Positions 1-64,000 of a DNA stretch of 64,000 nt are shown one piece after another; positions within the stretch are counted from its first letter, which is position 1; every line of letters starts with the position of its first letter. The translations under genes and the position numbers were made by a program. The notes beneath the pieces were generated by a model. The model saw only the letters and a program-made list of their open reading frames with translations, was not told where the DNA came from and did not search any database. The DNA comes from a virus. The stretch lies in the IMG/VR virus record IMGVR_UViG_3300031239_000001, positions 1 through 64,000 of that record. The stretch is one strand, 5' to 3'.

Positions 1-3000
1 AACCGACGGATGACGCGGTGGTGTTCCGAAGTGTCACCCGCCGCCCGTTGGTGACCGTTCCGAAAGAGGTGATGTTGACGGCACCGGCACCGGTGAGCAG
101 GACGTATCCGCCCGAGACGGTCGAGAGGTCGGTGGTGGTGGCCGCCGCGATGGATGCGGACGAACTGCCGAGTGCATCGAACGCAGCGCCTGCCGAGGTC
201 TGCCCCGTGCCTCCTTGGCTAAATCCGAGAGTTCCTGAGATGTTGCCGAACGTAGGCTGAGCAGAGTTGAACGTTCCGAAGGTTCCATCAAACGCAGTCA
301 GGAATTGATTAGCAGGCGAGACGTATTGGAAAGCCATTGTGCACAAATTCGCTGAGCTGCGCCCGCGCAATGCGTGCGTTGTGCTGTCCGCCCAAACGCG
401 CAGCGAACCGGCGCTAGGCGCGGCAGGCGCCGCAATTTCAGTGAACTGAATGTCCCCGGCCGCCGGTACGTCGTTCGGGATGTTGGCGAGGGTCTGCACC
501 GTCGATCCGAGTGGCTTCGTGACATCTCCCGTGAAGGCCGGGAGTTGGCCCGCCGTGATGACGCCTGAGATGCCCGAGAACGATGGCTGAGCCGCCGAGA
601 CCACACCGTTGTCGGAGATGGCGAAAATAAAGTTGTTTGCCGGTGGGGTAATGCTGCGGACCCCGTGGTTAACGTTCCCAGCGTCGTCCTTTGAACAGAA
701 GTTTTTAGAGGTGCTGTCTCCATAGATAAACAGCTTGCCAGCCGCCGGAGAAGACGGAGCCACCACGGAAGTCACAAGGATATCACCGGTCATGGTAACG
801 CCGTTTGATATATTCAACAGAGTCGTTACACCAGAGCCTGCGGAAGTTGTTACATCACCTCCCGTAAAAGCGGGCAAGCGCCCTACTGGCAACGTTCCAG
901 AGGTTAGGTCTGTGGCGGAGCCCGAGGTTGCAACGGTAGCAAGGCCCGACACGGCTCCGGCAGCAATTGCAATAGCCGTAGAACCGGCAGCCGTTATCAA
1001 ACCCTTCCCGTTGACGGTGAAGGTTCCTACACTAGCTGCTCCACCGAAACTGCCTACGTTGGAGTTGACCGTAGCAAGGGTAGAGGCATAGCTTGAAGTC
1101 GTTATGTCTCCGGTCAGAGGACCAAACTGGGTGCCAGCAAGAGTGCCAGAAATGTCAGAAAATTCAGGCTGAGCCAACACAGAAGAACCGTCGTCCGCAA
1201 CCGAAGTCAAGAACTGGTGGCTTACGGCGGCTTTGGTCTGGATTCCATGGTTGACGACGCCTGCATCGCTTTTAACAGCGAAGTTCTTGGAAGTGGAATC
1301 CACATAAAGGCGGGCCTTGCCGGCACTTGGGGTAACCGGCGCAACTATGGTGGTGGCCAGGAGATCGCCAGCCATGGGCACATCATTGGGGATGTTGTTG
1401 AGGGTGGTGGCGTACGAAAACCCTCCACCGTTTCCTATGTCCCCAGTAAGAGTGCCGAATCGTGCTGCGGGCAAAATCCCTGTCGTTAGGTCAGCGGCGG
1501 ACCCCGAGGTGGCGATAGCGGCGAGGCCCGACACGGCTCCGGCAGCAATAGAAATCGGGGCGGACGAAGCAGCTGTCACCAGACCCTTCCCATTAAGGGT
1601 GAAGCTTACTGCGTGTGAGGCATCGCCAAACGAGCCTACGTTGGAGTTGACCGTGGCCAGGGTAGAGACATAGCTCGAAGTGGTTACGTCTCCGGTCAGA
1701 GGCCCAAACTGGGTTCCCGCCAAAGTGCCTGAGATGTCCGCGAATGCCGGCCTGCTGGCGGTGAACTGCCCGGTAGAACTATCGAACGAACGAAGCCAGT
1801 TCGAGGCCACGGGCGCGATAGTAAAGGCTGTACTGGCTACTGCCCCTGAAGAGTTTTTTGAAGCAAGCGCCAAACTGGTGGAGTCGATGTAGCAACGAGC
1901 AGACCCTACAGAAGGGGTGGCAGGAGAAGCTTGAAGACCCCAAGATGTAAGACCCGTAAAAAACGTCAACTCTTGGGTAGAGCCACTGATCGTCATGGCG
2001 AAAGCACCATTTGCGATCAGGTTCATATTGTTAGAGCCTGAGGTACCGACATTGAAGGCACCATTGGCCTTCAGAATGGTCTGTGTCGCCGCCTTATCTA
2101 GGCCTACGGCTACGTTTGTGAAGCCGCCGAGATTGCCTGCGCTAGATACCGTAACAGGAGGTCCTGCGGCAGGAGTATAGGCCCCTCCGATCCCTACAAG
2201 GAGGCGCTTATTCAGGTTGTCCCAAAATAAATTGGTATCATCGGCGTCCACCAGGTGGCCGGTAGCATCGATGAACGCAACCGCTCCAGGAGTCTTCGTC
2301 CATAGACTCCCAGAGATGTCCGCAAAGGTCGGCTGTGCCAGAACAGAAGAACCGTCGTCGGCAATCGAGGTTAGAAACTGGTGAGCTACTGCTGTCTTTG
2401 TCTGGATTCCGTGGTTGACGATGCCCGCATCGTTTTTAGCTGCGAAGTTCTTGGAGGTCGAGTCAGTGTAGACCACTACCTTGCCGGCCGCAGGCGTTGA
2501 TGGAGCCGCGATATTAGTGTGGAGAATGGTTCCCGCTGCCGTCACCCCGGTCGGTATATTCACAAGGGTGGTAGCGAGGGCACCCGCCGAAGTGGTCAGG
2601 TCACCTGTCAGGGCGGGGAACCGGCCGGCCGGGAGGGTGCCTGATATCAAAGCCGAAGCGTCGATGGCGATCGAAATATTAGAAACGCCAGTTACTAGCC
2701 CCTTAGCGTTGACCACAAGCTGGGGAGTATGGGATGCGTCACTCCAGGTGCCTACGTTGGAATTTACCGTGGCAAGTGTGGCAACAACCGAACCGGTACC
2801 GGAAAAGGCCACATCTCCAGTAGCGGCCGTAACCCCGTTTGATAGAGCTACGCTCCAAAAGGAACTGTTAGAGGGGGCATTGCCGGTAGACTGCTGGAGG
2901 CAGACGTAAGTCGCGGCATTGTAAACCACCGCATCGTACGGCAGATAGGTTACATTGCTGGCGTAGGCGCCCTTCCAGGTAAAGCCGCGACCATCCTTAC

Positions 3001-3058
3001 CATAAATTACGGTAGGTATGGAATACTGCCGGGGCCTATTTTCATCATTCGCTGCCAC
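1..3058 (-). CDS. Tail fibre protein, repeat-rich, C-terminus beyond window
   Basis: An uninterrupted minus-strand frame of 1019 codons runs from about 3058 off the left edge, so its stop is not seen. It probably forms a receptor-binding fibre or side fibre. The N-terminus has a short aromatic module (WKGAY, then YVCLQQSTGNAP, then FW) like the carbohydrate-binding-type modules found in phage tail proteins. The body is Ser/Thr/Gly/Ala-rich and repetitive (AGTQFGPLTGD, SVLAQP), and GGTGQTSAGAAFDAL near the left edge is a common tail-fibre signature. The frame is the same as that of the upstream gene, whose TAA lies at 3083-3085, and no in-frame ATG lies near the start. GTG at 3058, just after a late-promoter-like motif, is the best start. 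Function is secure; the start is tentative. Confidence 0.85.
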   Translation of the reverse strand, partial: MAANDENRPRQYSIPTVIYGKDGRGFTWKGAYASNVTYLPYDAVVYNAATYVCLQQSTGNAPSNSSFWSVALSNGVTAATGDVAFSGTGSVVATLATVNSNVGTWSDASHTPQLVVNAKGLVTGVSNISIAIDASALISGTLPAGRFPALTGDLTTSAGALATTLVNIPTGVTAAGTILHTNIAAPSTPAAGKVVVYTDSTSKNFAAKNDAGIVNHGIQTKTAVAHQFLTSIADDGSSVLAQPTFADISGSLWTKTPGAVAFIDATGHLVDADDTNLFWDNLNKRLLVGIGGAYTPAAGPPVTVSSAGNLGGFTNVAVGLDKAATQTILKANGAFNVGTSGSNNMNLIANGAFAMTISGSTQELTFFTGLTSWGLQASPATPSVGSARCYIDSTSLALASKNSSGAVASTAFTIAPVASNWLRSFDSSTGQFTASRPAFADISGTLAGTQFGPLTGDVTTSSYVSTLATVNSNVGSFGDASHAVSFTLNGKGLVTAASSAPISIAAGAVSGLAAIATSGSAADLTTGILPAARFGTLTGDIGNGGGFSYATTLNNIPNDVPMAGDLLATTIVAPVTPSAGKARLYVDSTSKNFAVKSDAGVVNHGIQTKAAVSHQFLTSVADDGSSVLAQPEFSDISGTLAGTQFGPLTGDITTSSYASTLATVNSNVGSFGGAASVGTFTVNGKGLITAAGSTAIAIAAGAVSGLATVATSGSATDLTSGTLPVGRLPAFTGGDVTTSAGSGVTTLLNISNGVTMTGDILVTSVVAPSSPAAGKLFIYGDSTSKNFCSKDDAGNVNHGVRSITPPANNFIFAISDNGVVSAAQPSFSGISGVITAGQLPAFTGDVTKPLGSTVQTLANIPNDVPAAGDIQFTEIAAPAAPSAGSLRVWADSTTHALRGRSSANLCTMAFQYVSPANQFLTAFDGTFGTFNSAQPTFGNISGTLGFSQGGTGQTSAGAAFDALGSSSASIAAATTTDLSTVSGGYVLLTGAGAVNITSFGTVTNGRRVTLRNTTASSVG
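880..2490. repeat. Intragenic repeats of the tail fibre gene
   Basis: Segments recur at a period of about 583 bp, or twice that. For example, the stretch around 944-960 recurs at 1527-1543, and the stretch around 1179-1195 recurs near 2343. They encode fibre modules with the AGTQFGPLTGD and DDGSSVLAQP signatures. Such repeats could allow fibre-length variation by recombination; that is inference. Confidence 0.75.
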
Positions 3059-3063
3059 GCTAT

Positions 3064-3071
3064 CAAGATTA
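3064..3071 (-). promoter_or_regulatory. Late-type promoter motif before the tail fibre
   Basis: On the minus strand the sequence is GCTAATCTTGATAGC followed directly by GTG. It has the same AATCTT core and 5-6 nt spacing as several other virion genes here, and supports GTG at 3058 as a leaderless start. Confidence 0.5.
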
Positions 3072-3082
3072 GCCTCATTGAC

Positions 3083-4117
3083 TTAAACCTTGTTGGAAGG
3101 CGGAACGGGCTGGGTAGCAAACCCATTCAGCTGGAAGTCCTCGTCGGCAAAAATGCCGTCGGATTCGTCATCAAAAGCAGAGAAAACCGGCTCAATCTGG
3201 ATCGACTCAATCCGGTCATTGATAAACTTCGGCCAGCTCTGGCGAACGAACCCCGTCACGTTGACGAATCGGGTCCAGGCGTTCTCTCCGTTACCAAAGC
3301 GGAGGTCCTTGGCAAACTGGCTGCTAGAAATGGTGCTTCGCTCGAACCCTCGGGACTCCAAAAGGGTCTGCTTGTATCTCAGAAGACAGAACACAACAAT
3401 CGAGTGGAGCCAGGTCAGGTAGAAAGGGTCTCCGTGGGAATGGGCACCAACCCTGTAGGTCTCCCGAAAATTGAGTGACTCAACTTGTTGGACCAGCCTG
3501 GGATTGTTGCCTCGAATCGTCGCGCCTCGGAAGTCGTCATTGGTACCTATGTCAACCTGGATGATTTCTCTCCCGATTACGCCTACGATAGGGTACGAAA
3601 CGCCGGTCTTCGAAATTATCTGCATACGATTTGTCACGAGCAGGGCGTTTGATACGTCCTCTGGGAGCGTCAGCTGGCCCGTAGTGGGGTCCCAGGCCGT
3701 AGGAGTGAAAGGGCCAGCCAGGGCCGGCCAGGTGGCTTCTGAGGTCTCGCTAGGAACGTAGTGGACGTCCCCTAGGGTTACGTCGGTCTCAACACTTTCG
3801 ACCAGCGAAATCGAAATCATGGCGTAGTCGGGACTATCAAACCGATAGTCCATCACGACAGGGATGTCTGTCCGAAGGAACCAGCGCTTGGCTTGGTCGA
3901 TCTCTTTTTGGCCGTAGGTTTGGGAGGTCAGGTCGTCGCGACGAAGCGAGGCGAAGCAATAGTCCAGCAAGTACGGATTAGCTCGGAGGTCCGCGATTGC
4001 CTCGACCAGGGCAGTGCGGATTATGATATCGCTCTGGTGGATACCAACAGCTTCGGTGGTATCAAAATTCGGTTTGATAACCGAAAGAGACTGGTTGAGG
4101 TCTTGGGGGTCAAGCAC
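3083..4117 (-). CDS. Virion-type protein of unknown function
   Basis: This encodes 344 residues from a GTG start; an in-frame TGA lies two codons upstream, so the gene cannot begin earlier. No catalytic motif is recognised. The mixed alpha/beta sequence without signal or membrane segments, and its place directly before the tail fibre in the same frame, suggest a tail or baseplate structural protein. A central region (about 140-200) is rich in Thr, Pro and Val and looks beta-rich. No Shine-Dalgarno sequence is well placed; instead an AATCTTG motif lies 5 nt before GTG, as at other virion genes here. The structural role is inferred from context. Confidence 0.7.
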   Translation of the reverse strand: MLDPQDLNQSLSVIKPNFDTTEAVGIHQSDIIIRTALVEAIADLRANPYLLDYCFASLRRDDLTSQTYGQKEIDQAKRWFLRTDIPVVMDYRFDSPDYAMISISLVESVETDVTLGDVHYVPSETSEATWPALAGPFTPTAWDPTTGQLTLPEDVSNALLVTNRMQIISKTGVSYPIVGVIGREIIQVDIGTNDDFRGATIRGNNPRLVQQVESLNFRETYRVGAHSHGDPFYLTWLHSIVVFCLLRYKQTLLESRGFERSTISSSQFAKDLRFGNGENAWTRFVNVTGFVRQSWPKFINDRIESIQIEPVFSAFDDESDGIFADEDFQLNGFATQPVPPSNKV

Positions 4118-4121
4118 CTTT

Positions 4122-4129
4122 CAAGATTG
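4122..4129 (-). promoter_or_regulatory. Late-type promoter motif before the 344-aa gene
   Basis: The minus strand reads CAATCTTGAAAG followed directly by the GTG start at 4117. It lies in the 45-bp divergent gap and overlaps the -35 box of the plus-strand promoter. Confidence 0.4.
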
Positions 4130-4155
4130 CCAGCGAACGCGAGTCATGCTAAAGT
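4127..4155 (+). promoter_or_regulatory. Sigma70-like promoter, leaderless geometry
   Basis: TTGCCA, 17-bp spacer, TAAAGT, then 7 nt to the ATG at 4163. The -35 box is imperfect, but the layout matches the other leaderless promoters in this window. Confidence 0.5.
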
Positions 4156-4162
4156 CAAGTCC

Positions 4163-4573
4163 ATGCCAAACAACAAATTCGTACTTATCCCAGACAGCAT
4201 GGCCCCAAATTTCCTAGGCCGACAGATCGCCCACAGCGATTACCTCGACACCAGCGACACCAAGTACACGTTCGCAATGATCCCAGACACAGTGCAGGAG
4301 CTGGGTTCCGCGAACCTGGTTTCTTCGGTGTCGTTCGAGGATTCGAACAAGCACAAGCCGGCACTCGACATTGATATCCCGATGCACGTGTTCCCCTCCA
4401 GCACGAAGGGGTGCAACCACCTCTATTTCGACGTAGATATGACCTGGGACCAATACGTCAAGCTCCTCGACGTGATGGAGGAGGTCGGCATCCTTCAGGC
4501 GGGCTTCGTCAAGGCTTCCAAGAAGCGAGGGGCGACTTACCTGCGGCTGCCTTGGGTCAAGAAGAAGGTATGA
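4163..4573 (+). CDS. Small protein of unknown function
   Basis: This encodes 136 residues starting MPNNKFVLIP. A longer frame from 3893 exists, but it would overlap the divergent 344-aa gene, and ATG 4163 sits exactly where a promoter predicts the mRNA start. The protein is soluble with a basic C-terminus (LRLPWVKKKV). No family is recognised. Its stop overlaps the start of the deaminase gene (ATGA), so the two are probably translationally coupled. An early accessory role is inferred. Confidence 0.7.
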   Translation: MPNNKFVLIPDSMAPNFLGRQIAHSDYLDTSDTKYTFAMIPDTVQELGSANLVSSVSFEDSNKHKPALDIDIPMHVFPSSTKGCNHLYFDVDMTWDQYVKLLDVMEEVGILQAGFVKASKKRGATYLRLPWVKKKV

Positions 4574-5031
4574 TATCTCCCGAAGACTTGATATTCCTGC
4601 GGATTGCGATGGAGACAAGTGGGCGTTCCGTTGACCGCTCCACGCGCGTTGGCTCTGTCATAGTTACAGAAAATGGACATATATTGGAAGCCCATAACGG
4701 TTTTCCGCGAGGTGTAAAGGAGTCGGACGCTCGACATACCAGGCCTGCGAAGTATCACTACTTTGAGCACGCTGAGAGGAACGCGATCTACCAGGCAGCT
4801 AGACGTGGCATTGCGACAGAAGGAGCTGCGCTCTATATGGCGGCAACTATGCCGGGCCCTCCGTGCTGTGACTGCTCAAGGGCATGCATTCAAGCGGGAA
4901 TCTCCCGCGTGGTGTGCTCCTTCAGCGGGGGCGCCCTTACTTGGCGTGAAGACTGGCGAGCATCGATGCTTGCCTCAGTTGAGATGCTCAAGGAGGCTGG
5001 CGTCTCGCTGGAGTTCGAGATCGAAGAGTGA
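4570..5031 (+). CDS. dCMP/cytidine deaminase-family enzyme
   Basis: This 153-residue protein has the zinc-dependent deaminase signature: HAERNAI (His ligand plus catalytic Glu) followed by PGPPCCDCSRAC (Cys ligands). dCMP deaminases convert dCMP to dUMP and feed dTMP synthesis; phages use them to balance nucleotide pools. The length fits the family. The ATG overlaps the previous stop. A dNMP kinase (13395) and a nucleoside deoxyribosyltransferase-like protein (31163) elsewhere in the window support a nucleotide-metabolism role. Whether the substrate is dCMP, a nucleoside or another base cannot be read from the sequence. Confidence 0.85.
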   Translation: MISPEDLIFLRIAMETSGRSVDRSTRVGSVIVTENGHILEAHNGFPRGVKESDARHTRPAKYHYFEHAERNAIYQAARRGIATEGAALYMAATMPGPPCCDCSRACIQAGISRVVCSFSGGALTWREDWRASMLASVEMLKEAGVSLEFEIEE

Positions 5032-5034
5032 CGT

Positions 5035-5847
5035 TTAAATCTTCGAGGCTATTCGCTCGATGAGATCCGGCGTGATGTGTGACTCGACCTCCTCTAATGC
5101 CCAAGCGTATACCGAATCGAAGATGTGAACGGGCTGAAGACCCGGATGGAAGAACCCGTCTGGGTTCTTGGATGTGGCCACACGAAAGGTTAATACACTT
5201 TTTTTAGTGCCCCCAGAAGGTGTAGCCGACTGATACACAGAAACGCCCCTAAGGAACGGTATGCCTGTCTTGCCCTGCTTAACACCTCCCACTGGTCCGT
5301 GACCCTGCCCTGGACCTTCTCCGCTCTTGAGAGGTTTGTCCTCGATGTTGAACGAGTGAATCTTGCCCATCTTGGGACGGCCTTGTGCGTCCCGCTCGAT
5401 TTTGGCTAGCGGAATCTTCCGCTTCTTCAGCTCGGCCCGAACGGTATCCACGGTCTCTTTGGAGGACTCTGGAGTGTTCGTAGGGCCCTTCCCGGGGCCC
5501 ACGTGCTGGAATGGTACCACCAGGTACTTATGCCCGTCCTTCGAGGTCTTGGCCGAAGGGCTGTTCAGCAATGCGTCCAGCATAGAATGCGGCTCCATGC
5601 CGTCGTCGATCCATACCGAACCTTGTGCAAGGGATAGGTAGTGCTCCCCGTTGCCTTCGTGGGTAAGACTCAGGGCTTCCACAAACATTTGCCTACGAGA
5701 ATGCAGACGTTCGTTTGCTAGTTCTAAAGCTTTGGCGTGTACCTGTATGCTGAGGTCATTGGCGGCTTGCTCGGCTTCTTGCTTGATGATGTCTGCTAAG
5801 TCCTTGAAGCCAGCCAGGCAGCTGAGGTCGATATTGATGTTATACAT
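5035..5847 (-). CDS. Virion-type protein, possible tail-completion/neck protein
   Basis: This 270-residue protein has an N-terminal helical region (about 15-65) and a C-terminal segment with ATSKNPDGFFHPGLQP followed by a helix. This resembles the W/F-x-HPG motif near the C-terminus of HK97 gp10-like tail-completion proteins. The middle is Gly/Lys/Pro-rich and probably flexible. The start ATG overlaps the stop of the giant upstream gene (TAATG), so it is coupled to it. The assignment rests on one motif and gene context; a non-structural role is possible. Confidence 0.55.
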   Translation of the reverse strand: MYNINIDLSCLAGFKDLADIIKQEAEQAANDLSIQVHAKALELANERLHSRRQMFVEALSLTHEGNGEHYLSLAQGSVWIDDGMEPHSMLDALLNSPSAKTSKDGHKYLVVPFQHVGPGKGPTNTPESSKETVDTVRAELKKRKIPLAKIERDAQGRPKMGKIHSFNIEDKPLKSGEGPGQGHGPVGGVKQGKTGIPFLRGVSVYQSATPSGGTKKSVLTFRVATSKNPDGFFHPGLQPVHIFDSVYAWALEEVESHITPDLIERIASKI

Positions 5848-8800
5848 TACGGGCTATTCGGCTCCCTACTTGAGACAGCGTGACTGTTGGCCCCTCCGCC
5901 ACCCGCGCCTCCGGGCTCAAGTCCCTGAATGAGGCCGGCTGTAACACCTTTCCACCCCACCGTGCCGTCCGCATGTTGCACCTTCAAGTGTCCATTGTGT
6001 AGCGAGCCCACAGGCAGCTCCAGGTCCTTGTGGGTCGGAGGCATGGACTCCTTGTTTAGCTCCTTCTCGGGCGGGAATTTCTCGTTGGGTTCGATTTCTT
6101 CTTTGGCTACATGGTGGGAGCAGTCTGGGCCACAAATCAAAAGGTCGTCCTCCTTCTCGGCCGGGAATTCGCCCTTGAGGGTGTATTGGTAGGGCCCATG
6201 CCATTTAACGCCCCGGTTATCAACATAGTCGTCTGGCTCTGGGTTGTAACTCATCCCGTGCTTCTCGGCCAAGGACTGATGAACCCTGTGAGCCATTTCA
6301 GAATGGCTGCCTCCTTGAACGTCTTTGATCCCAAGCTTGTTCTTGGCGTGCGAGTAAAGAGCCTCGTACATGGCCTTCCCCAGACCTCGCCCCCGGAGAC
6401 TGCTGCTCAGAAAAGAATGGGGGGTCAGCATCCCTTCCCATTTCTCTTTTTCCGCACCTGTGCCTAGGCTACGGTTGCGATAGTGAACGTCCGAATGGAC
6501 ATCTCCGTCTGTCATATGTTGAGCATCGTTGTGCAGCTCGGCAACGATATGATGGACATTGTACTTCCCTCCGACTCCATGCCGGCGCTCCTGCACAACC
6601 AGGCTGTGGGTCTTGCGCATCTCCTCGGGCAGCAGGTGTGAGTAGTTGTAGTTTCTGGCTACCACCGTCCCATGGAGGGTCCTGTCCACGTTTTGATACT
6701 TACCCACAGGAATGTCCTTGATGGCCTTCTCGACCTTTTGGTCATGACAGCCCTTCGGGCAAAGCAGAAGCTTTTCTTCGTCAACGTTCGGAGCCAGCTC
6801 GGCCTTGAGGGCATACTTATAAGGCATGTGTGAGATGTTCGAGCCATGGATTCCGGAACCGTCGGGATTGATAGGATCGACTTTGTAGTCCAGGCCGTGT
6901 GTTGCCGCCAAGCTTCGATGTACAGCACTCGCCTGCGCAGAATGCATCCCTCCGGCAACCCCCTCGACCCCCAGCTTGTTCTTTGCGTGGGAATACGTGG
7001 CTAGATACATCGCCTTCCCGAAGCCTTTCCCGTGGTGGGCCAGATCGAGGTCAGCATGGGGCTCGATGTGCTTATTTTTGATATACCCCTGCACATTCCC
7101 GACCAACGGATTGTTGGACGATTCGTCGTTGATGTACGTGCTGAGGTAGTTTTTCGAAGGGTTGTGGCGGACGAACATCTTGAAGTTCGAAGGCGTACCT
7201 TGTGGGAGCAAATGGGAGTAGTCGTGTAGGTGGACGTCGTTGCCATTGGCGTCTTGGTAGGTGCTCATATGTTTGCCGGTAGGAACGTCGGCGATGGCTT
7301 TCTCGATCTTCTGGTCGTGACAACCAGGAGGGCAAAGCAACAAAGTTTCCTCATCATGATCTGGGGCTAGCTCGCCTTTGAGTTGGTACTGGTAGCCGGC
7401 GTAAGGGTAACGTGTGGCCGAGATTTCAGGATCGTCAGAACCGTCCTCGGGACGAAGGACGTAGGGAACGTGTTCCAGGCCGTGTTTCTTCGACAGAGCG
7501 ATATGGACCGCTTCTGCTTGTGGAGAATGAGGTCCGCCCTGTACGTGATCGATCCCCGCCACATGTTTTGCATGGGCGTAAAGAGCCTCATACATAGCTT
7601 TACCTAAACCCTGTCCGCGAAATTGCTCGTCTAGATCGGAGTGTGGTTCAAGCCTCGTAAATTTGGCGAAAGGATCGTACCCCTTAAAGGTTCTGACACT
7701 GTTGGGCGGCCGCACGTATCCAGTAACGGCTCCCACATATCTGGGGCGGTCTCGTCCTGGTCTCGTCAATCTCGCCACTATCCGCTCTTTGCCGTTTTCA
7801 TTGTTTTGGAAAGAATGATGAACGTGGAGCGACAGGCCCTGCTCTTTTTGTTCTGGCGTCAAAAGATGGCCGTAATCAAACTTCTTCTGAGTTACCGGGT
7901 CACCTGAATCATCGTCACCGTTAGGAAATGTGGTTTCCCCTTGAAACTTGCCCGGCTTCAGGTCAGAGATCGCTTTCTCGATCTTCTGGTCGTGACAGCC
8001 GGGCGGACAGAGCAACAGAGCCTCTTCATCATGATCGGGGGCCAGTTCATCTTTGAGTTGGTAATGGTAGCTATCATACGGGTACTGCTCCAAAGGCAGA
8101 CCGAATCCGCTCTTGGGGTTTCTTTTCTTTGAAACGTAGTTTAGCCCCATTTCACCGGCTAGCGATCGATGAACCCTGTCCGCCGCCGCTGAGTGTTCCC
8201 CTCCTACGACATGGTTCACCCCCAAAGTATGATGGACATGAGCATAGAGGGCCTTGTAAGCCGCCTTGCCCAGCCCCTTGCCACGATATTCCTTCTCTAA
8301 CTGGGAGTGGGGCTCTAGGTATGGCTCCCCTTGGAGTTGATCTTGGAATTCGTACTCGGCATTTGTGGACGGATTAATGTGCCCATGGGCTCCACCGAGA
8401 TTCTGCTGCACCCCGTAGTTGGATTTGCTCAGCCTTGCCTCGACCATAGATGGGAATTGTTTGTGCCCCTCCTTTCTCTGATGCACCTTCAGCGTAAGCC
8501 CCATCGAGCGCTGGGACGGGGTCAAAAGGTGGTTGTAGTCATAGACTTGGTTTACGATGTTTGTTTCAGGGATCGGTCGGTCTTCTTCATGGGGACCCGG
8601 AGAGATATCAGAGATAGCCTTCTCGATCTTCTGGTCATGGCAGCCAGGAGGACAAAGCAGCAGGGCTTCCTCATCATGATCTGGCGCTAACTCGCCTTTG
8701 ATCTGGTAGTCGTAGTCCATATATGGATAACGCTGTACATGTTCGTCGTCCGGGTCTTCACCGTATGCTTCCCTTTTTTCTGGGAAGTACCACAGCCCGT

Positions 8801-11144
8801 GTGCAACTGCCAAGGCTCGATGAACCTTAGAAGCGTCTTCTGAATGGACTCCCCCGGTTACGCGATCGACTCCAGCTATGTGTTTAGCGTGCGTATATAA
8901 CGCCTCATACATTTTTTTACCCAACCCCTGACCACGGTAGCTTGGTCCTAGAGAAGAATGGGGTTCTATAGAGCCTTCTACAATGTTCGCGTGTACCTGT
9001 CCCACACTACGTAACGGTGACGATGTTTCTGGCTGCCATGACCCACTCCCTGTGCTGTGATATACCCGAGATTTAATCTCGTCCTGCCGCCCAGGATGTA
9101 CCATGTGCGACACTATCAGTTTGTAGCCCTGTTTTGTGTGTTCCGGGGTTAACATATGACTATAATCATAGTTCTGCTGGGTAGAGCCTCTGGAGTTCAA
9201 AGGTGTGGGCTCCCCGACCGTCTTACCCGGCTTCAGGTCGGCGATAGCCTTCTTCAGCCCCGCCCGAACCACGTACGCCGGCAGGTGTGTCACGCCAGCG
9301 GCCTTAGCCGCCTCCACGCGGTGTGTCCCGTCCTTTACGGACCACGCCCCTGGGTTGCCAGGAGCGACCACGATAGGGGGAACCTCGTCGCCAGCTCGGA
9401 GCATTTTGTGGTAAAGGGAATACCGGTCTTTATTGGCAGCCCCTCCACTGTTGCCCCCCTCTAGCAAAGCGACGGGCACCATAATCCGCTTCAGAGACTT
9501 GGTGTCGCCGTTGGTATAGTGACTAGCTACCGACGCCAGGTAGTTCTGGTCGAATGCTTGGCGGTCTGGGTGGTTCTTGCTGGGGATTTTTAGAGCCGAC
9601 GTACCCCAGTCATCGGACGTCCATACTTTTGGGCGTTTTTCAGCCTTCTCCAATTCTTGGTCTCCTGTCTGGAGACCTCTCGCCAGCCCCACCACCGATT
9701 GAACCAAAGAAAGAATCGACTTGTACGTCTCGGGGAACTGCCCCTTCAGTTGGGTAATGACCGGTAACTGCCCCTTCAGTTGGGTAAGGGACTCGGCCAC
9801 ACGCTGCTTAAGACTCTCCATCTCTTCCGAATTGCGAGCCGCAGACGCCCGGTCTTGCTTGTCCTGGGAGCCGGCCAGCTCATGGAATTGGTCTTCGGCG
9901 TCCTTGGCCTGGTGACTCATTTCGGGGGCGGGGCCCTGGTCGGCAATCGAATGTGCGACCTCTCCTTCGGAGTGTTCTTGCGTCTGAACGTGCGGGTGGA
10001 CCTTCTTGGGGGGCGCCACCCCATGCTGGTGGCCGCCATGGGCGGCCGAGCCTTCGTTTTCGGCTTTGGTCATCTTAGGGATGGGCACCGTGGAGCTAGT
10101 AACGAAAAACTTGGGGTCGGAATTGACCTTGCCGTACATCGCCGTATGTGGGGGTCGCTTGGGTGGCGTTATAAGTTTGCGGATGTCGTGATCTGTAAGA
10201 TCGCCATCGCTCTCGCCCATGTGGCCGAAAGCCGGGATCACAGGATTGCCAAATTGATGGTGCGTAGGGGCATACTTCATACGCCCCAAAAACATGTGCT
10301 GGTGTGAGCCAAACGGATGGTTGGTATACCCATGAGCCAAAATAACATTGGTACTCAACTTCGGGTTCTCATTAAGCCTGTCACGCAAATCGACTTCCAG
10401 TGGCGGGCCCTTCCAGCTTCCCTCTTTCCTTCCCCATTCGCCATCATCGAAAGCCATGCCCCCAAATGGATTACCGTAAGCCTTGTTTATGGTATGAAGC
10501 TCGTCTAGACCGTGCGAGGGGTGCTCAAAGTCCTTGTGGTACTGGTCGTTGCCGGCCGATTTCCATCCCTGCATCTCCAAAATCCCCGCAGCCTTCTCAG
10601 TGTCGGGGTGACCTGCCGGTAAGTAGGTCGTCGCGCGATACCTAGTTGCAGGCTGAGTGAATAGAGGGTCCTGGTCCCCAAAACTCTTGGCCAGCCCAAT
10701 CTGGGGGCTCAGGTACTCGTCGGCAATTTTCTCGTCTTCCGTCTTGGGCTTATTCGCCTCGGCTAGGGTTTGGGGGACCGTTTCGTCGAAGAGCCGGACT
10801 CTATCGCGACCTTCTATTTTTCCTACCAAAAGGGCTTGCCCAGCTTCAGACATACGTCTCCCGATGCCGATAGTCAAAGTGGCTCCGGTTGCAGAATGAT
10901 ACTTCTGGCGGACGGATTCGACTTCTCCTAGTGCCGAGACCGGGATCTCGGCTAGATAACACTCATCTCCCCCTTCCTCGACGACAGAGCCGCCGTGCTC
11001 AAGAGCCCAAGACACAAGAATCTGATTGCCAGCCTCGATCCTCTGGTTGATTCGGCGCACCTCTTCAACGTCATCTCTCTGGATGCTAGCTCCGATGAGA
11101 TACCCGATTCGATCACCGTCGCAGGCTAGGAACAGTTTATCCAT
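5847..11144 (-). CDS. Giant polyvalent-type protein: mCpol cyclase domain, ParB-like domain, five GNAT domains
   Basis: This encodes 1765 residues. Residues 1-120 resemble mCpol, the minimal CRISPR polymerase relative of GGDEF and Cas10 palm domains: LACDGDRIGYL at 6-16 (metal-binding Asp), GGDE at 58-61, then TIGIG. Residues 130-370 are His/Pro/Gly-rich and unassigned; 410-500 are helical. Residues 505-630 look ParB/sulfiredoxin-like (PPIVVAP, then DGTHRVEAA). Five GNAT-like domains follow at about 655-815, 865-1030, 1085-1255, 1305-1445 and 1498-1655, each with an acetyl-CoA loop such as RGQGLG and a conserved HS..A..VH.(A/S)L segment. Linkers carry ELAPDHDEE and CPPGCHDQK. ATG 11144 follows GAGG and overlaps the HNH stop. 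Location in a virion cluster suggests an injected protein. The acetyl acceptors and any cyclic nucleotide product are unknown. Confidence 0.85.
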   Translation of the reverse strand: MDKLFLACDGDRIGYLIGASIQRDDVEEVRRINQRIEAGNQILVSWALEHGGSVVEEGGDECYLAEIPVSALGEVESVRQKYHSATGATLTIGIGRRMSEAGQALLVGKIEGRDRVRLFDETVPQTLAEANKPKTEDEKIADEYLSPQIGLAKSFGDQDPLFTQPATRYRATTYLPAGHPDTEKAAGILEMQGWKSAGNDQYHKDFEHPSHGLDELHTINKAYGNPFGGMAFDDGEWGRKEGSWKGPPLEVDLRDRLNENPKLSTNVILAHGYTNHPFGSHQHMFLGRMKYAPTHHQFGNPVIPAFGHMGESDGDLTDHDIRKLITPPKRPPHTAMYGKVNSDPKFFVTSSTVPIPKMTKAENEGSAAHGGHQHGVAPPKKVHPHVQTQEHSEGEVAHSIADQGPAPEMSHQAKDAEDQFHELAGSQDKQDRASAARNSEEMESLKQRVAESLTQLKGQLPVITQLKGQFPETYKSILSLVQSVVGLARGLQTGDQELEKAEKRPKVWTSDDWGTSALKIPSKNHPDRQAFDQNYLASVASHYTNGDTKSLKRIMVPVALLEGGNSGGAANKDRYSLYHKMLRAGDEVPPIVVAPGNPGAWSVKDGTHRVEAAKAAGVTHLPAYVVRAGLKKAIADLKPGKTVGEPTPLNSRGSTQQNYDYSHMLTPEHTKQGYKLIVSHMVHPGRQDEIKSRVYHSTGSGSWQPETSSPLRSVGQVHANIVEGSIEPHSSLGPSYRGQGLGKKMYEALYTHAKHIAGVDRVTGGVHSEDASKVHRALAVAHGLWYFPEKREAYGEDPDDEHVQRYPYMDYDYQIKGELAPDHDEEALLLCPPGCHDQKIEKAISDISPGPHEEDRPIPETNIVNQVYDYNHLLTPSQRSMGLTLKVHQRKEGHKQFPSMVEARLSKSNYGVQQNLGGAHGHINPSTNAEYEFQDQLQGEPYLEPHSQLEKEYRGKGLGKAAYKALYAHVHHTLGVNHVVGGEHSAAADRVHRSLAGEMGLNYVSKKRNPKSGFGLPLEQYPYDSYHYQLKDELAPDHDEEALLLCPPGCHDQKIEKAISDLKPGKFQGETTFPNGDDDSGDPVTQKKFDYGHLLTPEQKEQGLSLHVHHSFQNNENGKERIVARLTRPGRDRPRYVGAVTGYVRPPNSVRTFKGYDPFAKFTRLEPHSDLDEQFRGQGLGKAMYEALYAHAKHVAGIDHVQGGPHSPQAEAVHIALSKKHGLEHVPYVLRPEDGSDDPEISATRYPYAGYQYQLKGELAPDHDEETLLLCPPGCHDQKIEKAIADVPTGKHMSTYQDANGNDVHLHDYSHLLPQGTPSNFKMFVRHNPSKNYLSTYINDESSNNPLVGNVQGYIKNKHIEPHADLDLAHHGKGFGKAMYLATYSHAKNKLGVEGVAGGMHSAQASAVHRSLAATHGLDYKVDPINPDGSGIHGSNISHMPYKYALKAELAPNVDEEKLLLCPKGCHDQKVEKAIKDIPVGKYQNVDRTLHGTVVARNYNYSHLLPEEMRKTHSLVVQERRHGVGGKYNVHHIVAELHNDAQHMTDGDVHSDVHYRNRSLGTGAEKEKWEGMLTPHSFLSSSLRGRGLGKAMYEALYSHAKNKLGIKDVQGGSHSEMAHRVHQSLAEKHGMSYNPEPDDYVDNRGVKWHGPYQYTLKGEFPAEKEDDLLICGPDCSHHVAKEEIEPNEKFPPEKELNKESMPPTHKDLELPVGSLHNGHLKVQHADGTVGWKGVTAGLIQGLEPGGAGGGGANSHAVSSREPNSP
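6180..9182 (-). repeat. Five tandem GNAT-encoding repeats
   Basis: Five divergent copies of 195-222 codons lie inside the giant gene. The acetyl-CoA-loop motifs fall at residues 737, 954, 1176, 1371 and 1584. The DNA coding for the CPPGCHDQK linkers is the best conserved part (near 7310-7345, 7985-8015 and 8625-8660). Copy 4 has HGKGFG instead of RGxGLG. Confidence 0.8.
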
Positions 11145-11727
11145 TGGGGAGCCTCGCACCCTTACGGCTGTTTTCTTCCACAGAAAGCGGCCTCAGGTTT
11201 GTATAGTGATTGACTCTCAAAAATCCTTCCCTATCATTCTCTAGGTCTACGGAAGACAGAGGTATGATGTGGTCGATGCTCCAGACTGTTCCGTAGTTCT
11301 CCCAGGTCCACCCGGATTTGAATTGGGATTCAAGGTGGACCCTTGCTTGTTCTCCCGTGCACCCCATATCTCTAACCGACGATCCCGCCCTGCTCCCCCT
11401 TTTGATAGCTTTCACAATTCTAGATCGGAGGTTGCATAGTATCCTAAATCCGGGGTCTATTTTTTTTCGAGCGATACGATATTGGTTGTTACTGTCAATC
11501 TCTTTTTTACGATTTCGCTCGTAGTGTTTCTTCCTGTTCGCTACAACCTGTTCCGGATTCTCTTCTTTCCACCGTTTCACACTAAGATATACTGTTCCCG
11601 AATTTTTGATCCGATATTGTTTGGCATAAAGGGCCGCACAGAGTTTGCAAGGATTTCCTTTTTTGCTAAATTCAATGATAGGCTTCTCGACCTTACATTT
11701 CGAACAAATCTTCTGTTGCGGCACCAC
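11137..11727 (-). CDS. HNH homing-type endonuclease
   Basis: This protein of about 195 residues has an N-terminal zinc knuckle (CSKC, then CKLC), a Lys/Arg-rich helical region and a C-terminal HNH core: WSIDHIIPLSSVDL with the metal-binding DH, then NHYTNLRPLSVEEN. Such enzymes make a DNA break and spread as selfish genes. Two adjacent GTG codons at 11727 and 11724 are candidate starts after AAGGAG. Its 3' end overlaps the giant gene's ATG. A close relative lies at 59414, and a 24-codon remnant of the same C-terminal tail at 30234. Confidence 0.88.
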   Translation of the reverse strand: MVPQQKICSKCKVEKPIIEFSKKGNPCKLCAALYAKQYRIKNSGTVYLSVKRWKEENPEQVVANRKKHYERNRKKEIDSNNQYRIARKKIDPGFRILCNLRSRIVKAIKRGSRAGSSVRDMGCTGEQARVHLESQFKSGWTWENYGTVWSIDHIIPLSSVDLENDREGFLRVNHYTNLRPLSVEENSRKGARLPNG

Positions 11728-11734
11728 AATCTCC

Positions 11735-11763
11735 TTGACTTACCAAAATTTGATAGCTAATAT
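11735..11763 (+). promoter_or_regulatory. Sigma70-like promoter, leaderless geometry
   Basis: TTGACT, 17-bp spacer, TAATAT, then 7 nt to the ATG at 11771. No Shine-Dalgarno sequence precedes the gene. Confidence 0.75.
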
Positions 11764-11770
11764 AAACCGA

Positions 11771-12607
11771 ATGAAGCCTCAAGACTTAGCCATCCTGCCA
11801 TCCCCGCGTATCGCAAGTTCCTCTTTGGATAGCGGGGGGCGGCTTATTGTTATTGGTGACGTGCATGGGTGCCTGGACGAGCTTGTGTCTCTTGTTGAAA
11901 GATTGGGCCTACGATCCACCGATAGAACGGTTTTTGTTGGTGACTTCGTCGATAGGGGTCCTTGCTCTGGTGAAGTGGTCTCCTGTGTCAAATTCAGCTG
12001 CGACGTCGGCCTGTCCAGTGCTGTGCTTGCGAACCACGAAGAAGTCGCCGTTCGCTGGAGGGCCCACGAACTGGGCGTCAAAGCCGACCCGGAACACTAT
12101 CGCAATCCGATGGCCCAAAAGCAAGGTCGGAAGGATACCGACCAGGCGCTGACAGACGACCAGGTCCTGTGGCTTGCCAGGCTGCCCGCCATTATCAAAG
12201 TCACTACTCCGGGTGGGGTTCGCCTTATCACGCACGCGGGGCTGCTTCCTGACGAAACTGGGCGCTACCACCAGCCCACCAAAGCTCTCATCCGCAACCG
12301 CTACCTCAGGCAGCGACCGGACGGTCTCTGGAGGCCCACGGGCAGCCTCTTCCACGGCCCGGAAGACAGATTCTGGACGACCCTCTGGACGGGGCCCAGG
12401 GTCATCTACGGGCACGAAGTCGTCGCCGACAGGGCTACCCCTCGGGTAGAAAACAACACGTACGGGATCGACACTGGGTGCGTTTTCGGGGGTCGTCTGA
12501 CAGCCTACGTCGAAACGTTCGAAATGGACGGCTCGTCCAAGGTCGAATTCGTCCAGGTCCAGGCCCAGCGCGAATACTACGCCTATAATTCCACCGCAAC
12601 GGTTTGA
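11771..12607 (+). CDS. Calcineurin-like metallophosphatase (PPP-type)
   Basis: This 278-residue protein has the full PPP phosphoesterase motif set: GDVHG at 29-33, GDFVDRG at 57-63, NHE near 84, then THAG and a late YGHE. The bacteriophage lambda phosphatase type hydrolyses phosphoproteins, nucleotides or RNA ends with a two-metal centre. ATG 11771 is chosen because the upstream promoter predicts the mRNA 5' end there. It is followed by a polynucleotide-kinase-like gene, dNMP kinase, ligase and Thg1. That context makes removal of 3' or 2',3'-cyclic phosphate from broken nucleic acid plausible. Protein phosphatase or Ap4A hydrolase activity are alternatives. Confidence 0.85.
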   Translation: MKPQDLAILPSPRIASSSLDSGGRLIVIGDVHGCLDELVSLVERLGLRSTDRTVFVGDFVDRGPCSGEVVSCVKFSCDVGLSSAVLANHEEVAVRWRAHELGVKADPEHYRNPMAQKQGRKDTDQALTDDQVLWLARLPAIIKVTTPGGVRLITHAGLLPDETGRYHQPTKALIRNRYLRQRPDGLWRPTGSLFHGPEDRFWTTLWTGPRVIYGHEVVADRATPRVENNTYGIDTGCVFGGRLTAYVETFEMDGSSKVEFVQVQAQREYYAYNSTATV

Positions 12608-12631
12608 CATTCCAGAAAAGAAAGGTAAGAT
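12604..12631 (+). promoter_or_regulatory. Sigma70-like promoter, leaderless geometry
   Basis: TTGACA, 16-bp spacer, TAAGAT, then 6 nt to the ATG at 12638. The -35 box overlaps the end of the phosphatase gene. Confidence 0.8.
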
Positions 12632-12637
12632 TGAGAC

Positions 12638-13129
12638 ATGAACCTCACCTCTTTTGCGAATTCGGTCACCCCCGGAACCGCCCTGATTCTTCGGGGGTGT
12701 CAGGGGGCCGGCAAGTCGACTCTGGCCCACCTGGTAACCGGGCGTCTGACCGGCAAGATTTGTAGCGCCGACAAGTCCAGGATCGATACTTACGGCACCT
12801 ACGTTTACAAGCCCGAGGAGAACGGTCTTCATCACGCCAATTGCCTCAAGGCCTTCATCTCTGCCGCGCAGAACGACACCCTCCGCGAGAAGGGCGTGTT
12901 GGTCTGCGACAACACCAACGTCACGGTCGAGGAGATCACGCCGTATCGGGCCATCGCTACGGCCTTCGGGTGGGCGCCGCTGGTCGTCACCCTGATGCCC
13001 AATGACCCATTCCTTGCTGCCGAGCGGCAGCTGCACGGAGTGCCTGTCAAAAAGGTCATCAACGTCGCAGACCGTGTCTGTGACATCAAGCTTCCTTCAA
13101 ACTGGGCTCACATCACCATTCAGGACTAA
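12638..13129 (+). CDS. Polynucleotide kinase-type P-loop kinase
   Basis: This 163-residue protein has a Walker A motif GCQGAGKST at 20-28, CSADKSRID, and a central VCDNTNV strand, as in the kinase domain of T4 Pnkp and related AAA_33-type kinases. Members phosphorylate 5'-OH ends of RNA or DNA. There is no C-terminal phosphatase domain; the separate upstream phosphatase gene could supply that activity. With the ligase at 14135 this could form an end-healing and sealing set. A small-molecule kinase remains possible. The mRNA is predicted to be leaderless. Confidence 0.75.
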   Translation: MNLTSFANSVTPGTALILRGCQGAGKSTLAHLVTGRLTGKICSADKSRIDTYGTYVYKPEENGLHHANCLKAFISAAQNDTLREKGVLVCDNTNVTVEEITPYRAIATAFGWAPLVVTLMPNDPFLAAERQLHGVPVKKVINVADRVCDIKLPSNWAHITIQD

Positions 13130-13143
13130 CACAAAGGAGACAC

Positions 13144-13395
13144 ATGCGCATCCATGCCGAGAAGACCGCCGAACGAGAAACCTTCGCTTACACCTATTTC
13201 CTGGACAACCCCCAGGGCTCCGTCAAGGAGCTGAACGACAAGCTGTCAGCCAAGGACGGCCGTCGCCTGAATCTGGGGCGGGCGTACGCAATCAAGGCCG
13301 CTGCTGCCCAGCGCTTGGGCATTCCTCCCAAGGTGTCGACCAAGAAGGTCAAGCTGTACCCAATCGGGACCTCCCAGAGCGAGGATACTAAGTAA
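13144..13395 (+). CDS. Small basic protein of unknown function
   Basis: This 83-residue, Lys/Arg-rich protein has a predicted helical middle (residues 25-60). It has a clear AAAGGAG six bases before ATG, unlike the leaderless gene upstream, so it is translated within a polycistronic message. Its TAA overlaps the dNMP kinase ATG (TAATG). No family is recognised. Confidence 0.7.
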   Translation: MRIHAEKTAERETFAYTYFLDNPQGSVKELNDKLSAKDGRRLNLGRAYAIKAAAAQRLGIPPKVSTKKVKLYPIGTSQSEDTK

Positions 13396-14138
13396 TGAGC
13401 TACCCCGGCCTCGTGCTGGCTGGCCATGCTGGGGCCGGGAAAGATACTGTCGGACATTTCATCGCTGACCGCTTTGACGGGACCTGTACCGCCTTTTCGG
13501 CACCCCTGAAAATCCTCGTAAACAACCTGTTCGGGTTTAGCTACGAGGTCCTGTATGGCGAGTCCGAGCTACGGAATCTCATTGACCCGTGGTTCGCCAC
13601 ACCAGACGGGCAATCTCACATCGGCAGCCTTCGAACCGGCGAAGACTATTTCCGGAAGGCGGTAGGCTTGCCACTGAAGGGTGGGCCCTTGCTTCACCAG
13701 GTCATTGAAAGCGAGATCAAGCCCTTCATTTCAAAAAAGGGGGGCCTGAGCGCTCGCAAGGCTCTGCAGGCGGTAGGTACCGAGTGGGGACGCGCCATCC
13801 AGACCAACGTGTGGGCCGACGCGGCCATGAGGGACTCAGACCTATGCCTCCATGATGGAGCCCGGCTCGTGATTCTGACGGACGGGCGCTTTGTGTCTGA
13901 GCTGGTGGCAGCAAAGGCCAGGGGATTCAAAATCTGCAAGGTCTTTCGGCCAGACTACGAAAAGGTGGCTCACCGCTCCGAAACCGAGCTAGACACCGTC
14001 CCGGATTGGTGGTTCGATTACATCATCCGCAACGACGGAGACCAGGAATCGCTACTTTTGAAGGCGTACAGCCTTGGGCTGCACCTGACCAGGTGGTACT
14101 ACTCACGTGGCTCTTACGAGATGGGAGAATACCGATGA
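13395..14138 (+). CDS. Deoxynucleoside monophosphate kinase
   Basis: This 247-residue protein has a P-loop GHAGAGKDT at 10-18 and downstream ALQAVGTEWGR and ILTDGRF segments typical of phage dNMP kinases of the T4 gene 1 type. These phosphorylate dNMPs to dNDPs for replication and are used by phages with modified or unbalanced nucleotide pools. The length matches the T4 enzyme. It overlaps both neighbours by a few bases, which indicates coupled translation with the ligase gene. Confidence 0.85.
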   Translation: MSYPGLVLAGHAGAGKDTVGHFIADRFDGTCTAFSAPLKILVNNLFGFSYEVLYGESELRNLIDPWFATPDGQSHIGSLRTGEDYFRKAVGLPLKGGPLLHQVIESEIKPFISKKGGLSARKALQAVGTEWGRAIQTNVWADAAMRDSDLCLHDGARLVILTDGRFVSELVAAKARGFKICKVFRPDYEKVAHRSETELDTVPDWWFDYIIRNDGDQESLLLKAYSLGLHLTRWYYSRGSYEMGEYR

Positions 14139-15250
14139 AAGCATTTCCGACTCTGTACAAGCGTTCGAACACGGGGGCCATTCAACAATGGTCCATTGCC
14201 GTCGCAGGCCCGGCAATCACCGTGACCCACGGCCAGGTCGGGGGTAAGCTGCAGACGGGGATTGATATCATCAAGGAGGGCAAGAACCTGGGCAAGGCCA
14301 ACGCCACGACCGCTGAAGAGCAGGCGGAGGCGGAGGCACTCGCCAAGTGGACCAAGCAGAAGGAGAGGAATCGCTACGTCGAAGACATTTCTCGTGCCGA
14401 AGGTGGCGAAACGGACGCGGCCGGCGGAATCCCTCCGATGCTGGCCCAGCCCGAAGAAGCCGGGATGAAGAAAATCAAGTTCCCTGCCCATATCCAGAGG
14501 AAGTACAACGGCAATCGCTGCTTGGCGGTGATCGAAAACGGAGAGGTCTCTCTCTGGAGCCGAAAGCAAAAGCGGATTCTCGGCATGCCCCATATCGAAG
14601 CCGCCTATCGAGAGGCTTTCGCTAGGCTTGAAGGGGTCACTATTCTCGATGGCGAGCTTTACCGCCATGGCTGGTCGCTCCAGAAGATCAGCGGTTTTTG
14701 CCGCAAGGAAGGGACCAAACCGGGCTTCAGGCAAATCAAGCACGTCGTTTACGACCTGCCATCTTCAGACGAGCCGGAACACAAGCGGAGAGCCGACCTC
14801 GCTTTTCTGTTTGCGGCAGTCGACTCCGATTGTCTGGAGCTGGCCCCTACCGAGGTCATCACGATGAGGGAAGCTGTCAAGCCCACGCACGACGCATATG
14901 TGAGCGAAGGATATGAGGGAGCCATTCTACGCAACCTCGAAGGGAAGTATGCGGCCGGCAAGAGGTCGTATGACCTTGTCAAGGTGAAAGACTTCAAGGA
15001 ACTTGAGTTCCCCATCGTTGACATCTCCGAGGGCCGGGGTAAGTTCGCAGGTAAGGCGATTTTCACCTGCCGGGCCGAGAACGGCAAGGAGTTCGATTGT
15101 TGCGCCCCAGGCACTCTCAAGGATCGGGCAGAGTTCTTCGAGCAGGGGACCGCGCTCATCGGGAAACTGCTGACCGTGAAGTTCTTCGAGCGCACCGAAG
15201 ACGGCATGCCCTCCCATGGGGTCGGACTTGTGGTAAGAGACTATGAATAA
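14135..15250 (+). CDS. ATP-dependent polynucleotide ligase (probably DNA ligase) with N-terminal WGR-like region
   Basis: This encodes 371 residues. The N-terminal 80 residues (YKRSNTGAIQQW, THGQVGGK) resemble a WGR-type domain. Ligase motif I is KYNGNR at 123-128 with the AMP-accepting Lys, motif III LDGELY at 171-176, motif IV EGYEGAILR, and motif V LVKVKDF. The C-terminal OB domain ends in LTVKFFERTEDGMPSHGVG, as in phage DNA ligases. It should seal 5'-phosphate/3'-OH nicks. ATG 14135 overlaps the previous TGA; the longer upstream frame would sit inside the kinase gene. RNA ligase activity is possible given the neighbouring kinase, phosphatase and Thg1. Confidence 0.85.
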   Translation: MKAFPTLYKRSNTGAIQQWSIAVAGPAITVTHGQVGGKLQTGIDIIKEGKNLGKANATTAEEQAEAEALAKWTKQKERNRYVEDISRAEGGETDAAGGIPPMLAQPEEAGMKKIKFPAHIQRKYNGNRCLAVIENGEVSLWSRKQKRILGMPHIEAAYREAFARLEGVTILDGELYRHGWSLQKISGFCRKEGTKPGFRQIKHVVYDLPSSDEPEHKRRADLAFLFAAVDSDCLELAPTEVITMREAVKPTHDAYVSEGYEGAILRNLEGKYAAGKRSYDLVKVKDFKELEFPIVDISEGRGKFAGKAIFTCRAENGKEFDCCAPGTLKDRAEFFEQGTALIGKLLTVKFFERTEDGMPSHGVGLVVRDYE

Positions 15251-16001
15251 GGACTCGCTGGGCGACCGCATGAAGCGGTACGAAAATGTCACCCGAAACT
15301 ACCTCGTCAGGCGCACGCCGGTCATTGTCCGGCTGGACGGGAAGGCGTTCCACACACTGACCGCCAAACATTGTGTAAAGCCTTTCGACGACCACTTCCA
15401 CCATGCAATGGAGAAGACCTCCATTCGTCTTCTGGAGGAGGTCCAAGGGTGTACGTTCGTTTACACACAGTCCGACGAAATCAGCCTGCTGCTGTTTGAC
15501 TACCAAAAGCTCGATACGCAGGCATGGTTCGACAACAACATCCAGAAAATGGTGTCCGTCTCGGCCTCCATCGCTAGCGTCACGTTTTCGACCGTATTCG
15601 GGGAGCAAGGGTTCTTCGATGCCAGGGCCTTCAACCTTCCCGAGGCTGAGGTCTGCAACTACTTCGTATGGCGACAGAACGACGCAATCAGGAACAGCAT
15701 CCAGGCTGTAGGCCAGGCCCATTTCAGCCAGAAGGAGCTTCACAAGCTGAACGTGGACCAAATCAAGGCCAAGCTGCTGAGCGAGCATGGCGTAAACTGG
15801 GACTTGCACATCAAGACCAAGTTCAAGCGCGGCCTGGCGGTGTCTCGGGTGCCCAATATCGTCGACAGCGGCGTAACCGCGAATTTTGCTCACTGGATCG
15901 CCCTAGGTTATCCGAACTACAAACCTGTAGTTGACGAAGAAATCCCCATATTCTCTCAAAATCGCGAGTTCGTGGAACGCCACCTCCCAAAAACAATCTA
16001 G
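15243..16001 (+). CDS. Thg1-type tRNA-His guanylyltransferase / 3'-5' polymerase
   Basis: This 252-residue protein has Thg1 hallmarks: VRLDGKAFHT with the first metal Asp, TQSDEISLLL with the second carboxylate, and NLPEAEVCNYFVWRQNDAIRN-type residues. Thg1 adds G-1 to tRNA-His. Thg1-like proteins add nucleotides in the 3'-5' direction to repair 5'-truncated tRNAs. It overlaps the ligase stop. In a phage this suggests repair of tRNAs cut by host defence nucleases; that is inference. Length is typical of the family. Confidence 0.92.
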   Translation: MNKDSLGDRMKRYENVTRNYLVRRTPVIVRLDGKAFHTLTAKHCVKPFDDHFHHAMEKTSIRLLEEVQGCTFVYTQSDEISLLLFDYQKLDTQAWFDNNIQKMVSVSASIASVTFSTVFGEQGFFDARAFNLPEAEVCNYFVWRQNDAIRNSIQAVGQAHFSQKELHKLNVDQIKAKLLSEHGVNWDLHIKTKFKRGLAVSRVPNIVDSGVTANFAHWIALGYPNYKPVVDEEIPIFSQNREFVERHLPKTI

Positions 16002-16008
16002 GAGAAAC

Positions 16009-16419
16009 ATGACCCCAGCGCGCACACAATACCTGGTAGACGCAGCAGAGAAACTGGCACAGGTGTTGCCAGCTGACCAAAGAGACCGCTTCAAGATCGA
16101 CTACATCAAGGTCATGTCGTCTTTAAACGAGACAGTGGACGCAAACATGGAGGAGCTTGAAATCGGTGTCACCGAACTGTTGGTTGCATTTTTCCCGGAA
16201 CAACCTGGGCCAGTCAACGAGACGACGCTCAAGATCGTAAACGACGTCCGAAACATAGCCTACTTATTCCACACCCTGATGGCCGGAGTCGATGTCGCCA
16301 GCATCCGCCAGTTGATTTACTCTTCGGTGCAAAAAGCCCTCGCTGCCAGCTACCAAGCGTGCCAGCAAAACGACGAAAACATCCGCGACCGAACGTCCCG
16401 AACAAAGGAGCTTTGCTAA
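16009..16419 (+). CDS. Small helical protein of unknown function
   Basis: This encodes 136 residues, mostly predicted helix, without catalytic motifs or membrane segments. ATG 16009 follows AGGAGA with good spacing, eight bases after the Thg1 stop; longer upstream starts would overlap Thg1. It belongs to the same operon. No family is recognised. Confidence 0.75.
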   Translation: MTPARTQYLVDAAEKLAQVLPADQRDRFKIDYIKVMSSLNETVDANMEELEIGVTELLVAFFPEQPGPVNETTLKIVNDVRNIAYLFHTLMAGVDVASIRQLIYSSVQKALAASYQACQQNDENIRDRTSRTKELC

Positions 16420-16625
16420 TGACCTGCTGTATCTTGATTTTGGTAGTTGGGCTGGTTCTGGTTTACATCAGTCCTGACTGTCACTGGAGCGGATTTTTCG
16501 AGCCCGAGGACCCAGAGCGCGGCATCGTACCACCCGGGCCTGAGGATATCGAAGAGGCTAATTCAGTCCTGGAGGACAATAAATCGAACCATGGCGCTAT
16601 CCTCGACGTCGAGGATCATTCTTAG
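16419..16625 (+). CDS. Small single-span membrane protein
   Basis: This 68-residue protein starts MTCCILILVVGLVLVYI, one transmembrane segment at about 2-19, followed by an acidic Pro/Glu/Asp-rich tail. The ATG overlaps the previous TAA (TAATG), and AAGGAG lies upstream. The 3' end overlaps the convergent gene by 29 bp. A lysis accessory or host-membrane role is possible but unsupported. Confidence 0.6.
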   Translation: MTCCILILVVGLVLVYISPDCHWSGFFEPEDPERGIVPPGPEDIEEANSVLEDNKSNHGAILDVEDHS

Positions 16626-17478
16626 GCACCCCGTACACTTCAAGTACCTTCTGCACCATAGATTTATTTGAAGTTGCGCCGAGGGCCAGCAGTTTAGAGA
16701 TTCGTTCATGTGGGGTTGACTTCTTCAGGCCTTGGGCTCGCAGGTACCTTTCTTCATGTGCCGTCAAAGGTCGTACGTTTTTGAGAGATTCCGGAGTCAT
16801 GGCAGCTGCGTAGTTACGCATGTGCCGCATTGCACTTTTGATAGCTGAGGAGGTTCGGCGAGCCACACCTTGCCGGTCCTCGTCATCTACATTACTAGAG
16901 TATCGATCTCGTTCAGCCGGGTTGTTTAGATGGTTCAGCATGATGGCTATCTTTTCCTCGTAGTGCTGAGGATGAAACGGGTTTTCCCCATGAGAGGTGT
17001 GTTCGTTTCGCGCAAACGTGAACCGATCAGCGTAAGTCCTATCTTGCGGAGGAATAGACAAATACAGGTCACGGGCGGCCAACGCACGCATCCGAGGTCC
17101 CCCTATCTTCTCTTGGAGCCGGTTCATCAGCATGTGGAAGTTCTCATGCTGGACAGTGGCGACTGGAGCCTTTGGCTCAGGAGCAGCTCCTCTGCTAAAT
17201 CTCTCTCGCATCTGGTCGCCCAGGGCATAGCTCAAACGCCGTTGGGTGCCGGGTTCGGAAGCCATAGACATCCCGGGCTGCGGAGGCATGAACTCTTCAG
17301 CGGCCAAGCGCTGAAGGGACATCCCCTCTCTTTTATCCTTAGGTATTGTTGCAGCGGCGCCCACCAGTTTAGTGGCTACCGAGCGAGCGTTGTCGACAAT
17401 AGGGGTCTCCCTCCGGTCGTCCGGGACACCCAGCTTGGGGAAGACAGGCGGTGGAGTTACTTTTGAGAGCTTAGCCAT
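16597..17478 (-). CDS. HExxH protein (zincin-like), virion cluster
   Basis: This 293-residue protein has HENFH at 111-115, a zinc-metallopeptidase motif in a predicted helix, and about 55 residues later the Glu-rich helix HPQHYEEKIAIMLNHL, which could supply a third ligand. A basic helical C-terminus follows. ATG 17478 is nested in the upstream stop (AATGGCTAA). The upstream neighbour also has an HExxH motif. These could be prohead, scaffold or host-protein peptidases carried in the particle. Peptidase activity is inferred from the motif only. Confidence 0.65.
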   Translation of the reverse strand: MAKLSKVTPPPVFPKLGVPDDRRETPIVDNARSVATKLVGAAATIPKDKREGMSLQRLAAEEFMPPQPGMSMASEPGTQRRLSYALGDQMRERFSRGAAPEPKAPVATVQHENFHMLMNRLQEKIGGPRMRALAARDLYLSIPPQDRTYADRFTFARNEHTSHGENPFHPQHYEEKIAIMLNHLNNPAERDRYSSNVDDEDRQGVARRTSSAIKSAMRHMRNYAAAMTPESLKNVRPLTAHEERYLRAQGLKKSTPHERISKLLALGATSNKSMVQKVLEVYGVPKNDPRRRG

Positions 17479-18697
17479 TTTGCTTACCAAACTTAGCCCT
17501 TACGGCCTTGAGCCAGTTGACGCCTGAGTGGGCAGAATTGACTCTTTGATCGATCCCACTGCCCGGCACCACATTGCCGCGTTTATCGAACTTAGCTCCT
17601 CTATCAAACCTGTCAGCAAACGCTTTTGACGCTTCTTTGATAGAGTCCCCAGGGACCTCTCTGTCCTCTCCTTGATTAGCGTGAGGTCTTTTGTCTTTGA
17701 CTGCTCCCCACGAAGCTTCATTGTTCACCCATTCCTTAGGCGGTTCCTGTTTGTGCGGCAATACAACCGAGGTTCTAACCTGGGAACGGAATTTTGCCGG
17801 CCGAACACCTGCGCGCCTGTCGATCCTATTCTCTAAATGGTTGGCAACGTTCTCCTGTCTTTGTGTTTCGCGATGCTCGAAGTCCGGATTGGATCGGCTA
17901 TTGTGTTTGGTCGGCCGTGCATGATCGGTAAGATATTGTTGATGTTGCTCCACAGTCTTATCACTAGGAGTCGTCATGGCATGTGCTGTTTCGTGGGCGA
18001 CATCGAAATCGTTACTGTAAGGCAATTTGTTGCCACTAGCGCGAGGGAACCCCTTGGAAGCAGAAAAAGATTTACCGGCAGAGCGCACCGGTTGCAGGCC
18101 GATTGAACGAGCATACTGAACTCTTCTTCGATCGGCATCAACCGGCGTGATGTTCGAGGTCTGTTCCCGCACGTTCTTGGACTTCTCTAGGTCTTCTTCG
18201 GCCTTCTCCACTTTCTCGTGTTCTTTCAGCTTGGTCTTGAGGTTCTCCAGACCTTCCATGAACATCGCAATGCGGTCGTCCTCGGGGGACTTCTCTTCTT
18301 CGTCTTCTTTGGTATGGAACAAAGAGTCCGAAGGGTGAGCTTTGAAGTCATACACCTTCGGTCCCGAGGTCTTGATGCGATCGACGATGTCCTGGTGGGG
18401 CTTATCGAAGGGGTCGAATCCCAGATGCTTGGCTGCAGCTGCGTACGCTTCACCGTGTTGCTTGGCCGCATCGTTTTCGCCGGCAGCATGAGCAGCGCGG
18501 ATGCCCTGCAGGTGGTGAGCGGCGACATCGAGAGCGCGGTCCTTGAGGTAATGTTCGTGGGCCTTGGCTTCCGCAAGGTCTTTGGGCATCTTGTGCCTGA
18601 GTTCGAGAATGGCAGCGTGCGCTTCCAGCTCGGGCTCGTGGTCTTTGCTGTGGATTGGATACTTGTCCAACCAGGCGTGGTGCGATTCTTTAGCCAT
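17471..18697 (-). CDS. HExxH protein (zincin-like) with helical N-terminus
   Basis: This encodes 408 residues. Residues 1-110 are His/Ala-rich helices; 130-180 are a highly charged helical, coiled-coil-like segment. DVAHETAHAM at 232-241 contains HETAH, and QENVANHLENRIDRRAGV about 45 residues later could provide the glutamate ligand. This order resembles the metallopeptidase domain of phage polyvalent proteins. ATG 18697 overlaps the upstream TAA, so the longer upstream frame is rejected. Virion packaging is inferred from its place among structural-type genes. Confidence 0.65.
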   Translation of the reverse strand: MAKESHHAWLDKYPIHSKDHEPELEAHAAILELRHKMPKDLAEAKAHEHYLKDRALDVAAHHLQGIRAAHAAGENDAAKQHGEAYAAAAKHLGFDPFDKPHQDIVDRIKTSGPKVYDFKAHPSDSLFHTKEDEEEKSPEDDRIAMFMEGLENLKTKLKEHEKVEKAEEDLEKSKNVREQTSNITPVDADRRRVQYARSIGLQPVRSAGKSFSASKGFPRASGNKLPYSNDFDVAHETAHAMTTPSDKTVEQHQQYLTDHARPTKHNSRSNPDFEHRETQRQENVANHLENRIDRRAGVRPAKFRSQVRTSVVLPHKQEPPKEWVNNEASWGAVKDKRPHANQGEDREVPGDSIKEASKAFADRFDRGAKFDKRGNVVPGSGIDQRVNSAHSGVNWLKAVRAKFGKQNG

Positions 18698-19446
18698 TAG
18701 GAAGCCTTCCCCACATTCTTGAGCAGGACATAGACATCCTCCGGCGACCACTGCAATTCCAGAGCGAACCCTCCGTCGACCTTCGTCGCCTTCACTAATT
18801 TGGACAGGTCGGCCAGGCACGCGCACCCCGTAAACTCTGACTTCTGCACCTGGGACTTCCCACAGGTGGGACAGGCCTTCGATGCTTCCTTCTCTGAAAG
18901 CTTCAGCTTGGTCTTTTCAGGAGCTGCTGGTGGTTTCACGCTTGGGAGCTTGGGCGTCTTGGCTGCTGGCTTTGCGCTGGCCCCCGGGCCTGCCTTAGGC
19001 GCAATATTAGTAGCCGGCGTAGCGGCTGTCGCCGGGATCGCTCCAGCCGACACACCGGTCCCTGCCGCGCCGGCTTTCGTCTGGGCCTTCACTAGGGCAG
19101 CGAGCGTAAGCCCCAGCTTGTGAAGGGGCCCTGCCCCACCGGCAAGAGAAATAGCGGGCCCCTGAAGAGCCTTGCAAATGACGGCGACCGAATGTGCTTC
19201 GTCAGCGTTTGAAAACACGTAATCGACTTCATTGATATTGGCCACACCGCTGAAGCCTTCTTCCGACTTTGAAATCACGAACTGCGTACAAGAATACTCC
19301 TGGCCCTGTCGCAAGGTCCGCAGAAACGAGGACGCGCTCTTTGCCAGAACAAAACCACCCACCTCGGACTCGGACTTTAGCAAAGGCTCAATGGCCTTCA
19401 GGCCTGAAGGGCCGAGAATTTCTAGCAAAAAGGTGCGCATGTTCAT
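18697..19446 (-). CDS. Virion-type protein with Ala/Pro linker and Cys-rich motif
   Basis: This encodes up to 249 residues. The N-terminal 115 residues form an alpha/beta region. Residues 118-185 are an Ala/Pro/Lys-rich linker. Then CPTCGKSQ, followed by CACL, suggests a zinc-ribbon-like element, and a short C-terminal domain follows. Starts at 19446 and 19440 are both possible (MNM). An AATCTT motif lies just upstream. No family is recognised. Confidence 0.65.
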   Translation of the reverse strand: MNMRTFLLEILGPSGLKAIEPLLKSESEVGGFVLAKSASSFLRTLRQGQEYSCTQFVISKSEEGFSGVANINEVDYVFSNADEAHSVAVICKALQGPAISLAGGAGPLHKLGLTLAALVKAQTKAGAAGTGVSAGAIPATAATPATNIAPKAGPGASAKPAAKTPKLPSVKPPAAPEKTKLKLSEKEASKACPTCGKSQVQKSEFTGCACLADLSKLVKATKVDGGFALELQWSPEDVYVLLKNVGKAS

Positions 19447-19454
19447 AAAGATTG
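19447..19454 (-). promoter_or_regulatory. Possible late-type promoter motif
   Basis: On the minus strand CAATCTTT abuts ATG 19446 and lies 7 nt from ATG 19440. If transcription starts there, the second ATG would be used as a leaderless start. Confidence 0.3.
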
Positions 19455-20315
19455 TTACCTTGGCCCAAATCCATCTTCTGCTGGTTGAGGTGCCGACCGC
19501 TTTTCGTCATTCTGGGTATTCAAGAACACGTACTCTCTCAAAACTCGAATGGCCTGTGGCATGCGCACCGTCTTCCGCTCGCCCGTGAACGGGTCTTCCC
19601 ACTGTGCCATCCTGATCTCGTGTTGCATCGAATCCACATACCAATACGGCCTGTACGTAAACCGAATTCCGTACACCGAACCCTTCCCCGTTGTGGGGTC
19701 AACCATCGGACGCCGGGTCCCGCACCAATGCACGACTCCGTTGCGAACGTCGAAATCTGCGGCTTCGTTGTACCTGTTCCCGCGCGAGTCGACCAGGTCC
19801 AACACCTTGATGGCAGGGAACTGCAATCGGTCTTCGCCGGTCTGGTTCGCGTTGACCAGCTGCTGGTGCGTCACACACACAGACTCCTCTTTCAGAAAGA
19901 GGCGGTCCATCGGATTGAGATAAATCGGTTCCTGGGTCCCGTCATAGTGCCTCGGGAAAGTGATTTGGGCAGAAGCGTCGTTCATCTGTCCGTCTTCTGC
20001 GGACTTCTTGGACTTCGAATTGCCCGTAAAACATCCCGTAATCGCCCCCGCGCAGGTGTAGAGCAAGCCGTTCGACGAATCGGAGTTGTCGTCTTCGGGC
20101 CGACGCGAATCGAACTTGTCTACCAGCCCAACGGGGTTGGGCATGCCACGGTAATGCATAAATGTGAGACCGTGAGCCCTCAATGCCTCATCGAAGGCAT
20201 CCAGGTCCCAAGCGATGGAAGAGTTGTCGAGGATATCGAAGGACTTTATCTCGCCACCCTGTAGGTTGCCCGAGGTGCCCGAGGGCTGTAAATTGCCGCC
20301 CTTCTTACCGGCCAC
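19455..20315 (-). CDS. Virion-type protein of unknown function
   Basis: This 286-residue protein has a polar Gly/Ser/Asn-rich N-terminus and a predicted beta-rich body with several Trp and Tyr residues (VHWCGTRRPMVDP, RFTYRPYWYVDS). No enzyme motif is seen. It overlaps the preceding 103-aa gene by 11 bp and lies 9 bp from the next. Connector or tail roles are plausible from context; no family is recognised. Confidence 0.65.
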   Translation of the reverse strand: MAGKKGGNLQPSGTSGNLQGGEIKSFDILDNSSIAWDLDAFDEALRAHGLTFMHYRGMPNPVGLVDKFDSRRPEDDNSDSSNGLLYTCAGAITGCFTGNSKSKKSAEDGQMNDASAQITFPRHYDGTQEPIYLNPMDRLFLKEESVCVTHQQLVNANQTGEDRLQFPAIKVLDLVDSRGNRYNEAADFDVRNGVVHWCGTRRPMVDPTTGKGSVYGIRFTYRPYWYVDSMQHEIRMAQWEDPFTGERKTVRMPQAIRVLREYVFLNTQNDEKRSAPQPAEDGFGPR

Positions 20316-20616
20316 GTTGGGCCTCCTGGATTTGGCGGGTCAGCTCTTGATACTCGGGCAACAGGTCCTGGAAAAACTTCGGGTCGAACGATTCCGATTT
20401 TTGCACGTCAAAAACGATGTCTGGGTCAGCCTGCTCGGCCATGTACCGGCTCATCCCCGAGTGCGAGCTGGCGGCCAGGGTCTCGAAACCCGAAGACTTC
20501 GCCACCACCACCAGGTGGAGGCCTCCCTGCAGGGCAATCGCAATTACGGGGCGGCCCGAGGTCGTATGTCCAATTTGCTTACGAGAAGAAATCTGATTCT
20601 GCGGGATTCTCACCAT
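20305..20616 (-). CDS. Small virion-cluster protein of unknown function
   Basis: This protein of about 103 residues has a small beta-rich N-terminal region (RPVIAIALQGGLHLVVVA) and a helical, charged C-terminus. ATG at 20616 is followed directly by GTG at 20613, which is 5 nt from an AATCTT motif, so either could be used. It is the first gene of this minus-strand group. Confidence 0.6.
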   Translation of the reverse strand: MVRIPQNQISSRKQIGHTTSGRPVIAIALQGGLHLVVVAKSSGFETLAASSHSGMSRYMAEQADPDIVFDVQKSESFDPKFFQDLLPEYQELTRQIQEAQRGR

Positions 20617-20617
20617 G

Positions 20618-20625
20618 GAAGATTA
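20618..20625 (-). promoter_or_regulatory. Late-type promoter motif
   Basis: The minus strand reads TTAATCTTCC, then ATGGTG. AATCTT is 5 nt before the in-frame GTG, matching the spacing at 30718, 32007 and 41912. Confidence 0.4.
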
Positions 20626-20629
20626 ACAC

Positions 20630-20657
20630 TTGACAGGGTTTGATAGTCTGGTATCGT
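20630..20657 (+). promoter_or_regulatory. Sigma70-like promoter, leadered
   Basis: TTGACA, 16-bp spacer, TATCGT. The start would be near 20664, over 110 nt before the next gene. The interval holds a possible 18-codon leader peptide and a second promoter. Confidence 0.65.
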
Positions 20658-20675
20658 TTCTTTACTCCTTCGGAG

Positions 20676-20732
20676 GTGAACGGCGACAGCGCGCTACTTC
20701 TGTACAGTGCGTCAGCGTCAAAAGAATCTTGA
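20676..20732 (+). other. Possible 18-codon leader ORF
   Basis: GTG followed by 17 sense codons and TGA lies between two promoters. A GGAG sequence abuts the GTG, so spacing for initiation is poor. It may be chance. Confidence 0.15.
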
Positions 20733-20757
20733 AAATAGTTTTTGACAACTCTCAAAA
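20732..20757 (+). repeat. Promoter/operator repeat, copy 1
   Basis: A 26-bp AT-rich element ending in TTGACAACTCTCAAAA recurs before 21986 and 23331. TCAAAA/TTTTGA half-sites flank and overlap the -35 box, so it is a candidate operator. Confidence 0.75.
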
Positions 20758-20770
20758 GAGGCCCTATTGT
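20742..20770 (+). promoter_or_regulatory. Sigma70-like promoter, leaderless geometry
   Basis: TTGACA, 17-bp spacer, TATTGT, then 7 nt to the ATG at 20778. Confidence 0.8.
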
Positions 20771-20777
20771 TATTTTC

Positions 20778-21449
20778 ATGACGAAGACAAACAAGACCAT
20801 CGGGACCTGCCAAGAGTGCTTCCGGGCTTACTGCCTCAACGGTGCGCTGCTCGTCAACCACGGCTTCAAGCGCCCTGGCGACGGCTACCTTTTGGGCCGC
20901 TGCGGTGGAGTGGACCAGGAGGCCTTCGAGCTGAGCTGCGAGCACACCAAGAAGATTGCCCAGCACGTCAAGGACGTCGAGCTTCCTCGACTCCATGCAA
21001 AGCAGCTGACCATCCAGGAGGCCACCAGCTTCACGGTCGAGGCCAAGAAGTGGACCGGCAAGGGCAAGACCGGCTACGAGCCTATTACTGTGGTCCTGAC
21101 CGTCGAGAACAAGTACGACCGCGCCACGGGCAAGGACTTCGACAGCCACAAGCGGTCCGCGCTGTTTCAGATCGAGCAACAGATCGCCTGCACCAAGAGC
21201 TACCTCAAGGACCTGGAGAAGTCCATCGCAGGCTGGGTTTACTCTCCTGAGAAGATCAAGGTCGAGAAGAAGGTTGTGAAGGCCCCTACTCTCCACGAGC
21301 GCCGCAAGCAGGGGTATGGGGCCCTCTGCCTCTCTCAGCGCAAGGGCCTCTGCTACGCGGCCCCTGGCGTGCAGCCGACCTGCCCGAAGTGCCTGCAGCT
21401 CAAGGCCAAATGGGCCCTGATCGCGGCGCAGCTGGGCACCGAAAAATAA
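20778..21449 (+). CDS. Early protein with cysteine motifs, unknown function
   Basis: This encodes 223 residues. An N-terminal CQEC and a C-terminal CPKC could bind zinc, and a central region holds a possible coiled coil. ATG 20778 is set by the promoter geometry; an upstream in-frame start at 20742 would lie inside the promoter. The codon use is strongly Lys-AAG-rich, like its plus-strand neighbours. No family is recognised. Confidence 0.75.
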   Translation: MTKTNKTIGTCQECFRAYCLNGALLVNHGFKRPGDGYLLGRCGGVDQEAFELSCEHTKKIAQHVKDVELPRLHAKQLTIQEATSFTVEAKKWTGKGKTGYEPITVVLTVENKYDRATGKDFDSHKRSALFQIEQQIACTKSYLKDLEKSIAGWVYSPEKIKVEKKVVKAPTLHERRKQGYGALCLSQRKGLCYAAPGVQPTCPKCLQLKAKWALIAAQLGTEK

Positions 21450-21463
21450 ACTATCAAAAGTTC

Positions 21464-21491
21464 TTGACGGTATCGGGGACTCTGGTAGAGT
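21464..21491 (+). promoter_or_regulatory. Sigma70-like promoter, leadered
   Basis: TTGACG, 16-bp spacer, TAGAGT. The predicted leader of about 35 nt contains AAGGAG before the ATG at 21534, so this gene is leadered, in contrast to its neighbours. Confidence 0.65.
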
Positions 21492-21533
21492 AATTCTTGT
21501 CCCGAACGAAACCCCTCTTCCAAGGAGCCCACC

Positions 21534-21704
21534 ATGAAGCCCGGACAGAAATTCGACTACTACGGACAAATCGTCGAAATCGCCTCCGCCCCCCGCTGGG
21601 TGACCGGCGGCCAGGTCGTCGATGTCAAGTGGACACGCGACGGGAACGCATACTCGGGTACCGTCTGCGCCCGGGAGCTGCGGGCTATCAAGGAGGCGCT
21701 CTAG
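21534..21704 (+). CDS. Small protein of unknown function (56 aa)
   Basis: This encodes 56 residues beginning MKPGQKFDYYGQIVEIA, followed by WVTGGQVVDVKW. The compact predicted beta pattern resembles a small SH3-like barrel, but that is only a guess. It has a good AAGGAG site and its own promoter. The next gene starts 3 bp after its stop. Confidence 0.65.
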   Translation: MKPGQKFDYYGQIVEIASAPRWVTGGQVVDVKWTRDGNAYSGTVCARELRAIKEAL

Positions 21705-21707
21705 GCC

Positions 21708-21932
21708 ATGACCCAGAAGGAAATGCACTCGGCGCTTTGGGTGGCCCCAATCGGGTCTTACATCGTCGCCGAATGTGTCATAGGCGCGGCTCACGTCACC
21801 ATGACTTTCGAGGGCTTCAAACAGAGCTACAAGGACGGAGTCCTGGAGCTTTACGACAGCCGGGCAAAAGCGAATTATCGGCTGAAACTCGAACATTTGC
21901 ACGCTCTTCTGGTGGACGATTTCGTAGCTTGA
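21708..21932 (+). CDS. Small protein of unknown function (74 aa)
   Basis: This encodes 74 residues, mixed helix and strand, with no recognisable motif. ATG 21708 lies just after the 56-aa gene and uses GGAGG within that gene's end. It is cotranscribed with it. Confidence 0.65.
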   Translation: MTQKEMHSALWVAPIGSYIVAECVIGAAHVTMTFEGFKQSYKDGVLELYDSRAKANYRLKLEHLHALLVDDFVA

Positions 21933-21937
21933 AGAAT

Positions 21938-21973
21938 CTCAAAAATAGTTTTTGACAACTCTCAAAATCGGAG
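21938..21973 (+). repeat. Promoter/operator repeat, copy 2
   Basis: This matches copy 3 through TCGGAG. It contains the inverted repeat TCAAAAA-TAG-TTTTTGA overlapping the -35 box, then another TCAAAA half-site. Confidence 0.75.
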
Positions 21974-21979
21974 TATCTT
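21952..21979 (+). promoter_or_regulatory. Sigma70-like promoter, leaderless geometry
   Basis: TTGACA, 16-bp spacer, TATCTT, then 6 nt to the ATG at 21986. Confidence 0.8.
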
Positions 21980-21985
21980 GAAGTC

Positions 21986-23293
21986 ATGGAAAACACGGCG
22001 CTGCTCACCTTCGAGATTCAGACGGGCGATTTCCGGGCCTTCACCTTCGAGTTTGCTAAGCTGGCCAAGAAGGCCGCCAAGCTCGGTGTCGCTGCCCCCA
22101 CCTTCACCATCCTGAACGATGAGAAGGTCTATCCTGCGGAGTACGCCCAGTCCGGCCAGCTGATCCGCCCGGGTCGGGTGGTCAAGGTCATCGAGGTCTC
22201 AGGCCAGGCCCCGAAGATCGCCGGCTGGAACTTCATCGCCACCCTGCAGCACGAGGAGGCCGGCAACATCGTCCGCCGCGTCCCCAACACCGAGAAGTTC
22301 GCGGTGGGCTTCGACCTTCGGTCTGCCAAGCCTTTCTGCAATCACTGCAACACCCTGCGCCGCCGGAACGACACCTACGTGGTGGCCAATGACGAAGGCC
22401 GCACCCTGCAGGTCGGCCGCAACTGCTTGAAGGATTTCACCGGCCACGATTCGCCGGAGGCCATTGCCCGCTGGGCTGAGCTGCTGAGCGCTTTCGAGGA
22501 ATCTCACCGTGACGGTGGAGAGGGCGGTTTGGGGGGCTCTGGAGAGAACCACTCGGACCTGGTGTCCTACCTCGCTTACACTGTCCTGTTCATCCGTGAG
22601 ATCGGCTGGATGAGCCGGACCAAGGCCCGCGAGTTCGGCAACGTCACTGCAACGGCCGATTCTGCCTGGAGCCACCGCTTCCCCTCCGACAAGCTGCGCC
22701 GCGACTACAGCAATGCCGGCCTCCCCTTCCCCACCCCGACGGACGCGGACGTCGAGAAGGCCAAGAAGTCCATCGAGGTGGCCGAGTCTTTCTTCGAGTC
22801 CGAGGAGGCCGCCGGGCGGGTGCTGGAGGATTACACGCACAACCTCCGGATCGTCATCGAGTGCAACAGCGTGTCGTTCCGCTCGGCCGGCCTGGCCGCT
22901 TCCGTCGTCGCTTTCGCGGATCGCCAGCTGGGGATCGCGGTCGAGCGCAAGCAGGCTGCAGAGTCGCAGCATGTCGGCGAGATCGGGAAGCGCGAGACCT
23001 TCCTGCTGACGGTCAGCCGCATCACGGACATCGACGGCAACTACGGCACCACCCACCTCCACATCTTCAAGGACGAGAAGGGCAACGTTTTCAAGTGGTT
23101 CGCCTCGAATGAGCGGCTGGACGTGGGTGTCGCCTACCGGGTCAAGGGAACCGTCAAGGCGCACGAGGATTACAAAAATACCCGCCAAACGGTTCTGTCT
23201 AGGTGCTCCATCAATGAGCCTGAGAAGGCTCCGAAGGTCAAGAAGCCCCGCAAGGCGAAGGGCGAGGTCGTTTCGGAGGATTCCTCAAAATAG
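21986..23293 (+). CDS. Early protein with Cys motif and OB-like C-terminus
   Basis: This encodes 435 residues. Residues 100-155 hold FCNHCNTLRRR followed by QVGRNCLKDF, a likely zinc site. The C-terminal region (about 335-415) reads like an OB fold and ends in GTVKAHEDYKNTRQTVLSRC. A similar C-terminal tail occurs in uncharacterised proteins of many phages. It may bind nucleic acid. The function is unknown, and the mRNA is predicted leaderless. Confidence 0.75.
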   Translation: MENTALLTFEIQTGDFRAFTFEFAKLAKKAAKLGVAAPTFTILNDEKVYPAEYAQSGQLIRPGRVVKVIEVSGQAPKIAGWNFIATLQHEEAGNIVRRVPNTEKFAVGFDLRSAKPFCNHCNTLRRRNDTYVVANDEGRTLQVGRNCLKDFTGHDSPEAIARWAELLSAFEESHRDGGEGGLGGSGENHSDLVSYLAYTVLFIREIGWMSRTKAREFGNVTATADSAWSHRFPSDKLRRDYSNAGLPFPTPTDADVEKAKKSIEVAESFFESEEAAGRVLEDYTHNLRIVIECNSVSFRSAGLAASVVAFADRQLGIAVERKQAAESQHVGEIGKRETFLLTVSRITDIDGNYGTTHLHIFKDEKGNVFKWFASNERLDVGVAYRVKGTVKAHEDYKNTRQTVLSRCSINEPEKAPKVKKPRKAKGEVVSEDSSK

Positions 23294-23318
23294 TTTTTGA
23301 CAACTCTCAAAATCGGAG
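23286..23318 (+). repeat. Promoter/operator repeat, copy 3
   Basis: Near-identical to copy 2, with TCAAAA and TTTTGA arms around the -35 region. It overlaps the last codons of the 435-aa gene. Confidence 0.75.
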
Positions 23319-23324
23319 TACAGT
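23297..23324 (+). promoter_or_regulatory. Sigma70-like promoter, leaderless geometry
   Basis: TTGACA, 16-bp spacer, TACAGT, then 6 nt to the ATG at 23331. Confidence 0.8.
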
Positions 23325-23330
23325 AAGCAC

Positions 23331-23573
23331 ATGTCAAACATCAATCCTTACGGCGTCGATTTCCAGGCCTTCACCGAGCGCCAGGCCGTTAGCTGGGCCT
23401 GCGGCACAATTCAGAAGTTCGCCCCATGGTTTCGGGTCGAGTCCGTCGAAGGCGGATGGACCCTCTTCTGGATCGGTCATGACCACGATCAGTGGGACGG
23501 GGGCGTGCTGGACCTCGCCGGCCTCGTCAAGGTCGCAAAGTCAATCATTGACGCCTGGAACAGCGTCAGCTAA
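23331..23573 (+). CDS. Small early protein of unknown function (80 aa)
   Basis: This encodes 80 residues with many Trp residues and a WTLFWIGHDHDQWDGG segment. No family is recognised. It is predicted to be leaderless and is driven by the third copy of the repeated promoter, so it is probably expressed with 20778 and 21986. Confidence 0.7.
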   Translation: MSNINPYGVDFQAFTERQAVSWACGTIQKFAPWFRVESVEGGWTLFWIGHDHDQWDGGVLDLAGLVKVAKSIIDAWNSVS

Positions 23574-23596
23574 CCTCGTCCCCAAGGAGAACCCCC

Positions 23597-23836
23597 ATGA
23601 AGAAGCCCATGAAGAAGCCGCGCAAAATCACGACCTTTGAGGCAGAACTGATCGAAAAGGTGGAACAAGCCGAAGAGCGCCTCGTGGGCGCCTCCAAAAG
23701 GTTTTCTGACGCTGTCGCGTTTGGTGGGGACGTTGACCGTCTCCGGGCACGGCTCGACGTCGCCCTGGCCGAATTCGAGAAGCTGTCCAGTTGCCTCGAC
23801 GGTATCTTCCCCCTCGAACCGGGGGAGGTCCGCTAA
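23597..23836 (+). CDS. Small coiled-coil protein (79 aa)
   Basis: This encodes 79 residues with a basic N-terminus (MKKPMKKPRK) and a helical body with heptad-like spacing. AAGGAG lies at good distance from ATG 23597. It overlaps the convergent kinase gene end by 4 bp. No family is recognised. Confidence 0.65.
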   Translation: MKKPMKKPRKITTFEAELIEKVEQAEERLVGASKRFSDAVAFGGDVDRLRARLDVALAEFEKLSSCLDGIFPLEPGEVR

Positions 23837-25155
23837 ACCACCCAGAGCTGGTTGATTGCACTGTCGGCGGCCGTGAACCCCATAGCCGCCTTCAGTGCGT
23901 CCAGGCGCTTTACGCACGCGCGGGGGTCAATCCCGAACCTCGACAGCGACTTATACAGCGCCTCCGTATCGAGCCCCTTGACCCACGTGGACAGCTCGAC
24001 CTCAACCTGGTGGTTCACCCGGGGCATCGACTTAAGCTTCGCGTCAGGCGTGAAGTCCTTGAATTCAGCCGGGGCAAGAGCCCTGAGGTAGTACGGCGTA
24101 AACGAGCTTTTGTCGTGCGCCGGGTCGAAATTCTCGCCGGCAAAAGCCGAACCGTGGTCAATCAGCTTGACGTCGGCGCCCCGAAACATCGTGTTGCCGG
24201 CGTTGCTGTCAGCGTTCCCGAGGATGTAATCGACCGCCGCCCACTTATGAAGCGTGCCGTCATGGCGGTAAATCTGGAGGGCCTTCCTGGCAGCGTTCGG
24301 GTCCTGGGTTTTTAGCTTGTTGCCATCGACATAGTCGCCCGACAGCATTTTCTGGACCGCGTATTCGCGCCCGTCGATCATCAGCAGGTAGCACTCGGGG
24401 TAGTAGGCGCCAAGTCCCCAGGAGGCCACCACGTCGTAAAAAGCCGCTTCCCGGCGAGACTGGGTCGCCGAGGTGTCGCTCTCGCCGGCAGCCGGATTCT
24501 GGCGCCCCGACCCAGGCTTGAGCAGGTAGCGCCCGTGGTTTTCTTTGTCGTAAGCCACCAGGGTGCCCTTCGAGTGCTTCCCGCCGAGCTTGATGGGGGT
24601 TATCTCGTCCTCGGACGATGCCTGCGCTACGAGCTTGGCGAACTTGACGCCGCCCTCCGTCATTGCGGCCACGTCCTTGAATTTGACGGGCTCGGGGTCT
24701 TCCGACTTCTTCAGCCCAGAGAGCCGGAGGTAGTCTGCAAGGCCCTGGCGGGTTTCATCGCTGGGCTCCAGGCCGCAGGCCATGAGCGCAGCGTCCACCG
24801 GGTCGTCGTCGCAGTGGACCCTGGCGGCCCGGACCTCATCGGGTGAGGGGGTAACCCCCGAAAGGAACGAAGCGGCCCGCAGGCAGTCAGCCAGGTTGGT
24901 TTCCTGGCCATGTAGCGCGTCCTCTAGGTTGCGCGGTGGAGTCACCTCGATGTCGCCAGAGGGCTCGTTCTCGACCCAAGCGGAATAAGCCTGGGCCTGG
25001 TCGAGGCCAGGCACCAGGACACTCACAGGCGCGTGCTGGCCGTACTTCCTTGTCAGCCAATGGTAAGCATGCAGGAGCTGTTCACGGACCTCGTCCTCGT
25101 CACCCTCGTAAGCGTGGGTGCAGTCCTGATAGTGCTGCTGGACGATGACTCGCAT
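23833..25155 (-). CDS. PI3/4K-like kinase-domain protein
   Basis: This encodes 440 residues. Residues 1-150 form an N-terminal region beginning with a module similar to the neighbouring 66-aa protein. Residues 185-345 look like a PI3/4-kinase or HipA-type kinase: GRYLLKPG at 208-215 (ATP-binding Lys), DYILGNADSNAGNTMF at 309-324 (catalytic Asp and metal Asn), and IDHGSAF at 332-338 (metal Asp in DHG). It may phosphorylate a host protein or lipid. ATG 25155 overlaps the previous stop (TAATG). Two more such domains lie in the adjacent giant protein. Confidence 0.8.
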   Translation of the reverse strand: MRVIVQQHYQDCTHAYEGDEDEVREQLLHAYHWLTRKYGQHAPVSVLVPGLDQAQAYSAWVENEPSGDIEVTPPRNLEDALHGQETNLADCLRAASFLSGVTPSPDEVRAARVHCDDDPVDAALMACGLEPSDETRQGLADYLRLSGLKKSEDPEPVKFKDVAAMTEGGVKFAKLVAQASSEDEITPIKLGGKHSKGTLVAYDKENHGRYLLKPGSGRQNPAAGESDTSATQSRREAAFYDVVASWGLGAYYPECYLLMIDGREYAVQKMLSGDYVDGNKLKTQDPNAARKALQIYRHDGTLHKWAAVDYILGNADSNAGNTMFRGADVKLIDHGSAFAGENFDPAHDKSSFTPYYLRALAPAEFKDFTPDAKLKSMPRVNHQVEVELSTWVKGLDTEALYKSLSRFGIDPRACVKRLDALKAAMGFTAADSAINQLWVV

Positions 25156-25355
25156 TACTCGACCTCGACCGCCAGGTCCTGTGCGGTATGGATGCGTCGC
25201 AGCACGTCTTGGATGGAGGTGGGGTTGTGGCCGGCATTGCGCGGGTGTGTCATCGCCCAAGGAAACTCCAAAAGAAGCTGGGCGACGATCTGCTCGGGCT
25301 CCCCCCGGAAGGTTTCGACTTCCTGAGACCAAATATTTGTAATCTTGACCGTCAT
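25155..25355 (-). CDS. Small protein related to the kinase N-terminus (66 aa)
   Basis: This encodes 66 residues. The segment FRGEPEQIVAQLLLEFPW aligns in pattern with YEGDEDEVREQLLHAYHW at the N-terminus of the next gene, suggesting a duplicated module. It overlaps both neighbours by TAATG junctions. It may be an adaptor or inhibitor of the kinases; that is inference. Confidence 0.65.
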   Translation of the reverse strand: MTVKITNIWSQEVETFRGEPEQIVAQLLLEFPWAMTHPRNAGHNPTSIQDVLRRIHTAQDLAVEVE

Positions 25356-28300
25356 TACTCTAACGCTCCCAGACTTTCGTACTCGGGCTGCTCGCCCTGC
25401 TCGCCCAGCGGGTCATACCATTTTTTATCTTTTGGTTTTCGGTACTGGTCAATATCTTGGAATCGCTTTTCTGCGTCCGCCATGACTTGCTTTTTGTTGA
25501 ACCGATTTGTCTCAAACCCGGGGATGACCTCCTGGGCCCCCTCATTATAGTGCTCCGGAATCATATTAGCATGCTCACGGAACTTGTCAAGCATTGCTCC
25601 CTTGTTTTTATCGAACCAATCCCAGGTCCCCTTCCATGCTTCCGGATTTTCTCCAGGCAATCCGCCCATAACCAAGGCGGCATTGTGAGTCAACAACCTA
25701 GAGTGATCCATAACGGGCCTATGTCCGCCATCGAACAGTCCCCCGTGGTCAATAGCCAACGGCAGACCGTTAGGCTGGATCATCAGATTGTTGCTGTGGC
25801 GATCTGAGTTGCCCGTTAGATAGTCCATAATGGCAATCCGGCGCATGGCTTCACGTGCCTCCGGCCGATCGGCTACCCGGCCGGGCTCATAACCCGACCC
25901 CACATCACTGAAAGCTTGATGTAGCGACTTTACCCCAGGCTCCATATGTACGACCAAAGCGGGATTATGGAGCCTCTCTTGAATATTGCCCTTCCCTCCC
26001 GGAATATTGAGCTGGGTGGCATGAACCTTTTGGTGAAGGTGCCCGATCCCGCCGGCATGGTACATGGCCTGATTGGTTAGCTCATTCCAGGCGGACAGGG
26101 GGGTTTGCTGGTTGCTGGCCGGCTTGACCATGTAGCGCTTGCCTCCGTGTTGATAAACGGCCTTGGGTTCGATATCGCCCTTACCGTCAGGCCCTCTCCC
26201 TTCCCACACCATGGTGGGCTCGTGCGTGTTGTTACTGTCGTTCAGGTTCTTCTCAAACGTGTTGACGTCATTCTGGTGGGCAGCCGGATGGGCCTTCATC
26301 AGGCTGTTGTGAATCATCTTGGCTCCCAAGGTGGCATCGAAGCCCTGATGACCAAACACGCCCATCAGCTGGTCCTTCCCGCCCGCAAGGGCTTTGGACA
26401 TCATTCCGTCGTCCCCAAGCAAAGGCTCCAGAGCGGCCTTCCATTTGGGGTCCCGTCCACGCCGATGCTCTTCCACTCGCTTGTTGAGCCAGTTGATCCG
26501 TTTTTGGAAGCCAGCACGAAGGTTGTACTTCGCGCGCGGGTCGGTCACGTTCTCCAGGCGCTTCTCGAACGCTTCTTGGATAGGCAGCTTGTTTTCGTCG
26601 TACCAGGGCAGTACGTGGCGCGCGTCCCAAGAGTTCAAGCCCGGAATCTGATAGTCCCTGTCTTGGGGGAACGAACCTGGCCTGTTGTGGCCTGCGGCAT
26701 AAGAAAATGCGCTGCCGTGATCAATCGCCAAAAGGGTCTTATCGGGCCTTACAAGGAGGTTTTCACTGTGTCTGTCTTGATTGTCGATCAGGAAATCCAT
26801 CAGCTGAATTTTGCGGATGTCCGCCTGGTTCGTAGGCAGGTGGTCCCTTTTGAATGAGGTGTTCCCAATATCCTTAGCCGGCTCCGCTCGGATTACCTGC
26901 GCTGGTACCATCCAATCGCCATACCCATGAGGGGCCGTGAAGGTTTCCTGGTGAAGCCTGCCGATACCCGCAGCGTGGTACATAGCCTGGTTGGTGTTTT
27001 CCGCCCAGCCCGGCATGAACCCGTGTTTGCTGTAGGGCTTGACAATGAACTTCTGAGCCTTTGCGTAGCCCTTGACCGGCAGCTTATAGATCATCTTGGG
27101 ATCGCCGCCCCTTGAAAGCTTATCTATTGTCTTGTCGGCATGGTCATAGATGCCCGAAGACCTCTCCGGCTTGACATGCGCAGCCATCCCTTGCCGATAC
27201 GCCTCGACCGAATAATGGTGATGGGGCATAGGTTCTTCTGCTGCTGGATTGGAGAGATGGGGAGCCTTGACCTCTTCTGCGAAGTCGTTGGCGTTATCAA
27301 TCACGGCCTTCGCCATACGCAGTTTAGGATACTTCGAATGCCCCCTGACTTTCTCGATGTGAGCCGCTGCCACCTGAATCGGAAGCGAAGGATCGTCCTG
27401 GGTGGCCTCTATCATGTGGTGGAGGTGCTCATCTGTCAGGCGAGGGTCCGCCATCAAGTCTTCATGACGGTGAAACACAGGGTTTCCCTCGTGGTCGCGA
27501 GTGGAGTGTGCCAACACCCTCAATGCCAGGTTAGAAAGCGGGTGATAGAACGCGGTTTTGTAAACGTTGTGGTCGGGGTCGAGGATCGCGTTGGCTACGT
27601 CAGTTGGATCGGTCGAGTCCATCTTGAGAGCCAGCGAGCGTTCAATGGGGTCCGGGTGCTCAAGCAGGTGTGCAGCTTCAGAGGGCTCGTGTTTCTTGAC
27701 ATAGTCCTTGAGGTCTTTCTTCCCCTTCCAGCTGAACGCGGGTGTCTTGACCCGGTCGTTGATTCTTCCGTCTAGGGTGGCTTCGTCTTCTGCAAAAGCT
27801 TTTTCGTGTTCTTCGGGCGTAGCTAGTTGAGACTTATGCGGTCCCACAATAGTCTCCCAATGTGGGCTCTGATAGCCAGGCCCAGCAGGTTTGGTGGAAT
27901 GTGAAAAATCGTTCTCTTTGGCCCATTGTGCGTTGTCTTCGGCGCGTGGGTGGACGGCGCCCCACATCGGCAACATTGCGTGGATATCATTCTGGTGAAT
28001 CCAGGCTGAAGTGATAGGCCCCTTGTACTCTCGCTTGAAATTATGGAGGATGCTGTACAGCTCTCCCGGAGGGGCGCCCACAATAGGCGTCCAGGAGGTT
28101 TTTCTGTCATGCGACACGTGCGCAGGGCCGACGGCGGATTGAGCTTCGGCAGGAGACATCGCCCGGTGCATAAGGAATGACCTGGTGCCGTCCGGGTGAA
28201 CCTTGACTTGGGTTTTCCCAGAAAGCTTGTGGAGGCCCCTGACGCGCGCGGGGCCCTCCATTCTGGGGATATTCTCCCTGGTTGGGTCTTCCCTGAAACG

Positions 28301-29389
28301 CCTTTGATAATCCGGGTCAGAAGCGACTTGCCACCTTGCTACGGCCTGCTCGCCTTGGGGAGAAAGGTCTTGAAAGGGATCGTAGCTGGGGAGGGCTTTG
28401 TTTAGGCCAGCGCCGCTATGGGCGATCGCGTAGGGGCTGTCTCTCGGCAACCTCTCCAAATGGGCTCCCCCATTAGGGACCACGGCCGACACGGACCCTT
28501 CGTCTTCCGCTACATTCCGATAATAATAACCGCGCTTGGCGGCCCCTCTTTTTATGGCGCCCGCCATATAACCGTTGGCCCTAAAGTCATCGTGGGCCGA
28601 CATGGGAGTGTTCGACATAGGGCCCACGATCCTGACAGGGAAGATATCTGGCTTGTGGTTTGGCGATATAGATGTCCCGTCTCCAAAGGTGGGCATCGCG
28701 GTAGCGTAATGATCTTCTGCCATAGGCCCGCTATTGTATCCGGTCCTCTGGACGCCCCTAGCTTGCAAGGTCTTGTGGCCGGCGAGCAAGGTCTTCCCAT
28801 ATTCTCTTGTGCCGTCCCAGCTGCCCTCTGCCGGAACACCGATTCTTGCATGCAAAGCCTGCTCTGCAGCCTTCCGGGTCCCGATATGCAGCCCCACTTT
28901 GCCGCCAACTAGCTCACCGCTCGGACTCCCATGCCACCACACCTTTTCCCTGTGGCCGTCGTTAGTGGCTTTGGCCAGGCCTTCGCCCTCTTCAACGCTG
29001 AACAACTGGCGCAGGAGGTTAGCCTCACCAGGAGGCCCTTCGAGGTTTTCCCACACGTCCCTGGGAATGCCTTTGAGCACCGGAATCCACTTCCAGGCGC
29101 CATCCTTGACTTCCTCGTCAGGGTCATGGGTCGAATGGGCGTCACCTGAGCAGAGAGCCGAGAACAGGTGGATCATTGCGCCGGACGGATTAACTTCAGA
29201 TTTGATATGCGTCAGTGACTTAGGGCGCAGGCCGGTCTCCTCGTACAGCTCCCTGGCGGCAGCTACCGTTTTGTCTTCGCCCTCGTTGAGACCCCCACCT
29301 GGCATCGTCCAGGTGCCACGGTCGGAGCGCTTCCCGAGCAAAATCTCGCCTTTCCCGTTGGTGACGAGTATGAGAGAAACTTGCTTCAT
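25355..29389 (-). CDS. Giant polyvalent-type protein: Nudix, ART-like regions, two PI3/4K-like kinase domains
   Basis: This encodes 1344 residues. Residues 1-130 are a Nudix hydrolase with an intact Nudix box (GGGLNEGEDK at 31-40, then RELYEETGL at 46-54). Residues 150-312 (WWHGSPSGEL, VGLHIGT) and 385-480 (LMHRAM, TSWTP, AWIHQNDI) resemble ADP-ribosyltransferase folds. Residues 555-710 are helical and repeat-like. Kinase domain 1 (about 755-930) has DFLIDNQDRHSENLLV and AIDHGSAF. Kinase domain 2 (about 1055-1270) has DYLTGNSDRHSNNLMI and AIDHGGLF. All visible catalytic residues of the Nudix and kinase parts are intact. The ART calls are weaker. It sits between virion genes and may be injected. 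Confidence 0.82.
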   Translation of the reverse strand: MKQVSLILVTNGKGEILLGKRSDRGTWTMPGGGLNEGEDKTVAAARELYEETGLRPKSLTHIKSEVNPSGAMIHLFSALCSGDAHSTHDPDEEVKDGAWKWIPVLKGIPRDVWENLEGPPGEANLLRQLFSVEEGEGLAKATNDGHREKVWWHGSPSGELVGGKVGLHIGTRKAAEQALHARIGVPAEGSWDGTREYGKTLLAGHKTLQARGVQRTGYNSGPMAEDHYATAMPTFGDGTSISPNHKPDIFPVRIVGPMSNTPMSAHDDFRANGYMAGAIKRGAAKRGYYYRNVAEDEGSVSAVVPNGGAHLERLPRDSPYAIAHSGAGLNKALPSYDPFQDLSPQGEQAVARWQVASDPDYQRRFREDPTRENIPRMEGPARVRGLHKLSGKTQVKVHPDGTRSFLMHRAMSPAEAQSAVGPAHVSHDRKTSWTPIVGAPPGELYSILHNFKREYKGPITSAWIHQNDIHAMLPMWGAVHPRAEDNAQWAKENDFSHSTKPAGPGYQSPHWETIVGPHKSQLATPEEHEKAFAEDEATLDGRINDRVKTPAFSWKGKKDLKDYVKKHEPSEAAHLLEHPDPIERSLALKMDSTDPTDVANAILDPDHNVYKTAFYHPLSNLALRVLAHSTRDHEGNPVFHRHEDLMADPRLTDEHLHHMIEATQDDPSLPIQVAAAHIEKVRGHSKYPKLRMAKAVIDNANDFAEEVKAPHLSNPAAEEPMPHHHYSVEAYRQGMAAHVKPERSSGIYDHADKTIDKLSRGGDPKMIYKLPVKGYAKAQKFIVKPYSKHGFMPGWAENTNQAMYHAAGIGRLHQETFTAPHGYGDWMVPAQVIRAEPAKDIGNTSFKRDHLPTNQADIRKIQLMDFLIDNQDRHSENLLVRPDKTLLAIDHGSAFSYAAGHNRPGSFPQDRDYQIPGLNSWDARHVLPWYDENKLPIQEAFEKRLENVTDPRAKYNLRAGFQKRINWLNKRVEEHRRGRDPKWKAALEPLLGDDGMMSKALAGGKDQLMGVFGHQGFDATLGAKMIHNSLMKAHPAAHQNDVNTFEKNLNDSNNTHEPTMVWEGRGPDGKGDIEPKAVYQHGGKRYMVKPASNQQTPLSAWNELTNQAMYHAGGIGHLHQKVHATQLNIPGGKGNIQERLHNPALVVHMEPGVKSLHQAFSDVGSGYEPGRVADRPEAREAMRRIAIMDYLTGNSDRHSNNLMIQPNGLPLAIDHGGLFDGGHRPVMDHSRLLTHNAALVMGGLPGENPEAWKGTWDWFDKNKGAMLDKFREHANMIPEHYNEGAQEVIPGFETNRFNKKQVMADAEKRFQDIDQYRKPKDKKWYDPLGEQGEQPEYESLGALE

Positions 29390-30234
29390 TACAAACTTCC
29401 GGTGAACATCCCCAAGCCCATCTGGCGCTGGAGTTTCTTGACCAAGAACTTCCGCTTATCCTGAAGGATCTTCAACCGATCGTTGAACAAATCAGGACCG
29501 GGAGTAGACTGACTCTGGGAAAGCCCATCGATGCTCAAGCTCGCCGAGGTGGACCTCGAATACGTGGTCGCGAGCATGGCTAGGACTTCCATAGCAGTGA
29601 TGACGCCGATGAGCTGGTTCACCACGCGAGGAACCATCCCGTCCTTGAAGCCGGTCGTATAGATAACCTCGAAGAACGAAGCAATCCAGGGGCGATGTCC
29701 GAAGATGGCCATAAACTGCGCTCCGTAGGGCCCTGTTCCAATCTGAGCATAGTTGTTCGTCTGCAGAGCGATCGTCAAAGGGATGAGATTGAGCTGTCCC
29801 TGGTGGAGGTAGCCCACGTCGATCCAGTCCAAGGGAATTGAGTAGATCGTCTGCTCGTTCGATGCAGTGATGGTGACGGCCTGCAGAGACTGAATAGGCC
29901 GATGTCTCAATTGCATGAACCCGAGAGACTCATACTCGGGCTTGTCGAAAGCGAGCTTCTCTTTGAACTGCTTAGGGAAGATATCGAACCCGCCGTCGAT
30001 CTCGGCCAGAGCTACAGCCTCAATGATATACTCCTTGAGTTCTTCCGGGCCTATGTACATGGGCTTACCAGTACGCGGATCTTTGACTGCTGAGATAAGG
30101 GGAATGCCCCACAGGTGAAGGCGGATAACCTTCTCAGGGGTGATCAGCGGCTCGTGCTGGAGCCATACGCCCTCAATTTTGTTGATGTCGAAAATTTCAC
30201 CGACACCGTCTTTGCTAGTCGTGTAATCGGCCAT
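29389..30234 (-). CDS. Virion-type protein, possible connector
   Basis: This encodes 281 residues without enzyme motifs, predicted mixed alpha/beta with a basic helical C-terminus. It shares the heptapeptide PEYESLG with the C-terminus of the adjacent giant protein. TAATG junctions on both sides show tight coupling. Position among head genes suggests a head-tail connector or neck protein; this is inference. Confidence 0.65.
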   Translation of the reverse strand: MADYTTSKDGVGEIFDINKIEGVWLQHEPLITPEKVIRLHLWGIPLISAVKDPRTGKPMYIGPEELKEYIIEAVALAEIDGGFDIFPKQFKEKLAFDKPEYESLGFMQLRHRPIQSLQAVTITASNEQTIYSIPLDWIDVGYLHQGQLNLIPLTIALQTNNYAQIGTGPYGAQFMAIFGHRPWIASFFEVIYTTGFKDGMVPRVVNQLIGVITAMEVLAMLATTYSRSTSASLSIDGLSQSQSTPGPDLFNDRLKILQDKRKFLVKKLQRQMGLGMFTGSL

Positions 30235-30308
30235 TAAAGTCGCGCTCTTTTCTTGAGATTATCGGCAGCCCACAAGGGCTGCATGTTGGTGTAGTGGGAG
30301 GCCTTCAT
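30234..30308 (-). pseudogene. Remnant of an HNH endonuclease C-terminus (24 codons)
   Basis: A 24-codon frame, ATG to TAA, fits exactly between two virion genes with TAATG junctions at both ends. It encodes SHYTNMQPLWAADNLKKRA, closely matching the last part of the HNH enzyme at 59414 (WHYTNLQPLWAIDNFKKG) and less closely the one at 11137. The catalytic part is absent. It is best read as the scar of a deleted homing endonuclease that kept the reading register of the operon. Confidence 0.7.
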
Positions 30309-30718
30309 TAGCAGTCGCTCCCGTCAGTAGCAGCCAAGATAGCAGCCTGAAGCACCGCGATTTTCTGATTGGCAGACTCGGTAAGAGTAATCCTGATCGA
30401 CACCGTCCCTCGGATGGGGTCAGTGGCCAAGAGAGAAACCTTCCAAATCGAGGGGTCTTGAGCAAACGGCTGAACGGCTGCTCGGTTGAACTTTTTATTG
30501 CTATCAATGTTCTGAAACTGGATCAGCATAGTCGCCCCTACGACCGGCATGTACCGGAGACCGGCAGGCTCCCAGCCCTTCGTCAAAGGGAGCTGATCCT
30601 TGTCAATCAGCTGGATGTAAACGTCAAAGGGGGTGCCCTCGAATACCTCCACCTGGGTGATGAATTCGAAGTGATTGATATCAGAAACGTTGCCCAGAAG
30701 GCGCGCGCCAAAGTTCAT
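30308..30718 (-). CDS. Virion-type protein, possible head-completion protein
   Basis: This 136-residue, predicted beta-rich protein has no catalytic motif. It lies between the lipoprotein gene and the connector-type gene. Size and context fit a stopper or tail-terminator protein, but no family is recognised. ATG 30718 is preceded 5 nt upstream by AATCTA and by no Shine-Dalgarno sequence. Confidence 0.65.
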   Translation of the reverse strand: MNFGARLLGNVSDINHFEFITQVEVFEGTPFDVYIQLIDKDQLPLTKGWEPAGLRYMPVVGATMLIQFQNIDSNKKFNRAAVQPFAQDPSIWKVSLLATDPIRGTVSIRITLTESANQKIAVLQAAILAATDGSDC

Positions 30719-30722
30719 GACC

Positions 30723-30730
30723 TTAGATTA
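30723..30730 (-). promoter_or_regulatory. Late-type promoter motif
   Basis: The minus strand reads CCTAATCTAAGGTC then ATG 30718. AATCTA lies 5 nt before the start. It sits in a 28-bp divergent gap. Confidence 0.5.
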
Positions 30731-30746
30731 GGCCGAATCTTGATTG

Positions 30747-31166
30747 ATGCGTTATGTCTTACCTTTGCTGGCGATCCTGCTGACGGCCTGCCCTCCCAAG
30801 GCACTTCCACAAGACCCCCAAATGGTCCAGGCGGTCCAGATTGCGTGGAGCTATTACAAGCTCCCAGGGAAGCCCCCTACGTACGTCCTGATGCAGGGCG
30901 CGGCCCTTACGTGCAGGAATAGCCCGGGCACAGAAATGGTTGGCTGGGGATGTAAGGGCGTGGTTCACCCAGGCTGCACTTGCGTCGCCGGCACGGAAGA
31001 CGGGGCGAGCTTTGCTATTGCTCGGGTGGATAATCAGCCGTGGCACACGACTGCAATTTGTCACGAAGCCCAGCACGCTGCTGTGGGCAACTACAACCAT
31101 ACGCAACCAGCCTGGGACAACCTGTTGCTCCCCTGCCAGGCCGCTCAGACTGCCGCCGGGCTCTAG
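30747..31166 (+). CDS. Lipoprotein with HExxH motif
   Basis: This 139-residue protein has a signal peptide (MRYVLPLLAILL) ending in a lipobox LLTAC, so it is probably a lipid-anchored envelope protein. Near the C-terminus HEAQH resembles a zinc-metallopeptidase motif, and several further cysteines could form disulphides in the periplasm. ATG 30747 follows a TTG that could also be read as start. It is an isolated plus-strand gene in the virion region, so it may be a moron acting on the host envelope, for example in superinfection exclusion or lysis. Confidence 0.7.
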   Translation: MRYVLPLLAILLTACPPKALPQDPQMVQAVQIAWSYYKLPGKPPTYVLMQGAALTCRNSPGTEMVGWGCKGVVHPGCTCVAGTEDGASFAIARVDNQPWHTTAICHEAQHAAVGNYNHTQPAWDNLLLPCQAAQTAAGL

Positions 31167-31708
31167 TCCTCTTCAGAACTCTTTCGGCTCTCCCAGAATT
31201 CTTCGAGTTCTCTGTCCCTTTCGGCCAACGTAGTTCCCAGTAGGTCATCGAGGGCGCCGTCATCATAGGTGCCCGTTGCAAGTGCCTTCCCGAAGAATCC
31301 ACTAACCTCATTTACGAACGCTGTTGGAGACAGCAGCTCCCTTGGGGTGGGCATGGTCCCGGGGCTGACGTGGTGGAGGCGTTCAAACTTCTCTCCTAGA
31401 TCAAACCACCACTCAATCTCCTTGCCTAGGTCGATAGCAAGGATGATTTCGAGTTCCATCCCCTCACTTATGGCCCCTCCGACGATATAAACAGCAACAC
31501 GGTCAGAGGTTGCCAAATACGCCTGGGCGGCGATGATTCCTAGCTGTCTGTCCACTTCTTTGGTGTCGTCTAGAAATTGCGTGTAATACCCGTGTGGAGC
31601 AAAGGGCGCTCTCCCCATGCTCAGCTGGTGAGTTGCATACCGATGGCTCTTAAGGATGTTCCCCGAAACTTCGCCCCGCAGCCTGCTGCAAACGAATACC
31701 GTTTCCAT
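31163..31708 (-). CDS. Nucleoside deoxyribosyltransferase-like protein
   Basis: This 181-residue protein has the order VFVCSRLRG, APHGYYTQFLDD, then an ISEGMELEI loop, matching the nucleoside 2-deoxyribosyltransferase-like families common in phages (DUF4406/DUF7768 type). The SEGM glutamate is the expected nucleophile. Such proteins may exchange or hydrolyse bases on deoxynucleosides. The Asp/Glu-rich C-terminus is extra. It overlaps the end of the lipoprotein gene. Specific substrate unknown. Confidence 0.7.
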   Translation of the reverse strand: METVFVCSRLRGEVSGNILKSHRYATHQLSMGRAPFAPHGYYTQFLDDTKEVDRQLGIIAAQAYLATSDRVAVYIVGGAISEGMELEIILAIDLGKEIEWWFDLGEKFERLHHVSPGTMPTPRELLSPTAFVNEVSGFFGKALATGTYDDGALDDLLGTTLAERDRELEEFWESRKSSEED

Positions 31709-32007
31709 CAGTTGAGGTTTGGGTTTGGAGGGATTTTGATCCCCTCTTTTTCGAGGGTCTTGATTGCAAGGTCGTTGGCGCGGCCGTACTGAACTCGGAA
31801 GGTGTCAACCAACACTTCACAAGGTAGACCAGAAAATCCAGCTGCGCGGGCGGCCGCAAGGACCAGAGAAAACAGCGCCAGGAGCGGGTTAGGAGAAATG
31901 TCGCCGGCCTTTTCAATCAACACGGAGGAGTTCACGCCGGCTGTCTTTTCCCAGCCTTCCGGTAGCAGATCCTCCAACGAGTGTTTCTCAGAATCGTCTT
32001 TAGGCAT
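31708..32007 (-). CDS. Small protein of unknown function (99 aa)
   Basis: This encodes 99 residues with an acidic N-terminus and two predicted helices, the first Ala/Leu-rich (LLALFSLVLAAARAAG) but probably not membrane-spanning. It is the first gene of its group and lacks a Shine-Dalgarno sequence. An AATCTT motif lies 5 nt before ATG. Its stop overlaps the ATG of the next gene. Confidence 0.6.
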   Translation of the reverse strand: MPKDDSEKHSLEDLLPEGWEKTAGVNSSVLIEKAGDISPNPLLALFSLVLAAARAAGFSGLPCEVLVDTFRVQYGRANDLAIKTLEKEGIKIPPNPNLN

Positions 32008-32011
32008 CTTC

Positions 32012-32019
32012 TAAGATTA
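32012..32019 (-). promoter_or_regulatory. Late-type promoter motif
   Basis: The minus strand reads GCTAATCTTAGAAG then ATG 32007. AATCTT lies 5 nt before the start. A weak TTGTAA lies 17 bp upstream. Confidence 0.5.
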
Positions 32020-32050
32020 GCATACAAATCAATGAATTACAAACGCAAAA

Positions 32051-32080
32051 GGCCCCTGCAGTTTCCAGCCTGCAGGGGCC
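32051..32080 (-). terminator. Intrinsic terminator after the lipoprotein gene
   Basis: An 11-bp GC-rich perfect stem (GGCCCCTGCAG paired with CTGCAGGGGCC) around an 8-nt loop is followed on the minus strand by TTTTGCGTTT. It ends transcription of the gene at 32111-32758. Confidence 0.8.
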
Positions 32081-32115
32081 ACTAAAACCTACATGTATGA
32101 CCTATAGGTTTTAGT
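32081..32115. other. Second hairpin at the lipoprotein stop
   Basis: ACTAAAACCTA (32081-32091) pairs with TAGGTTTTAGT (32105-32115), which includes the stop codon. It lies directly before the terminator and may stabilise the mRNA 3' end. Confidence 0.5.
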
Positions 32116-32758
32116 ATTGCTTCTCAAAATCAGAGAACACGTAACGAGGTGCGTTGGGGTAATTGTTGTTCTTCAGGAAGCCAATTTCCACAAACGAAGT
32201 GGGATTGTCGTTGCGACAGTCTCCGTAAGTTGGCTCCGGGAAACTGGGAAACAAATAGAAAGCATCGACGGACAGCGTGTAATATGTGTTAGGGTTGATT
32301 ACATACACCGACCCGTCCGTGAAGTTGCAGGAACCAGAGCTAGCATACCATACAATCTGGAGCCCGGCAATCATAGGCAGACTGTAGTTGAACGCTCGCG
32401 GATCATAATTGCCCCACGCTCGCTCCATGTAAAAGCCACAGCTAGGGGTGTCAAGATTGTCCGAAGTGCGCTCATACAGGTACTTGTTGACACTCGAATC
32501 CCACCTAAGTTTGCTGTGTGTGGGACCGGTCAAAACGGGGGGAGAGGAAGTCCCTTCCCCGGTCCAGCTCGACTGGGTTCCGTCAGACTTCCAGTGATCC
32601 ACGATACGGCAATAGCTGCTTTCCTTCTCCTGGGCAACTCCGACCTTGTCGGCAGCCAGCTGCGCGCTGAAATCCTTTGTGGTGGGAGCCTTGACGGGCT
32701 CGCCTCCACATGCTACCAATACCAAACCAACGATCATTGAGAGTGCTACTTTCTTCAT
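32111..32758 (-). CDS. Phage lipoprotein (moron)
   Basis: This 215-residue protein has a signal peptide (MKKVALSMIVGLVLV) and lipobox LVAC followed by GGE, so it is probably a lipid-anchored envelope protein. The mature part is predicted beta-rich with five further cysteines and many Tyr and Asn. It has its own sigma70-type promoter, AAAGGA ribosome site, palindromic operator candidate and terminator, and is wedged beside the capsid gene. This autonomous layout is typical of morons, which often block superinfection or change host surfaces. Function is inferred. Confidence 0.8.
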   Translation of the reverse strand: MKKVALSMIVGLVLVACGGEPVKAPTTKDFSAQLAADKVGVAQEKESSYCRIVDHWKSDGTQSSWTGEGTSSPPVLTGPTHSKLRWDSSVNKYLYERTSDNLDTPSCGFYMERAWGNYDPRAFNYSLPMIAGLQIVWYASSGSCNFTDGSVYVINPNTYYTLSVDAFYLFPSFPEPTYGDCRNDNPTSFVEIGFLKNNNYPNAPRYVFSDFEKQY

Positions 32759-32800
32759 TTCATTCCTTTCTGTTACGGGTTTTGGGTTCCTAAACGGGAT

Positions 32801-32828
32801 AGTTTAGCAGAGTTTTATTGAGTGTCAA
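32801..32828 (-). promoter_or_regulatory. Sigma70-like promoter of the lipoprotein gene
   Basis: On the minus strand TTGACA, 16-bp spacer, TAAACT, followed by a leader of about 35 nt containing AAAGGA. It is leadered, unlike most other sigma70-type promoters here. Confidence 0.75.
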
Positions 32829-32836
32829 GGGGGTTA

Positions 32837-32854
32837 TTACAGGGTACCCTGTAA
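32837..32854. promoter_or_regulatory. Perfect 18-bp palindrome, operator candidate
   Basis: TTACAGGGTACCCTGTAA lies 8 bp upstream of the -35 box of the lipoprotein promoter and beside the capsid-gene terminator. A dimeric regulator could bind it; that is inference. Confidence 0.5.
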
Positions 32855-32859
32855 TGCAA

Positions 32860-32886
32860 AAGGCCCAGGAGGTTATCCTGGGCCTT
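32860..32886. terminator. Terminator after the major capsid gene
   Basis: AAGGCCCAGGA pairs with TCCTGGGCCTT around a 5-nt loop, with T-runs on both sides, so it can act in both directions. It lies about 30 bp after the capsid stop. Confidence 0.8.
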
Positions 32887-32917
32887 TTATGGTCTAACTA
32901 ACTAGTTACTTAGCTTA

Positions 32918-34309
32918 TTACAGCTGTCCGCGCAAGTTGTCGATCAGCACGTTCTTGCGGGGCTCCACAACCGCCAAAGTCAAGAACCGCAGATGCGCCT
33001 CGGGGATGCTGAGGTCCGAGACCGCCAGCTTCACTCGGCTGTAAGGGGCAAGCTCCTTCAGCTCCATGGTGTCGCCCTGGATGAGATAGCCCGTCACGAA
33101 GCCCGGGAGCTTATTCCCGAGGTCGAGGAAGGTGGTGTTACCCGACACCGCCGAGATAACCCGACCAACGAACTTGGCCGAGGAGGCCGCGCCGCCAGCG
33201 TTCGTGCGGTACACATTGTACCCGCGAACCGTACCAGAACCCGGAGGGGTGATGGTCAGGGTGATCTTGTCGTTCAGGTTGACCGAGGCCGACGCGATAG
33301 AGGCCGAAGCCGGGGACTCGCCGTTCTCGTTGAACGAGGTGACGTAGAAGGTGTAGACGCCAGCCGCGAGAGCCCCACCGGCGCTGTTGGCAATGCCGAG
33401 GGTAGGAGCGGTAGGAGAGTTGGCGCGGGTGCGAGCCGGCTTGCTCTTACCACGAAGGAACTGGCTGGCCTCGATGTTGACGGTACCACCAGAAACCCAC
33501 TGCTTGCGGAGGTCGCCACCGGTCGAGTCCTGAGGGGACCCCGCGAGAATTACTCGCTCCTTGCCGATAACCAGCTTGTTGTAAGCCGAGAGGACAATCG
33601 GGTCAACCAGAAGGCGGTTGGCAGTGCCGAAGTTGAGAGCGCTACGAACCGCCGCGTCCTCAACCTTGCCCTGGTCCAGGGTGCCGCCGCCCGAGAGAAC
33701 CACAGAGTCGTCCGAGCCGAACTCTGAGAACATAAGGTCTCGGCTGTTGACCTGCATGTCGCTCTGACGAACCTGGAGACCGAGCCCGTGAATGTTCGGG
33801 AGGGCCGGGACGGCGAAGGGATTGCCGTCGAACACGCCCGCGTTCGAGAAGTCGTCGATACCACGGAAGCTGTCGAACTCGATGTCGCCAGCGATCTTCT
33901 TGGCAGCGTCAGCAGCGGCGCGCTCGTCGCTCTTCTTGCCGTCAACAGTCGCCACCATCGTCGAAGCGATGGTCACCCGACGAACGTGGGAGTAGAATGC
34001 CATTGGCACCGTAACCCGCACGAAGTCCGAGGTCTCTTCCTGTCCGACCTGGCCTTCGAGCTGGGCAGACCCGCCGAAGATACCGTAGCTGAGCTGACGG
34101 TCGAACTGGTAGAGGGTGGCCTTGCAGGACGAGGTCCCCACGATCTTCTGGAGCTTGATGTGGCTCTCATCGAAAGTGACGTTGTTCATGACCGGGCTGC
34201 AGTCCTCGATTTGAAGGGCAGCACCCTGGGTCAGCGTACTGGGGGCTGCGTCATAGTTGCCAGCCTCCAACGCCTTCTTAAGTTCAGTAACGGCATCCAT
34301 TGCGTTCAT
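32918..34309 (-). CDS. Major capsid protein (HK97-type) with inserted Fn3/Ig-like domain
   Basis: This 463-residue protein is placed as expected after the protease and scaffold-like genes. Residues 1-290 and 395-463 would form the HK97-like body. About residues 295-390 (APTLGIANSAGG, GVYTFYVTSFNENGESPAS, GYNVYRTN) form a fibronectin-III/Ig-like insertion rich in Ser/Thr/Gly, probably displayed on the capsid surface. The strong ribosome site is CAGGAGA; starts at 34309 and 34300 (MNAM) are both possible. The capsid call rests on position, length and sequence character rather than on a signature motif. Confidence 0.78.
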   Translation of the reverse strand: MNAMDAVTELKKALEAGNYDAAPSTLTQGAALQIEDCSPVMNNVTFDESHIKLQKIVGTSSCKATLYQFDRQLSYGIFGGSAQLEGQVGQEETSDFVRVTVPMAFYSHVRRVTIASTMVATVDGKKSDERAAADAAKKIAGDIEFDSFRGIDDFSNAGVFDGNPFAVPALPNIHGLGLQVRQSDMQVNSRDLMFSEFGSDDSVVLSGGGTLDQGKVEDAAVRSALNFGTANRLLVDPIVLSAYNKLVIGKERVILAGSPQDSTGGDLRKQWVSGGTVNIEASQFLRGKSKPARTRANSPTAPTLGIANSAGGALAAGVYTFYVTSFNENGESPASASIASASVNLNDKITLTITPPGSGTVRGYNVYRTNAGGAASSAKFVGRVISAVSGNTTFLDLGNKLPGFVTGYLIQGDTMELKELAPYSRVKLAVSDLSIPEAHLRFLTLAVVEPRKNVLIDNLRGQL

Positions 34310-34351
34310 TTGTGTGTTCTCTCCTGATGGTTTTTGTTGTTGGGGCAGTTG

Positions 34352-35308
34352 TTAGGCGAGGAACTTGGCGATATCGTCAATTCCTGCGGACCCAACAACA
34401 AACTTGTTGATGAGGTCTCGGTCAGATTTGGCAAGCTTCGAAGAGGAGGTTGCCTTGTTGAGCTTCTCAATCACTTGCGACTTCGTAAGCGACCGGGGAT
34501 CAACAGGGGCCTTCTCGGCCGGCTTATCGGTGGTACCAGGCTTGCTGATGTAGGAAATCCCAGCGACAGACTTCCGCATGACCTGGCGCTTGGTCACCAT
34601 ATCGGTGATTGCCTTGATGGTCTCGGCCATGGCCACTTCCTGCTTGGCAAGCTGGTCGTCCTTCTCTTTGATCGACTTGCGCAGCTTGCTGATTTCAGAC
34701 ATCTGAGACTTGGCCATTCCGCCGTTCCCGTCATTGGGAGTCCCAGTGCTGATTTCGCCCTTGCCGATTCCCGGCGGAGGACCGCCAGCTCCCGGCGGAG
34801 GACCGCCGGCCGAAGCCTCGGGGCCCGGGGGAGGGCCGGCCGATGCGTCAGGGCCCGGAGGGCCTGCAGAGGCCTCAGGACCGCCCGCCTCGGGGCCGCC
34901 ACCCTGCGATTCCATCGCCATGAGGGCGGCGTGGGCTGCCATCAGGTGCATCTTCAGCTCTTCAGGCGGGAGCTTCATGTACTCGGCCTGGAGTGCTTCC
35001 GGAGTGGCGCCGGCATCTGTCGCCGGGTCCTGGCCGCCGTCTGGACCGCCGTCCATCGGGGGCGCTGAGCCCTCGGCAGAAGCGTCGGCAGAAGCGTCGG
35101 GAGCGCCAGAATCCTCGGGACCGGCGCTCGACTGCTCGCCCGGAGGTCCGTCAGTCGCGCTTCCGTCCGGAGTGGTCTCGGCAGTGGTCTCTTCGCCAGG
35201 GTCGGCCTTGGAAAGGGTCACTTCCTCCGTATCGGACTTGAGCATGACGGCGACATCGTTAGTCACCTGCTCAAGCAACTTGTTGATTTGAGATTTCGAG
35301 AGCTTCAT
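34352..35308 (-). CDS. Scaffold-like head protein with Pro/Gly/Ala-rich centre
   Basis: This encodes 318 residues. Residues 1-35 are helical. Residues 35-185 are acidic and extremely Gly/Pro/Ala/Ser-rich with GPEASAGPP-type repeats. Residues 195-245 form a charged coiled coil, and a basic C-terminal domain ends in DDIAKFLA. A disordered middle, a coiled coil and a place directly before the capsid gene fit a scaffolding or capsid-assembly protein. AAGGAAGGA precedes ATG. The role is inferred. Confidence 0.65.
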   Translation of the reverse strand: MKLSKSQINKLLEQVTNDVAVMLKSDTEEVTLSKADPGEETTAETTPDGSATDGPPGEQSSAGPEDSGAPDASADASAEGSAPPMDGGPDGGQDPATDAGATPEALQAEYMKLPPEELKMHLMAAHAALMAMESQGGGPEAGGPEASAGPPGPDASAGPPPGPEASAGGPPPGAGGPPPGIGKGEISTGTPNDGNGGMAKSQMSEISKLRKSIKEKDDQLAKQEVAMAETIKAITDMVTKRQVMRKSVAGISYISKPGTTDKPAEKAPVDPRSLTKSQVIEKLNKATSSSKLAKSDRDLINKFVVGSAGIDDIAKFLA

Positions 35309-35341
35309 TAGGTTGTCCTTCCTTGAGGGTTGGGACCCTAA

Positions 35342-35812
35342 TTAGGTGGTCGAGAGGGTGTTCCAGATCGGAGCCCAGGTCGACTTCAGGTTACCTGCGA
35401 TCATTGCGGTCGTCGAAGGCACGGTACCGTTGGCAGTCTGGTAGGTATTGATATAAGCGCCAGTGCGGCCCGCGTCGGCATAGAGCAGAGCGAGGTCGCC
35501 GAGGACATCGATATCTGCGCCAGCGCCCGAGGAGATATTCGACTCGGTGCAGACGTTGATGATGGTCGGGCAGTAGACCTGCGCGGCGTTGCCGAAGATG
35601 TCGGTGCTCACCGGCGCACTGGCCGGCGTGGTCTTCACAACAATGACCTTCTTACCGGCGGCCGGCGAAGAGTCAGAGCTGAGAACGGTGTAAGGATTCA
35701 AGTCGGTGTCGACGAAATCGTTCGAGACCGGATAGTTGGTCGCCAGACGCAGCTTGAGGTTTTCAACCAGCTGCCGGTGAAGCGTCGCAACCTTGTAGTT
35801 CGTAGTGGCCAT
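35342..35812 (-). CDS. Head decoration/structural protein candidate
   Basis: This 156-residue, predicted beta-rich, Ser/Thr/Ala-rich protein lies just before the scaffold-like gene. Capsid decoration or a minor head protein is plausible. AAGGAGA lies at good distance before ATG. It is first in the capsid transcript, with a long leader holding a hairpin and a late-type motif. Confidence 0.6.
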   Translation of the reverse strand: MATTNYKVATLHRQLVENLKLRLATNYPVSNDFVDTDLNPYTVLSSDSSPAAGKKVIVVKTTPASAPVSTDIFGNAAQVYCPTIINVCTESNISSGAGADIDVLGDLALLYADAGRTGAYINTYQTANGTVPSTTAMIAGNLKSTWAPIWNTLSTT

Positions 35813-35842
35813 TTAGGGAATCTCCTTGAAAGTTTGAAGTGA

Positions 35843-35856
35843 GCCCCTCTAGGGGC
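35843..35856. other. Leader hairpin before the capsid operon
   Basis: GCCCC-TCTA-GGGGC forms a perfect 5-bp stem in the 5' leader of the minus-strand capsid transcript. It could stabilise the mRNA. Confidence 0.45.
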
Positions 35857-35871
35857 GTTTCGGATACAAAC

Positions 35872-35878
35872 TTAGATT
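35872..35878 (-). promoter_or_regulatory. Late-type motif before the capsid operon
   Basis: The minus strand reads GGAATCTAAGTTTG about 55 nt before the start of the decoration gene. Here the transcript would have a leader and a normal ribosome site. Confidence 0.35.
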
Positions 35879-35883
35879 CCTAC

Positions 35884-35911
35884 TTGACACTGGCTACGAA
35901 TAATGTATAAT
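35884..35911 (+). promoter_or_regulatory. Strong sigma70-like promoter, leaderless geometry
   Basis: TTGACA, 16-bp spacer, consensus TATAAT, then 8 nt to the ATG at 35920. An ATG at 35914 is too close to the -10 box to be transcribed. Confidence 0.82.
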
Positions 35912-35919
35912 TAATGGTT

Positions 35920-36264
35920 ATGTTTGAAGACAAGACGTATGAGCCGGTCACCTTTGAAACCCAACTGGAGTGCGCAGGTTGCCGCCTGCTCAAACACCAC
36001 ACTTTGTTCCATCAATACAGGCGGGAACGACAAAGAGTTTTTGCTAGTCGATGCAAGGCTTGCCGAAGGGAAGACCGCATGACCAAGGTCTACCCGGAGG
36101 TCTGTGCCTGTTGCCTTCTCCATCGCCGCCTGGATAACAACCAACAGTGCAGAACCTGCAACTCTGAAGCTGGCCTGCGCGAATGCCGGGCCTGCAACAG
36201 GTTACTGCCCCTGTGGGCGTCGTTCTATGGCCGGAGCCGTAGGTGTAAGGAGTGTCGAAAATGA
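35920..36264 (+). CDS. Cys-rich zinc-knuckle protein
   Basis: This 114-residue protein has about five CxxC pairs: CAGC, CKAC, CACC, CRTC/CRAC and CKEC. The spacing resembles the zinc knuckles at the N-terminus of phage HNH endonucleases, but no HNH core follows. Its stop overlaps the start of the LAGLIDADG gene (ATGA). It may be a DNA-binding partner of that enzyme or a decayed endonuclease. It has the only consensus TATAAT -10 box in the window. Confidence 0.75.
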   Translation: MFEDKTYEPVTFETQLECAGCRLLKHHTLFHQYRRERQRVFASRCKACRREDRMTKVYPEVCACCLLHRRLDNNQQCRTCNSEAGLRECRACNRLLPLWASFYGRSRRCKECRK

Positions 36265-37127
36265 GCGGCCGGCCTCCAGCGCTCGATCCGAAACATCTGG
36301 GCACCGTAATGGAGCTTTACGGCTCCGGGCTGGGAACTACCAAAATTGGAAAGCAACTAGGGGTAAGCTCCAGGGCGGTTCGCTACTTGATGAAACAGAG
36401 CGGCATCCCCCTCAGGAGGGATGATTTCGCCAAACTAGTTATCAATGACGGCTTCTTCGACGAAATTGACACGCCAGAGAAGGCATATTGGCTGGGCATA
36501 TTGATTACCGATGGGAATGTGTCTGGGACCCGAATAACGCTGAACCTGAAAGATCGGGAGCATCTGGTAAAGTTCGCTGAAGCTCTAGGAGGCGGCCAGA
36601 CACTATCTATCAAAGCAAAACACAAACAAATGGAAGGTCGGGATGTGGTTTGCTTCAACCTCCAGTTTAGAAGCAAACACATGGCCGGAGCGCTGTCAAA
36701 ATACGGGGTCGTCCCTCGCAAAAGTGCAACATCATACCCATGGAACGGTCCGGCTGAATTGATGCCACACTTTTGGAGAGGGTGTGTGGACGGCGATGGG
36801 TGGATTACTGAGATAAAGCCAGGTAGGTTTGCTATTGGTCTGTGTGGAACAAAAGCGATGACACAAGCGTTCTCAGACTTTTCTTATTCTGTCACTGGGG
36901 TTGCTCACAAAATCAAAGCACAGGGCAACATTTTTGTTTGCAGCGTCGGCAGCATAGAGGTGGTCCGAAAGTTGGCAATTTGCCTGTATGGAAACCTAGA
37001 TAAGGCTAGTAGCCTTGACAGAAAGCTGGATAAAGCTATTTTGGCGATGGGGGCTTTGGTCCAGCAACCCCCGCCTGGGCGCCCGAAGAAGGCAAAGCCC
37101 CAGCTGGTGGGGCCCCAGAATCAATAG
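36261..37127 (+). CDS. LAGLIDADG-type homing endonuclease with N-terminal HTH
   Basis: This 288-residue protein has a helix-turn-helix (TTKIGKQLGVSSRAVRYL) at about 22-42 and two LAGLIDADG-like segments: YWLGILITDGNV and HFWRGCVDGDGWI. Both hold the acidic residue needed for cleavage. Such enzymes are mobile. It overlaps the convergent protease/GGDEF gene by 92 bp at the 3' ends. The Pro/Lys-rich C-terminus lies in that overlap and probably is not part of the catalytic fold. No intron or intein boundaries are visible. Confidence 0.85.
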   Translation: MSGRPPALDPKHLGTVMELYGSGLGTTKIGKQLGVSSRAVRYLMKQSGIPLRRDDFAKLVINDGFFDEIDTPEKAYWLGILITDGNVSGTRITLNLKDREHLVKFAEALGGGQTLSIKAKHKQMEGRDVVCFNLQFRSKHMAGALSKYGVVPRKSATSYPWNGPAELMPHFWRGCVDGDGWITEIKPGRFAIGLCGTKAMTQAFSDFSYSVTGVAHKIKAQGNIFVCSVGSIEVVRKLAICLYGNLDKASSLDRKLDKAILAMGALVQQPPPGRPKKAKPQLVGPQNQ

Positions 37128-40100
37128 GCATAGGTCCTTCATGTCCTGGTACCAAACTGTGGACAAAATTCGGAGTTTTTTGAGGCGAGTACATTGCTTT
37201 CCGTTTTGTCCCCAAAACCTTGTTGAACAGGCTCGGTGCTGCAAACTTTTGCTCCTTTGCCATACCCAAAGCTTTGTCTGCTGTTTCGAAGTTGTGGCCG
37301 AGACCAAACGACATTGACAGCTTGTGCTGGCCATTGACCGGAGGAAGGGCTTCCAACCCGGCCTTTGCGTGTCGGATAAATTGCGCTGCGTGCTCGTGCG
37401 TAGGTGCCCAGAACGACATTTCGTCTCCTCCGCTGCGCCATGCCTTCCCCGTCCCCACCTTAGCCGCTGCATCACGAAACGCTCCGCCCATAGCCTTGAT
37501 AGCACTGTCGCCAGCATCGTGACCGTGGATGTCGTTCACCTGCTTGAAGCTGTTCCCGTCAGCGGACACCCAAACACCAGGCCGGTTCTCCTCGCGAAAT
37601 TCCGACGCAGCCCTCTTGTTACCGATGCCCGGTATCATCGGGTCGCCGTAAAATCCATGAACCAGGGCTCTGGTAATCGGGTGGTCGTGCCCATGAATCT
37701 GACGTGCCTGAGCGATAGCCGTACGGTGATCGGGCACCGTAGGCTCGGGGGGCAGGTGTAGGGTCTCCTCGTCCTTCCTCATTTCGGAAGACATTTTCTT
37801 GTATCGCACAGTACCAATTCCGGTCTTGGCATTGTGTAAGATTAGCTGAAGTTCGCCCTCGGTCAAGGCGTGGCCGTCCATCGCTGCTCCATGCGGCCCA
37901 AACTCAATCGTGTGTGGCTTGACCATGCCCGGTCGGTGGAACTCGAACACCGAATTAGGCTTCGGCATCGGCATTTTCATGACCGTCAGCTCTGGAACCG
38001 GATTGGGCTTCGCGACCTCGGTGGAGGGGGTCGTTTCGGTGACCGAGAAATTGGGACTCCACTTGAGGCCATGAAGCCCAGCGATAGCCGAAGCGTCCAT
38101 CTTGCCCTCGGGAACCATTGCATGCAGAAGGCCGTGGTAGTCTTCCAGGTGGTGGACGACATCACGACTGACCGAGAACCGGCCCGCCGGGTGAATTTTG
38201 TCGCCATGCTTGATGCCTACCGAATAGATAGTCGGCATATCAATTTTGGGCTCAATGGCGTCCGCAATATCTTTCCTCAGGTCGATGAGAGCTGCTTCCA
38301 TCTCCCTGGCCTTGGCCAAGAACTCCATGTTCTGGCCATTCCTCTCTCGATGCTCGGCAGCTTCGAGGAGCTTGGGGACCAAGTGGTGATAATACAAGAA
38401 CTGAGCGGGGATCTCTCCGTACTTTTCCACATAGCTTTGGTGAACCAATGCCGTGCGCAAAGACGTTCCGGAATCGGGCTCGTCACTCTTCTGGACCGGA
38501 TCAATCCAAGGCTTGATAGAGTCCCAAAATGGTTCATGGTGGGTCCCCGACTGCTTGCCCTTGTTGGTCATACCCACAAACTGCTCGTGCGGACGAATCG
38601 TAATCCAGTGTCGCCAGAAAGCAGGGAACAAGGCGTCCTTGGGGTCCTCGAACGTTGAACCCCACTTTGGGTGATTAAGAGTGTATTTTACGGCCGGGTG
38701 GTTCTTGGCGTACCAGTCGTTATACGGCCTCATTATGGTATCGATGTTGTTGGGGTTCCACAGCATGTTCTTCAGGTAAGTGAGGGTCCGCTTATCTTTC
38801 ATTACGTGCAGACCGAACATGTTGCGGATAAAGTGAGTATCAGGTACAACCGAGTCGCCACCACCCAACATCCCATAGGTGTAAAGACCAGTTTTGACCG
38901 CAAGACCCGGGACAGCGGTAAACGGAGACTCCCCTGGGTCAGGTTTACCCAGCAGTTTAGCTCGCTCACGCTTGGCCTCCCACAGTTGACCCTTGTGTTT
39001 GTTTCCCATTAGCTCGGAAACGGCGTCGAGGGCGTGATGACGGTGTCGGGATACCAGGTCGACGAGACCGTGATGCAAAGAATGATAACGAGATAAGTTT
39101 TTGAATGACCCTTCCATCAGGGGAGTCGTGCCGGGCAGCTCGCCAGCATACCGACCAGCGGCCGTTGGGTCGCCTGGGAACTCTCCCCATTCATCGTGGC
39201 GAATACCGATACGGTTGCCCACATAATAGGCCGGGTTTGTAGCGAACGCTTCTTTACCGGTCTCGGGCAGCGTATTCGGAGAGTCCAATTCTCTGAATTT
39301 TGGCTCAATCGCCGAGAAGCCCGGATTTCTCGGATCAAGACCGGTGGCGTGCATGGCGTCCACAAGTCTAGCGTACTGTAGCTCCTGCACCGGGACCGGC
39401 CGATTCGGAGACAGCTGGGCAAACATCACGGCATGCATGATGACCTCTGGCGGTAACTTACCGGCCTTGATCAACTTATGAACCTTGCTCCAGTTGGTCA
39501 TAGCAGTGTCCATGGCCTTTTCGACTTCTGGAGACTTCAACAATTTCTCATAATTCGCAGCCGATTCTGGGCCATCATCAGAGGGGAGATAGGCTTTGAA
39601 ACTTCCCATGGGGGTCCGCAAAACGCCTTTTTTGGGATCAAAAGAGGGGTGTTTGACAGATGGATTGGGGCGTATTTTGGTTCCTCGGAAGGTGGCAGCC
39701 GTAAATTTTGGGGCCTTAGCTTCTTCCTGTTCACTGTCGTCGAAATCCTCAAGGATCGGCTTGTCGGGTTTCGGGGCCTCCGGGGGCGTCGCAGGCGCGT
39801 CGCCCTCTCGCTTAGCCAGAGACTTCTTTACGGTGTACGCCTCCGCGATGTCGGCAAAGTGATTGAGAAAATCGTCCGACACTTCCGGGAGCTTCGCCTT
39901 GGCAAACCCCATGAACTCGCTCCGCGTAAATTTTCGATTACCGAAATCTCGCAAAACAGCCTTGCAGGTATTCCTGATTCGGTCGTCTACGTGTTCCTTC
40001 TGGAGAGCGGCGCCTCCAGTGAGAGAAGATGGAGCCCCTCCACCCATGCCGGCCTCTATCGCCTTGCGCACAGTCGAAAGAACCATCGCAGACCGAAGCA

Positions 40101-40749
40101 AATTGAGAGAAGCCTCGGCCTTGGAATCAATGATTTCGACCTCGGTCTCGTACCCTGATAGTTGGGCGTACTCGGGGTCGATTATGGACGTGTTTTCAGA
40201 CTTCTTGAAGCCTTCGGGGGCGTTGGGGTCGGATAGCAGAATGGTGTCGCAAGCTTTGAGACAGGGTTTGATAGTAATCGCGACTCTGCGGAAGATGCAT
40301 TGCTTGATAGTGTTACCCTCTTTCTTGAGGGTAGAGCCTTCGATGCTAAACCGACACAGGATCTTCTCGTCATTGGCCACAGCGTCTCGAATTTGGGCGG
40401 CAACGGCCATGGCCTCGGCGTGTCCCGCTCCGTCATACAGACGGACTACCCCAAAAAGGTAGGGCACTCTGACCTGGTCCCAGAATTTCTCTTGCTCTGT
40501 GGTCTCGCAATCTCCCTTCTTGAAGATTTTTTTAACATAGATGACACGGCCAATGGTTTCCTTACCAAAGCCAGTTTCGGCGTCAACGTGTTCCCAGTTA
40601 ACGGTAGCTGTCCCCTCTTCTGCACTAGAAATATCAATACCGTCTAGCTCGACAGTCTCACCGCTGCTATCAATAAGTTCAGCACTGAAGATGCCTCCCA
40701 GCAACATCCCAGTTTTGGATTCTTTCGGCTGGTCTCTTGGATTGCTCAT
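37036..40749 (-). CDS. Prohead protease polyprotein with C-terminal GGDEF domain
   Basis: This encodes 1237 residues. Residues 10-175 look like a phage prohead protease: WEH with catalytic His near 54, and CRFSIEGS with Ser near 135. Residues 425-650 include PGLAVKTG (614-621) and VVPDTHFIR (634-642), resembling the Lys and Asp motifs of HhH-GPD DNA glycosylases. Residues 1047-1172 are a canonical GGDEF domain: ADGNSFKQVNDIHGHDAGD, then GGDEM at 1107-1111. The GGDEF signature is intact, so diguanylate cyclase activity is possible. ATG 40749 is preferred; TTG at 40758 is upstream. The protein may be self-cleaved, releasing the enzyme parts into the capsid. Confidence 0.83.
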   Translation of the reverse strand: MSNPRDQPKESKTGMLLGGIFSAELIDSSGETVELDGIDISSAEEGTATVNWEHVDAETGFGKETIGRVIYVKKIFKKGDCETTEQEKFWDQVRVPYLFGVVRLYDGAGHAEAMAVAAQIRDAVANDEKILCRFSIEGSTLKKEGNTIKQCIFRRVAITIKPCLKACDTILLSDPNAPEGFKKSENTSIIDPEYAQLSGYETEVEIIDSKAEASLNLLRSAMVLSTVRKAIEAGMGGGAPSSLTGGAALQKEHVDDRIRNTCKAVLRDFGNRKFTRSEFMGFAKAKLPEVSDDFLNHFADIAEAYTVKKSLAKREGDAPATPPEAPKPDKPILEDFDDSEQEEAKAPKFTAATFRGTKIRPNPSVKHPSFDPKKGVLRTPMGSFKAYLPSDDGPESAANYEKLLKSPEVEKAMDTAMTNWSKVHKLIKAGKLPPEVIMHAVMFAQLSPNRPVPVQELQYARLVDAMHATGLDPRNPGFSAIEPKFRELDSPNTLPETGKEAFATNPAYYVGNRIGIRHDEWGEFPGDPTAAGRYAGELPGTTPLMEGSFKNLSRYHSLHHGLVDLVSRHRHHALDAVSELMGNKHKGQLWEAKRERAKLLGKPDPGESPFTAVPGLAVKTGLYTYGMLGGGDSVVPDTHFIRNMFGLHVMKDKRTLTYLKNMLWNPNNIDTIMRPYNDWYAKNHPAVKYTLNHPKWGSTFEDPKDALFPAFWRHWITIRPHEQFVGMTNKGKQSGTHHEPFWDSIKPWIDPVQKSDEPDSGTSLRTALVHQSYVEKYGEIPAQFLYYHHLVPKLLEAAEHRERNGQNMEFLAKAREMEAALIDLRKDIADAIEPKIDMPTIYSVGIKHGDKIHPAGRFSVSRDVVHHLEDYHGLLHAMVPEGKMDASAIAGLHGLKWSPNFSVTETTPSTEVAKPNPVPELTVMKMPMPKPNSVFEFHRPGMVKPHTIEFGPHGAAMDGHALTEGELQLILHNAKTGIGTVRYKKMSSEMRKDEETLHLPPEPTVPDHRTAIAQARQIHGHDHPITRALVHGFYGDPMIPGIGNKRAASEFREENRPGVWVSADGNSFKQVNDIHGHDAGDSAIKAMGGAFRDAAAKVGTGKAWRSGGDEMSFWAPTHEHAAQFIRHAKAGLEALPPVNGQHKLSMSFGLGHNFETADKALGMAKEQKFAAPSLFNKVLGTKRKAMYSPQKTPNFVHSLVPGHEGPMPIDSGAPPAGALPSSGAQAGVAGPKPPSPK

Positions 40750-40759
40750 GATATCCAAC

Positions 40760-40767
40760 CAAGATTC
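40760..40767 (-). promoter_or_regulatory. Possible late-type motif
   Basis: The minus strand reads GAATCTTGG, 11 nt before ATG 40749, the same wider spacing as at 45763. Confidence 0.3.
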
Positions 40768-40776
40768 GGCTGGAGC

Positions 40777-40980
40777 TTAATTCGTCTCGAAACGGACAGC
40801 CGAAACGACGCGCTGGATCTGGACGTCTTCGACATCACAAGGAGCCAGGTCGTTCTTCCCGATGACATCCGCCCATTCGTCAAGCTCTTCTGGAGGCGGC
40901 GGTCTGAAGTCGTCGGCCACTTGGATCTCGTAAACGGAAGTGGCCATCTCCTGGACTACTACACGGTAGGTCTTACTCAA
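40777..40980 (-). CDS. Small protein of unknown function (67 aa)
   Basis: This encodes 67 residues, acidic with a Pro-rich turn (RPPPPEE). Start is taken as TTG 40980, which has GGGGGAG at good spacing and overlaps the MuF stop. ATG at codon 12 is an alternative. No family is recognised. Confidence 0.55.
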   Translation of the reverse strand: MSKTYRVVVQEMATSVYEIQVADDFRPPPPEELDEWADVIGKNDLAPCDVEDVQIQRVVSAVRFETN

Positions 40981-41752
40981 CGTCTCCCCCTTCTCTTTGT
41001 TGTTTGTATTCGTCGTGGTCCTTGGACTTGAAAGTGACGAAACCGTTGCTATTAAAACCAAATCCGGGCATGAGGATGGTCATGCTGCACCTACAATTTG
41101 GGTGCAGGACGGTACAGGGATGATCGTCGCCCCGCTTCCAGTAGCCTGAGCCCACCTCGGACAGTTTCCACACCCTGGGGGTAGTCTGGTCCGGCAAAAG
41201 GAACAAGCTCGTGCAGTCTTCGCACCGAGACTTGTCCCTGACCGTCACCCAAAACACTGTCGGGTCTTGCTGGCTGGTAGCCGCAGCGATTTTTGAGATT
41301 CCGTCAAGAGTGCCCATATTCCGAGCGCGGGTGGACTCTGTATCGACGATTCGGCGCACGTCCGACGTGACTTTACCCATGACCTCGCCAAGCTCGTCAC
41401 CCAGAACCTGGTGAAAATTGGCGCTTTCGCCTTTGGCCTCAGCATCATGAAGGGTGGCCTGGACCGTGTGTACGATTTTGGCCTTCGCCAGCTCACGGTG
41501 AGCGTCGAGGTATTGTTCGGCGACGGATTTCAGGCTGTCCCGAAGCTTCTCCGAGGGAGTAAACCCTTCGCTCCTGGTGGCGTTGTCAAACAGCCCTGGG
41601 AGGCTCAGGGTGTCGTTGTGAAGCTTGACACCCACACGGATAGTCTTGTCCTTGCCTGGACCCAGGAAACGCTGTTTAGCCCTCTGGAATAGGCCGTCGA
41701 TCGCCGCGTGAATGGCGTTGATGGCCTTCTTCGTGAGGATGAACCGAGGCAC
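40973..41752 (-). CDS. MuF-type head morphogenesis protein
   Basis: This 259-residue protein has a helical N-terminal half and a C-terminal phage Mu F-like region: TVRDKSRCEDC, then HPCTVLHPNCRCSM with paired Cys and His. MuF proteins are minor head proteins acting with the portal in early capsid assembly. Position between portal and protease genes fits. Length is typical. Confidence 0.82.
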   Translation of the reverse strand: MPRFILTKKAINAIHAAIDGLFQRAKQRFLGPGKDKTIRVGVKLHNDTLSLPGLFDNATRSEGFTPSEKLRDSLKSVAEQYLDAHRELAKAKIVHTVQATLHDAEAKGESANFHQVLGDELGEVMGKVTSDVRRIVDTESTRARNMGTLDGISKIAAATSQQDPTVFWVTVRDKSRCEDCTSLFLLPDQTTPRVWKLSEVGSGYWKRGDDHPCTVLHPNCRCSMTILMPGFGFNSNGFVTFKSKDHDEYKQQREGGDVE

Positions 41753-41753
41753 G

Positions 41754-41912
41754 TTACGGCTTCGGGGACTTCGAGACCTTGCTCTTGACCCAGCTCCACA
41801 CCTTGGCCGGGAAGGCGAAGTTGTGCCAAATAGCTAGCGAAGAGAAGACCAGCAGGGCGCCGATGCAAGAGAAAAACCCGATGTAGATGAGAACGGTAAA
41901 AATTAGTTCCAT
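41754..41912 (-). CDS. Small membrane protein (52 aa)
   Basis: This 52-residue protein starts MELIFTVLIYIGFF with one long or two short membrane segments up to residue 30, followed by a basic tail (KVSKSPKP). It might be a holin-like protein, but size and topology alone do not prove it. ATG 41912 lies 5 nt after AATCTC. Confidence 0.55.
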   Translation of the reverse strand: MELIFTVLIYIGFFSCIGALLVFSSLAIWHNFAFPAKVWSWVKSKVSKSPKP

Positions 41913-41916
41913 CACC

Positions 41917-41924
41917 AGAGATTG
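41917..41924 (-). promoter_or_regulatory. Possible late-type motif
   Basis: The minus strand reads CCAATCTCTGGTG then ATG 41912. The core deviates at its last base (AATCTC), but the 5-nt spacing is kept. Confidence 0.35.
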
Positions 41925-41957
41925 GGGGTGCGCCACAATGCGGCGTAAAATAAGTTC

Positions 41958-41985
41958 TTGACATCTGAGATTATTTTGATACTGT
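41958..41985 (+). promoter_or_regulatory. Sigma70-like promoter, leaderless geometry
   Basis: TTGACA, 16-bp spacer, TACTGT, then 6 nt to the ATG at 41992. Confidence 0.8.
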
Positions 41986-41991
41986 TAGGAC

Positions 41992-42273
41992 ATGTCAAAC
42001 AACGAATTTGCCCGGACCTCTGATGCCATTCGGGAATACGTTCGCGTCGTTGGAGCGGAAAGCCCCGACAGCCCCTGGATCGTGTCCCCGTACGATACCT
42101 GGGAGCGGAACCCCCACTATCAGGGTCCTGCGGTTCCCCACCCCGATGATTTCGACGACGAAGAGGCTCCGGCCTTCTTCATCAACCCGGCCCCCACTCC
42201 GGTTCCCTCTACGGACTACCCGGTCCCGGCCGGGCTCATCTTCGACCCGTTCGACAACGGAATTGATTTTTAG
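41992..42273 (+). CDS. Small acidic Pro-rich protein (93 aa)
   Basis: This encodes 93 residues, acidic and Pro-rich (PAPTPVPS), probably largely unstructured. It is predicted to be leaderless. Together with the next gene it forms a two-gene plus-strand insertion in the head cluster. No family is recognised. Confidence 0.65.
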   Translation: MSNNEFARTSDAIREYVRVVGAESPDSPWIVSPYDTWERNPHYQGPAVPHPDDFDDEEAPAFFINPAPTPVPSTDYPVPAGLIFDPFDNGIDF

Positions 42274-42275
42274 TC

Positions 42276-42479
42276 ATGGCCGGCTACACCGACTGCGCCT
42301 GCGACACCTGCTTCGAAATCGCCATTGGGAAGCAAGGGGAAGCCTTGTGCTGCCTGTGCGAGGAGGCTGGGTGCGACCCCTCAAGCGGGCTCTGCTACGT
42401 GGAGGAGGATTCCCAGGAAGAAATTGAGGAGGGGCTTATGAACCCCTACGGAAAGCTAATCTGTCCCAAAGGGGGCTGA
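42276..42479 (+). CDS. Small Cys-rich protein (67 aa)
   Basis: This encodes 67 residues with CACDTCFEIAIG and CCLCEEAGCD, giving about eight cysteines in the first half, likely binding zinc. Similar short proteins occur in many phages without known function. It overlaps the convergent 70-aa gene by 34 bp. Confidence 0.65.
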   Translation: MAGYTDCACDTCFEIAIGKQGEALCCLCEEAGCDPSSGLCYVEEDSQEEIEEGLMNPYGKLICPKGG

Positions 42480-42658
42480 GGCGGAGCGTATAAAAGCGAT
42501 TCCCCTTGCGCGTCCGAGAGCCATTCCAAAAGGAAGCGCTCTTTGCGACGCGCATCTCCGCGTGCGTTTTGTCCCAACATGCCTCGGGAGATGGCAGTCT
42601 CTATGGCGGCGTCGAGGCCCATTGACTTTACGACTTTGTCGAGGGCCTTGACCGTCAT
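42446..42658 (-). CDS. Small protein after the portal (70 aa)
   Basis: This encodes 70 residues with a helical N-terminus (KALDKVVKSMGLDAAIETAI). ATG 42658 lies 3 bp after the portal stop. No family is recognised; coupled translation with the portal suggests a structural or assembly role. Confidence 0.55.
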   Translation of the reverse strand: MTVKALDKVVKSMGLDAAIETAISRGMLGQNARGDARRKERFLLEWLSDAQGESLLYAPPQPPLGQISFP

Positions 42659-42660
42659 TA

Positions 42661-44784
42661 TTATTTCTTCTTGAAGTGCGCGGCCACGTCGAGAATCTCT
42701 TTTACGGCCGCCTTCGAGTCTTCCTCCCACCCGTCCATAAAGTGCTCGACAGTCTTGTTGTGTTGTGCTAAGAGCCGCCGCTTGTCCGGCGGGAGCTGCA
42801 TCTCGTGCTTGCTCAGGGCGTCAAAGGCGATATCGATCGAGCGAGCCAGGTCCGAGGCTCCTGAACCAGTCGCCCCTTGCCCCGAGGCGTCTGGGCTGGC
42901 CGCCGACTGCTGTTTCTGGGTGGGCTCTGGAGTGTTCTGGCCGCCGGCTGAAGGTCCCTGTGACGGGTCTCCCCCGCCTCCTGGCTGCCCTCCTGGGGCC
43001 CCTCCACCGCCGCCCCCATCCTGTGGGGGCCCGCCACCCTGGGCCTGCTGCTGCTGGGCCATCTGGGCCTGTTGCTGCGCTTGCTGTTGCTGGACCCACT
43101 GGAACCAGAATGGGTCTCTCACGTAGGCCAGATTGGGGTCCTTGCTGGCCCCCTCACGGCCGCAGAAGTGCTCCAGAATTTGGCCGACGGTGAAATACTG
43201 GTCGAGGTAGGTCTTGAACACCGGATTAAGCGGGATTGTGCCGCCCCATGCCTTGCCAACCGGCGGCTTCTCGACTCGCTCCGAGATGTCGTCATAGTTC
43301 ATCCAGATCGACATGTCCTGCTGGGTCCGGACGGCTTCTTTCTCGGCGTTGTCGGATTCGAGACCGACGAGCCTTACCGAGGCCTTCTTGGACAACTTAG
43401 GGTCGATGAGGGGGAACAGGTGCTGGTTGATGAAGTCTTCGAAATTCTTCAGCAGCGGCCGGATACCGACATCCCGGGCCGCCGTCATTTTGTACTCGTT
43501 GTTGCTCTCCGACAGGGCCTGATTGTTGGTGCCCTTAGACAGATATGACCATCCAGGTAGTTCGTCTGGAGACATCATGAATGCAGTTAGGATTTCCCGA
43601 GCATTCAAATCGCACAGGTACTGAAACTCCATATCCTTCCCCCCGCCCGTATCGATAGGCTTCCAATCAATACTTTCATCGACGCCACAACCAAACACTG
43701 GCATGCGCCACGAGTTATTGACGCTGTTGATGCTAGCGTTGAACTGTTGCTTGATATTGTGGATGACCTGTGGGTTAGCATCCTCGGACGAAATCACCAG
43801 CATGCCGCGAGCGGCGCGGCCTGATTGAAAGTAGAGCTTGTTGTGTTGGGTCAGATTAATGTGCGTGGTCACCGCACTGATGATCGTGTCGATAGGCGTG
43901 ACGGGATACCCGTCTAGCTCGACGTCTGGAACTGGGTAGCAGTTGTAGACCGACATCTCCTCGGCCGTGAACGCCTGCTTAGGAGTTCCTTCTACCACCT
44001 GTACATAGCAATAGTCGCCGGCCTCGTACTTCTCTTTCTCCAGCTTTTTGCCGGTGATTCTGCAAAGAAGGTGGTACGCGTCTTGGCGAACGGACTCTAG
44101 GCTATCCTGGTTGGAAGGAGCTGCGTCATAAATCGTTCCCGCATCGACGGCGACGAAGTGGTGGAACTTTTTCTTGCCCGGAGAGTCCGGGTCATCGATC
44201 CAGACTTTTTCACAGGCGATTCGTCCGACGACCAAAGCGTTTCGGGCCTGGAGGGCCAGGAACTCGGAGAAAGTAGTAACCATATCTAGGCCCGTCGTTT
44301 CGCCACACAGGTTGAGTTTCTTGACGGCCCGGTCGATCTGGACATTGAATTCCTTTTTCTCCTCGGGCGACATCTTGTCCAGCTCGCCTGTATTCGCCTT
44401 GATGACGAACCCCGTAGAGAAACGGTCTTCACGGGGGCGCCCGAACGAACTGAGGTGGTTCTGGCGAGCCCTTACAATGTTTGAAACCAACGAGTCCTGG
44501 ATTGCAATGCGCTTGAGCATTGCGTCCGGGATGAGTCGCATCTTGGCGCGGTAAACGCCACTGTAAGTATTATTGAGAGTCGGGTCGGTTTCGAACGATA
44601 GCCTTTCTACGCTATCATTACCCTGCCCGTTAAGGACGTTGAGGATCGATTTGGTGAGACTTGGCTTGTCCTCCCCTGTGCGAACGTACACCATTGACTT
44701 GGCCAGGTTCGCAGAAAGTTGCTCCTCGTTGAGCCCCAGTCCGTAAGTCAGGTTGGAGGTGGATTTTGGGGTTCGCCTTTTCAT
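42661..44784 (-). CDS. Portal protein
   Basis: This encodes 707 residues. The N-terminal 550 residues have the layout of HK97/lambda-type portals, including YLSKGTNNQALSESNNEYK before the crown-side helices and PDELPGW in the stem region. Residues about 575-645 are a Gln/Gly/Pro-rich low-complexity linker (QQQAQQQAQMAQQQQAQ), followed by a helical C-terminal tail. The portal forms the dodecameric DNA channel and binds terminase. It lies between terminase and MuF-type genes as expected. The long Q/G linker is unusual. Confidence 0.82.
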   Translation of the reverse strand: MKRRTPKSTSNLTYGLGLNEEQLSANLAKSMVYVRTGEDKPSLTKSILNVLNGQGNDSVERLSFETDPTLNNTYSGVYRAKMRLIPDAMLKRIAIQDSLVSNIVRARQNHLSSFGRPREDRFSTGFVIKANTGELDKMSPEEKKEFNVQIDRAVKKLNLCGETTGLDMVTTFSEFLALQARNALVVGRIACEKVWIDDPDSPGKKKFHHFVAVDAGTIYDAAPSNQDSLESVRQDAYHLLCRITGKKLEKEKYEAGDYCYVQVVEGTPKQAFTAEEMSVYNCYPVPDVELDGYPVTPIDTIISAVTTHINLTQHNKLYFQSGRAARGMLVISSEDANPQVIHNIKQQFNASINSVNNSWRMPVFGCGVDESIDWKPIDTGGGKDMEFQYLCDLNAREILTAFMMSPDELPGWSYLSKGTNNQALSESNNEYKMTAARDVGIRPLLKNFEDFINQHLFPLIDPKLSKKASVRLVGLESDNAEKEAVRTQQDMSIWMNYDDISERVEKPPVGKAWGGTIPLNPVFKTYLDQYFTVGQILEHFCGREGASKDPNLAYVRDPFWFQWVQQQQAQQQAQMAQQQQAQGGGPPQDGGGGGGAPGGQPGGGGDPSQGPSAGGQNTPEPTQKQQSAASPDASGQGATGSGASDLARSIDIAFDALSKHEMQLPPDKRRLLAQHNKTVEHFMDGWEEDSKAAVKEILDVAAHFKKK

Positions 44785-44785
44785 T

Positions 44786-45763
44786 TTAGCCCGCCGTCAG
44801 AATGACCACGTTAGCTTTTTCGGTAGACCGATTTTTGATAGAGAGCGAGTAGCAGGTCCCCCACTTTACATAAATTCCCGTCAGGTCATCGTTTGCCGGG
44901 GCGATCGGGTCAAGGCGTTCGGTTTCAGCGGTGTTCCCGTTGGACTTGATTGCCACAGACTGGTCCGTTTCGATGCAGACAAAACGCTTGCTCCCCGAGT
45001 AGGCGATCAGCCCGGCCACGCCTGGAACAGCGGTCTCGATAGCAACCGGAACCGTAGAGATGAACTCCACGAAGGTTGATGTCACAGCAGCGGCGATGTA
45101 GCTTCCGGTCGTGCTGGGAGAGAAGCCTGCCGATATATCAAAAGTATCGCCAACCTGTAGGCCGGCAGAAGAGTAAGCCAGGAATTGAGAATTTAGGGTC
45201 ACGGGAACGGTCTCCGAAACTCCGGTGAAAATGCTGCCCGTCGCGCGCGAAAGGGTTAGCGTAGTGGCAGTCGCGGCCAGCACGTTCCATTCCCCTTCGT
45301 TCATGGGGTCAAACAGGTGGGGGTCTCCGGTATTGATACCGGGGATGAAGACGTTGTCTCCGACCACCACCGCCCCAAACACGGCACCTGCCGAATGGGT
45401 AACGGTTACGGTCTGATTAGTGTTCAGGGTGATCGTGACATTCCCACCTGCCAAGGTAAGGTTTCGGTCGGTACGAAAGTTAGGGGCAGCTCCGGTGCCG
45501 GTAAACGCCAATCGATACCGACCATCGCCCAAAGGCGATGCAATGATAGAGAACTGGGACGAGCTATTGATAGTCAGAGCCACCAGTGTCGAGAAAATCA
45601 CCTTCTCTTGAAGAGGCTGCAAAACGGTTGTAGTTGAGTGAGGAAGGTCTACATCAAGACCTTGCAAGGGTCTCTTCCAGTCAATCAAACGCCTCATCGG
45701 GTTGTTGTTTGGCTGAGAGTCTGTGTATGCCAAAGCTTGTAGAGACAGATTGAGAGTGGGCAT
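44786..45763 (-). CDS. Virion-type beta-rich protein
   Basis: This encodes 325 residues, Thr/Ser/Val/Ala-rich and predicted mostly beta, without enzyme motifs. It lies between terminase and portal. It may be a head fibre, decoration or adaptor protein. ATG 45763 follows an AATCTT motif by 11 nt; GGGAAGA may serve as ribosome site. Confidence 0.65.
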   Translation of the reverse strand: MPTLNLSLQALAYTDSQPNNNPMRRLIDWKRPLQGLDVDLPHSTTTVLQPLQEKVIFSTLVALTINSSSQFSIIASPLGDGRYRLAFTGTGAAPNFRTDRNLTLAGGNVTITLNTNQTVTVTHSAGAVFGAVVVGDNVFIPGINTGDPHLFDPMNEGEWNVLAATATTLTLSRATGSIFTGVSETVPVTLNSQFLAYSSAGLQVGDTFDISAGFSPSTTGSYIAAAVTSTFVEFISTVPVAIETAVPGVAGLIAYSGSKRFVCIETDQSVAIKSNGNTAETERLDPIAPANDDLTGIYVKWGTCYSLSIKNRSTEKANVVILTAG

Positions 45764-45773
45764 GGTCTTCCCG

Positions 45774-45781
45774 TAAGATTA
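45774..45781 (-). promoter_or_regulatory. Late-type promoter motif
   Basis: The minus strand reads GGTAATCTTACGGG, with AATCTT 11 nt before ATG 45763. If transcription starts just after it, a very short leader results. Confidence 0.4.
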
Positions 45782-45787
45782 CCTTGC

Positions 45788-47845
45788 TTAGCCCAGGTCC
45801 CAGCTCAGCTTCCCGGTCTTCCCAGTCTTGCTGTTGGCCCCCTGTCCGGAGGACTTTTTCTTCTTTCCTGGCTTCTGGGACGAACTTTCTTCCTCGCCGT
45901 AATAGCTAAACACGGAACTGCCGTCCGGATTCTCAATACGCATTGGAGGCCTCCCGACCGTGGACACTTCCTCCTCCATGCCTCCTGTCTTGGAGGCGAC
46001 GTAATTCCGCATCCAGTCCGCGTGCGGTTTAGGAGTTGTTTCAGCTTGGGCTTTCTCGTTCGAGACCGCCAGACCGCCGTCCATGCTAAACACGTTCATC
46101 ACGATATACCGGACACAGTCCGCGCCGTCATCGTTATCCTCGGAAGGGATGTTGGTGGGTTTCCCGGCTGCGTCGTTTTTCCAGTGGTATTCGACGATGC
46201 TTCTGATGAAAGCTTCCATGTGTTGGTCGTCATCAATATCCAAAACGAAGAACAACTCGGGCTCGTCTGTGCCTGGGTTGAGTTTTTTCCTGACGATATT
46301 GATACCGCTTACCACAGAACCTGGCTTCTTGGACCAATTCTGTATCTTCCAGCCATTCTTGCGGAACATCTTGTTCATCTTCGGGTCAGCCGTGTCTGGG
46401 TAGATTTTTGCCTCCCAGTCTTTGTACGGCTCAGAGACCTCAAGCATCTGGTCGGGGTCAAGCCCCGGCATCATGATTGCGTTCGTGATGAACTGACGAG
46501 CGCCGTCCTTGAAACCCAGGCCGAAGGCGAAATTGTGGGTAGACCCCCAGTCGATTCCGCCATTCCACTCCACATCTCTCTGAGCCATGGCGGCCATAAA
46601 CATGGCCTTGGTGTAAAGCCTCGGCTCGATCCCTTCTGGCAGCTCTCCGAAAACCTTCTCGTAGGCCTCGGCGGGGGTAAGAACATGTTTTTTGCGGTCG
46701 AACCGATGATATATCAAACCGGTCGAGGCTGGCTTAAGACAGAGGAGCTGGGCGATACCCATCTCTATGCTGTTGACTTTGATAAGCTGGTCTTGGACGT
46801 GTTTGATAGGCTTGAGGAACTTTGATGTGTTCGTTTGTCTGGTAGCCAGATTCCCCTTGCATGCAGAGAACAGCTTGCAATTGGTCATACAGCCGGAATA
46901 GGCCATGTCCTCGGTGTATGACTCCTTCTGTTTGAAGGTGAACGAATTGTAGGTATCCTCGTCCACCGTACTACGCTCCTGTGTAGAGCGAAACACCTTC
47001 AATTTTGGCAAATCCGGGCGGTGGCGCTTGGGAGGACACGCCTCGGTCACGTCAAGGATGTTGAAGTGCTTTATCTTGAGCCCGGTCTTGTCGGCGTTGT
47101 TGATTTCGTCCTGAACGATGCCGAATGCCGTTTTCCTGGTGGAGGTCAGAATGGTTAGCGGGGGGACCTTGACACCATCCCTTCTGGTCAACGGCGTAGG
47201 AATATTCTTCGCTTCTTCGTAAGCCTTGATGTTGACGATGATGTCAATCTCATCAAGACACAGAAGGGGTGAGTGCTTCCCGTTTGTCGAGGTGATGGTT
47301 GCGACTACGATTTCTGCCTGGTTCTCTACCCTGAAGTAGCCAGAGTGCTCACGCTCAGGGAGCGAAAGGAATTCCTTTTCGGTCAACACCAGGCCCCCTG
47401 GGTTTACGGGCCGGTACAGGATTACACCCGTTTTCCTTTTGGAGTCTCCAGCAACAAACCCTCGGAGATGTTGCCTCGACAAAAACTTCTTCAAGTATTT
47501 TTGGGCGTTGGTGCTCTGCTCCTCGATGGCCGCGAGGTGGACCACAGAGATATCAAGATGGAACAAGGCCAGGACCTCTACCACGGACTGGGTGAGCGTT
47601 TTCCCGGCATCACGGGCAGAATAATACAACACACGCGGGGCCTCATCGCCGGTTGCGGTGTTGGGGTCATAGTGAGCGAAATGGGAATATGTCGCCCAAG
47701 CCATATCAAGCGGTGTCGTGTTGGAATCCGGGTCTACAATAGCGTCCGGAAGCTCAAGGTCCAGGTGGACGTAAATCCAGTCCTTGAGTTCCTCCCGCGT
47801 ATTGCAAATCGTGAATATCGACTCGCGCATCTCGGGGTCGAGCAT
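45788..47845 (-). CDS. terL: Terminase large subunit
   Basis: This 685-residue protein has a Walker A-like motif SARDAGKT at 76-83, Walker B LLCLDE at 194-199, and a coupling motif TILTSTR. The C-terminal RNaseH-like nuclease includes GIDWGSTHNFAFGLG. It powers DNA packaging and cuts concatemers. Extra residues between ATPase and nuclease include CMTNCKLFSACKG, a possible zinc-binding insertion. The length is at the large end for the family. It lies next to a small-subunit candidate and 24 bp from the following virion gene. Confidence 0.9.
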   Translation of the reverse strand: MLDPEMRESIFTICNTREELKDWIYVHLDLELPDAIVDPDSNTTPLDMAWATYSHFAHYDPNTATGDEAPRVLYYSARDAGKTLTQSVVEVLALFHLDISVVHLAAIEEQSTNAQKYLKKFLSRQHLRGFVAGDSKRKTGVILYRPVNPGGLVLTEKEFLSLPEREHSGYFRVENQAEIVVATITSTNGKHSPLLCLDEIDIIVNIKAYEEAKNIPTPLTRRDGVKVPPLTILTSTRKTAFGIVQDEINNADKTGLKIKHFNILDVTEACPPKRHRPDLPKLKVFRSTQERSTVDEDTYNSFTFKQKESYTEDMAYSGCMTNCKLFSACKGNLATRQTNTSKFLKPIKHVQDQLIKVNSIEMGIAQLLCLKPASTGLIYHRFDRKKHVLTPAEAYEKVFGELPEGIEPRLYTKAMFMAAMAQRDVEWNGGIDWGSTHNFAFGLGFKDGARQFITNAIMMPGLDPDQMLEVSEPYKDWEAKIYPDTADPKMNKMFRKNGWKIQNWSKKPGSVVSGINIVRKKLNPGTDEPELFFVLDIDDDQHMEAFIRSIVEYHWKNDAAGKPTNIPSEDNDDGADCVRYIVMNVFSMDGGLAVSNEKAQAETTPKPHADWMRNYVASKTGGMEEEVSTVGRPPMRIENPDGSSVFSYYGEEESSSQKPGKKKKSSGQGANSKTGKTGKLSWDLG

Positions 47846-47848
47846 GTC

Positions 47849-48523
47849 TTACTTCTCCGAAGCCTTCTTTTGAGCAGCCAGCTCCGCGATTCTCTTGGTG
47901 GCTGCCGAAGGCGTTCTTACGAAAGTCTCAAGCGGAGGCAGCTCATCGTCCGAGCGCTCGCTGGATGGCGGGGACTTTTTGTTGTCCTGTCCAGTCAAAG
48001 TAGAAATGAGAGCGGCCAGTTCTCTAAGCTGCGTGATGGTCGCTCGATCGGTTGCGCCTTTGAGGCCTTCCTGGGCTGGCGCCAAGAAAGTCACGTCGCC
48101 TGTCTGGAGGTATTTTGCTAGGTTGTCTCGATGCTGCTTATTGATAGCCGCCATCATGTCCGCAGCCAGCTGAACCCCCTCCGTGATCGCCATGACCGCC
48201 CTGGTCTTCGCGCGTTCCACCGCAGTCGACTGCCACTCTTCTCTGCGGGCGTTCCAATCTCCCTGAACCGCTGCATAAACGAGCTGTCCCAGGCTGATGG
48301 TAGGGTTGAGGGCTCGGATTTCGGCGAAGGTCTTGCCGTGCAAGAAGAGGTTGAAAATTTTCTCTGCTACCGAATCCGACAAAGGGAAGCTCGAACTCTC
48401 GCCCCTGCTCTTCTTCTCCAAAAAGTAGTCTAAAGCGTACCTCTCAGCTGGCCTTAACCAGTCAAGGTGGCTATCGGCGCTTTTTTCTAGCTGCAGGCTT
48501 TCGTTTTTTGGTTGGTTTGACAT
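47849..48523 (-). CDS. Terminase small subunit candidate
   Basis: This encodes 224 residues. A helix-turn-helix-like region (IFNLFLHGKTFAEIRAL) at about 50-70, a long helical centre and an acidic/basic C-terminus fit a DNA-recognising small terminase. It ends 3 bp before terL. ATG 48523 is chosen, though a further start 54 bp upstream is in frame. The call rests on position and HTH character. Confidence 0.6.
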   Translation of the reverse strand: MSNQPKNESLQLEKSADSHLDWLRPAERYALDYFLEKKSRGESSSFPLSDSVAEKIFNLFLHGKTFAEIRALNPTISLGQLVYAAVQGDWNARREEWQSTAVERAKTRAVMAITEGVQLAADMMAAINKQHRDNLAKYLQTGDVTFLAPAQEGLKGATDRATITQLRELAALISTLTGQDNKKSPPSSERSDDELPPLETFVRTPSAATKRIAELAAQKKASEK

Positions 48524-48866
48524 TGAGTTCGGGAGCCGGTCCCGATTCGAAGATTGGGGCGCCGTTGTATTTGACACATAGCTTCCAGCTGTCCCCTAAC
48601 AGCGTGCGCACCCACTTCCACAAATTCTGAAAAGAAGTCTTCGAAGGGGGCTTGGCTGGAGGGCCCGTCCAGTCGTATTGGACGAGCTTTTCGCTCACGT
48701 CCAGGACGGCTTCGGCCTTGTCGATCTTGGGCATCACACAGAATGGCCAGGAACGAAGTTGAAGCGCCTGGGCCTCGTGAAGAGCGCCCGTCCTCTCGAA
48801 TAGGTCACGCAAAAGGATGAGCTGCTCCTTGGGCGTTAGCTGAGCCTTCCCAGGAATCTTATCCAT
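48471..48866 (-). CDS. Small basic-tailed protein of unknown function (131 aa)
   Basis: This encodes 131 residues, helical with a strongly basic C-terminal tail (KPTKKRKPAARKKRR) that could bind nucleic acid. It overlaps the SbcD-like gene's stop by 8 bp upstream and the small-terminase gene by 53 bp downstream. No family is recognised. Confidence 0.65.
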   Translation of the reverse strand: MDKIPGKAQLTPKEQLILLRDLFERTGALHEAQALQLRSWPFCVMPKIDKAEAVLDVSEKLVQYDWTGPPAKPPSKTSFQNLWKWVRTLLGDSWKLCVKYNGAPIFESGPAPELNVKPTKKRKPAARKKRR

Positions 48867-49866
48867 TGCGTTTCATCCTTTCATTTATGGCATTCTTGAG
48901 CTTGTCAATAGGAGATCCGAAGGGCGGGACGAAGGACGTTGTGAACTTCTCGAAGCTGGCCTCCACCCCTAGAGACTCAGACACCTCAGTCCGGCGGGCT
49001 TTTTCGATAAACAGCCGGGTCTTGCAACCTGGGAACCTGGCCCGCAAATGATTCTGGCGCTCGCGGACGTGGGTGGGGGTCCCGTAAATCGAAAACCGAA
49101 TGTCGTCCGTGGCTCGGACTCCGTCCAAATGGTCGTCGTCCAGAATCGGGGCGTCTGGGCGATCGTCATAGGCCCAAATCATGCGGCAGACCTTGCCGGT
49201 AGCGTATGAGGAATCCCATGTAAGGGAATCAACAGAATGCTCCACCAGGCTGATGAATTTGAACTCGTTGGCATCAGTCTTGGTCATCCATCGAGGCGAA
49301 CCGACATATGTCACCTGCCCAACGTCCTGGCGCTTGTGAATGTGACCGGAAATTACTTTCTTGAACGGGAGCGACCCCGGGTCAACGCCATCTTTTGCGT
49401 AAAATGAATCGTGATACTGTGCTCCGTAGAAGGTCTGATGGCAGAGCAACGTGTGCGGGTGGCCTTCGCTCTCATACAGAGCTAGGGCGGCTCGCAAAAA
49501 GTCCACAGGGTCTGGATAGTACGGCATGGCCGCTATACCGGGGTACAGCAGCTGCGGGACGTCCACGGTCTTGATGTTTGGGTGGGCGATCATGGCGTGC
49601 GGGAACTGGCTCGTGGGAGACACGAGGTCGTGGTTCCCTACCAATGCCACCACCTGGGTTACGGCCTGCAGATTCGTAAACCACCTCGACCAAAATTCAA
49701 CGCCCCTCGTGTCTATGATGTTGTGGGAATGGTATTGGTCACCCATGAACACCACAGATTCGATCTGGCGGGCGCACACGGTTTCGTAAATGAAGCCCAG
49801 CAGAGCCTCACAATCCTTCTGGTGCTCGGGGGTGTAGTGCGGGTCCCCGATTAGAAGACTGAGCAT
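48859..49866 (-). CDS. SbcD/Mre11-like (T4 gp47-type) nuclease subunit
   Basis: This 335-residue protein has calcineurin-type phosphoesterase motifs: GDPHY at 7-11, GDQYH, VGNHD and SGHIHKR. In the SbcD/Mre11 family the first motif is usually DxH; here it is DPH. With an SbcC-type ATPase it would resect DNA ends and process recombination intermediates during phage replication. The partner is encoded 7 kb away at 57273 on the other strand. Confidence 0.82.
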   Translation of the reverse strand: MLSLLIGDPHYTPEHQKDCEALLGFIYETVCARQIESVVFMGDQYHSHNIIDTRGVEFWSRWFTNLQAVTQVVALVGNHDLVSPTSQFPHAMIAHPNIKTVDVPQLLYPGIAAMPYYPDPVDFLRAALALYESEGHPHTLLCHQTFYGAQYHDSFYAKDGVDPGSLPFKKVISGHIHKRQDVGQVTYVGSPRWMTKTDANEFKFISLVEHSVDSLTWDSSYATGKVCRMIWAYDDRPDAPILDDDHLDGVRATDDIRFSIYGTPTHVRERQNHLRARFPGCKTRLFIEKARRTEVSESLGVEASFEKFTTSFVPPFGSPIDKLKNAINERMKRNG

Positions 49867-50162
49867 GGCTTTACGGCTCGGATTTCGCTCGCCGGGACGA
49901 AGATGAATTCGCCTTGGACTCCCTCTGCGGTCAAACGCTTCTTCGACTCCGGCTGGTTCCGCAATTCAGGGTTGACGTAAATGACTGCGCCGGCTTTCAG
50001 CTCAGGGTATGCGTCATTCCCGGGCTTGAAATCGAGCACGACCTCCAGCGTGGCCAAAGCCCCGGTAGAGATAGCGAAACCTTTAGCGGGGTCAGGCTTC
50101 GTGATCACGAAAGGTCTACAAGCAACCACGTTGTTTGTCGTATAGATAGCGTTTCGGTCCAT
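49851..50162 (-). CDS. GroES-like co-chaperonin candidate
   Basis: This 103-residue protein fits the GroES outline: CRPFVITKP at the start, a short Gly/Ser loop (KGFAISTGAL) where GroES has its mobile loop, then LEVVLDFKPGND, LKAGAVIYV and finally GEFIFVPASEIRAVK, parallel to the GroES ending. Length is right. A GroEL-like gene lies at 55157. A phage co-chaperonin like T4 gp31 would adapt the chaperonin to capsid folding. The similarity is by pattern only, so confidence is moderate. It overlaps the SbcD-like gene by 16 bp. Confidence 0.45.
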   Translation of the reverse strand: MDRNAIYTTNNVVACRPFVITKPDPAKGFAISTGALATLEVVLDFKPGNDAYPELKAGAVIYVNPELRNQPESKKRLTAEGVQGEFIFVPASEIRAVKPCSVF

Positions 50163-51250
50163 TATTCCTCCTGATTGGTTTCTGGGATGACGCCCTTGAG
50201 CCGCAAAATCTTCCGCTCGAACACAGACAACGTTTCGATGGCCTTCGCCAGCGTGAAGCTAAGCTCGGCTCGCTCCATCTGGACGTCCGGGCGCACGTCT
50301 TCTCCGGCGTCCATCATCAACCCGCCCTGACGAAGACCGCTATTCCCCGTTGACATGGCACGAGAAGAATGTCCGCTTGCATAGTCGCCAGTCGAAATCA
50401 CGCTGGCAGCGGCCATGAGGTCGGCTATCTCGCCTGTCGTGGTCCTATTCTTTTCGGGAGTCTCGTGGTTCACGAAGTCCGCCATATCTGAAAAATCATT
50501 TGACATCTGCCTGCTGTTGAATTTGTTGGCCCGATAGAGCTTTCGCTTGTCGCTCGGGTAGAAATGGATTACGGTCTCGGAATACGCATCGATCACGTTG
50601 CCCGTCATTCGCCCAATCGCCACGGGAGCGAACACGTCAGGGGCATCTGAGGGAACAAACTTGTCTACCGCCGCTATCAGCCCCTCTGAAGAAATCTGAA
50701 TCATATCCAGGAACGACAGATGGGACTTTGGCATCTTGTTCCAGAAGATTTTGCTGCGCGAGATGGCCAAGGGTAGATTCGTCTCTACGATTTTGGTCCT
50801 TAGCAGCCCGATTTTTTCGTACAGCTCTACCAGCTGGGGGACCTCCCGAAGCTCTGGGCTGCGCATCACGAAAGTGGCGAACGGGAAATTGATTTTGAAG
50901 AACAATAGCTGGCGCCAGGCCTTGGATTTAATTGCCAGAGAGATGCTCTCGGTAAAGGTCGACTGTCGCTCACGGAAGTACGGGCGAGCCGTCAGGACGT
51001 TCTTCTTCACGTCGACAAAGTAATCACAAAAAGGAGCGTAAGCGCTCCGCCCCTGGTCTCGTTCAATCAGGGCCAGCTTGAATTCGTTCTCCAGCCGGCA
51101 CAGCTCAAGAATATTCGCCTCCCTCGCTATCGAGGCCTTCTTGCCCTTGGCTCCCCCGTGGCCCTTAATCAGCTGCTCAAGGTCAGAAGCGAACGAACGG
51201 AAATGTTCGTGTGCGATATCGTCCATATCAATATGAGTGTTACGCGACAT
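50162..51250 (-). CDS. Divergent sigma70-family-like factor
   Basis: This encodes 362 residues. NLPLAISRSKIFW followed by LSFLDMIQISSEGLIAAVDKFVP, around 155-200, matches sigma region 2, where DLIQEGxxGLxxAxxKF is usual. The C-terminal 40 residues (LAKAIETLSVFERKILRLKG) could be a region-4 remnant. It may redirect host RNA polymerase to late phage promoters; the AATCTT motif found at virion genes is a candidate target. A typical region 4 helix-turn-helix is not obvious. It overlaps the helicase gene by 11 bp. Confidence 0.65.
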   Translation of the reverse strand: MSRNTHIDMDDIAHEHFRSFASDLEQLIKGHGGAKGKKASIAREANILELCRLENEFKLALIERDQGRSAYAPFCDYFVDVKKNVLTARPYFRERQSTFTESISLAIKSKAWRQLLFFKINFPFATFVMRSPELREVPQLVELYEKIGLLRTKIVETNLPLAISRSKIFWNKMPKSHLSFLDMIQISSEGLIAAVDKFVPSDAPDVFAPVAIGRMTGNVIDAYSETVIHFYPSDKRKLYRANKFNSRQMSNDFSDMADFVNHETPEKNRTTTGEIADLMAAASVISTGDYASGHSSRAMSTGNSGLRQGGLMMDAGEDVRPDVQMERAELSFTLAKAIETLSVFERKILRLKGVIPETNQEE

Positions 51251-52748
51251 TGATTACCTTGGTCTGCTTTCTGGGGAAGACGGAATCAAAAATCCGGCGG
51301 CGCTCCTCGGCGTGTTTCCTGAGGACACCGATGTTATCGATCCCGTAGTCCACGTAGTTGAACTTGTTTTTTCCAGGAGGCTTCCTGGTCCCCCGCCCAA
51401 TACTTTGCCGAATCCGGTTCTCAGAGGTCAACCCGATCAGGTCGTAAATTACGGTAGGAGTCTTGATATCTGTTCCGATTCCGATACAGGAAGTGCCCAC
51501 CAGAATATCTAGCTCTCCAGCGTCGAATTTAGATACCAACTCCATCGGGTCGGACTTGAAGAACTCCTCGGGAATCTCTTTACGCTGGACAGCGTTCAGA
51601 CCTCCGTGAGCGAAACCCACCCGCAACTCCTTGATGAATGGGTACAGTCGTGGGAATTGGGAAACCTCGTCAATCAGCACGAGCGGCTTGTAGCCCTTTA
51701 CCATCCCCTTGTGGACCAAATTGGCGACATGGGGGTAAATCAGCGGGTTGGCGTGCAGGTGCTCCCGATTCATCTTGATAGCGTCTGTAGAGTAGAACGA
51801 CGAATCGGAGTACACCATAAACTGGACGAAGTTAGGTTCGGCCAGGTAGCCTCCGTCCACGGCTTGCTCCAGGCTCATCTCGTAAACGATTCGACCGATG
51901 ATCCCCTCCAGCACGAGGTCGAGGCCGTCATGTCGTTCCGGGGTCCCCGAGAACGAAAACCGATATGGAGCCTCGCTCAGCAGCTCTACGGCGATCTTCG
52001 AGACCGACTCGGCAGGGATGAGGTGGCACTCGTCAAAAGCCACCACCGGCTTCGCCCTAAGCTTCTCCTCGTGTTCGGAGCCCTTCTCGATCATCATCAA
52101 GGACTTAGAGACCGCAACCACAAAGTGTTTGGAGCTTTCCTTTTTGCCGCCGAAGAACTTGCCCACCTTGCCTACACCGAAGTGGTGGACCATGTCGGAG
52201 TAAAGCTGGTTCGCGATCGACAGGGTCGGAGTCACAATCACCGCAGGGAGCCCCAGAGCGAGCAGGATGCGATTGATCACCAGACTCTTGCCGGACCCCG
52301 TGGGAAGCGAAACGGCCCCGTGGCGCGCAGCCAGGAGTGCTTCCATGGCGCCCTGTTGGTAGGGGCGCGGCTCGTACGGCTGGTGGGCCAGTTTTATGGC
52401 CCTGGCGCCTGGCATCGGGAAATCGGCGATAACCGGCTCGCCGTACTTTTCGGACAACCGCTGGGCCAAGCCGGCGTGGGTCCAATACCCGCTCGCATCC
52501 TGGAACACGCAGGTCTTGTTCACCTCCGAGGCCAGCTGGCGGATTTTGTCGTTCAGCGCTTCGAGCCCGTGTTTCTTGACAAACCAATGGCTTTGGAGTT
52601 TGTCGTCGGGGAGTTTCGACACCCGACGCCACACGCCAAGCTCGTACTGAATCTTGCTGTCTTTGTACGCCAATAGCCTGCGAACGTCATCAATGTCAAT
52701 CGATAACGGCAGGCGACAGACGGTAGGACTCTCTAAGACAAGCGGCAC
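51240..52748 (-). CDS. SF2 helicase (UvsW/RAD25-like)
   Basis: This 502-residue protein has the SF2 helicase set: LPTGSGKS at 148-155, AFDECH, FSGTPER, then GTSCIGIGTDI and motif VI QSIGRGTR. The N-terminal 120 residues form a DNA-binding extension. T4 UvsW unwinds recombination intermediates and R-loops at the switch to late replication. GTG 52748 is the start; it lies 7 nt after a -10 box. Confidence 0.88.
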   Translation of the reverse strand: MPLVLESPTVCRLPLSIDIDDVRRLLAYKDSKIQYELGVWRRVSKLPDDKLQSHWFVKKHGLEALNDKIRQLASEVNKTCVFQDASGYWTHAGLAQRLSEKYGEPVIADFPMPGARAIKLAHQPYEPRPYQQGAMEALLAARHGAVSLPTGSGKSLVINRILLALGLPAVIVTPTLSIANQLYSDMVHHFGVGKVGKFFGGKKESSKHFVVAVSKSLMMIEKGSEHEEKLRAKPVVAFDECHLIPAESVSKIAVELLSEAPYRFSFSGTPERHDGLDLVLEGIIGRIVYEMSLEQAVDGGYLAEPNFVQFMVYSDSSFYSTDAIKMNREHLHANPLIYPHVANLVHKGMVKGYKPLVLIDEVSQFPRLYPFIKELRVGFAHGGLNAVQRKEIPEEFFKSDPMELVSKFDAGELDILVGTSCIGIGTDIKTPTVIYDLIGLTSENRIRQSIGRGTRKPPGKNKFNYVDYGIDNIGVLRKHAEERRRIFDSVFPRKQTKVINVA

Positions 52749-52755
52749 GATATGT

Positions 52756-52784
52756 ATCGTACCACACGATTAACCGGATTTCAA
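52756..52784 (-). promoter_or_regulatory. Sigma70-like promoter, leaderless geometry
   Basis: On the minus strand TTGAAA, 17-bp spacer, TACGAT, then 7 nt to the GTG at 52748. It shows that the leaderless layout is not limited to the plus strand or to ATG starts. Confidence 0.7.
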
Positions 52785-52999
52785 GCCTTCTTACGCTCGA
52801 AACGTCGTCCGATCTGTTCGTACTCGATATACAGGTGAGCGCCGCAGGTGACGCACACGTGCTTCTCCTGATTGCCGACCGAGGAGCCTACCCTCTCGGT
52901 CTTTTGATGGGTGCAGCCCCACGCTTCGGTGGGAAGCTCCCTCTTGGCCTTTGCGCTGTGTCCCAGGTCTCGTACCCCTTGCTTCGTAAACTTGCTCAT
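52781..52999 (-). CDS. Small protein with CxxC motif (72 aa)
   Basis: This encodes 72 residues, basic, with WGCTHQ and HVCVTCGAHLY, a possible single zinc site. ATG 52999 overlaps the stop of the preceding gene; a longer frame from 53092 would lie inside it. No family is recognised. Confidence 0.6.
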   Translation of the reverse strand: MSKFTKQGVRDLGHSAKAKRELPTEAWGCTHQKTERVGSSVGNQEKHVCVTCGAHLYIEYEQIGRRFERKKA

Positions 53000-54231
53000 G
53001 ATTTCTGTTTCTCCAGTTGTTTTTGTTCCGCTATGTATGCTTCCCACTCTGGCGCTGTTCTGTATCCAGGCATCCGGCACCCAGGCATCCACCTCAAATG
53101 CGCGTTACCACTCAGTACCGCAGTTTTGAAAGCGTCAACGAATTTATCCGCCTCCGCCTGGACTTGCTCCTCGGTCATTGAGAGTTTACAGTGAAAATTC
53201 AAATGGTCAAACATTGTTTTTGACACACCTCTGATACCGAACTCTCCGATAAATCCTGTGGTGATTCTGCCAGAGCGAGTTTCGTGACCGCCCCACAGAT
53301 CAAGGGGGTGCTGGTCTCGAAAGTCCCCTTTTTGGAACCTCGGGTCTTCGCGGTGGCCCAACCCCACCCACACATCAGGCGCCGACAAGGCGATTGGCAC
53401 CTTCCAGTCGTCCTCTTGCCACCCTGGGAGCCACGAGCAAAAGCCTCGAACGTAGTCGACAGCGTCAGGGTTCTTTTTCGCAGCTTTCGCCCGGTCGTAC
53501 CGGTACATGGCCACGGCCCCCCAAAACTGCAAGCGGGCTACATCGTCTTCGAGCTTGATGTGGCGCTTCCAAAACTGCTCGGCTTCCTGCTTGGTGGCTG
53601 GCAGCTCCTTGTGGCGGAAGTTTGGGTAGATATTCCAGTAGGCATCGAACCAGGCCTGATCCTCGGCCGAAAGCGCCAGGGAAGACTTTACCATCCAATG
53701 CTCGAACACGTTGTCCGTTTCCAAAACGAAATCCATGCTATAAACCTTCTTGAGGCCGAAGGATGGGTCGTTACTGCACTTTATGTAGCATTCACAGGTG
53801 TTTTTGACAACATCTAGGTTATACCGAGACACAGCCCCGAGGAAGGCGGTAAGGCACCTGGAGCGTTTTTTGAGGTACCCACTCGCCGGCCACTCAGCAA
53901 ACAGCCGCTCGAAAGCTTCAATATTGGGGTCCGCTGCCTTCGGCAAAGGGGCCTGCAATCGCTCTACAGCCTCGTTGTACTCTTCTTGGGTGTTCGGGGG
54001 CAGGACGACCGATTCGGCGCCCCAGGGCTCGTCTGCGCGTTCTCCGCGCATGATGGCGGGCTTCTGGCCCGCACGAACAACGATTCGTTTCTGTGCCTGC
54101 AGGTCCGAAAGAATCTGGGCCACCTCGGAACGTGAAAGGCTGTACTCTTTGGCAAGAGTAACCTCGGACACCCGAGCTATTTCGAGCCCGTCTGGTAAAA
54201 TACACTCAAACAATTCCTGAGCGGAGGTCAT
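52996..54231 (-). CDS. Replication initiator/helicase-loader-like protein
   Basis: This encodes 411 residues. The N-terminal 70 residues (EVTLAKEYSLSRSEVAQILSD) form a winged-helix-like DNA-binding region. Residues 195-275 have FDAYWNIYP, AEQFWKRH and FCSWLPGWQEDDW, a spacing seen in DnaD-like phage replication organisers. It may bring the helicase to the origin or to branched DNA. It overlaps the upstream HTH gene by 4 bp. Confidence 0.55.
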   Translation of the reverse strand: MTSAQELFECILPDGLEIARVSEVTLAKEYSLSRSEVAQILSDLQAQKRIVVRAGQKPAIMRGERADEPWGAESVVLPPNTQEEYNEAVERLQAPLPKAADPNIEAFERLFAEWPASGYLKKRSRCLTAFLGAVSRYNLDVVKNTCECYIKCSNDPSFGLKKVYSMDFVLETDNVFEHWMVKSSLALSAEDQAWFDAYWNIYPNFRHKELPATKQEAEQFWKRHIKLEDDVARLQFWGAVAMYRYDRAKAAKKNPDAVDYVRGFCSWLPGWQEDDWKVPIALSAPDVWVGLGHREDPRFQKGDFRDQHPLDLWGGHETRSGRITTGFIGEFGIRGVSKTMFDHLNFHCKLSMTEEQVQAEADKFVDAFKTAVLSGNAHLRWMPGCRMPGYRTAPEWEAYIAEQKQLEKQKS

Positions 54232-54731
54232 TGAGACTCCTCGACGGCAAGCAGCTCTGACATATCAAACCGCAACTTAAGAGGAGGCTTCCTCCCTGTA
54301 AACATATCTGGCACACCCTCAATCGCTCGAACACGCAGGGTTTTGGGACATATCTTCCAAATCTTTTCGGTCAAACCGATGGTCACCGCGCTGGTTTTTT
54401 CCGCCACCTCCGGGACGAATTCCGCCTGCCCATCACTATCAATCATCGTGGAAAGATAAAGCATTAGCCATCGACCGGCCGGGGACAGCTTCAGGTCTTT
54501 GAGTCGTGAAAAGAGAAACAATGGGACCCTGGGCAAGGGGACTTGGGGAGGTAGCTCTCGTAACGGCCCCTTATAAGTCGCCGTGCTTACACCGACTATC
54601 TTGGCCACCTCCCTTATTGGCAATTGGGTCTGCAACTGAACTATCGCGGCTAACCGGGCTCCAGGAGAAGTTGGCCAAGACTCATTGGCCTTGCGCATTA
54701 AACTGTAACTCAAAAACGGTTTCTGTATCAT
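54228..54731 (-). CDS. HTH DNA-binding protein
   Basis: This 167-residue protein has a helix-turn-helix at about 33-55 (LPIREVAKIVGVSTATYKG) and a second, winged-helix-like region around 85-150. It may be a regulator or a replication accessory. ATG 54731 is set by the promoter 7 nt upstream; a longer frame would run through that promoter. It heads the minus-strand replication block. Confidence 0.6.
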   Translation of the reverse strand: MIQKPFLSYSLMRKANESWPTSPGARLAAIVQLQTQLPIREVAKIVGVSTATYKGPLRELPPQVPLPRVPLFLFSRLKDLKLSPAGRWLMLYLSTMIDSDGQAEFVPEVAEKTSAVTIGLTEKIWKICPKTLRVRAIEGVPDMFTGRKPPLKLRFDMSELLAVEESQ

Positions 54732-54738
54732 GCCAAAG

Positions 54739-54767
54739 AGTCTATCACGGGCAACAAAAAGGGTCAA
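54739..54767 (-). promoter_or_regulatory. Sigma70-like promoter, leaderless geometry
   Basis: On the minus strand TTGACC, 17-bp spacer, TAGACT, then 7 nt to the ATG at 54731. Confidence 0.75.
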
Positions 54768-55119
54768 GAGTCTTGTTTTAGTGTACCGTATCCAAAACAT
54801 CAGAGCCACTGCAGCTTTTGTATTAGACTGTGGCGCCTTTTGTTGTAGCGGCCATTTTCCGCATATAAGGAACGCGCGCGTCAGATCCGGATCTAATTAA
54901 GACTACCTCAGAACTCAGAGACTATAAAGGCTCCCTTGAATTCCGAGGACTTTTTTTTTGAATTTTTCTGGGGAAGTCCAAGTGTGCGAAAATTCACATA
55001 CAGTCCCTTTCCGAGCAAAAACTCCGACCCCCAAAATGATGGGCGCGCTGCCGTGCGTCAGCGTCATTTTGATATCTGTTTTCCAGGATTGGCGGGAAAT
55101 ATTTTCTGCAAAGTGGGGC

Positions 55120-55148
55120 TTGCGGCTGACACGGGGCTCTGGTATACT
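55120..55148 (+). promoter_or_regulatory. Promoter of the chaperonin gene, leaderless geometry
   Basis: TTGCGG, 17-bp spacer, TATACT, then 8 nt to the ATG at 55157. The -10 box is strong and the -35 box weak. Confidence 0.65.
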
Positions 55149-55156
55149 CAACACCT

Positions 55157-56995
55157 ATGGCTTCTACTATCAAATCCCATGCCGCGTTCAAGACCGTTCT
55201 TCCCAAGGGTGACAAGCTAGACAGAAAAATTCTGGACACCCTGAAAACCGTAGCCGAAGTGGTCGGTGGAACGCTGGGGCCGTGCGGTCGCCCGGTGCTA
55301 ATCGAGCGCTCCGAAGACGGTATCCCGCCCGTCGTGACCAAAGACGGCGTGACCGTGTTTCGGGCTCTCGGCTTCGAGGACGCCACCTCCCAGTGTTTGC
55401 TGGAGGTCACCCGCGATGCCTCGGTGAGAACGGCCGATAGCGCTGGAGACGGAACGACCACAGCCACCATTCTGGCTGAAGCTTTTGTGCGGCACACCCT
55501 GCAGTATTGCAAGGACCACAAGAGCCTCTCACCCGCGAAGGTGGTGCGAGAAATCCAGGCGACGTTCCAGAACGTCATGAGGCCGGAGCTGGAACGACTG
55601 GCCGTGAAGTATTCGCTCGACGATGAGGGACTACAGGGGCTCTGGAACGTGGCGAACATTTCCGCCAACGGAGACTCCGCCCTGGCCGACGCCGTCATCG
55701 ATTGCTATCAAATCTGCGGAGACGACGGCAATATCACCGTCGCCGACGGCAACGATGGACAGGGTTCTCGGTACGAGCCTGAGAAAATCGAAGGGTATCC
55801 TATTGCTATGGGGTACGAGTCTTCGTGCGGCCGGCTGTTTCCGATTTTCATCAACCGCCAGGACACCCAGCAGTGTGTGTTGGACCGGCCGATTTTTATC
55901 CTGTACTTCGGGCGGTTGAACGAAAGCCAGTCCGCGATTGACCTTCTCAACCAGATTCAAACGGCGTGGGAAAACCATGAACTTGCTACCCCCAATGTCG
56001 TGTTCGTGGCGACGGGGTTTTCTGACCAGGTGGTGGCAGATTTCGCCGGCAACTGGCTGAACGGTGAGGCCATCAACGTGTTTCCTCTGGCCTGTCCCGA
56101 CAGCCCCCAAACCAACGGGTCGCGGAATTTCATGGACGACCTTGCGGCCGTCACGGCTGCCACAGTCTTCGACCCGATCACCAAGAAGCTGGAGACAGCG
56201 ACGCTAGGGGACCTGGGGAACATCGAGCTGAAGGGCGTAGAGAACCCTGAAACGTTGGAGACGAAGTACACCTGGGAGCCCCGGGGCGTCAAGCATTTTG
56301 AGTGCTCGCGCTATCGCAGCTCAATCGTGGGCTTTGCAGACGAAGAAATCTTGATTGCCCGCCAGGATGTCGTTCGCGCGCGGGCTGAGCACGAGTCTTC
56401 CACGCTGGATGCCGTTTGGACTCGCGAACGGCTGGCCAAGTTGACGGGAGGTATCGCTCGGCTCAAGGTGATGGGCAGCTCAGGTGCCGATATCTCCGAG
56501 CGTCGCGACCGAGCCGACGACGCGATTTGCGCTGTCCGGGGCGCAATCAAGTATGGCACCCTCGTGGGCGGTGGTTGGGCTCTTGCTCGGCTGGCTATGG
56601 TGTTGCCTCAGTCCGAGGTCAACAGCGCGATCCTGCGGCCGGCGCTTTTGCGCCCGGCGGAGACGCTGTTCGCCAACGCTGGGTTTTCTACGGAAGAGAG
56701 CCGAGGTTTGATACTGCCCGTACTCGCGTCCACGGAGCACGGCGACCCGAACCAGGCCGTGGTGTACGACCTGAATTCTGGGCGCCACGTAAGAGGCCTG
56801 GCGGCCGGGCTGCTCGATTCGTATTCTGCGGTGTTTGAGGCTCTGAAGAACTCCATTTCGCTGGCGTCGCTGTTGGGCACCCTTGGAGGGACCATCGTTC
56901 ACCCTCGCGACAAGTCATTCGACATGCAGGACGCCAAAGACGCAGCTGAATTTGCAAGAATGATGAGCGTCAACCCGGCTGACGAACGGCCGTAA
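55157..56995 (+). CDS. GroEL-like chaperonin
   Basis: This encodes 612 residues, longer than bacterial GroEL (about 548). The equatorial domain is clear at both ends: TLGPCGRPVLIE, TKDGVTVFRAL and the ATP-site SAGDGTTTATI near 95-105, then RLAKLTGGIARLKV and IKYGTLVGGGWALARL. The apical region (about 190-400) is divergent, so it may have its own substrates, such as the capsid protein. The C-terminus lacks the GGM repeats. Phage chaperonins are known from a few large phages such as Pseudomonas phage EL. Confidence 0.92.
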   Translation: MASTIKSHAAFKTVLPKGDKLDRKILDTLKTVAEVVGGTLGPCGRPVLIERSEDGIPPVVTKDGVTVFRALGFEDATSQCLLEVTRDASVRTADSAGDGTTTATILAEAFVRHTLQYCKDHKSLSPAKVVREIQATFQNVMRPELERLAVKYSLDDEGLQGLWNVANISANGDSALADAVIDCYQICGDDGNITVADGNDGQGSRYEPEKIEGYPIAMGYESSCGRLFPIFINRQDTQQCVLDRPIFILYFGRLNESQSAIDLLNQIQTAWENHELATPNVVFVATGFSDQVVADFAGNWLNGEAINVFPLACPDSPQTNGSRNFMDDLAAVTAATVFDPITKKLETATLGDLGNIELKGVENPETLETKYTWEPRGVKHFECSRYRSSIVGFADEEILIARQDVVRARAEHESSTLDAVWTRERLAKLTGGIARLKVMGSSGADISERRDRADDAICAVRGAIKYGTLVGGGWALARLAMVLPQSEVNSAILRPALLRPAETLFANAGFSTEESRGLILPVLASTEHGDPNQAVVYDLNSGRHVRGLAAGLLDSYSAVFEALKNSISLASLLGTLGGTIVHPRDKSFDMQDAKDAAEFARMMSVNPADERP

Positions 56996-57010
56996 GTGGA
57001 GAGGATTAGG

Positions 57011-57280
57011 TTGCCGCTCTTCAAACTGCGCTGTGGTCGGTGCGAGAAAGAAAAGAAGGTCATGCGTGACAGCCCTCCCAAGGAGTGTTGCCCTTGCGGT
57101 GGAGAATTCCAGCGGGCTGGGAATGGGCCTTCTTCCCAGGTGGTGGAGAGACTGGACAACGGCCTGATGCCCAAGCCGCTGGAGCGCTTGGTGGACGCCG
57201 AACGCTTGCACCAAGAGCGTGCGGACAACGCCGAGTCGGGCGCGGGACGCACGCAGGGGCTGCGCGGTCGAGATGTCTAA
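57011..57280 (+). CDS. Small zinc-ribbon protein (89 aa)
   Basis: This encodes 89 residues with LRCGRCEK and ECCPCGGEF, a zinc-ribbon of the FmdB-like type, then a charged tail. TTG 57011 is the likely start: it has GGAGAGGA at good spacing, while GTG 56996 has none. Its stop overlaps the ATG of the SbcC-like gene. Role unknown; nucleic acid binding is plausible. Confidence 0.65.
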   Translation: MPLFKLRCGRCEKEKKVMRDSPPKECCPCGGEFQRAGNGPSSQVVERLDNGLMPKPLERLVDAERLHQERADNAESGAGRTQGLRGRDV

Positions 57281-59417
57281 CGTTCGCCTTAAAAAGCTGT
57301 ACGGGGGCCGCTTCAGGTCTTTCAAGCAGCCTTTTTCCATCGACCTCCCCGATACGGGGATGGTACTGATCTCTGGCTTGAACCAGGATACCGGAGACCC
57401 GAGCGGGGCCGGGAAGTCTTCCCTCGTTCTGGCGATTTCGTACCTGTTCGGCGGCTGCCCTTTTCCTGGAACGGAGCTTCAGAACAGCGAAGACGACGAG
57501 CCCTTCCTGGTTGGTGCCGTTTTAGAGAATGAGCACGGCCAGTGGACCGTAGAGAGGCAGAAGGGCCTGCGCATTACGCCGCCCGGTGGCCCGACGATGA
57601 AGGGGAAGATAGCCGAAGTCGAGCTAGATGCTTTGTTCGGCATGGACGAGAAGACCCGAGCCATCACCACCTATCGGGGCCAGAACGAGGACGGGCTATT
57701 TATCTCGATGCCTGACGCCGCGAAGAAGGAATTTCTTTCTTCCGTGCTGGGGCTCGAAGTGTTTTCGAGCATTGCTGAAGAGGCTTCTGCTAAGGCCAAG
57801 TTTTTACTTCAAGAACAGTCGAAGCAAACTGGCGTTCTGGAGGAGGCTACGCGGTCGTTGAGCCTGGACGAACAGGAAGTCCGACCGATAGACGAACTAC
57901 AGGCCGAGTCTGCATCCTTGGCTGGACTGATTGAGCAGCTCGATTTGGCCAAGACCGAAAATCAAAGCCAGCTGGAGGAGCAGGACCGACGCTGGGAAGA
58001 AATCTACCAAAAGATTCAAGAGACCCAAGCCGCCATCGTGGCCAAGACCGCCAAGGTAAAAGCCAAAGCGCAAGAAAAGCGAGACGCCCTGAACGTTGCG
58101 TGGCGTGAAGCCTTTGTGACCGTTGAATCTGACTCCATCAATGCTCTGCTCAACGAAAGAACGATGGTTCAAAAAGACCTGGCCGAGGCGGCCAAGGAAG
58201 ACACCCAGGCTTCTCAGGCTCATGAACGCAAGCGCGCCGACATCAGGACCAAAATCGCCTTGCTCGGGGTCAAGGTAAGAAAAATTCCCGAGGTCGAGGC
58301 GAGCATCAATACCCTGGACGCCGACATAAAAGCCCTAGAGGCAAACGTCTGCTCGACGTGTAGCCAACCCTGGCTGACGGACAGTTTGCCTGGAATACTG
58401 GCTGGCAAAAAACTCGAACTGGAGGACAACAAGAAAGCTCTCCAGGCCCTTTTGGTTGAGAAAGACCTGTGTTCTGAACTCTCTGGCCAGTTGAAGTCCA
58501 TGTCTGATTGGCCTCCGAGTGAAAAGGCGCTGTCCCTGCAGGGGCGCCTGGATGGGCTGACGAAATGCCTCGAAGTAGAAAGCAAAGCTGTTGCCGGGGT
58601 GACTGCGGCCAAGGCCAAAAAGGTGAAAGAAGATATCGCCGCTTTGGATGAAAAGGAAACTCAGGTCATCGGCTCGCAAACAGCTCCGCTCAATGAGCAG
58701 TTGGCGCTGCTTACGGCAGAAAAGACCGCTCTGAGTAAGACGCTGGCTGACGGAGGGCGACTGAAATGCTCCCTCATTGATAAGGCCTCGGTTCTGCAAG
58801 CTCAGAAAGCGGGCATAGACCACCGCATCGAAGCGCACAAGGTACAGCAGAAGCTGTTGCTCAAGAAACGGGAGAGAGTAAGCGCTCTTCAACTTGCGGC
58901 TGACCAGCTGGCAGAAGAACTCCACCTTGAGCAGGACGTCGCTGCTTTGGTGGGGAAGAACGGATTCCTGAATGTGATTTTCGACGACGTCCTGGCGGAG
59001 GTGGCTGCTTCCACCAACGAGATTTTGGCTGGCATCGCCAACGTCAGACATATCGTGGTCAGCTTTGATACAGAGGACCCCACCAGGATCGTCCCGATGG
59101 TGTCGGTCAGCGGAGAATCTCGTCCCCTTCGTTCGTATCTGAGCGGAGGTCAACAGTCGGCCGTCAAGCTCGCCCTGGACCTCGGGCTCGGAGCGGTGGT
59201 GGCGAAACGTCGGGGCCGGTACCCAGGATTTCTGGTGTTGGACGAGAGTTTCGATGGGCTCGGCCCCGTTGCCCAAGAGAGCTGTCTCGAAGTCCTTTCT
59301 GCCGCTTCCAAAGACAGATTGATATTCGTCATTCAACACGCCGATCGGTTTGCTGGCATGTTCGACGAGGTAATTCACGTCAAGTTCGTTGACGGAGAAT
59401 CGTTTATCGGCTCATGA
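57273..59417 (+). CDS. SbcC/Rad50-like (T4 gp46-type) ATPase
   Basis: This encodes 714 residues. The Walker A region SGLNQDTGDPSGAGKSS (34-50) carries a small insertion as in some phage SbcC proteins. Two long coiled coils flank a zinc hook CSTC near 360. LSGGQQ near 622 is the ABC signature, and FLVLDESFDGL near 652 is Walker B with the D-loop. With the SbcD-like subunit (48859) it would process DNA ends in recombination-dependent replication. ATG 57273 overlaps the upstream stop. Confidence 0.88.
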   Translation: MSNVRLKKLYGGRFRSFKQPFSIDLPDTGMVLISGLNQDTGDPSGAGKSSLVLAISYLFGGCPFPGTELQNSEDDEPFLVGAVLENEHGQWTVERQKGLRITPPGGPTMKGKIAEVELDALFGMDEKTRAITTYRGQNEDGLFISMPDAAKKEFLSSVLGLEVFSSIAEEASAKAKFLLQEQSKQTGVLEEATRSLSLDEQEVRPIDELQAESASLAGLIEQLDLAKTENQSQLEEQDRRWEEIYQKIQETQAAIVAKTAKVKAKAQEKRDALNVAWREAFVTVESDSINALLNERTMVQKDLAEAAKEDTQASQAHERKRADIRTKIALLGVKVRKIPEVEASINTLDADIKALEANVCSTCSQPWLTDSLPGILAGKKLELEDNKKALQALLVEKDLCSELSGQLKSMSDWPPSEKALSLQGRLDGLTKCLEVESKAVAGVTAAKAKKVKEDIAALDEKETQVIGSQTAPLNEQLALLTAEKTALSKTLADGGRLKCSLIDKASVLQAQKAGIDHRIEAHKVQQKLLLKKRERVSALQLAADQLAEELHLEQDVAALVGKNGFLNVIFDDVLAEVAASTNEILAGIANVRHIVVSFDTEDPTRIVPMVSVSGESRPLRSYLSGGQQSAVKLALDLGLGAVVAKRRGRYPGFLVLDESFDGLGPVAQESCLEVLSAASKDRLIFVIQHADRFAGMFDEVIHVKFVDGESFIGS

Positions 59418-60259
59418 AAAAGACGTGCTCTAAATGTAAAATTTCTCAAGATGAAACGGAGTTTTACCGCCATCGCGCTCAATGTAAGAAGTGTAAGAGA
59501 AAGTACCAAAAATATTATCAAGAAAATAATATCGTGCGGTATGAAGAATACCAAAAGGAGTATAAAGCAGCGAATAAATCTTCTAGAGCAGCGAATCAAA
59601 AGGAGTATCACAGAAATAAAATGGAATCAGATCCAGTCTATAGGACTAAAAGGAACATCCGTCACAGATTCCGTCAAGCACTTAAAGGCGGATTCAAGTA
59701 TGGCTCGTCCGTCAAATTGCTTGGCTGCACCGTACAGGAAGTGTGGGACCATCTTTGTTTCTTGCTCCTTCCAGGAATGACTCCGGACCACCACCCTTTG
59801 ACAGGAAATTCGAAGAATGGCTGGCACATTGACCACATCGTTCCTTTAGACAGTTTTGATCTTGAGGACCCGATTCAACTAGCAAAAGCTTGGCACTATA
59901 CCAACCTACAACCCCTCTGGGCTATTGACAATTTCAAGAAGGGGAGTAAAACAGGGACCTTGACATTGAACCAGTGTCCGGTTAAACTTCTTTCAACAAC
60001 CGAGGAGATCACAATGGCCCTGACTATTAAAGACATTAGAACGATCCAGGACTTCGCTCGCAAGCGGTTTGTCGGGCAGCCGGCCCGCGCTCGCCTTGAA
60101 GAAACTGGCGAGGCGCTCTCGCCAAGCGAGTTGGCAACCATTGCCAACATAGAGGCAACTCTGAATTTTCTCTCCGAGAAGGGTGTCCTTCAAAACGCTG
60201 ACCGATTCGGTGTGGAATTCCGCACTATTGATTCGGAAGTCATCGACGCAATCGCATAG
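59414..60259 (+). CDS. HNH endonuclease, in frame with a downstream 81-aa gene
   Basis: This encodes 281 residues as one frame. Residues 1-185 are an HNH homing-type enzyme: CSKC and CKKC knuckle, a basic helical region, WHIDHIVPLDSFDL and WHYTNLQPLWAIDN. After about residue 190 the frame continues without stop into a segment that also has its own ATG at 60014 behind GAGGAGA. The HNH part is more A/T-rich than its neighbours, which suggests recent arrival. It overlaps the SbcC-like stop (ATGA). Either a fusion or two products are possible. Confidence 0.82.
   Translation: MKKTCSKCKISQDETEFYRHRAQCKKCKRKYQKYYQENNIVRYEEYQKEYKAANKSSRAANQKEYHRNKMESDPVYRTKRNIRHRFRQALKGGFKYGSSVKLLGCTVQEVWDHLCFLLLPGMTPDHHPLTGNSKNGWHIDHIVPLDSFDLEDPIQLAKAWHYTNLQPLWAIDNFKKGSKTGTLTLNQCPVKLLSTTEEITMALTIKDIRTIQDFARKRFVGQPARARLEETGEALSPSELATIANIEATLNFLSEKGVLQNADRFGVEFRTIDSEVIDAIA
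60014..60259 (+). CDS. Small protein (81 aa) with internal start inside the HNH frame
   Basis: This encodes 81 residues starting MALTIKDIRTIQDFARKRF, helical, with no known family. GAGGAGA before ATG 60014 supports independent translation. It was probably the gene next to the SbcC-like gene before the HNH gene entered. The last part of the upstream HNH frame reads into it. Confidence 0.65.
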   Translation: MALTIKDIRTIQDFARKRFVGQPARARLEETGEALSPSELATIANIEATLNFLSEKGVLQNADRFGVEFRTIDSEVIDAIA

Positions 60260-60269
60260 AAAGGGAACA

Positions 60270-60599
60270 ATGGCCGACAAGAAGGAAAAGCAGTACAAGA
60301 AGTTTCAGACACTGGACGAGGAGTGGCGCACCAACGCTTTGACGAAGTCCGAGCCTGACCTGAACAAGGCGATTCGCGATGTGGCCGTGCAGTCCATCGT
60401 GCTTGAGCTGGCGAAGGAAGCTGACCAGGACCTGGCCGCTGCCAAGGAGGCCGTGAAGACTGCTTCCGAGCAGTACAAGGAGGGCAAGAAGCGTCACTCT
60501 ATTGAGATCGAGTTCCTGGTGGAGTGTCTTCGTTCGCGAGGCGCGAACATTCCTTCGATCGACGAGTTTTTGGAGGGAGTGAAGGCCGACCTGGTTTAA
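60270..60599 (+). CDS. Small helical protein (109 aa)
   Basis: This encodes 109 residues, charged and almost wholly helical with a possible coiled coil at 45-80. AAAGGGA lies just before ATG 60270. No family is recognised. It lies in the recombination gene block. Confidence 0.65.
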   Translation: MADKKEKQYKKFQTLDEEWRTNALTKSEPDLNKAIRDVAVQSIVLELAKEADQDLAAAKEAVKTASEQYKEGKKRHSIEIEFLVECLRSRGANIPSIDEFLEGVKADLV

Positions 60600-60614
60600 T
60601 CGAGAAGGTAATCT

Positions 60615-60944
60615 GTGGGGATGCCGCTGATTACCCCGACGAAGCAGACGCTGAAACGCTATGGCTTGTCGCTTGAAGAATGGCAGGCCATGGCGGAGAA
60701 GTACAATCATGCGTGTGCAATTTGTAAGACTGAGCCCAAGAAGGGGCGCCTTCACATCGACCACGAACACGTGAAGGGATGGAAAAAGATGGCACCATCT
60801 GAACGCAAAAAACATGTAAGGTGCCTTGCATGTTTCCGATGCAATGTGTCGTTTATAGGCCGTGGAATAACAATTGCTCGGGCACAGGCCGTTGTTGACG
60901 TACTCGCAGAATATGCTTTGAAGCACCCAGGAAGGACTATTTAA
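60615..60944 (+). CDS. Endonuclease VII-type Holliday junction resolvase
   Basis: This protein of about 109 residues has the recombination endonuclease VII pattern: CAIC, then LHIDHEHVKGW with the catalytic His/Asp, then RCLACFRCNVSFIGRG. T4 gp49 resolves branched DNA before packaging. GTG 60615 has GAGAAGG at good spacing; ATG 60621 is also possible. It is close to the SbcC-like gene, as recombination enzymes often cluster. A free-standing homing nuclease is an alternative. Confidence 0.8.
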   Translation: MGMPLITPTKQTLKRYGLSLEEWQAMAEKYNHACAICKTEPKKGRLHIDHEHVKGWKKMAPSERKKHVRCLACFRCNVSFIGRGITIARAQAVVDVLAEYALKHPGRTI

Positions 60945-61987
60945 TGGCAACAGATGACGGCTGGTCGTTCAGCGATTACGGATTGGCGGAAGAACCGCCG
61001 CAGCAACATTTTGCTCCGGAGTTTCCGCCACACCGATTCCCGGAGGTCGAGCCTGAGGAGGCTTATAACCCTCTGCAGCATGAATCGGCCCTCGACCAGG
61101 AGATGTCCGAAGCTGAGCGTCGCCTTCACAAGGCCTCTCTTTACCGTCAGTTTTTGACAGGTAACGTATTCTCTGGAGACCAGGACCAAGAGACGCTGGA
61201 GGTAGAGGCGGAGTTCCGAGAGTTCGCTAGGTTCCGTCTGGGGAAGCTGTTGGGGATCTCTTCGAACAAAGCCGACCCCACAACTGGCTTCAGCGAAGCG
61301 GACGTCAAGGTCCTGCGGTTCCTGATAGAGAGCGTGATGGACAACGCAAAGGTTCGAGCGTCTTTGGGTCTCGGCGGGGCGCCGGCAACAAAGCGCCCCA
61401 AGCCCGAGCTGACGAAGCATGTGGTCCAGCCACAAAACCCCACCTTGCGGCCCCGCCCCCAGCCGGAGAGCGCAAGGCCGCGCCAGCAACAGAACGTCCG
61501 GCAACAGCCCCAATCGCAGCCCCAGCAGACTCCTCCCCCCAAGCGACCCCAGGGTCCCCTGCGGACCCAGCCGCCCGCCCAGCAGCAGCCCAAGAAGGAC
61601 TGGAGCGTGGCCCTTCCGGACGACACCCTGATTCAGGAGAACGGACGGACCTTCAAGGCGAAGTGGGTCCAGATGGGGCAACACGAGTACGGAGACGCCG
61701 TGGCCGCCCGCCTGGAAAAGCTGCAGCCGGGAGAAGCAACAAGGCTGTCAAACGGGATTCAGGTAGTGAAGACGGAGGGGGAAGAGTTTTTCAAGGTGGT
61801 GCTTCGGGACCTGACACCGCAGGTGAAGGGTGAGGGAGGGTTCCCTACTCCAACAGCGGCTCAGTTGTCAATGGCTACTCAAAATATAGCTGCCGAGCAG
61901 GTGCAGAACTTCGCCCCGAGCGGTAGCGGGGGCGGCATGACTGGTCGCGCTGCCTCAATCGTTGCACAAGTATTTGCAGAGGAATAA
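60944..61987 (+). CDS. Protein with Pro/Gln-rich linker (347 aa), unknown function
   Basis: This encodes 347 residues. Residues 1-140 are acidic and helical; about 145-215 are a Pro/Gln/Arg-rich disordered linker; 220-300 form a compact domain (WSVALPDDTLIQENGRTFKAKW). The ATG abuts the stop of the resolvase gene. No family is recognised. Confidence 0.65.
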   Translation: MATDDGWSFSDYGLAEEPPQQHFAPEFPPHRFPEVEPEEAYNPLQHESALDQEMSEAERRLHKASLYRQFLTGNVFSGDQDQETLEVEAEFREFARFRLGKLLGISSNKADPTTGFSEADVKVLRFLIESVMDNAKVRASLGLGGAPATKRPKPELTKHVVQPQNPTLRPRPQPESARPRQQQNVRQQPQSQPQQTPPPKRPQGPLRTQPPAQQQPKKDWSVALPDDTLIQENGRTFKAKWVQMGQHEYGDAVAARLEKLQPGEATRLSNGIQVVKTEGEEFFKVVLRDLTPQVKGEGGFPTPTAAQLSMATQNIAAEQVQNFAPSGSGGGMTGRAASIVAQVFAEE

Positions 61988-62374
61988 ATGAACAAGGAAG
62001 AATTGGTCCAGCAGCTACATAACGCCCAGGTCGAGGTTGCTCGACAGGCTCCCCCAATTGGTGAAGGAGCAACTACGGTTAAGGTCGACCTCGCAAAGGC
62101 GATGGAAACGCCTCGTGAGAGAATCAAGCCATGTTTGCCTGAGGGGTATCGGTACCCCCAGAAATACGAGTTTGGCACACGCACCGAAGGGTTGTCGGCT
62201 GAGTGTGTCGCCGTCGGGGAGCACATCAACGAACAGAAGTTCAAGGCCACCCCTATCGAGGAGAAGGTCGAAAGTTTGACGGCCCAAGTGGCGATGTTGA
62301 GTCAACGGGTAGCAGATTTGACGGTGTTTGTGGCCAAGATCAATCACAATAACAACAAAAAGGAGACCGAATAA
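61988..62374 (+). CDS. Small protein with coiled-coil C-terminus (128 aa)
   Basis: This encodes 128 residues with a C-terminal heptad stretch (EEKVESLTAQVAMLSQRVAD) and an Asn/Lys-rich end. ATG directly follows the previous stop. It overlaps the next gene by one base (TAATG). No family is recognised. Confidence 0.65.
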   Translation: MNKEELVQQLHNAQVEVARQAPPIGEGATTVKVDLAKAMETPRERIKPCLPEGYRYPQKYEFGTRTEGLSAECVAVGEHINEQKFKATPIEEKVESLTAQVAMLSQRVADLTVFVAKINHNNNKKETE

Positions 62375-63021
62375 TGTCCGCAGGTTCCAGTATGCGTCGT
62401 GGGGTCGAGGCCGCCCAGAATCAGGCCCTCAAGAAGCCGTCCGCAGTCGAGCGTCTTGACAATCTCGAAGCCGCTTTCAAGCAGCTCGTGGAGTCCATCA
62501 ACGAGAACTTCAAGGCAGACCGTCAGGTTCGCGAGTCCATCGTGAAGACCCTTAATGCGGTCACCGATTTGGTGGGCGAGGAAAAGGTTCAGGCTAAGCT
62601 CCAGGAGCGCGACCTGGCAGAGCTGGAGAAGCGGGCTGACGATGCCGAGCAAGCGCTCGACAAGCTGGTGACCGACGGCCGAGTCGTCGAGTCTCTGTCG
62701 TTCTCGGACAAGACGGTTGTCATCAAGGTTCGGCAGCTGAAGGACGGCGTGGTGATGCCTCCTCGCCACCTGATTCTCCCCCCAGACGGACTCACCGAAG
62801 AGGTCCGCAACCTTCTCCCCGGCACCTCTGCTGGAGAGTCTCTGAGCCTGGCTGACGGAACCACGGTCGAGATCCTGGCCCTGTTCGAGGCCGTTGAGGT
62901 TCCCGCTGAGACTCCCGTCGAGGTTGCTCACCCGGACGCGATTATCCCGCCGGCTGTCGGGACTACCGATTTTGTGGAGGTCAAGGCCCCGATTGAGGTT
63001 ACGGAAGTAAAGGCGGAATAG
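62374..63021 (+). CDS. Coiled-coil protein (215 aa), unknown function
   Basis: This encodes 215 residues. Residues 20-110 are a long coiled coil; 110-175 form a small predicted beta domain; the tail is Glu/Val/Pro-rich. The coiled coil resembles the C-terminal one of the preceding protein, so the two may interact. AAGGAGA lies upstream of ATG. No family is recognised. Confidence 0.65.
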   Translation: MSAGSSMRRGVEAAQNQALKKPSAVERLDNLEAAFKQLVESINENFKADRQVRESIVKTLNAVTDLVGEEKVQAKLQERDLAELEKRADDAEQALDKLVTDGRVVESLSFSDKTVVIKVRQLKDGVVMPPRHLILPPDGLTEEVRNLLPGTSAGESLSLADGTTVEILALFEAVEVPAETPVEVAHPDAIIPPAVGTTDFVEVKAPIEVTEVKAE

Positions 63022-63023
63022 TC

Positions 63024-64000
63024 TTGGCCGGGACCAAGAAGCCACAGCGCGCGCCTGAGTGTCCGCGCTGTGGTAAGGTCATGGGCAAGAACGGGTTCGA
63101 GAGGGACGGGAAACAGAAGTGGAGGTGCTTCAAGGGTTCCAATTCTGGAGACGGCGCTAGAGGCGAAATCTGCTATTCTGGCGTCAATGTGGCGGCTGAC
63201 GATCCCAAGAAAGCTCCTGCGGACTTCAAGCTGCAACTGTCGGGGAATTTGTTTGTCATTACGGGTGCCCAAAATGGCACCCCTGTGGTCGGAGAGTTCC
63301 TAGAAACTTTGAAGGTCGTGGCCGGCGCTCGGAAGGCCCAGCTGGTGGTCGTTCCGATGCGATATCGAAACCCGACGTCTACTTGGACAGCTTCCCAGGC
63401 TGGAGACGAAGTGTGGGCCGAAGAGGTTATTCCTTACTTGTGCAACCAGCGCCGCGTTTTAAGCAAGCACTTGGTTTTGCTGGGGGACGCAAAGGTGCAG
63501 CCTACGGCGACGGACCCTACTGCGGGCTTTGACGGCGTCACAGGAGAGAAATCGGCCATCCTGGCTCACACCAAGGTGGCTCTTCGGTCTGTGCCGCAGT
63601 TGGCAAGCCATGGTGGCCCCAAAATCATGGTCACGACTGGCTCTGTCACCAGAGCCAACTACACAGACAGCCGCGCCGGGGCCCTTGGAGAGTTCCACCA
63701 TAGCCTGGCCGCCGTTATCGTAGAGATCACCGGGTCAGGCGGGTTTCACATCAGGCACCTTCACTGGGACCCTAAGCGGAAATCGGTCGTTGACCTGGAC
63801 GTGGAATACTTTGCCAGTGGGAAAGTCACGAAAGCCCCTCGGGCTCTCGCTTTGATATGCGGCGATCTGCACGTTGGCTCTGTTGACCCAGGCGTGGAGA
63901 AGGCCACCTTCGGAAAAGGAGGCATGATGGAGCGTCTCCGACCTCTAAACCTCGTCCTTCACGACACCTTTGATGGGATTAGCGTCAACCCTCACATGGT
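63024..64000 (+). CDS. Calcineurin-like phosphoesterase with N-terminal zinc ribbon (partial)
   Basis: This open frame of 325 codons runs to the window edge. Residues 12-50 hold CPRCGK and later Cys residues, a zinc-ribbon layout. Residues 65-270 are an uncharacterised alpha/beta domain. LICGDLHVGS near 288 is the first motif of the calcineurin-like phosphoesterase fold, and the rest lies beyond the edge. TTG 63024 is the likely start, 3 bp after the previous stop with AAAGGCGGA upstream. It may act on nucleic acid. Confidence 0.72.
   Translation, partial: MAGTKKPQRAPECPRCGKVMGKNGFERDGKQKWRCFKGSNSGDGARGEICYSGVNVAADDPKKAPADFKLQLSGNLFVITGAQNGTPVVGEFLETLKVVAGARKAQLVVVPMRYRNPTSTWTASQAGDEVWAEEVIPYLCNQRRVLSKHLVLLGDAKVQPTATDPTAGFDGVTGEKSAILAHTKVALRSVPQLASHGGPKIMVTTGSVTRANYTDSRAGALGEFHHSLAAVIVEITGSGGFHIRHLHWDPKRKSVVDLDVEYFASGKVTKAPRALALICGDLHVGSVDPGVEKATFGKGGMMERLRPLNLVLHDTFDGISVNPHM

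Follow-up and report, generated by a model that had tools for sequence, protein, structure and literature searches.

The described system closest to the locus analyzed here is the head operon of Myxococcus phage Mx1 (OR576727.2), which has the same gene order and encodes a capsid protein 58% identical to its counterpart in our sequence. The Mx1 head protease is 36% identical overall to the protein described below and 41% identical over the common core. It differs in carrying a PI3/4-kinase-like tail, while the Mx1 GGDEF protein, annotated as 'nucleotide cyclase', is encoded by a separate gene two genes downstream. The Mx1 genome announcement does not discuss the cyclase gene, and we found no experimental work on the Mx1 protease or cyclase. 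Bacillus phage SPO1 has a protease (gp3.2) and a capsid protein (gp6.1) of the same families, the same order of portal, protease, scaffold and capsid genes, and a weak KxLEAG...ESL motif in both proteins; its protease, however, is only 256 aa long, with neither a cargo tail nor a GGDEF domain. The prohead proteases of SPN3US and phiKZ undergo C-terminal self-cleavage, A/SxE-type sites being used in these phages (AxE type in SPN3US), and cleaved N-terminal propeptides target inner and ejection proteins to the head in both (PMC5694885). In 2017, Iyer et al. described multi-domain phage 'polyvalent' proteins, for which packaging and injection are expected; GGDEF (in an Acetonema prophage protein), kinase and assemblin-like peptidase domains are among their components, and interference with nucleotide signals was proposed (PMC5512222).

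GGDEF proteins that stand alone have been annotated in phages, namely in Yuavirus, Vojvodinavirus, SP-15 and phage G, and what is known of c-di-GMP enzymes in phages comes mostly from accessory genes. Diguanylate cyclases convert two GTP molecules into c-di-GMP as dimers, and an RxxD I-site, the site of product inhibition, is common, though not universal, among them. The original prediction for the present locus held that a diguanylate-cyclase-type domain on a capsid maturation protein is not known to have been described. This stands for the N-terminal head protease joined to GGDEF, of which a search of the literature outside subscription papers found no published description; it does not stand for the components, since GGDEF, kinase and assemblin-like protease domains in polyvalent proteins (PMC5512222) and standalone phage GGDEF proteins were already known. 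What is new here is the use of an N-terminal head protease as the carrier and the conserved tie of GGDEF to the head operon.

The window, a stretch of 64,000 nucleotides, belongs to a virus record of 132,208 bp (IMGVR_UViG_3300031239_000001). Its head genes lie on the minus strand in the order large terminase subunit (45788-47845; phrog_6672), a 325-aa protein, portal protein (42661-44784; phrog_15361 and phrog_12), a MuF-like head morphogenesis protein (40973-41752; phrog_4728 and phrog_115), the fusion gene, a conserved 156-aa protein (35342-35812; relatives in 11 other loci), a probable scaffold protein of 318 aa (34352-35308) and the major capsid protein of 463 aa (32918-34309; phrog_752, E value 1.1e-45). 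The scaffold candidate occupies the position of SPO1 gp3.3 and has relatives in other loci, and the capsid protein is related to SPO1 gp6.1. The fusion gene is thus placed between the portal and capsid protein genes. A LAGLIDADG-like homing-endonuclease ORF with weak Pfam support (36252-37127, plus strand) also lies between the head genes; it is on the opposite strand and shares 92 bp with the fusion gene at the 3' end of the latter.

The fusion gene (37036-40749, minus strand) is a single uninterrupted frame encoding 1237 aa from an ATG, in agreement with the 1237-residue, GGDEF-terminated protein originally proposed. It consists of a head-maturation protease domain (aa ~14-180; 40210-40710), a conserved helical middle region (aa ~361-800; 38350-39669) recognized by profile match in relatives, and a GGDEF module with its domain at aa ~1028-1168 (37246-37668); a further segment inside the gene spans 37795-38229, all on the minus strand. 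Since the same fusion is present on 12 other independent contigs, a frameshift or misassembly as its source can be ruled out, and it is virtually certain that the protease is fused to an intact GGDEF fold. A Pfam scan of the fusion protein matched GGDEF alone and no other domain, and no second GGDEF match was found in the 132,208-bp record. As in polyvalent proteins, several unrelated domains are combined in one protein that is encoded with packaging genes. The assemblin-like protease of polyvalent proteins is always C-terminal (PMC5512222), whereas in the window protein the head protease itself forms the N terminus. Within the middle region, a conserved VPGLAVKTG...VPDTH stretch (aa 613-637; 38839-38911, minus strand) resembles an HhH-GPD signature (K619, D637). 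The idea of an HhH-GPD DNA glycosylase, drawn from VPGLAVKTG...VPDTHF, was rejected: PF00730 matched none of 16 records at E ≤ 10, and the Foldseek match to an AGOG glycosylase was very weak.

The prohead-protease-like character proposed for the N terminus is supported through the relatives. The protease half of the window protein alone had no Pfam or PHROG protease match; 17 of 23 aligned family members matched phrog_1028, 'head maturation protease' (best E value 4.4e-8), and His54 and Ser135, likely the catalytic pair judging from the alignment, were invariant in 23 of 23 sequences. The protease family profile found SPO1 gp3.2 at 2.9e-15, and tblastn with the protease of one relative led to SPO1-group proteases. 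There was no Pfam match of the protease half to Peptidase_S77 (T4 gp21). A low-confidence structure model of this half had the KSHV maturation protease as its best PDB match (probability 0.84, E value 0.32). The assignment as a head-maturation protease is secure at the family level and, for the window protein, very likely.

The GGDEF domain had originally been placed at 37234-37611, which corresponds to aa 1047-1172 and to the GGDEF core. PF00990 matched aa 1050-1154 at an E value of 5.5e-9 and with 36.4 bits, above the cut-off of 23.8 bits, which 11 of 12 relative records also passed. Structure prediction, proposed along with the domain, returned a cyclase fold: the GGDEF core of the AlphaFold model had pLDDT values of mostly about 90 or higher, and Foldseek matched it to solved diguanylate cyclases in the PDB (E value about 1e-7, probability 1.00), which a profile of the relatives' GGDEF domains also matched, at about 1e-11. 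All four motifs that had been quoted are present, namely ADG (D1064), FKQVND (1068-1073), GHDAGD (1076-1081) and GGDE (1107-1110). In PleD numbering, D327, K332, N335, D344, GGDE and K442 are retained, so that the metal-binding and catalytic residues (D327, GG[DE]E) and the GTP contacts (N335, D344, K332, K442) are all in place; in c-di-GMP synthases, N335, D344 and K332 contact the guanine and the phosphate. Position 329 is Asn in the window module and in 28 of 29 modules. The module thus shares its fold and catalytic residues with WspR, SadC and PleD. It differs from them in that no RxxD precedes GGDE by five residues, in that AKEQKF instead of AKxxGR stands at the position of Arg446, a phosphate contact, in that neither a sensor nor a dimerisation domain can be recognized in the window protein, and in being fused to a phage head protein. 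The label 'canonical' therefore fits the catalytic motifs and not the I-site, Arg446 or the domain context.

Relatives were collected by a search of viral contigs seeded from Mx1, which gave 48 distinct protease relatives, mostly on IMG/VR contigs (designated here by L numbers). A single-sequence search of viral contigs found no relatives; they were recovered with alignment queries, consisting of P0001 and Mx1 and later of 12 members. A search of genome contigs for hosts gave a single match, in a Saccharibacteria MAG, which we think is a mis-binned phage. In 13 of the 48, GGDEF was fused to the C terminus of the protease (the window, L010, L013, L032, L036, L040, L042, L048, L065, L066, L069, L070 and L073), and in at least 17 it was encoded separately, by the first or second gene downstream (16 aligned, including Mx1, plus L086); L050 had a weak match to a separate copy. 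The separate gene, usually encoding 376-435 aa, has the same N-terminal part plus GGDEF as aa 841-1237 of the window protein. As it corresponds to this entire module, two complete genes are joined in the fusion. In some genomes (Mx1, L008 and a few more) the N-terminal part and GGDEF are separated from each other as well. On the protease tree the fused and separate states required six parsimony changes, at least two of which were forced by well-supported branches. The two states interchange, as expected of two products working in one place, and the protease-GGDEF arrangement, being conserved among relatives, is biologically meaningful.

Other tails occur at the same place. A PI3/4-kinase-like domain replaces GGDEF at the protease C terminus in L002, L005, L006, L008, L011, L012, L014, L033, L034, L041, L058 and others, and a kinase is no less unusual in a head protease than a GGDEF domain. 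In the late region of the window, a 499-aa ORF (23833-25332, minus strand) was matched, at an E value of 3e-15, by a kinase profile derived from tails of the proteases, and the window phage may therefore have the kinase as a separate gene. Two protease genes have large insertions (L014, 9995-14605; L015, 9989-14275); that of L015 matched Pfam Intein_splicing (E value 3.9e-9), and that of L014 looked alike by eye.

The location of the gene in a late head operon would also suit an enzyme that acts late in the producing cell, raising cyclic dinucleotides before lysis, with the fusion a mere convenience of co-expression. Standalone phage diguanylate cyclases do exist outside head operons, and lysogens of a Bordetella siphovirus with such an enzyme have been linked to hyperbiofilm (PMC8471281). 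Repeated fusion to a protein of the prohead core, however, would take the enzyme out of the cytoplasm, and the link to the protease gene is conserved over deep divergence, which makes late action an improbable explanation.

We compared 29 GGDEF modules to see which active-site residues are kept. D327, N335, the GG pair, D370, K442 and the Arg before GGDEF were invariant in all 29, and E371 of GGDE was kept in 28, the exception being L015, whose GGDC module is probably dead. Among four related separate GGDEF genes, omega (dN/dS) was about 0.07-0.10; the module is under purifying selection. Other positions were less constant: K332, present in the window, was missing in about half of the modules, often with a joint change of D336, and D344 was Asn in six, all of them separate-gene versions; 13 of 13 fused modules, that of the window included, kept it. 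The variation at K332 and D344 suggests that substrate or activity may differ among modules. Together with the GGDC of L015 and the replacement of Arg446, it counts against an active cyclase; we nonetheless consider it somewhat probable that the GGDEF domain predicted here is enzymatically active. If it is, the product is probably c-di-GMP. A different product directed against nucleotide-signal immunity, for instance cGAMP or a nucleotide in linear or oligomeric form, would fit the modules in which base-recognition residue D344 is Asn or K332 and D336 are jointly altered, as well as the interference with nucleotide signals proposed for polyvalent GGDEF domains (PMC5512222). The window protein itself retains D344, N335 and K332, and for it we regard another product as doubtful at best. 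The decoy signal originally suggested is possible, and nothing favors it over plain synthesis.

The feature that links the protease to the shell is a motif of about 27 residues ending in ALQxE. It reads KAIEAG...APSSLTGGAALQKE followed by H and lies just past the protease domain (aa 228-254, KAIEAGMGGGAPSSLTGGAALQKEH; 39988-40068, minus strand), and a second copy lies near the N terminus of the capsid protein (aa 10-36, KALEAGNYDAAPSTLTQGAALQIED; 34202-34282, minus strand; E value 1e-15). The pair was present in nearly every genome showing both genes. The first 13 genomes examined all have the motif; in 12 of them a profile made only from protease copies found the capsid copy (E values of 1e-9 to 1e-15), the contig of L012 ending before the capsid gene. 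This profile found no other protein above noise in the DNA searched, and the pair recurred in most of the later relatives. SPO1 gp3.2 and gp6.1 have a weaker form (KSLEAG.../KALEAG...ESL...NLS). An [LIMV]QxE site occurs once in the window fusion protein. In L005, L006, L008, L011 and L012, a second [AS][LI]QxE stands near the end of the kinase-like tail (e.g., RRRLVALQHES), possibly a second cleavage site or a chance occurrence. From its two locations, the shared motif looks like a processing or core-docking site, with a predicted self-cleavage point between E252 and H253. As an alternative, it may be an uncut docking segment; cut or uncut, the tail would end up inside the prohead, and we consider this probable. 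The suggestion that protease cleavage frees the GGDEF domain inside the head gains support from the motif shared by protease tail and capsid protein.

The same motif bears on whether the module might be a component of assembly, its fold, possibly GTP-bound, serving in the internal core with protease and scaffold and being lost or digested at maturation. GGDEF is strictly tied to the head operon and the protease, and the ALQxE site also occurs in scaffold-like proteins, as EALQAE in the putative scaffold of the window (a single site) and of some relatives and as a close variant in another. Also in favor of this reading, the separate GGDEF proteins have no copy of the shared motif, K332 and D344 vary, and E371 has been lost once. 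A structural role, however, would not need D327 and GGDE, which even widely divergent phages retain with hardly an exception. Moreover, GGDEF was undetected in about a dozen relatives (L044, L046, L051, L052, L054-L058 and L060-L062, the more divergent or shorter ones), whose available DNA extends 2.8 kb or more downstream, and is therefore not needed for head assembly as such. We consider an assembly role unlikely, though less so than late action or another product.

The best explanation of the whole, to which we give a probability of roughly 45%, is that a self-cleaving head protease leaves a GGDEF cargo in the head, which is ejected and makes a cyclic dinucleotide. In this reading an Mx1-like phage makes the fusion protein as a polyvalent head protein, whose N-terminal ~250 residues are the prohead protease. 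It would be incorporated into the prohead core and cut itself off after E252, using the recognition motif that it has in common with the major capsid protein. This resembles the C-terminal self-cleavage of the phiKZ and SPN3US proteases at xxE sites, the window site being predicted from sequence; in those two phages, ejection proteins directed there by cleaved propeptides fill the head, and the protease tails are tens of residues long, in contrast to an enzyme-bearing segment of ~985 aa. Everything C-terminal of E252 (about 985 aa and about 107 kDa, comprising the helical region and the GGDEF module) would stay in the head as cargo and be ejected with the DNA at infection. There the GGDEF domain, which has no product-inhibition site, would make a cyclic dinucleotide, most likely c-di-GMP, and shift host signaling as infection begins. 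Elsewhere in the group, the GGDEF protein has a gene of its own beside the protease, and a kinase-like domain may take the protease tail. We see an even chance that the GGDEF tail is present in mature virions and delivered; against the cargo model, the separate GGDEF proteins are without the shared motif, so that the model offers no route into the head for them.

It is tempting to speculate, though we hold this tentatively, that the capsid-maturation protease is a loading vehicle whose C-terminal tail is a swappable slot for a GGDEF module, a kinase-like domain or the helical middle domain. The motif copied between capsid protein and protease might then couple maturation of the shell to release of the enzyme in the head, and injection would reset the cyclic-dinucleotide signaling of the host. 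The protease tail with the shared motif could also be a tag for loading proteins into phage heads, and phage Mx1 with Myxococcus xanthus DK1050 is a culturable pair for study. These data suggest that in Mx1-related large tailed phages the protease of the shell loads a signaling enzyme into the particle, perhaps for delivery to the next host. If this is true, the retention of a GGDEF enzyme with an intact active site beside the head protease of divergent phages would speak for second-messenger signaling carried by virions.
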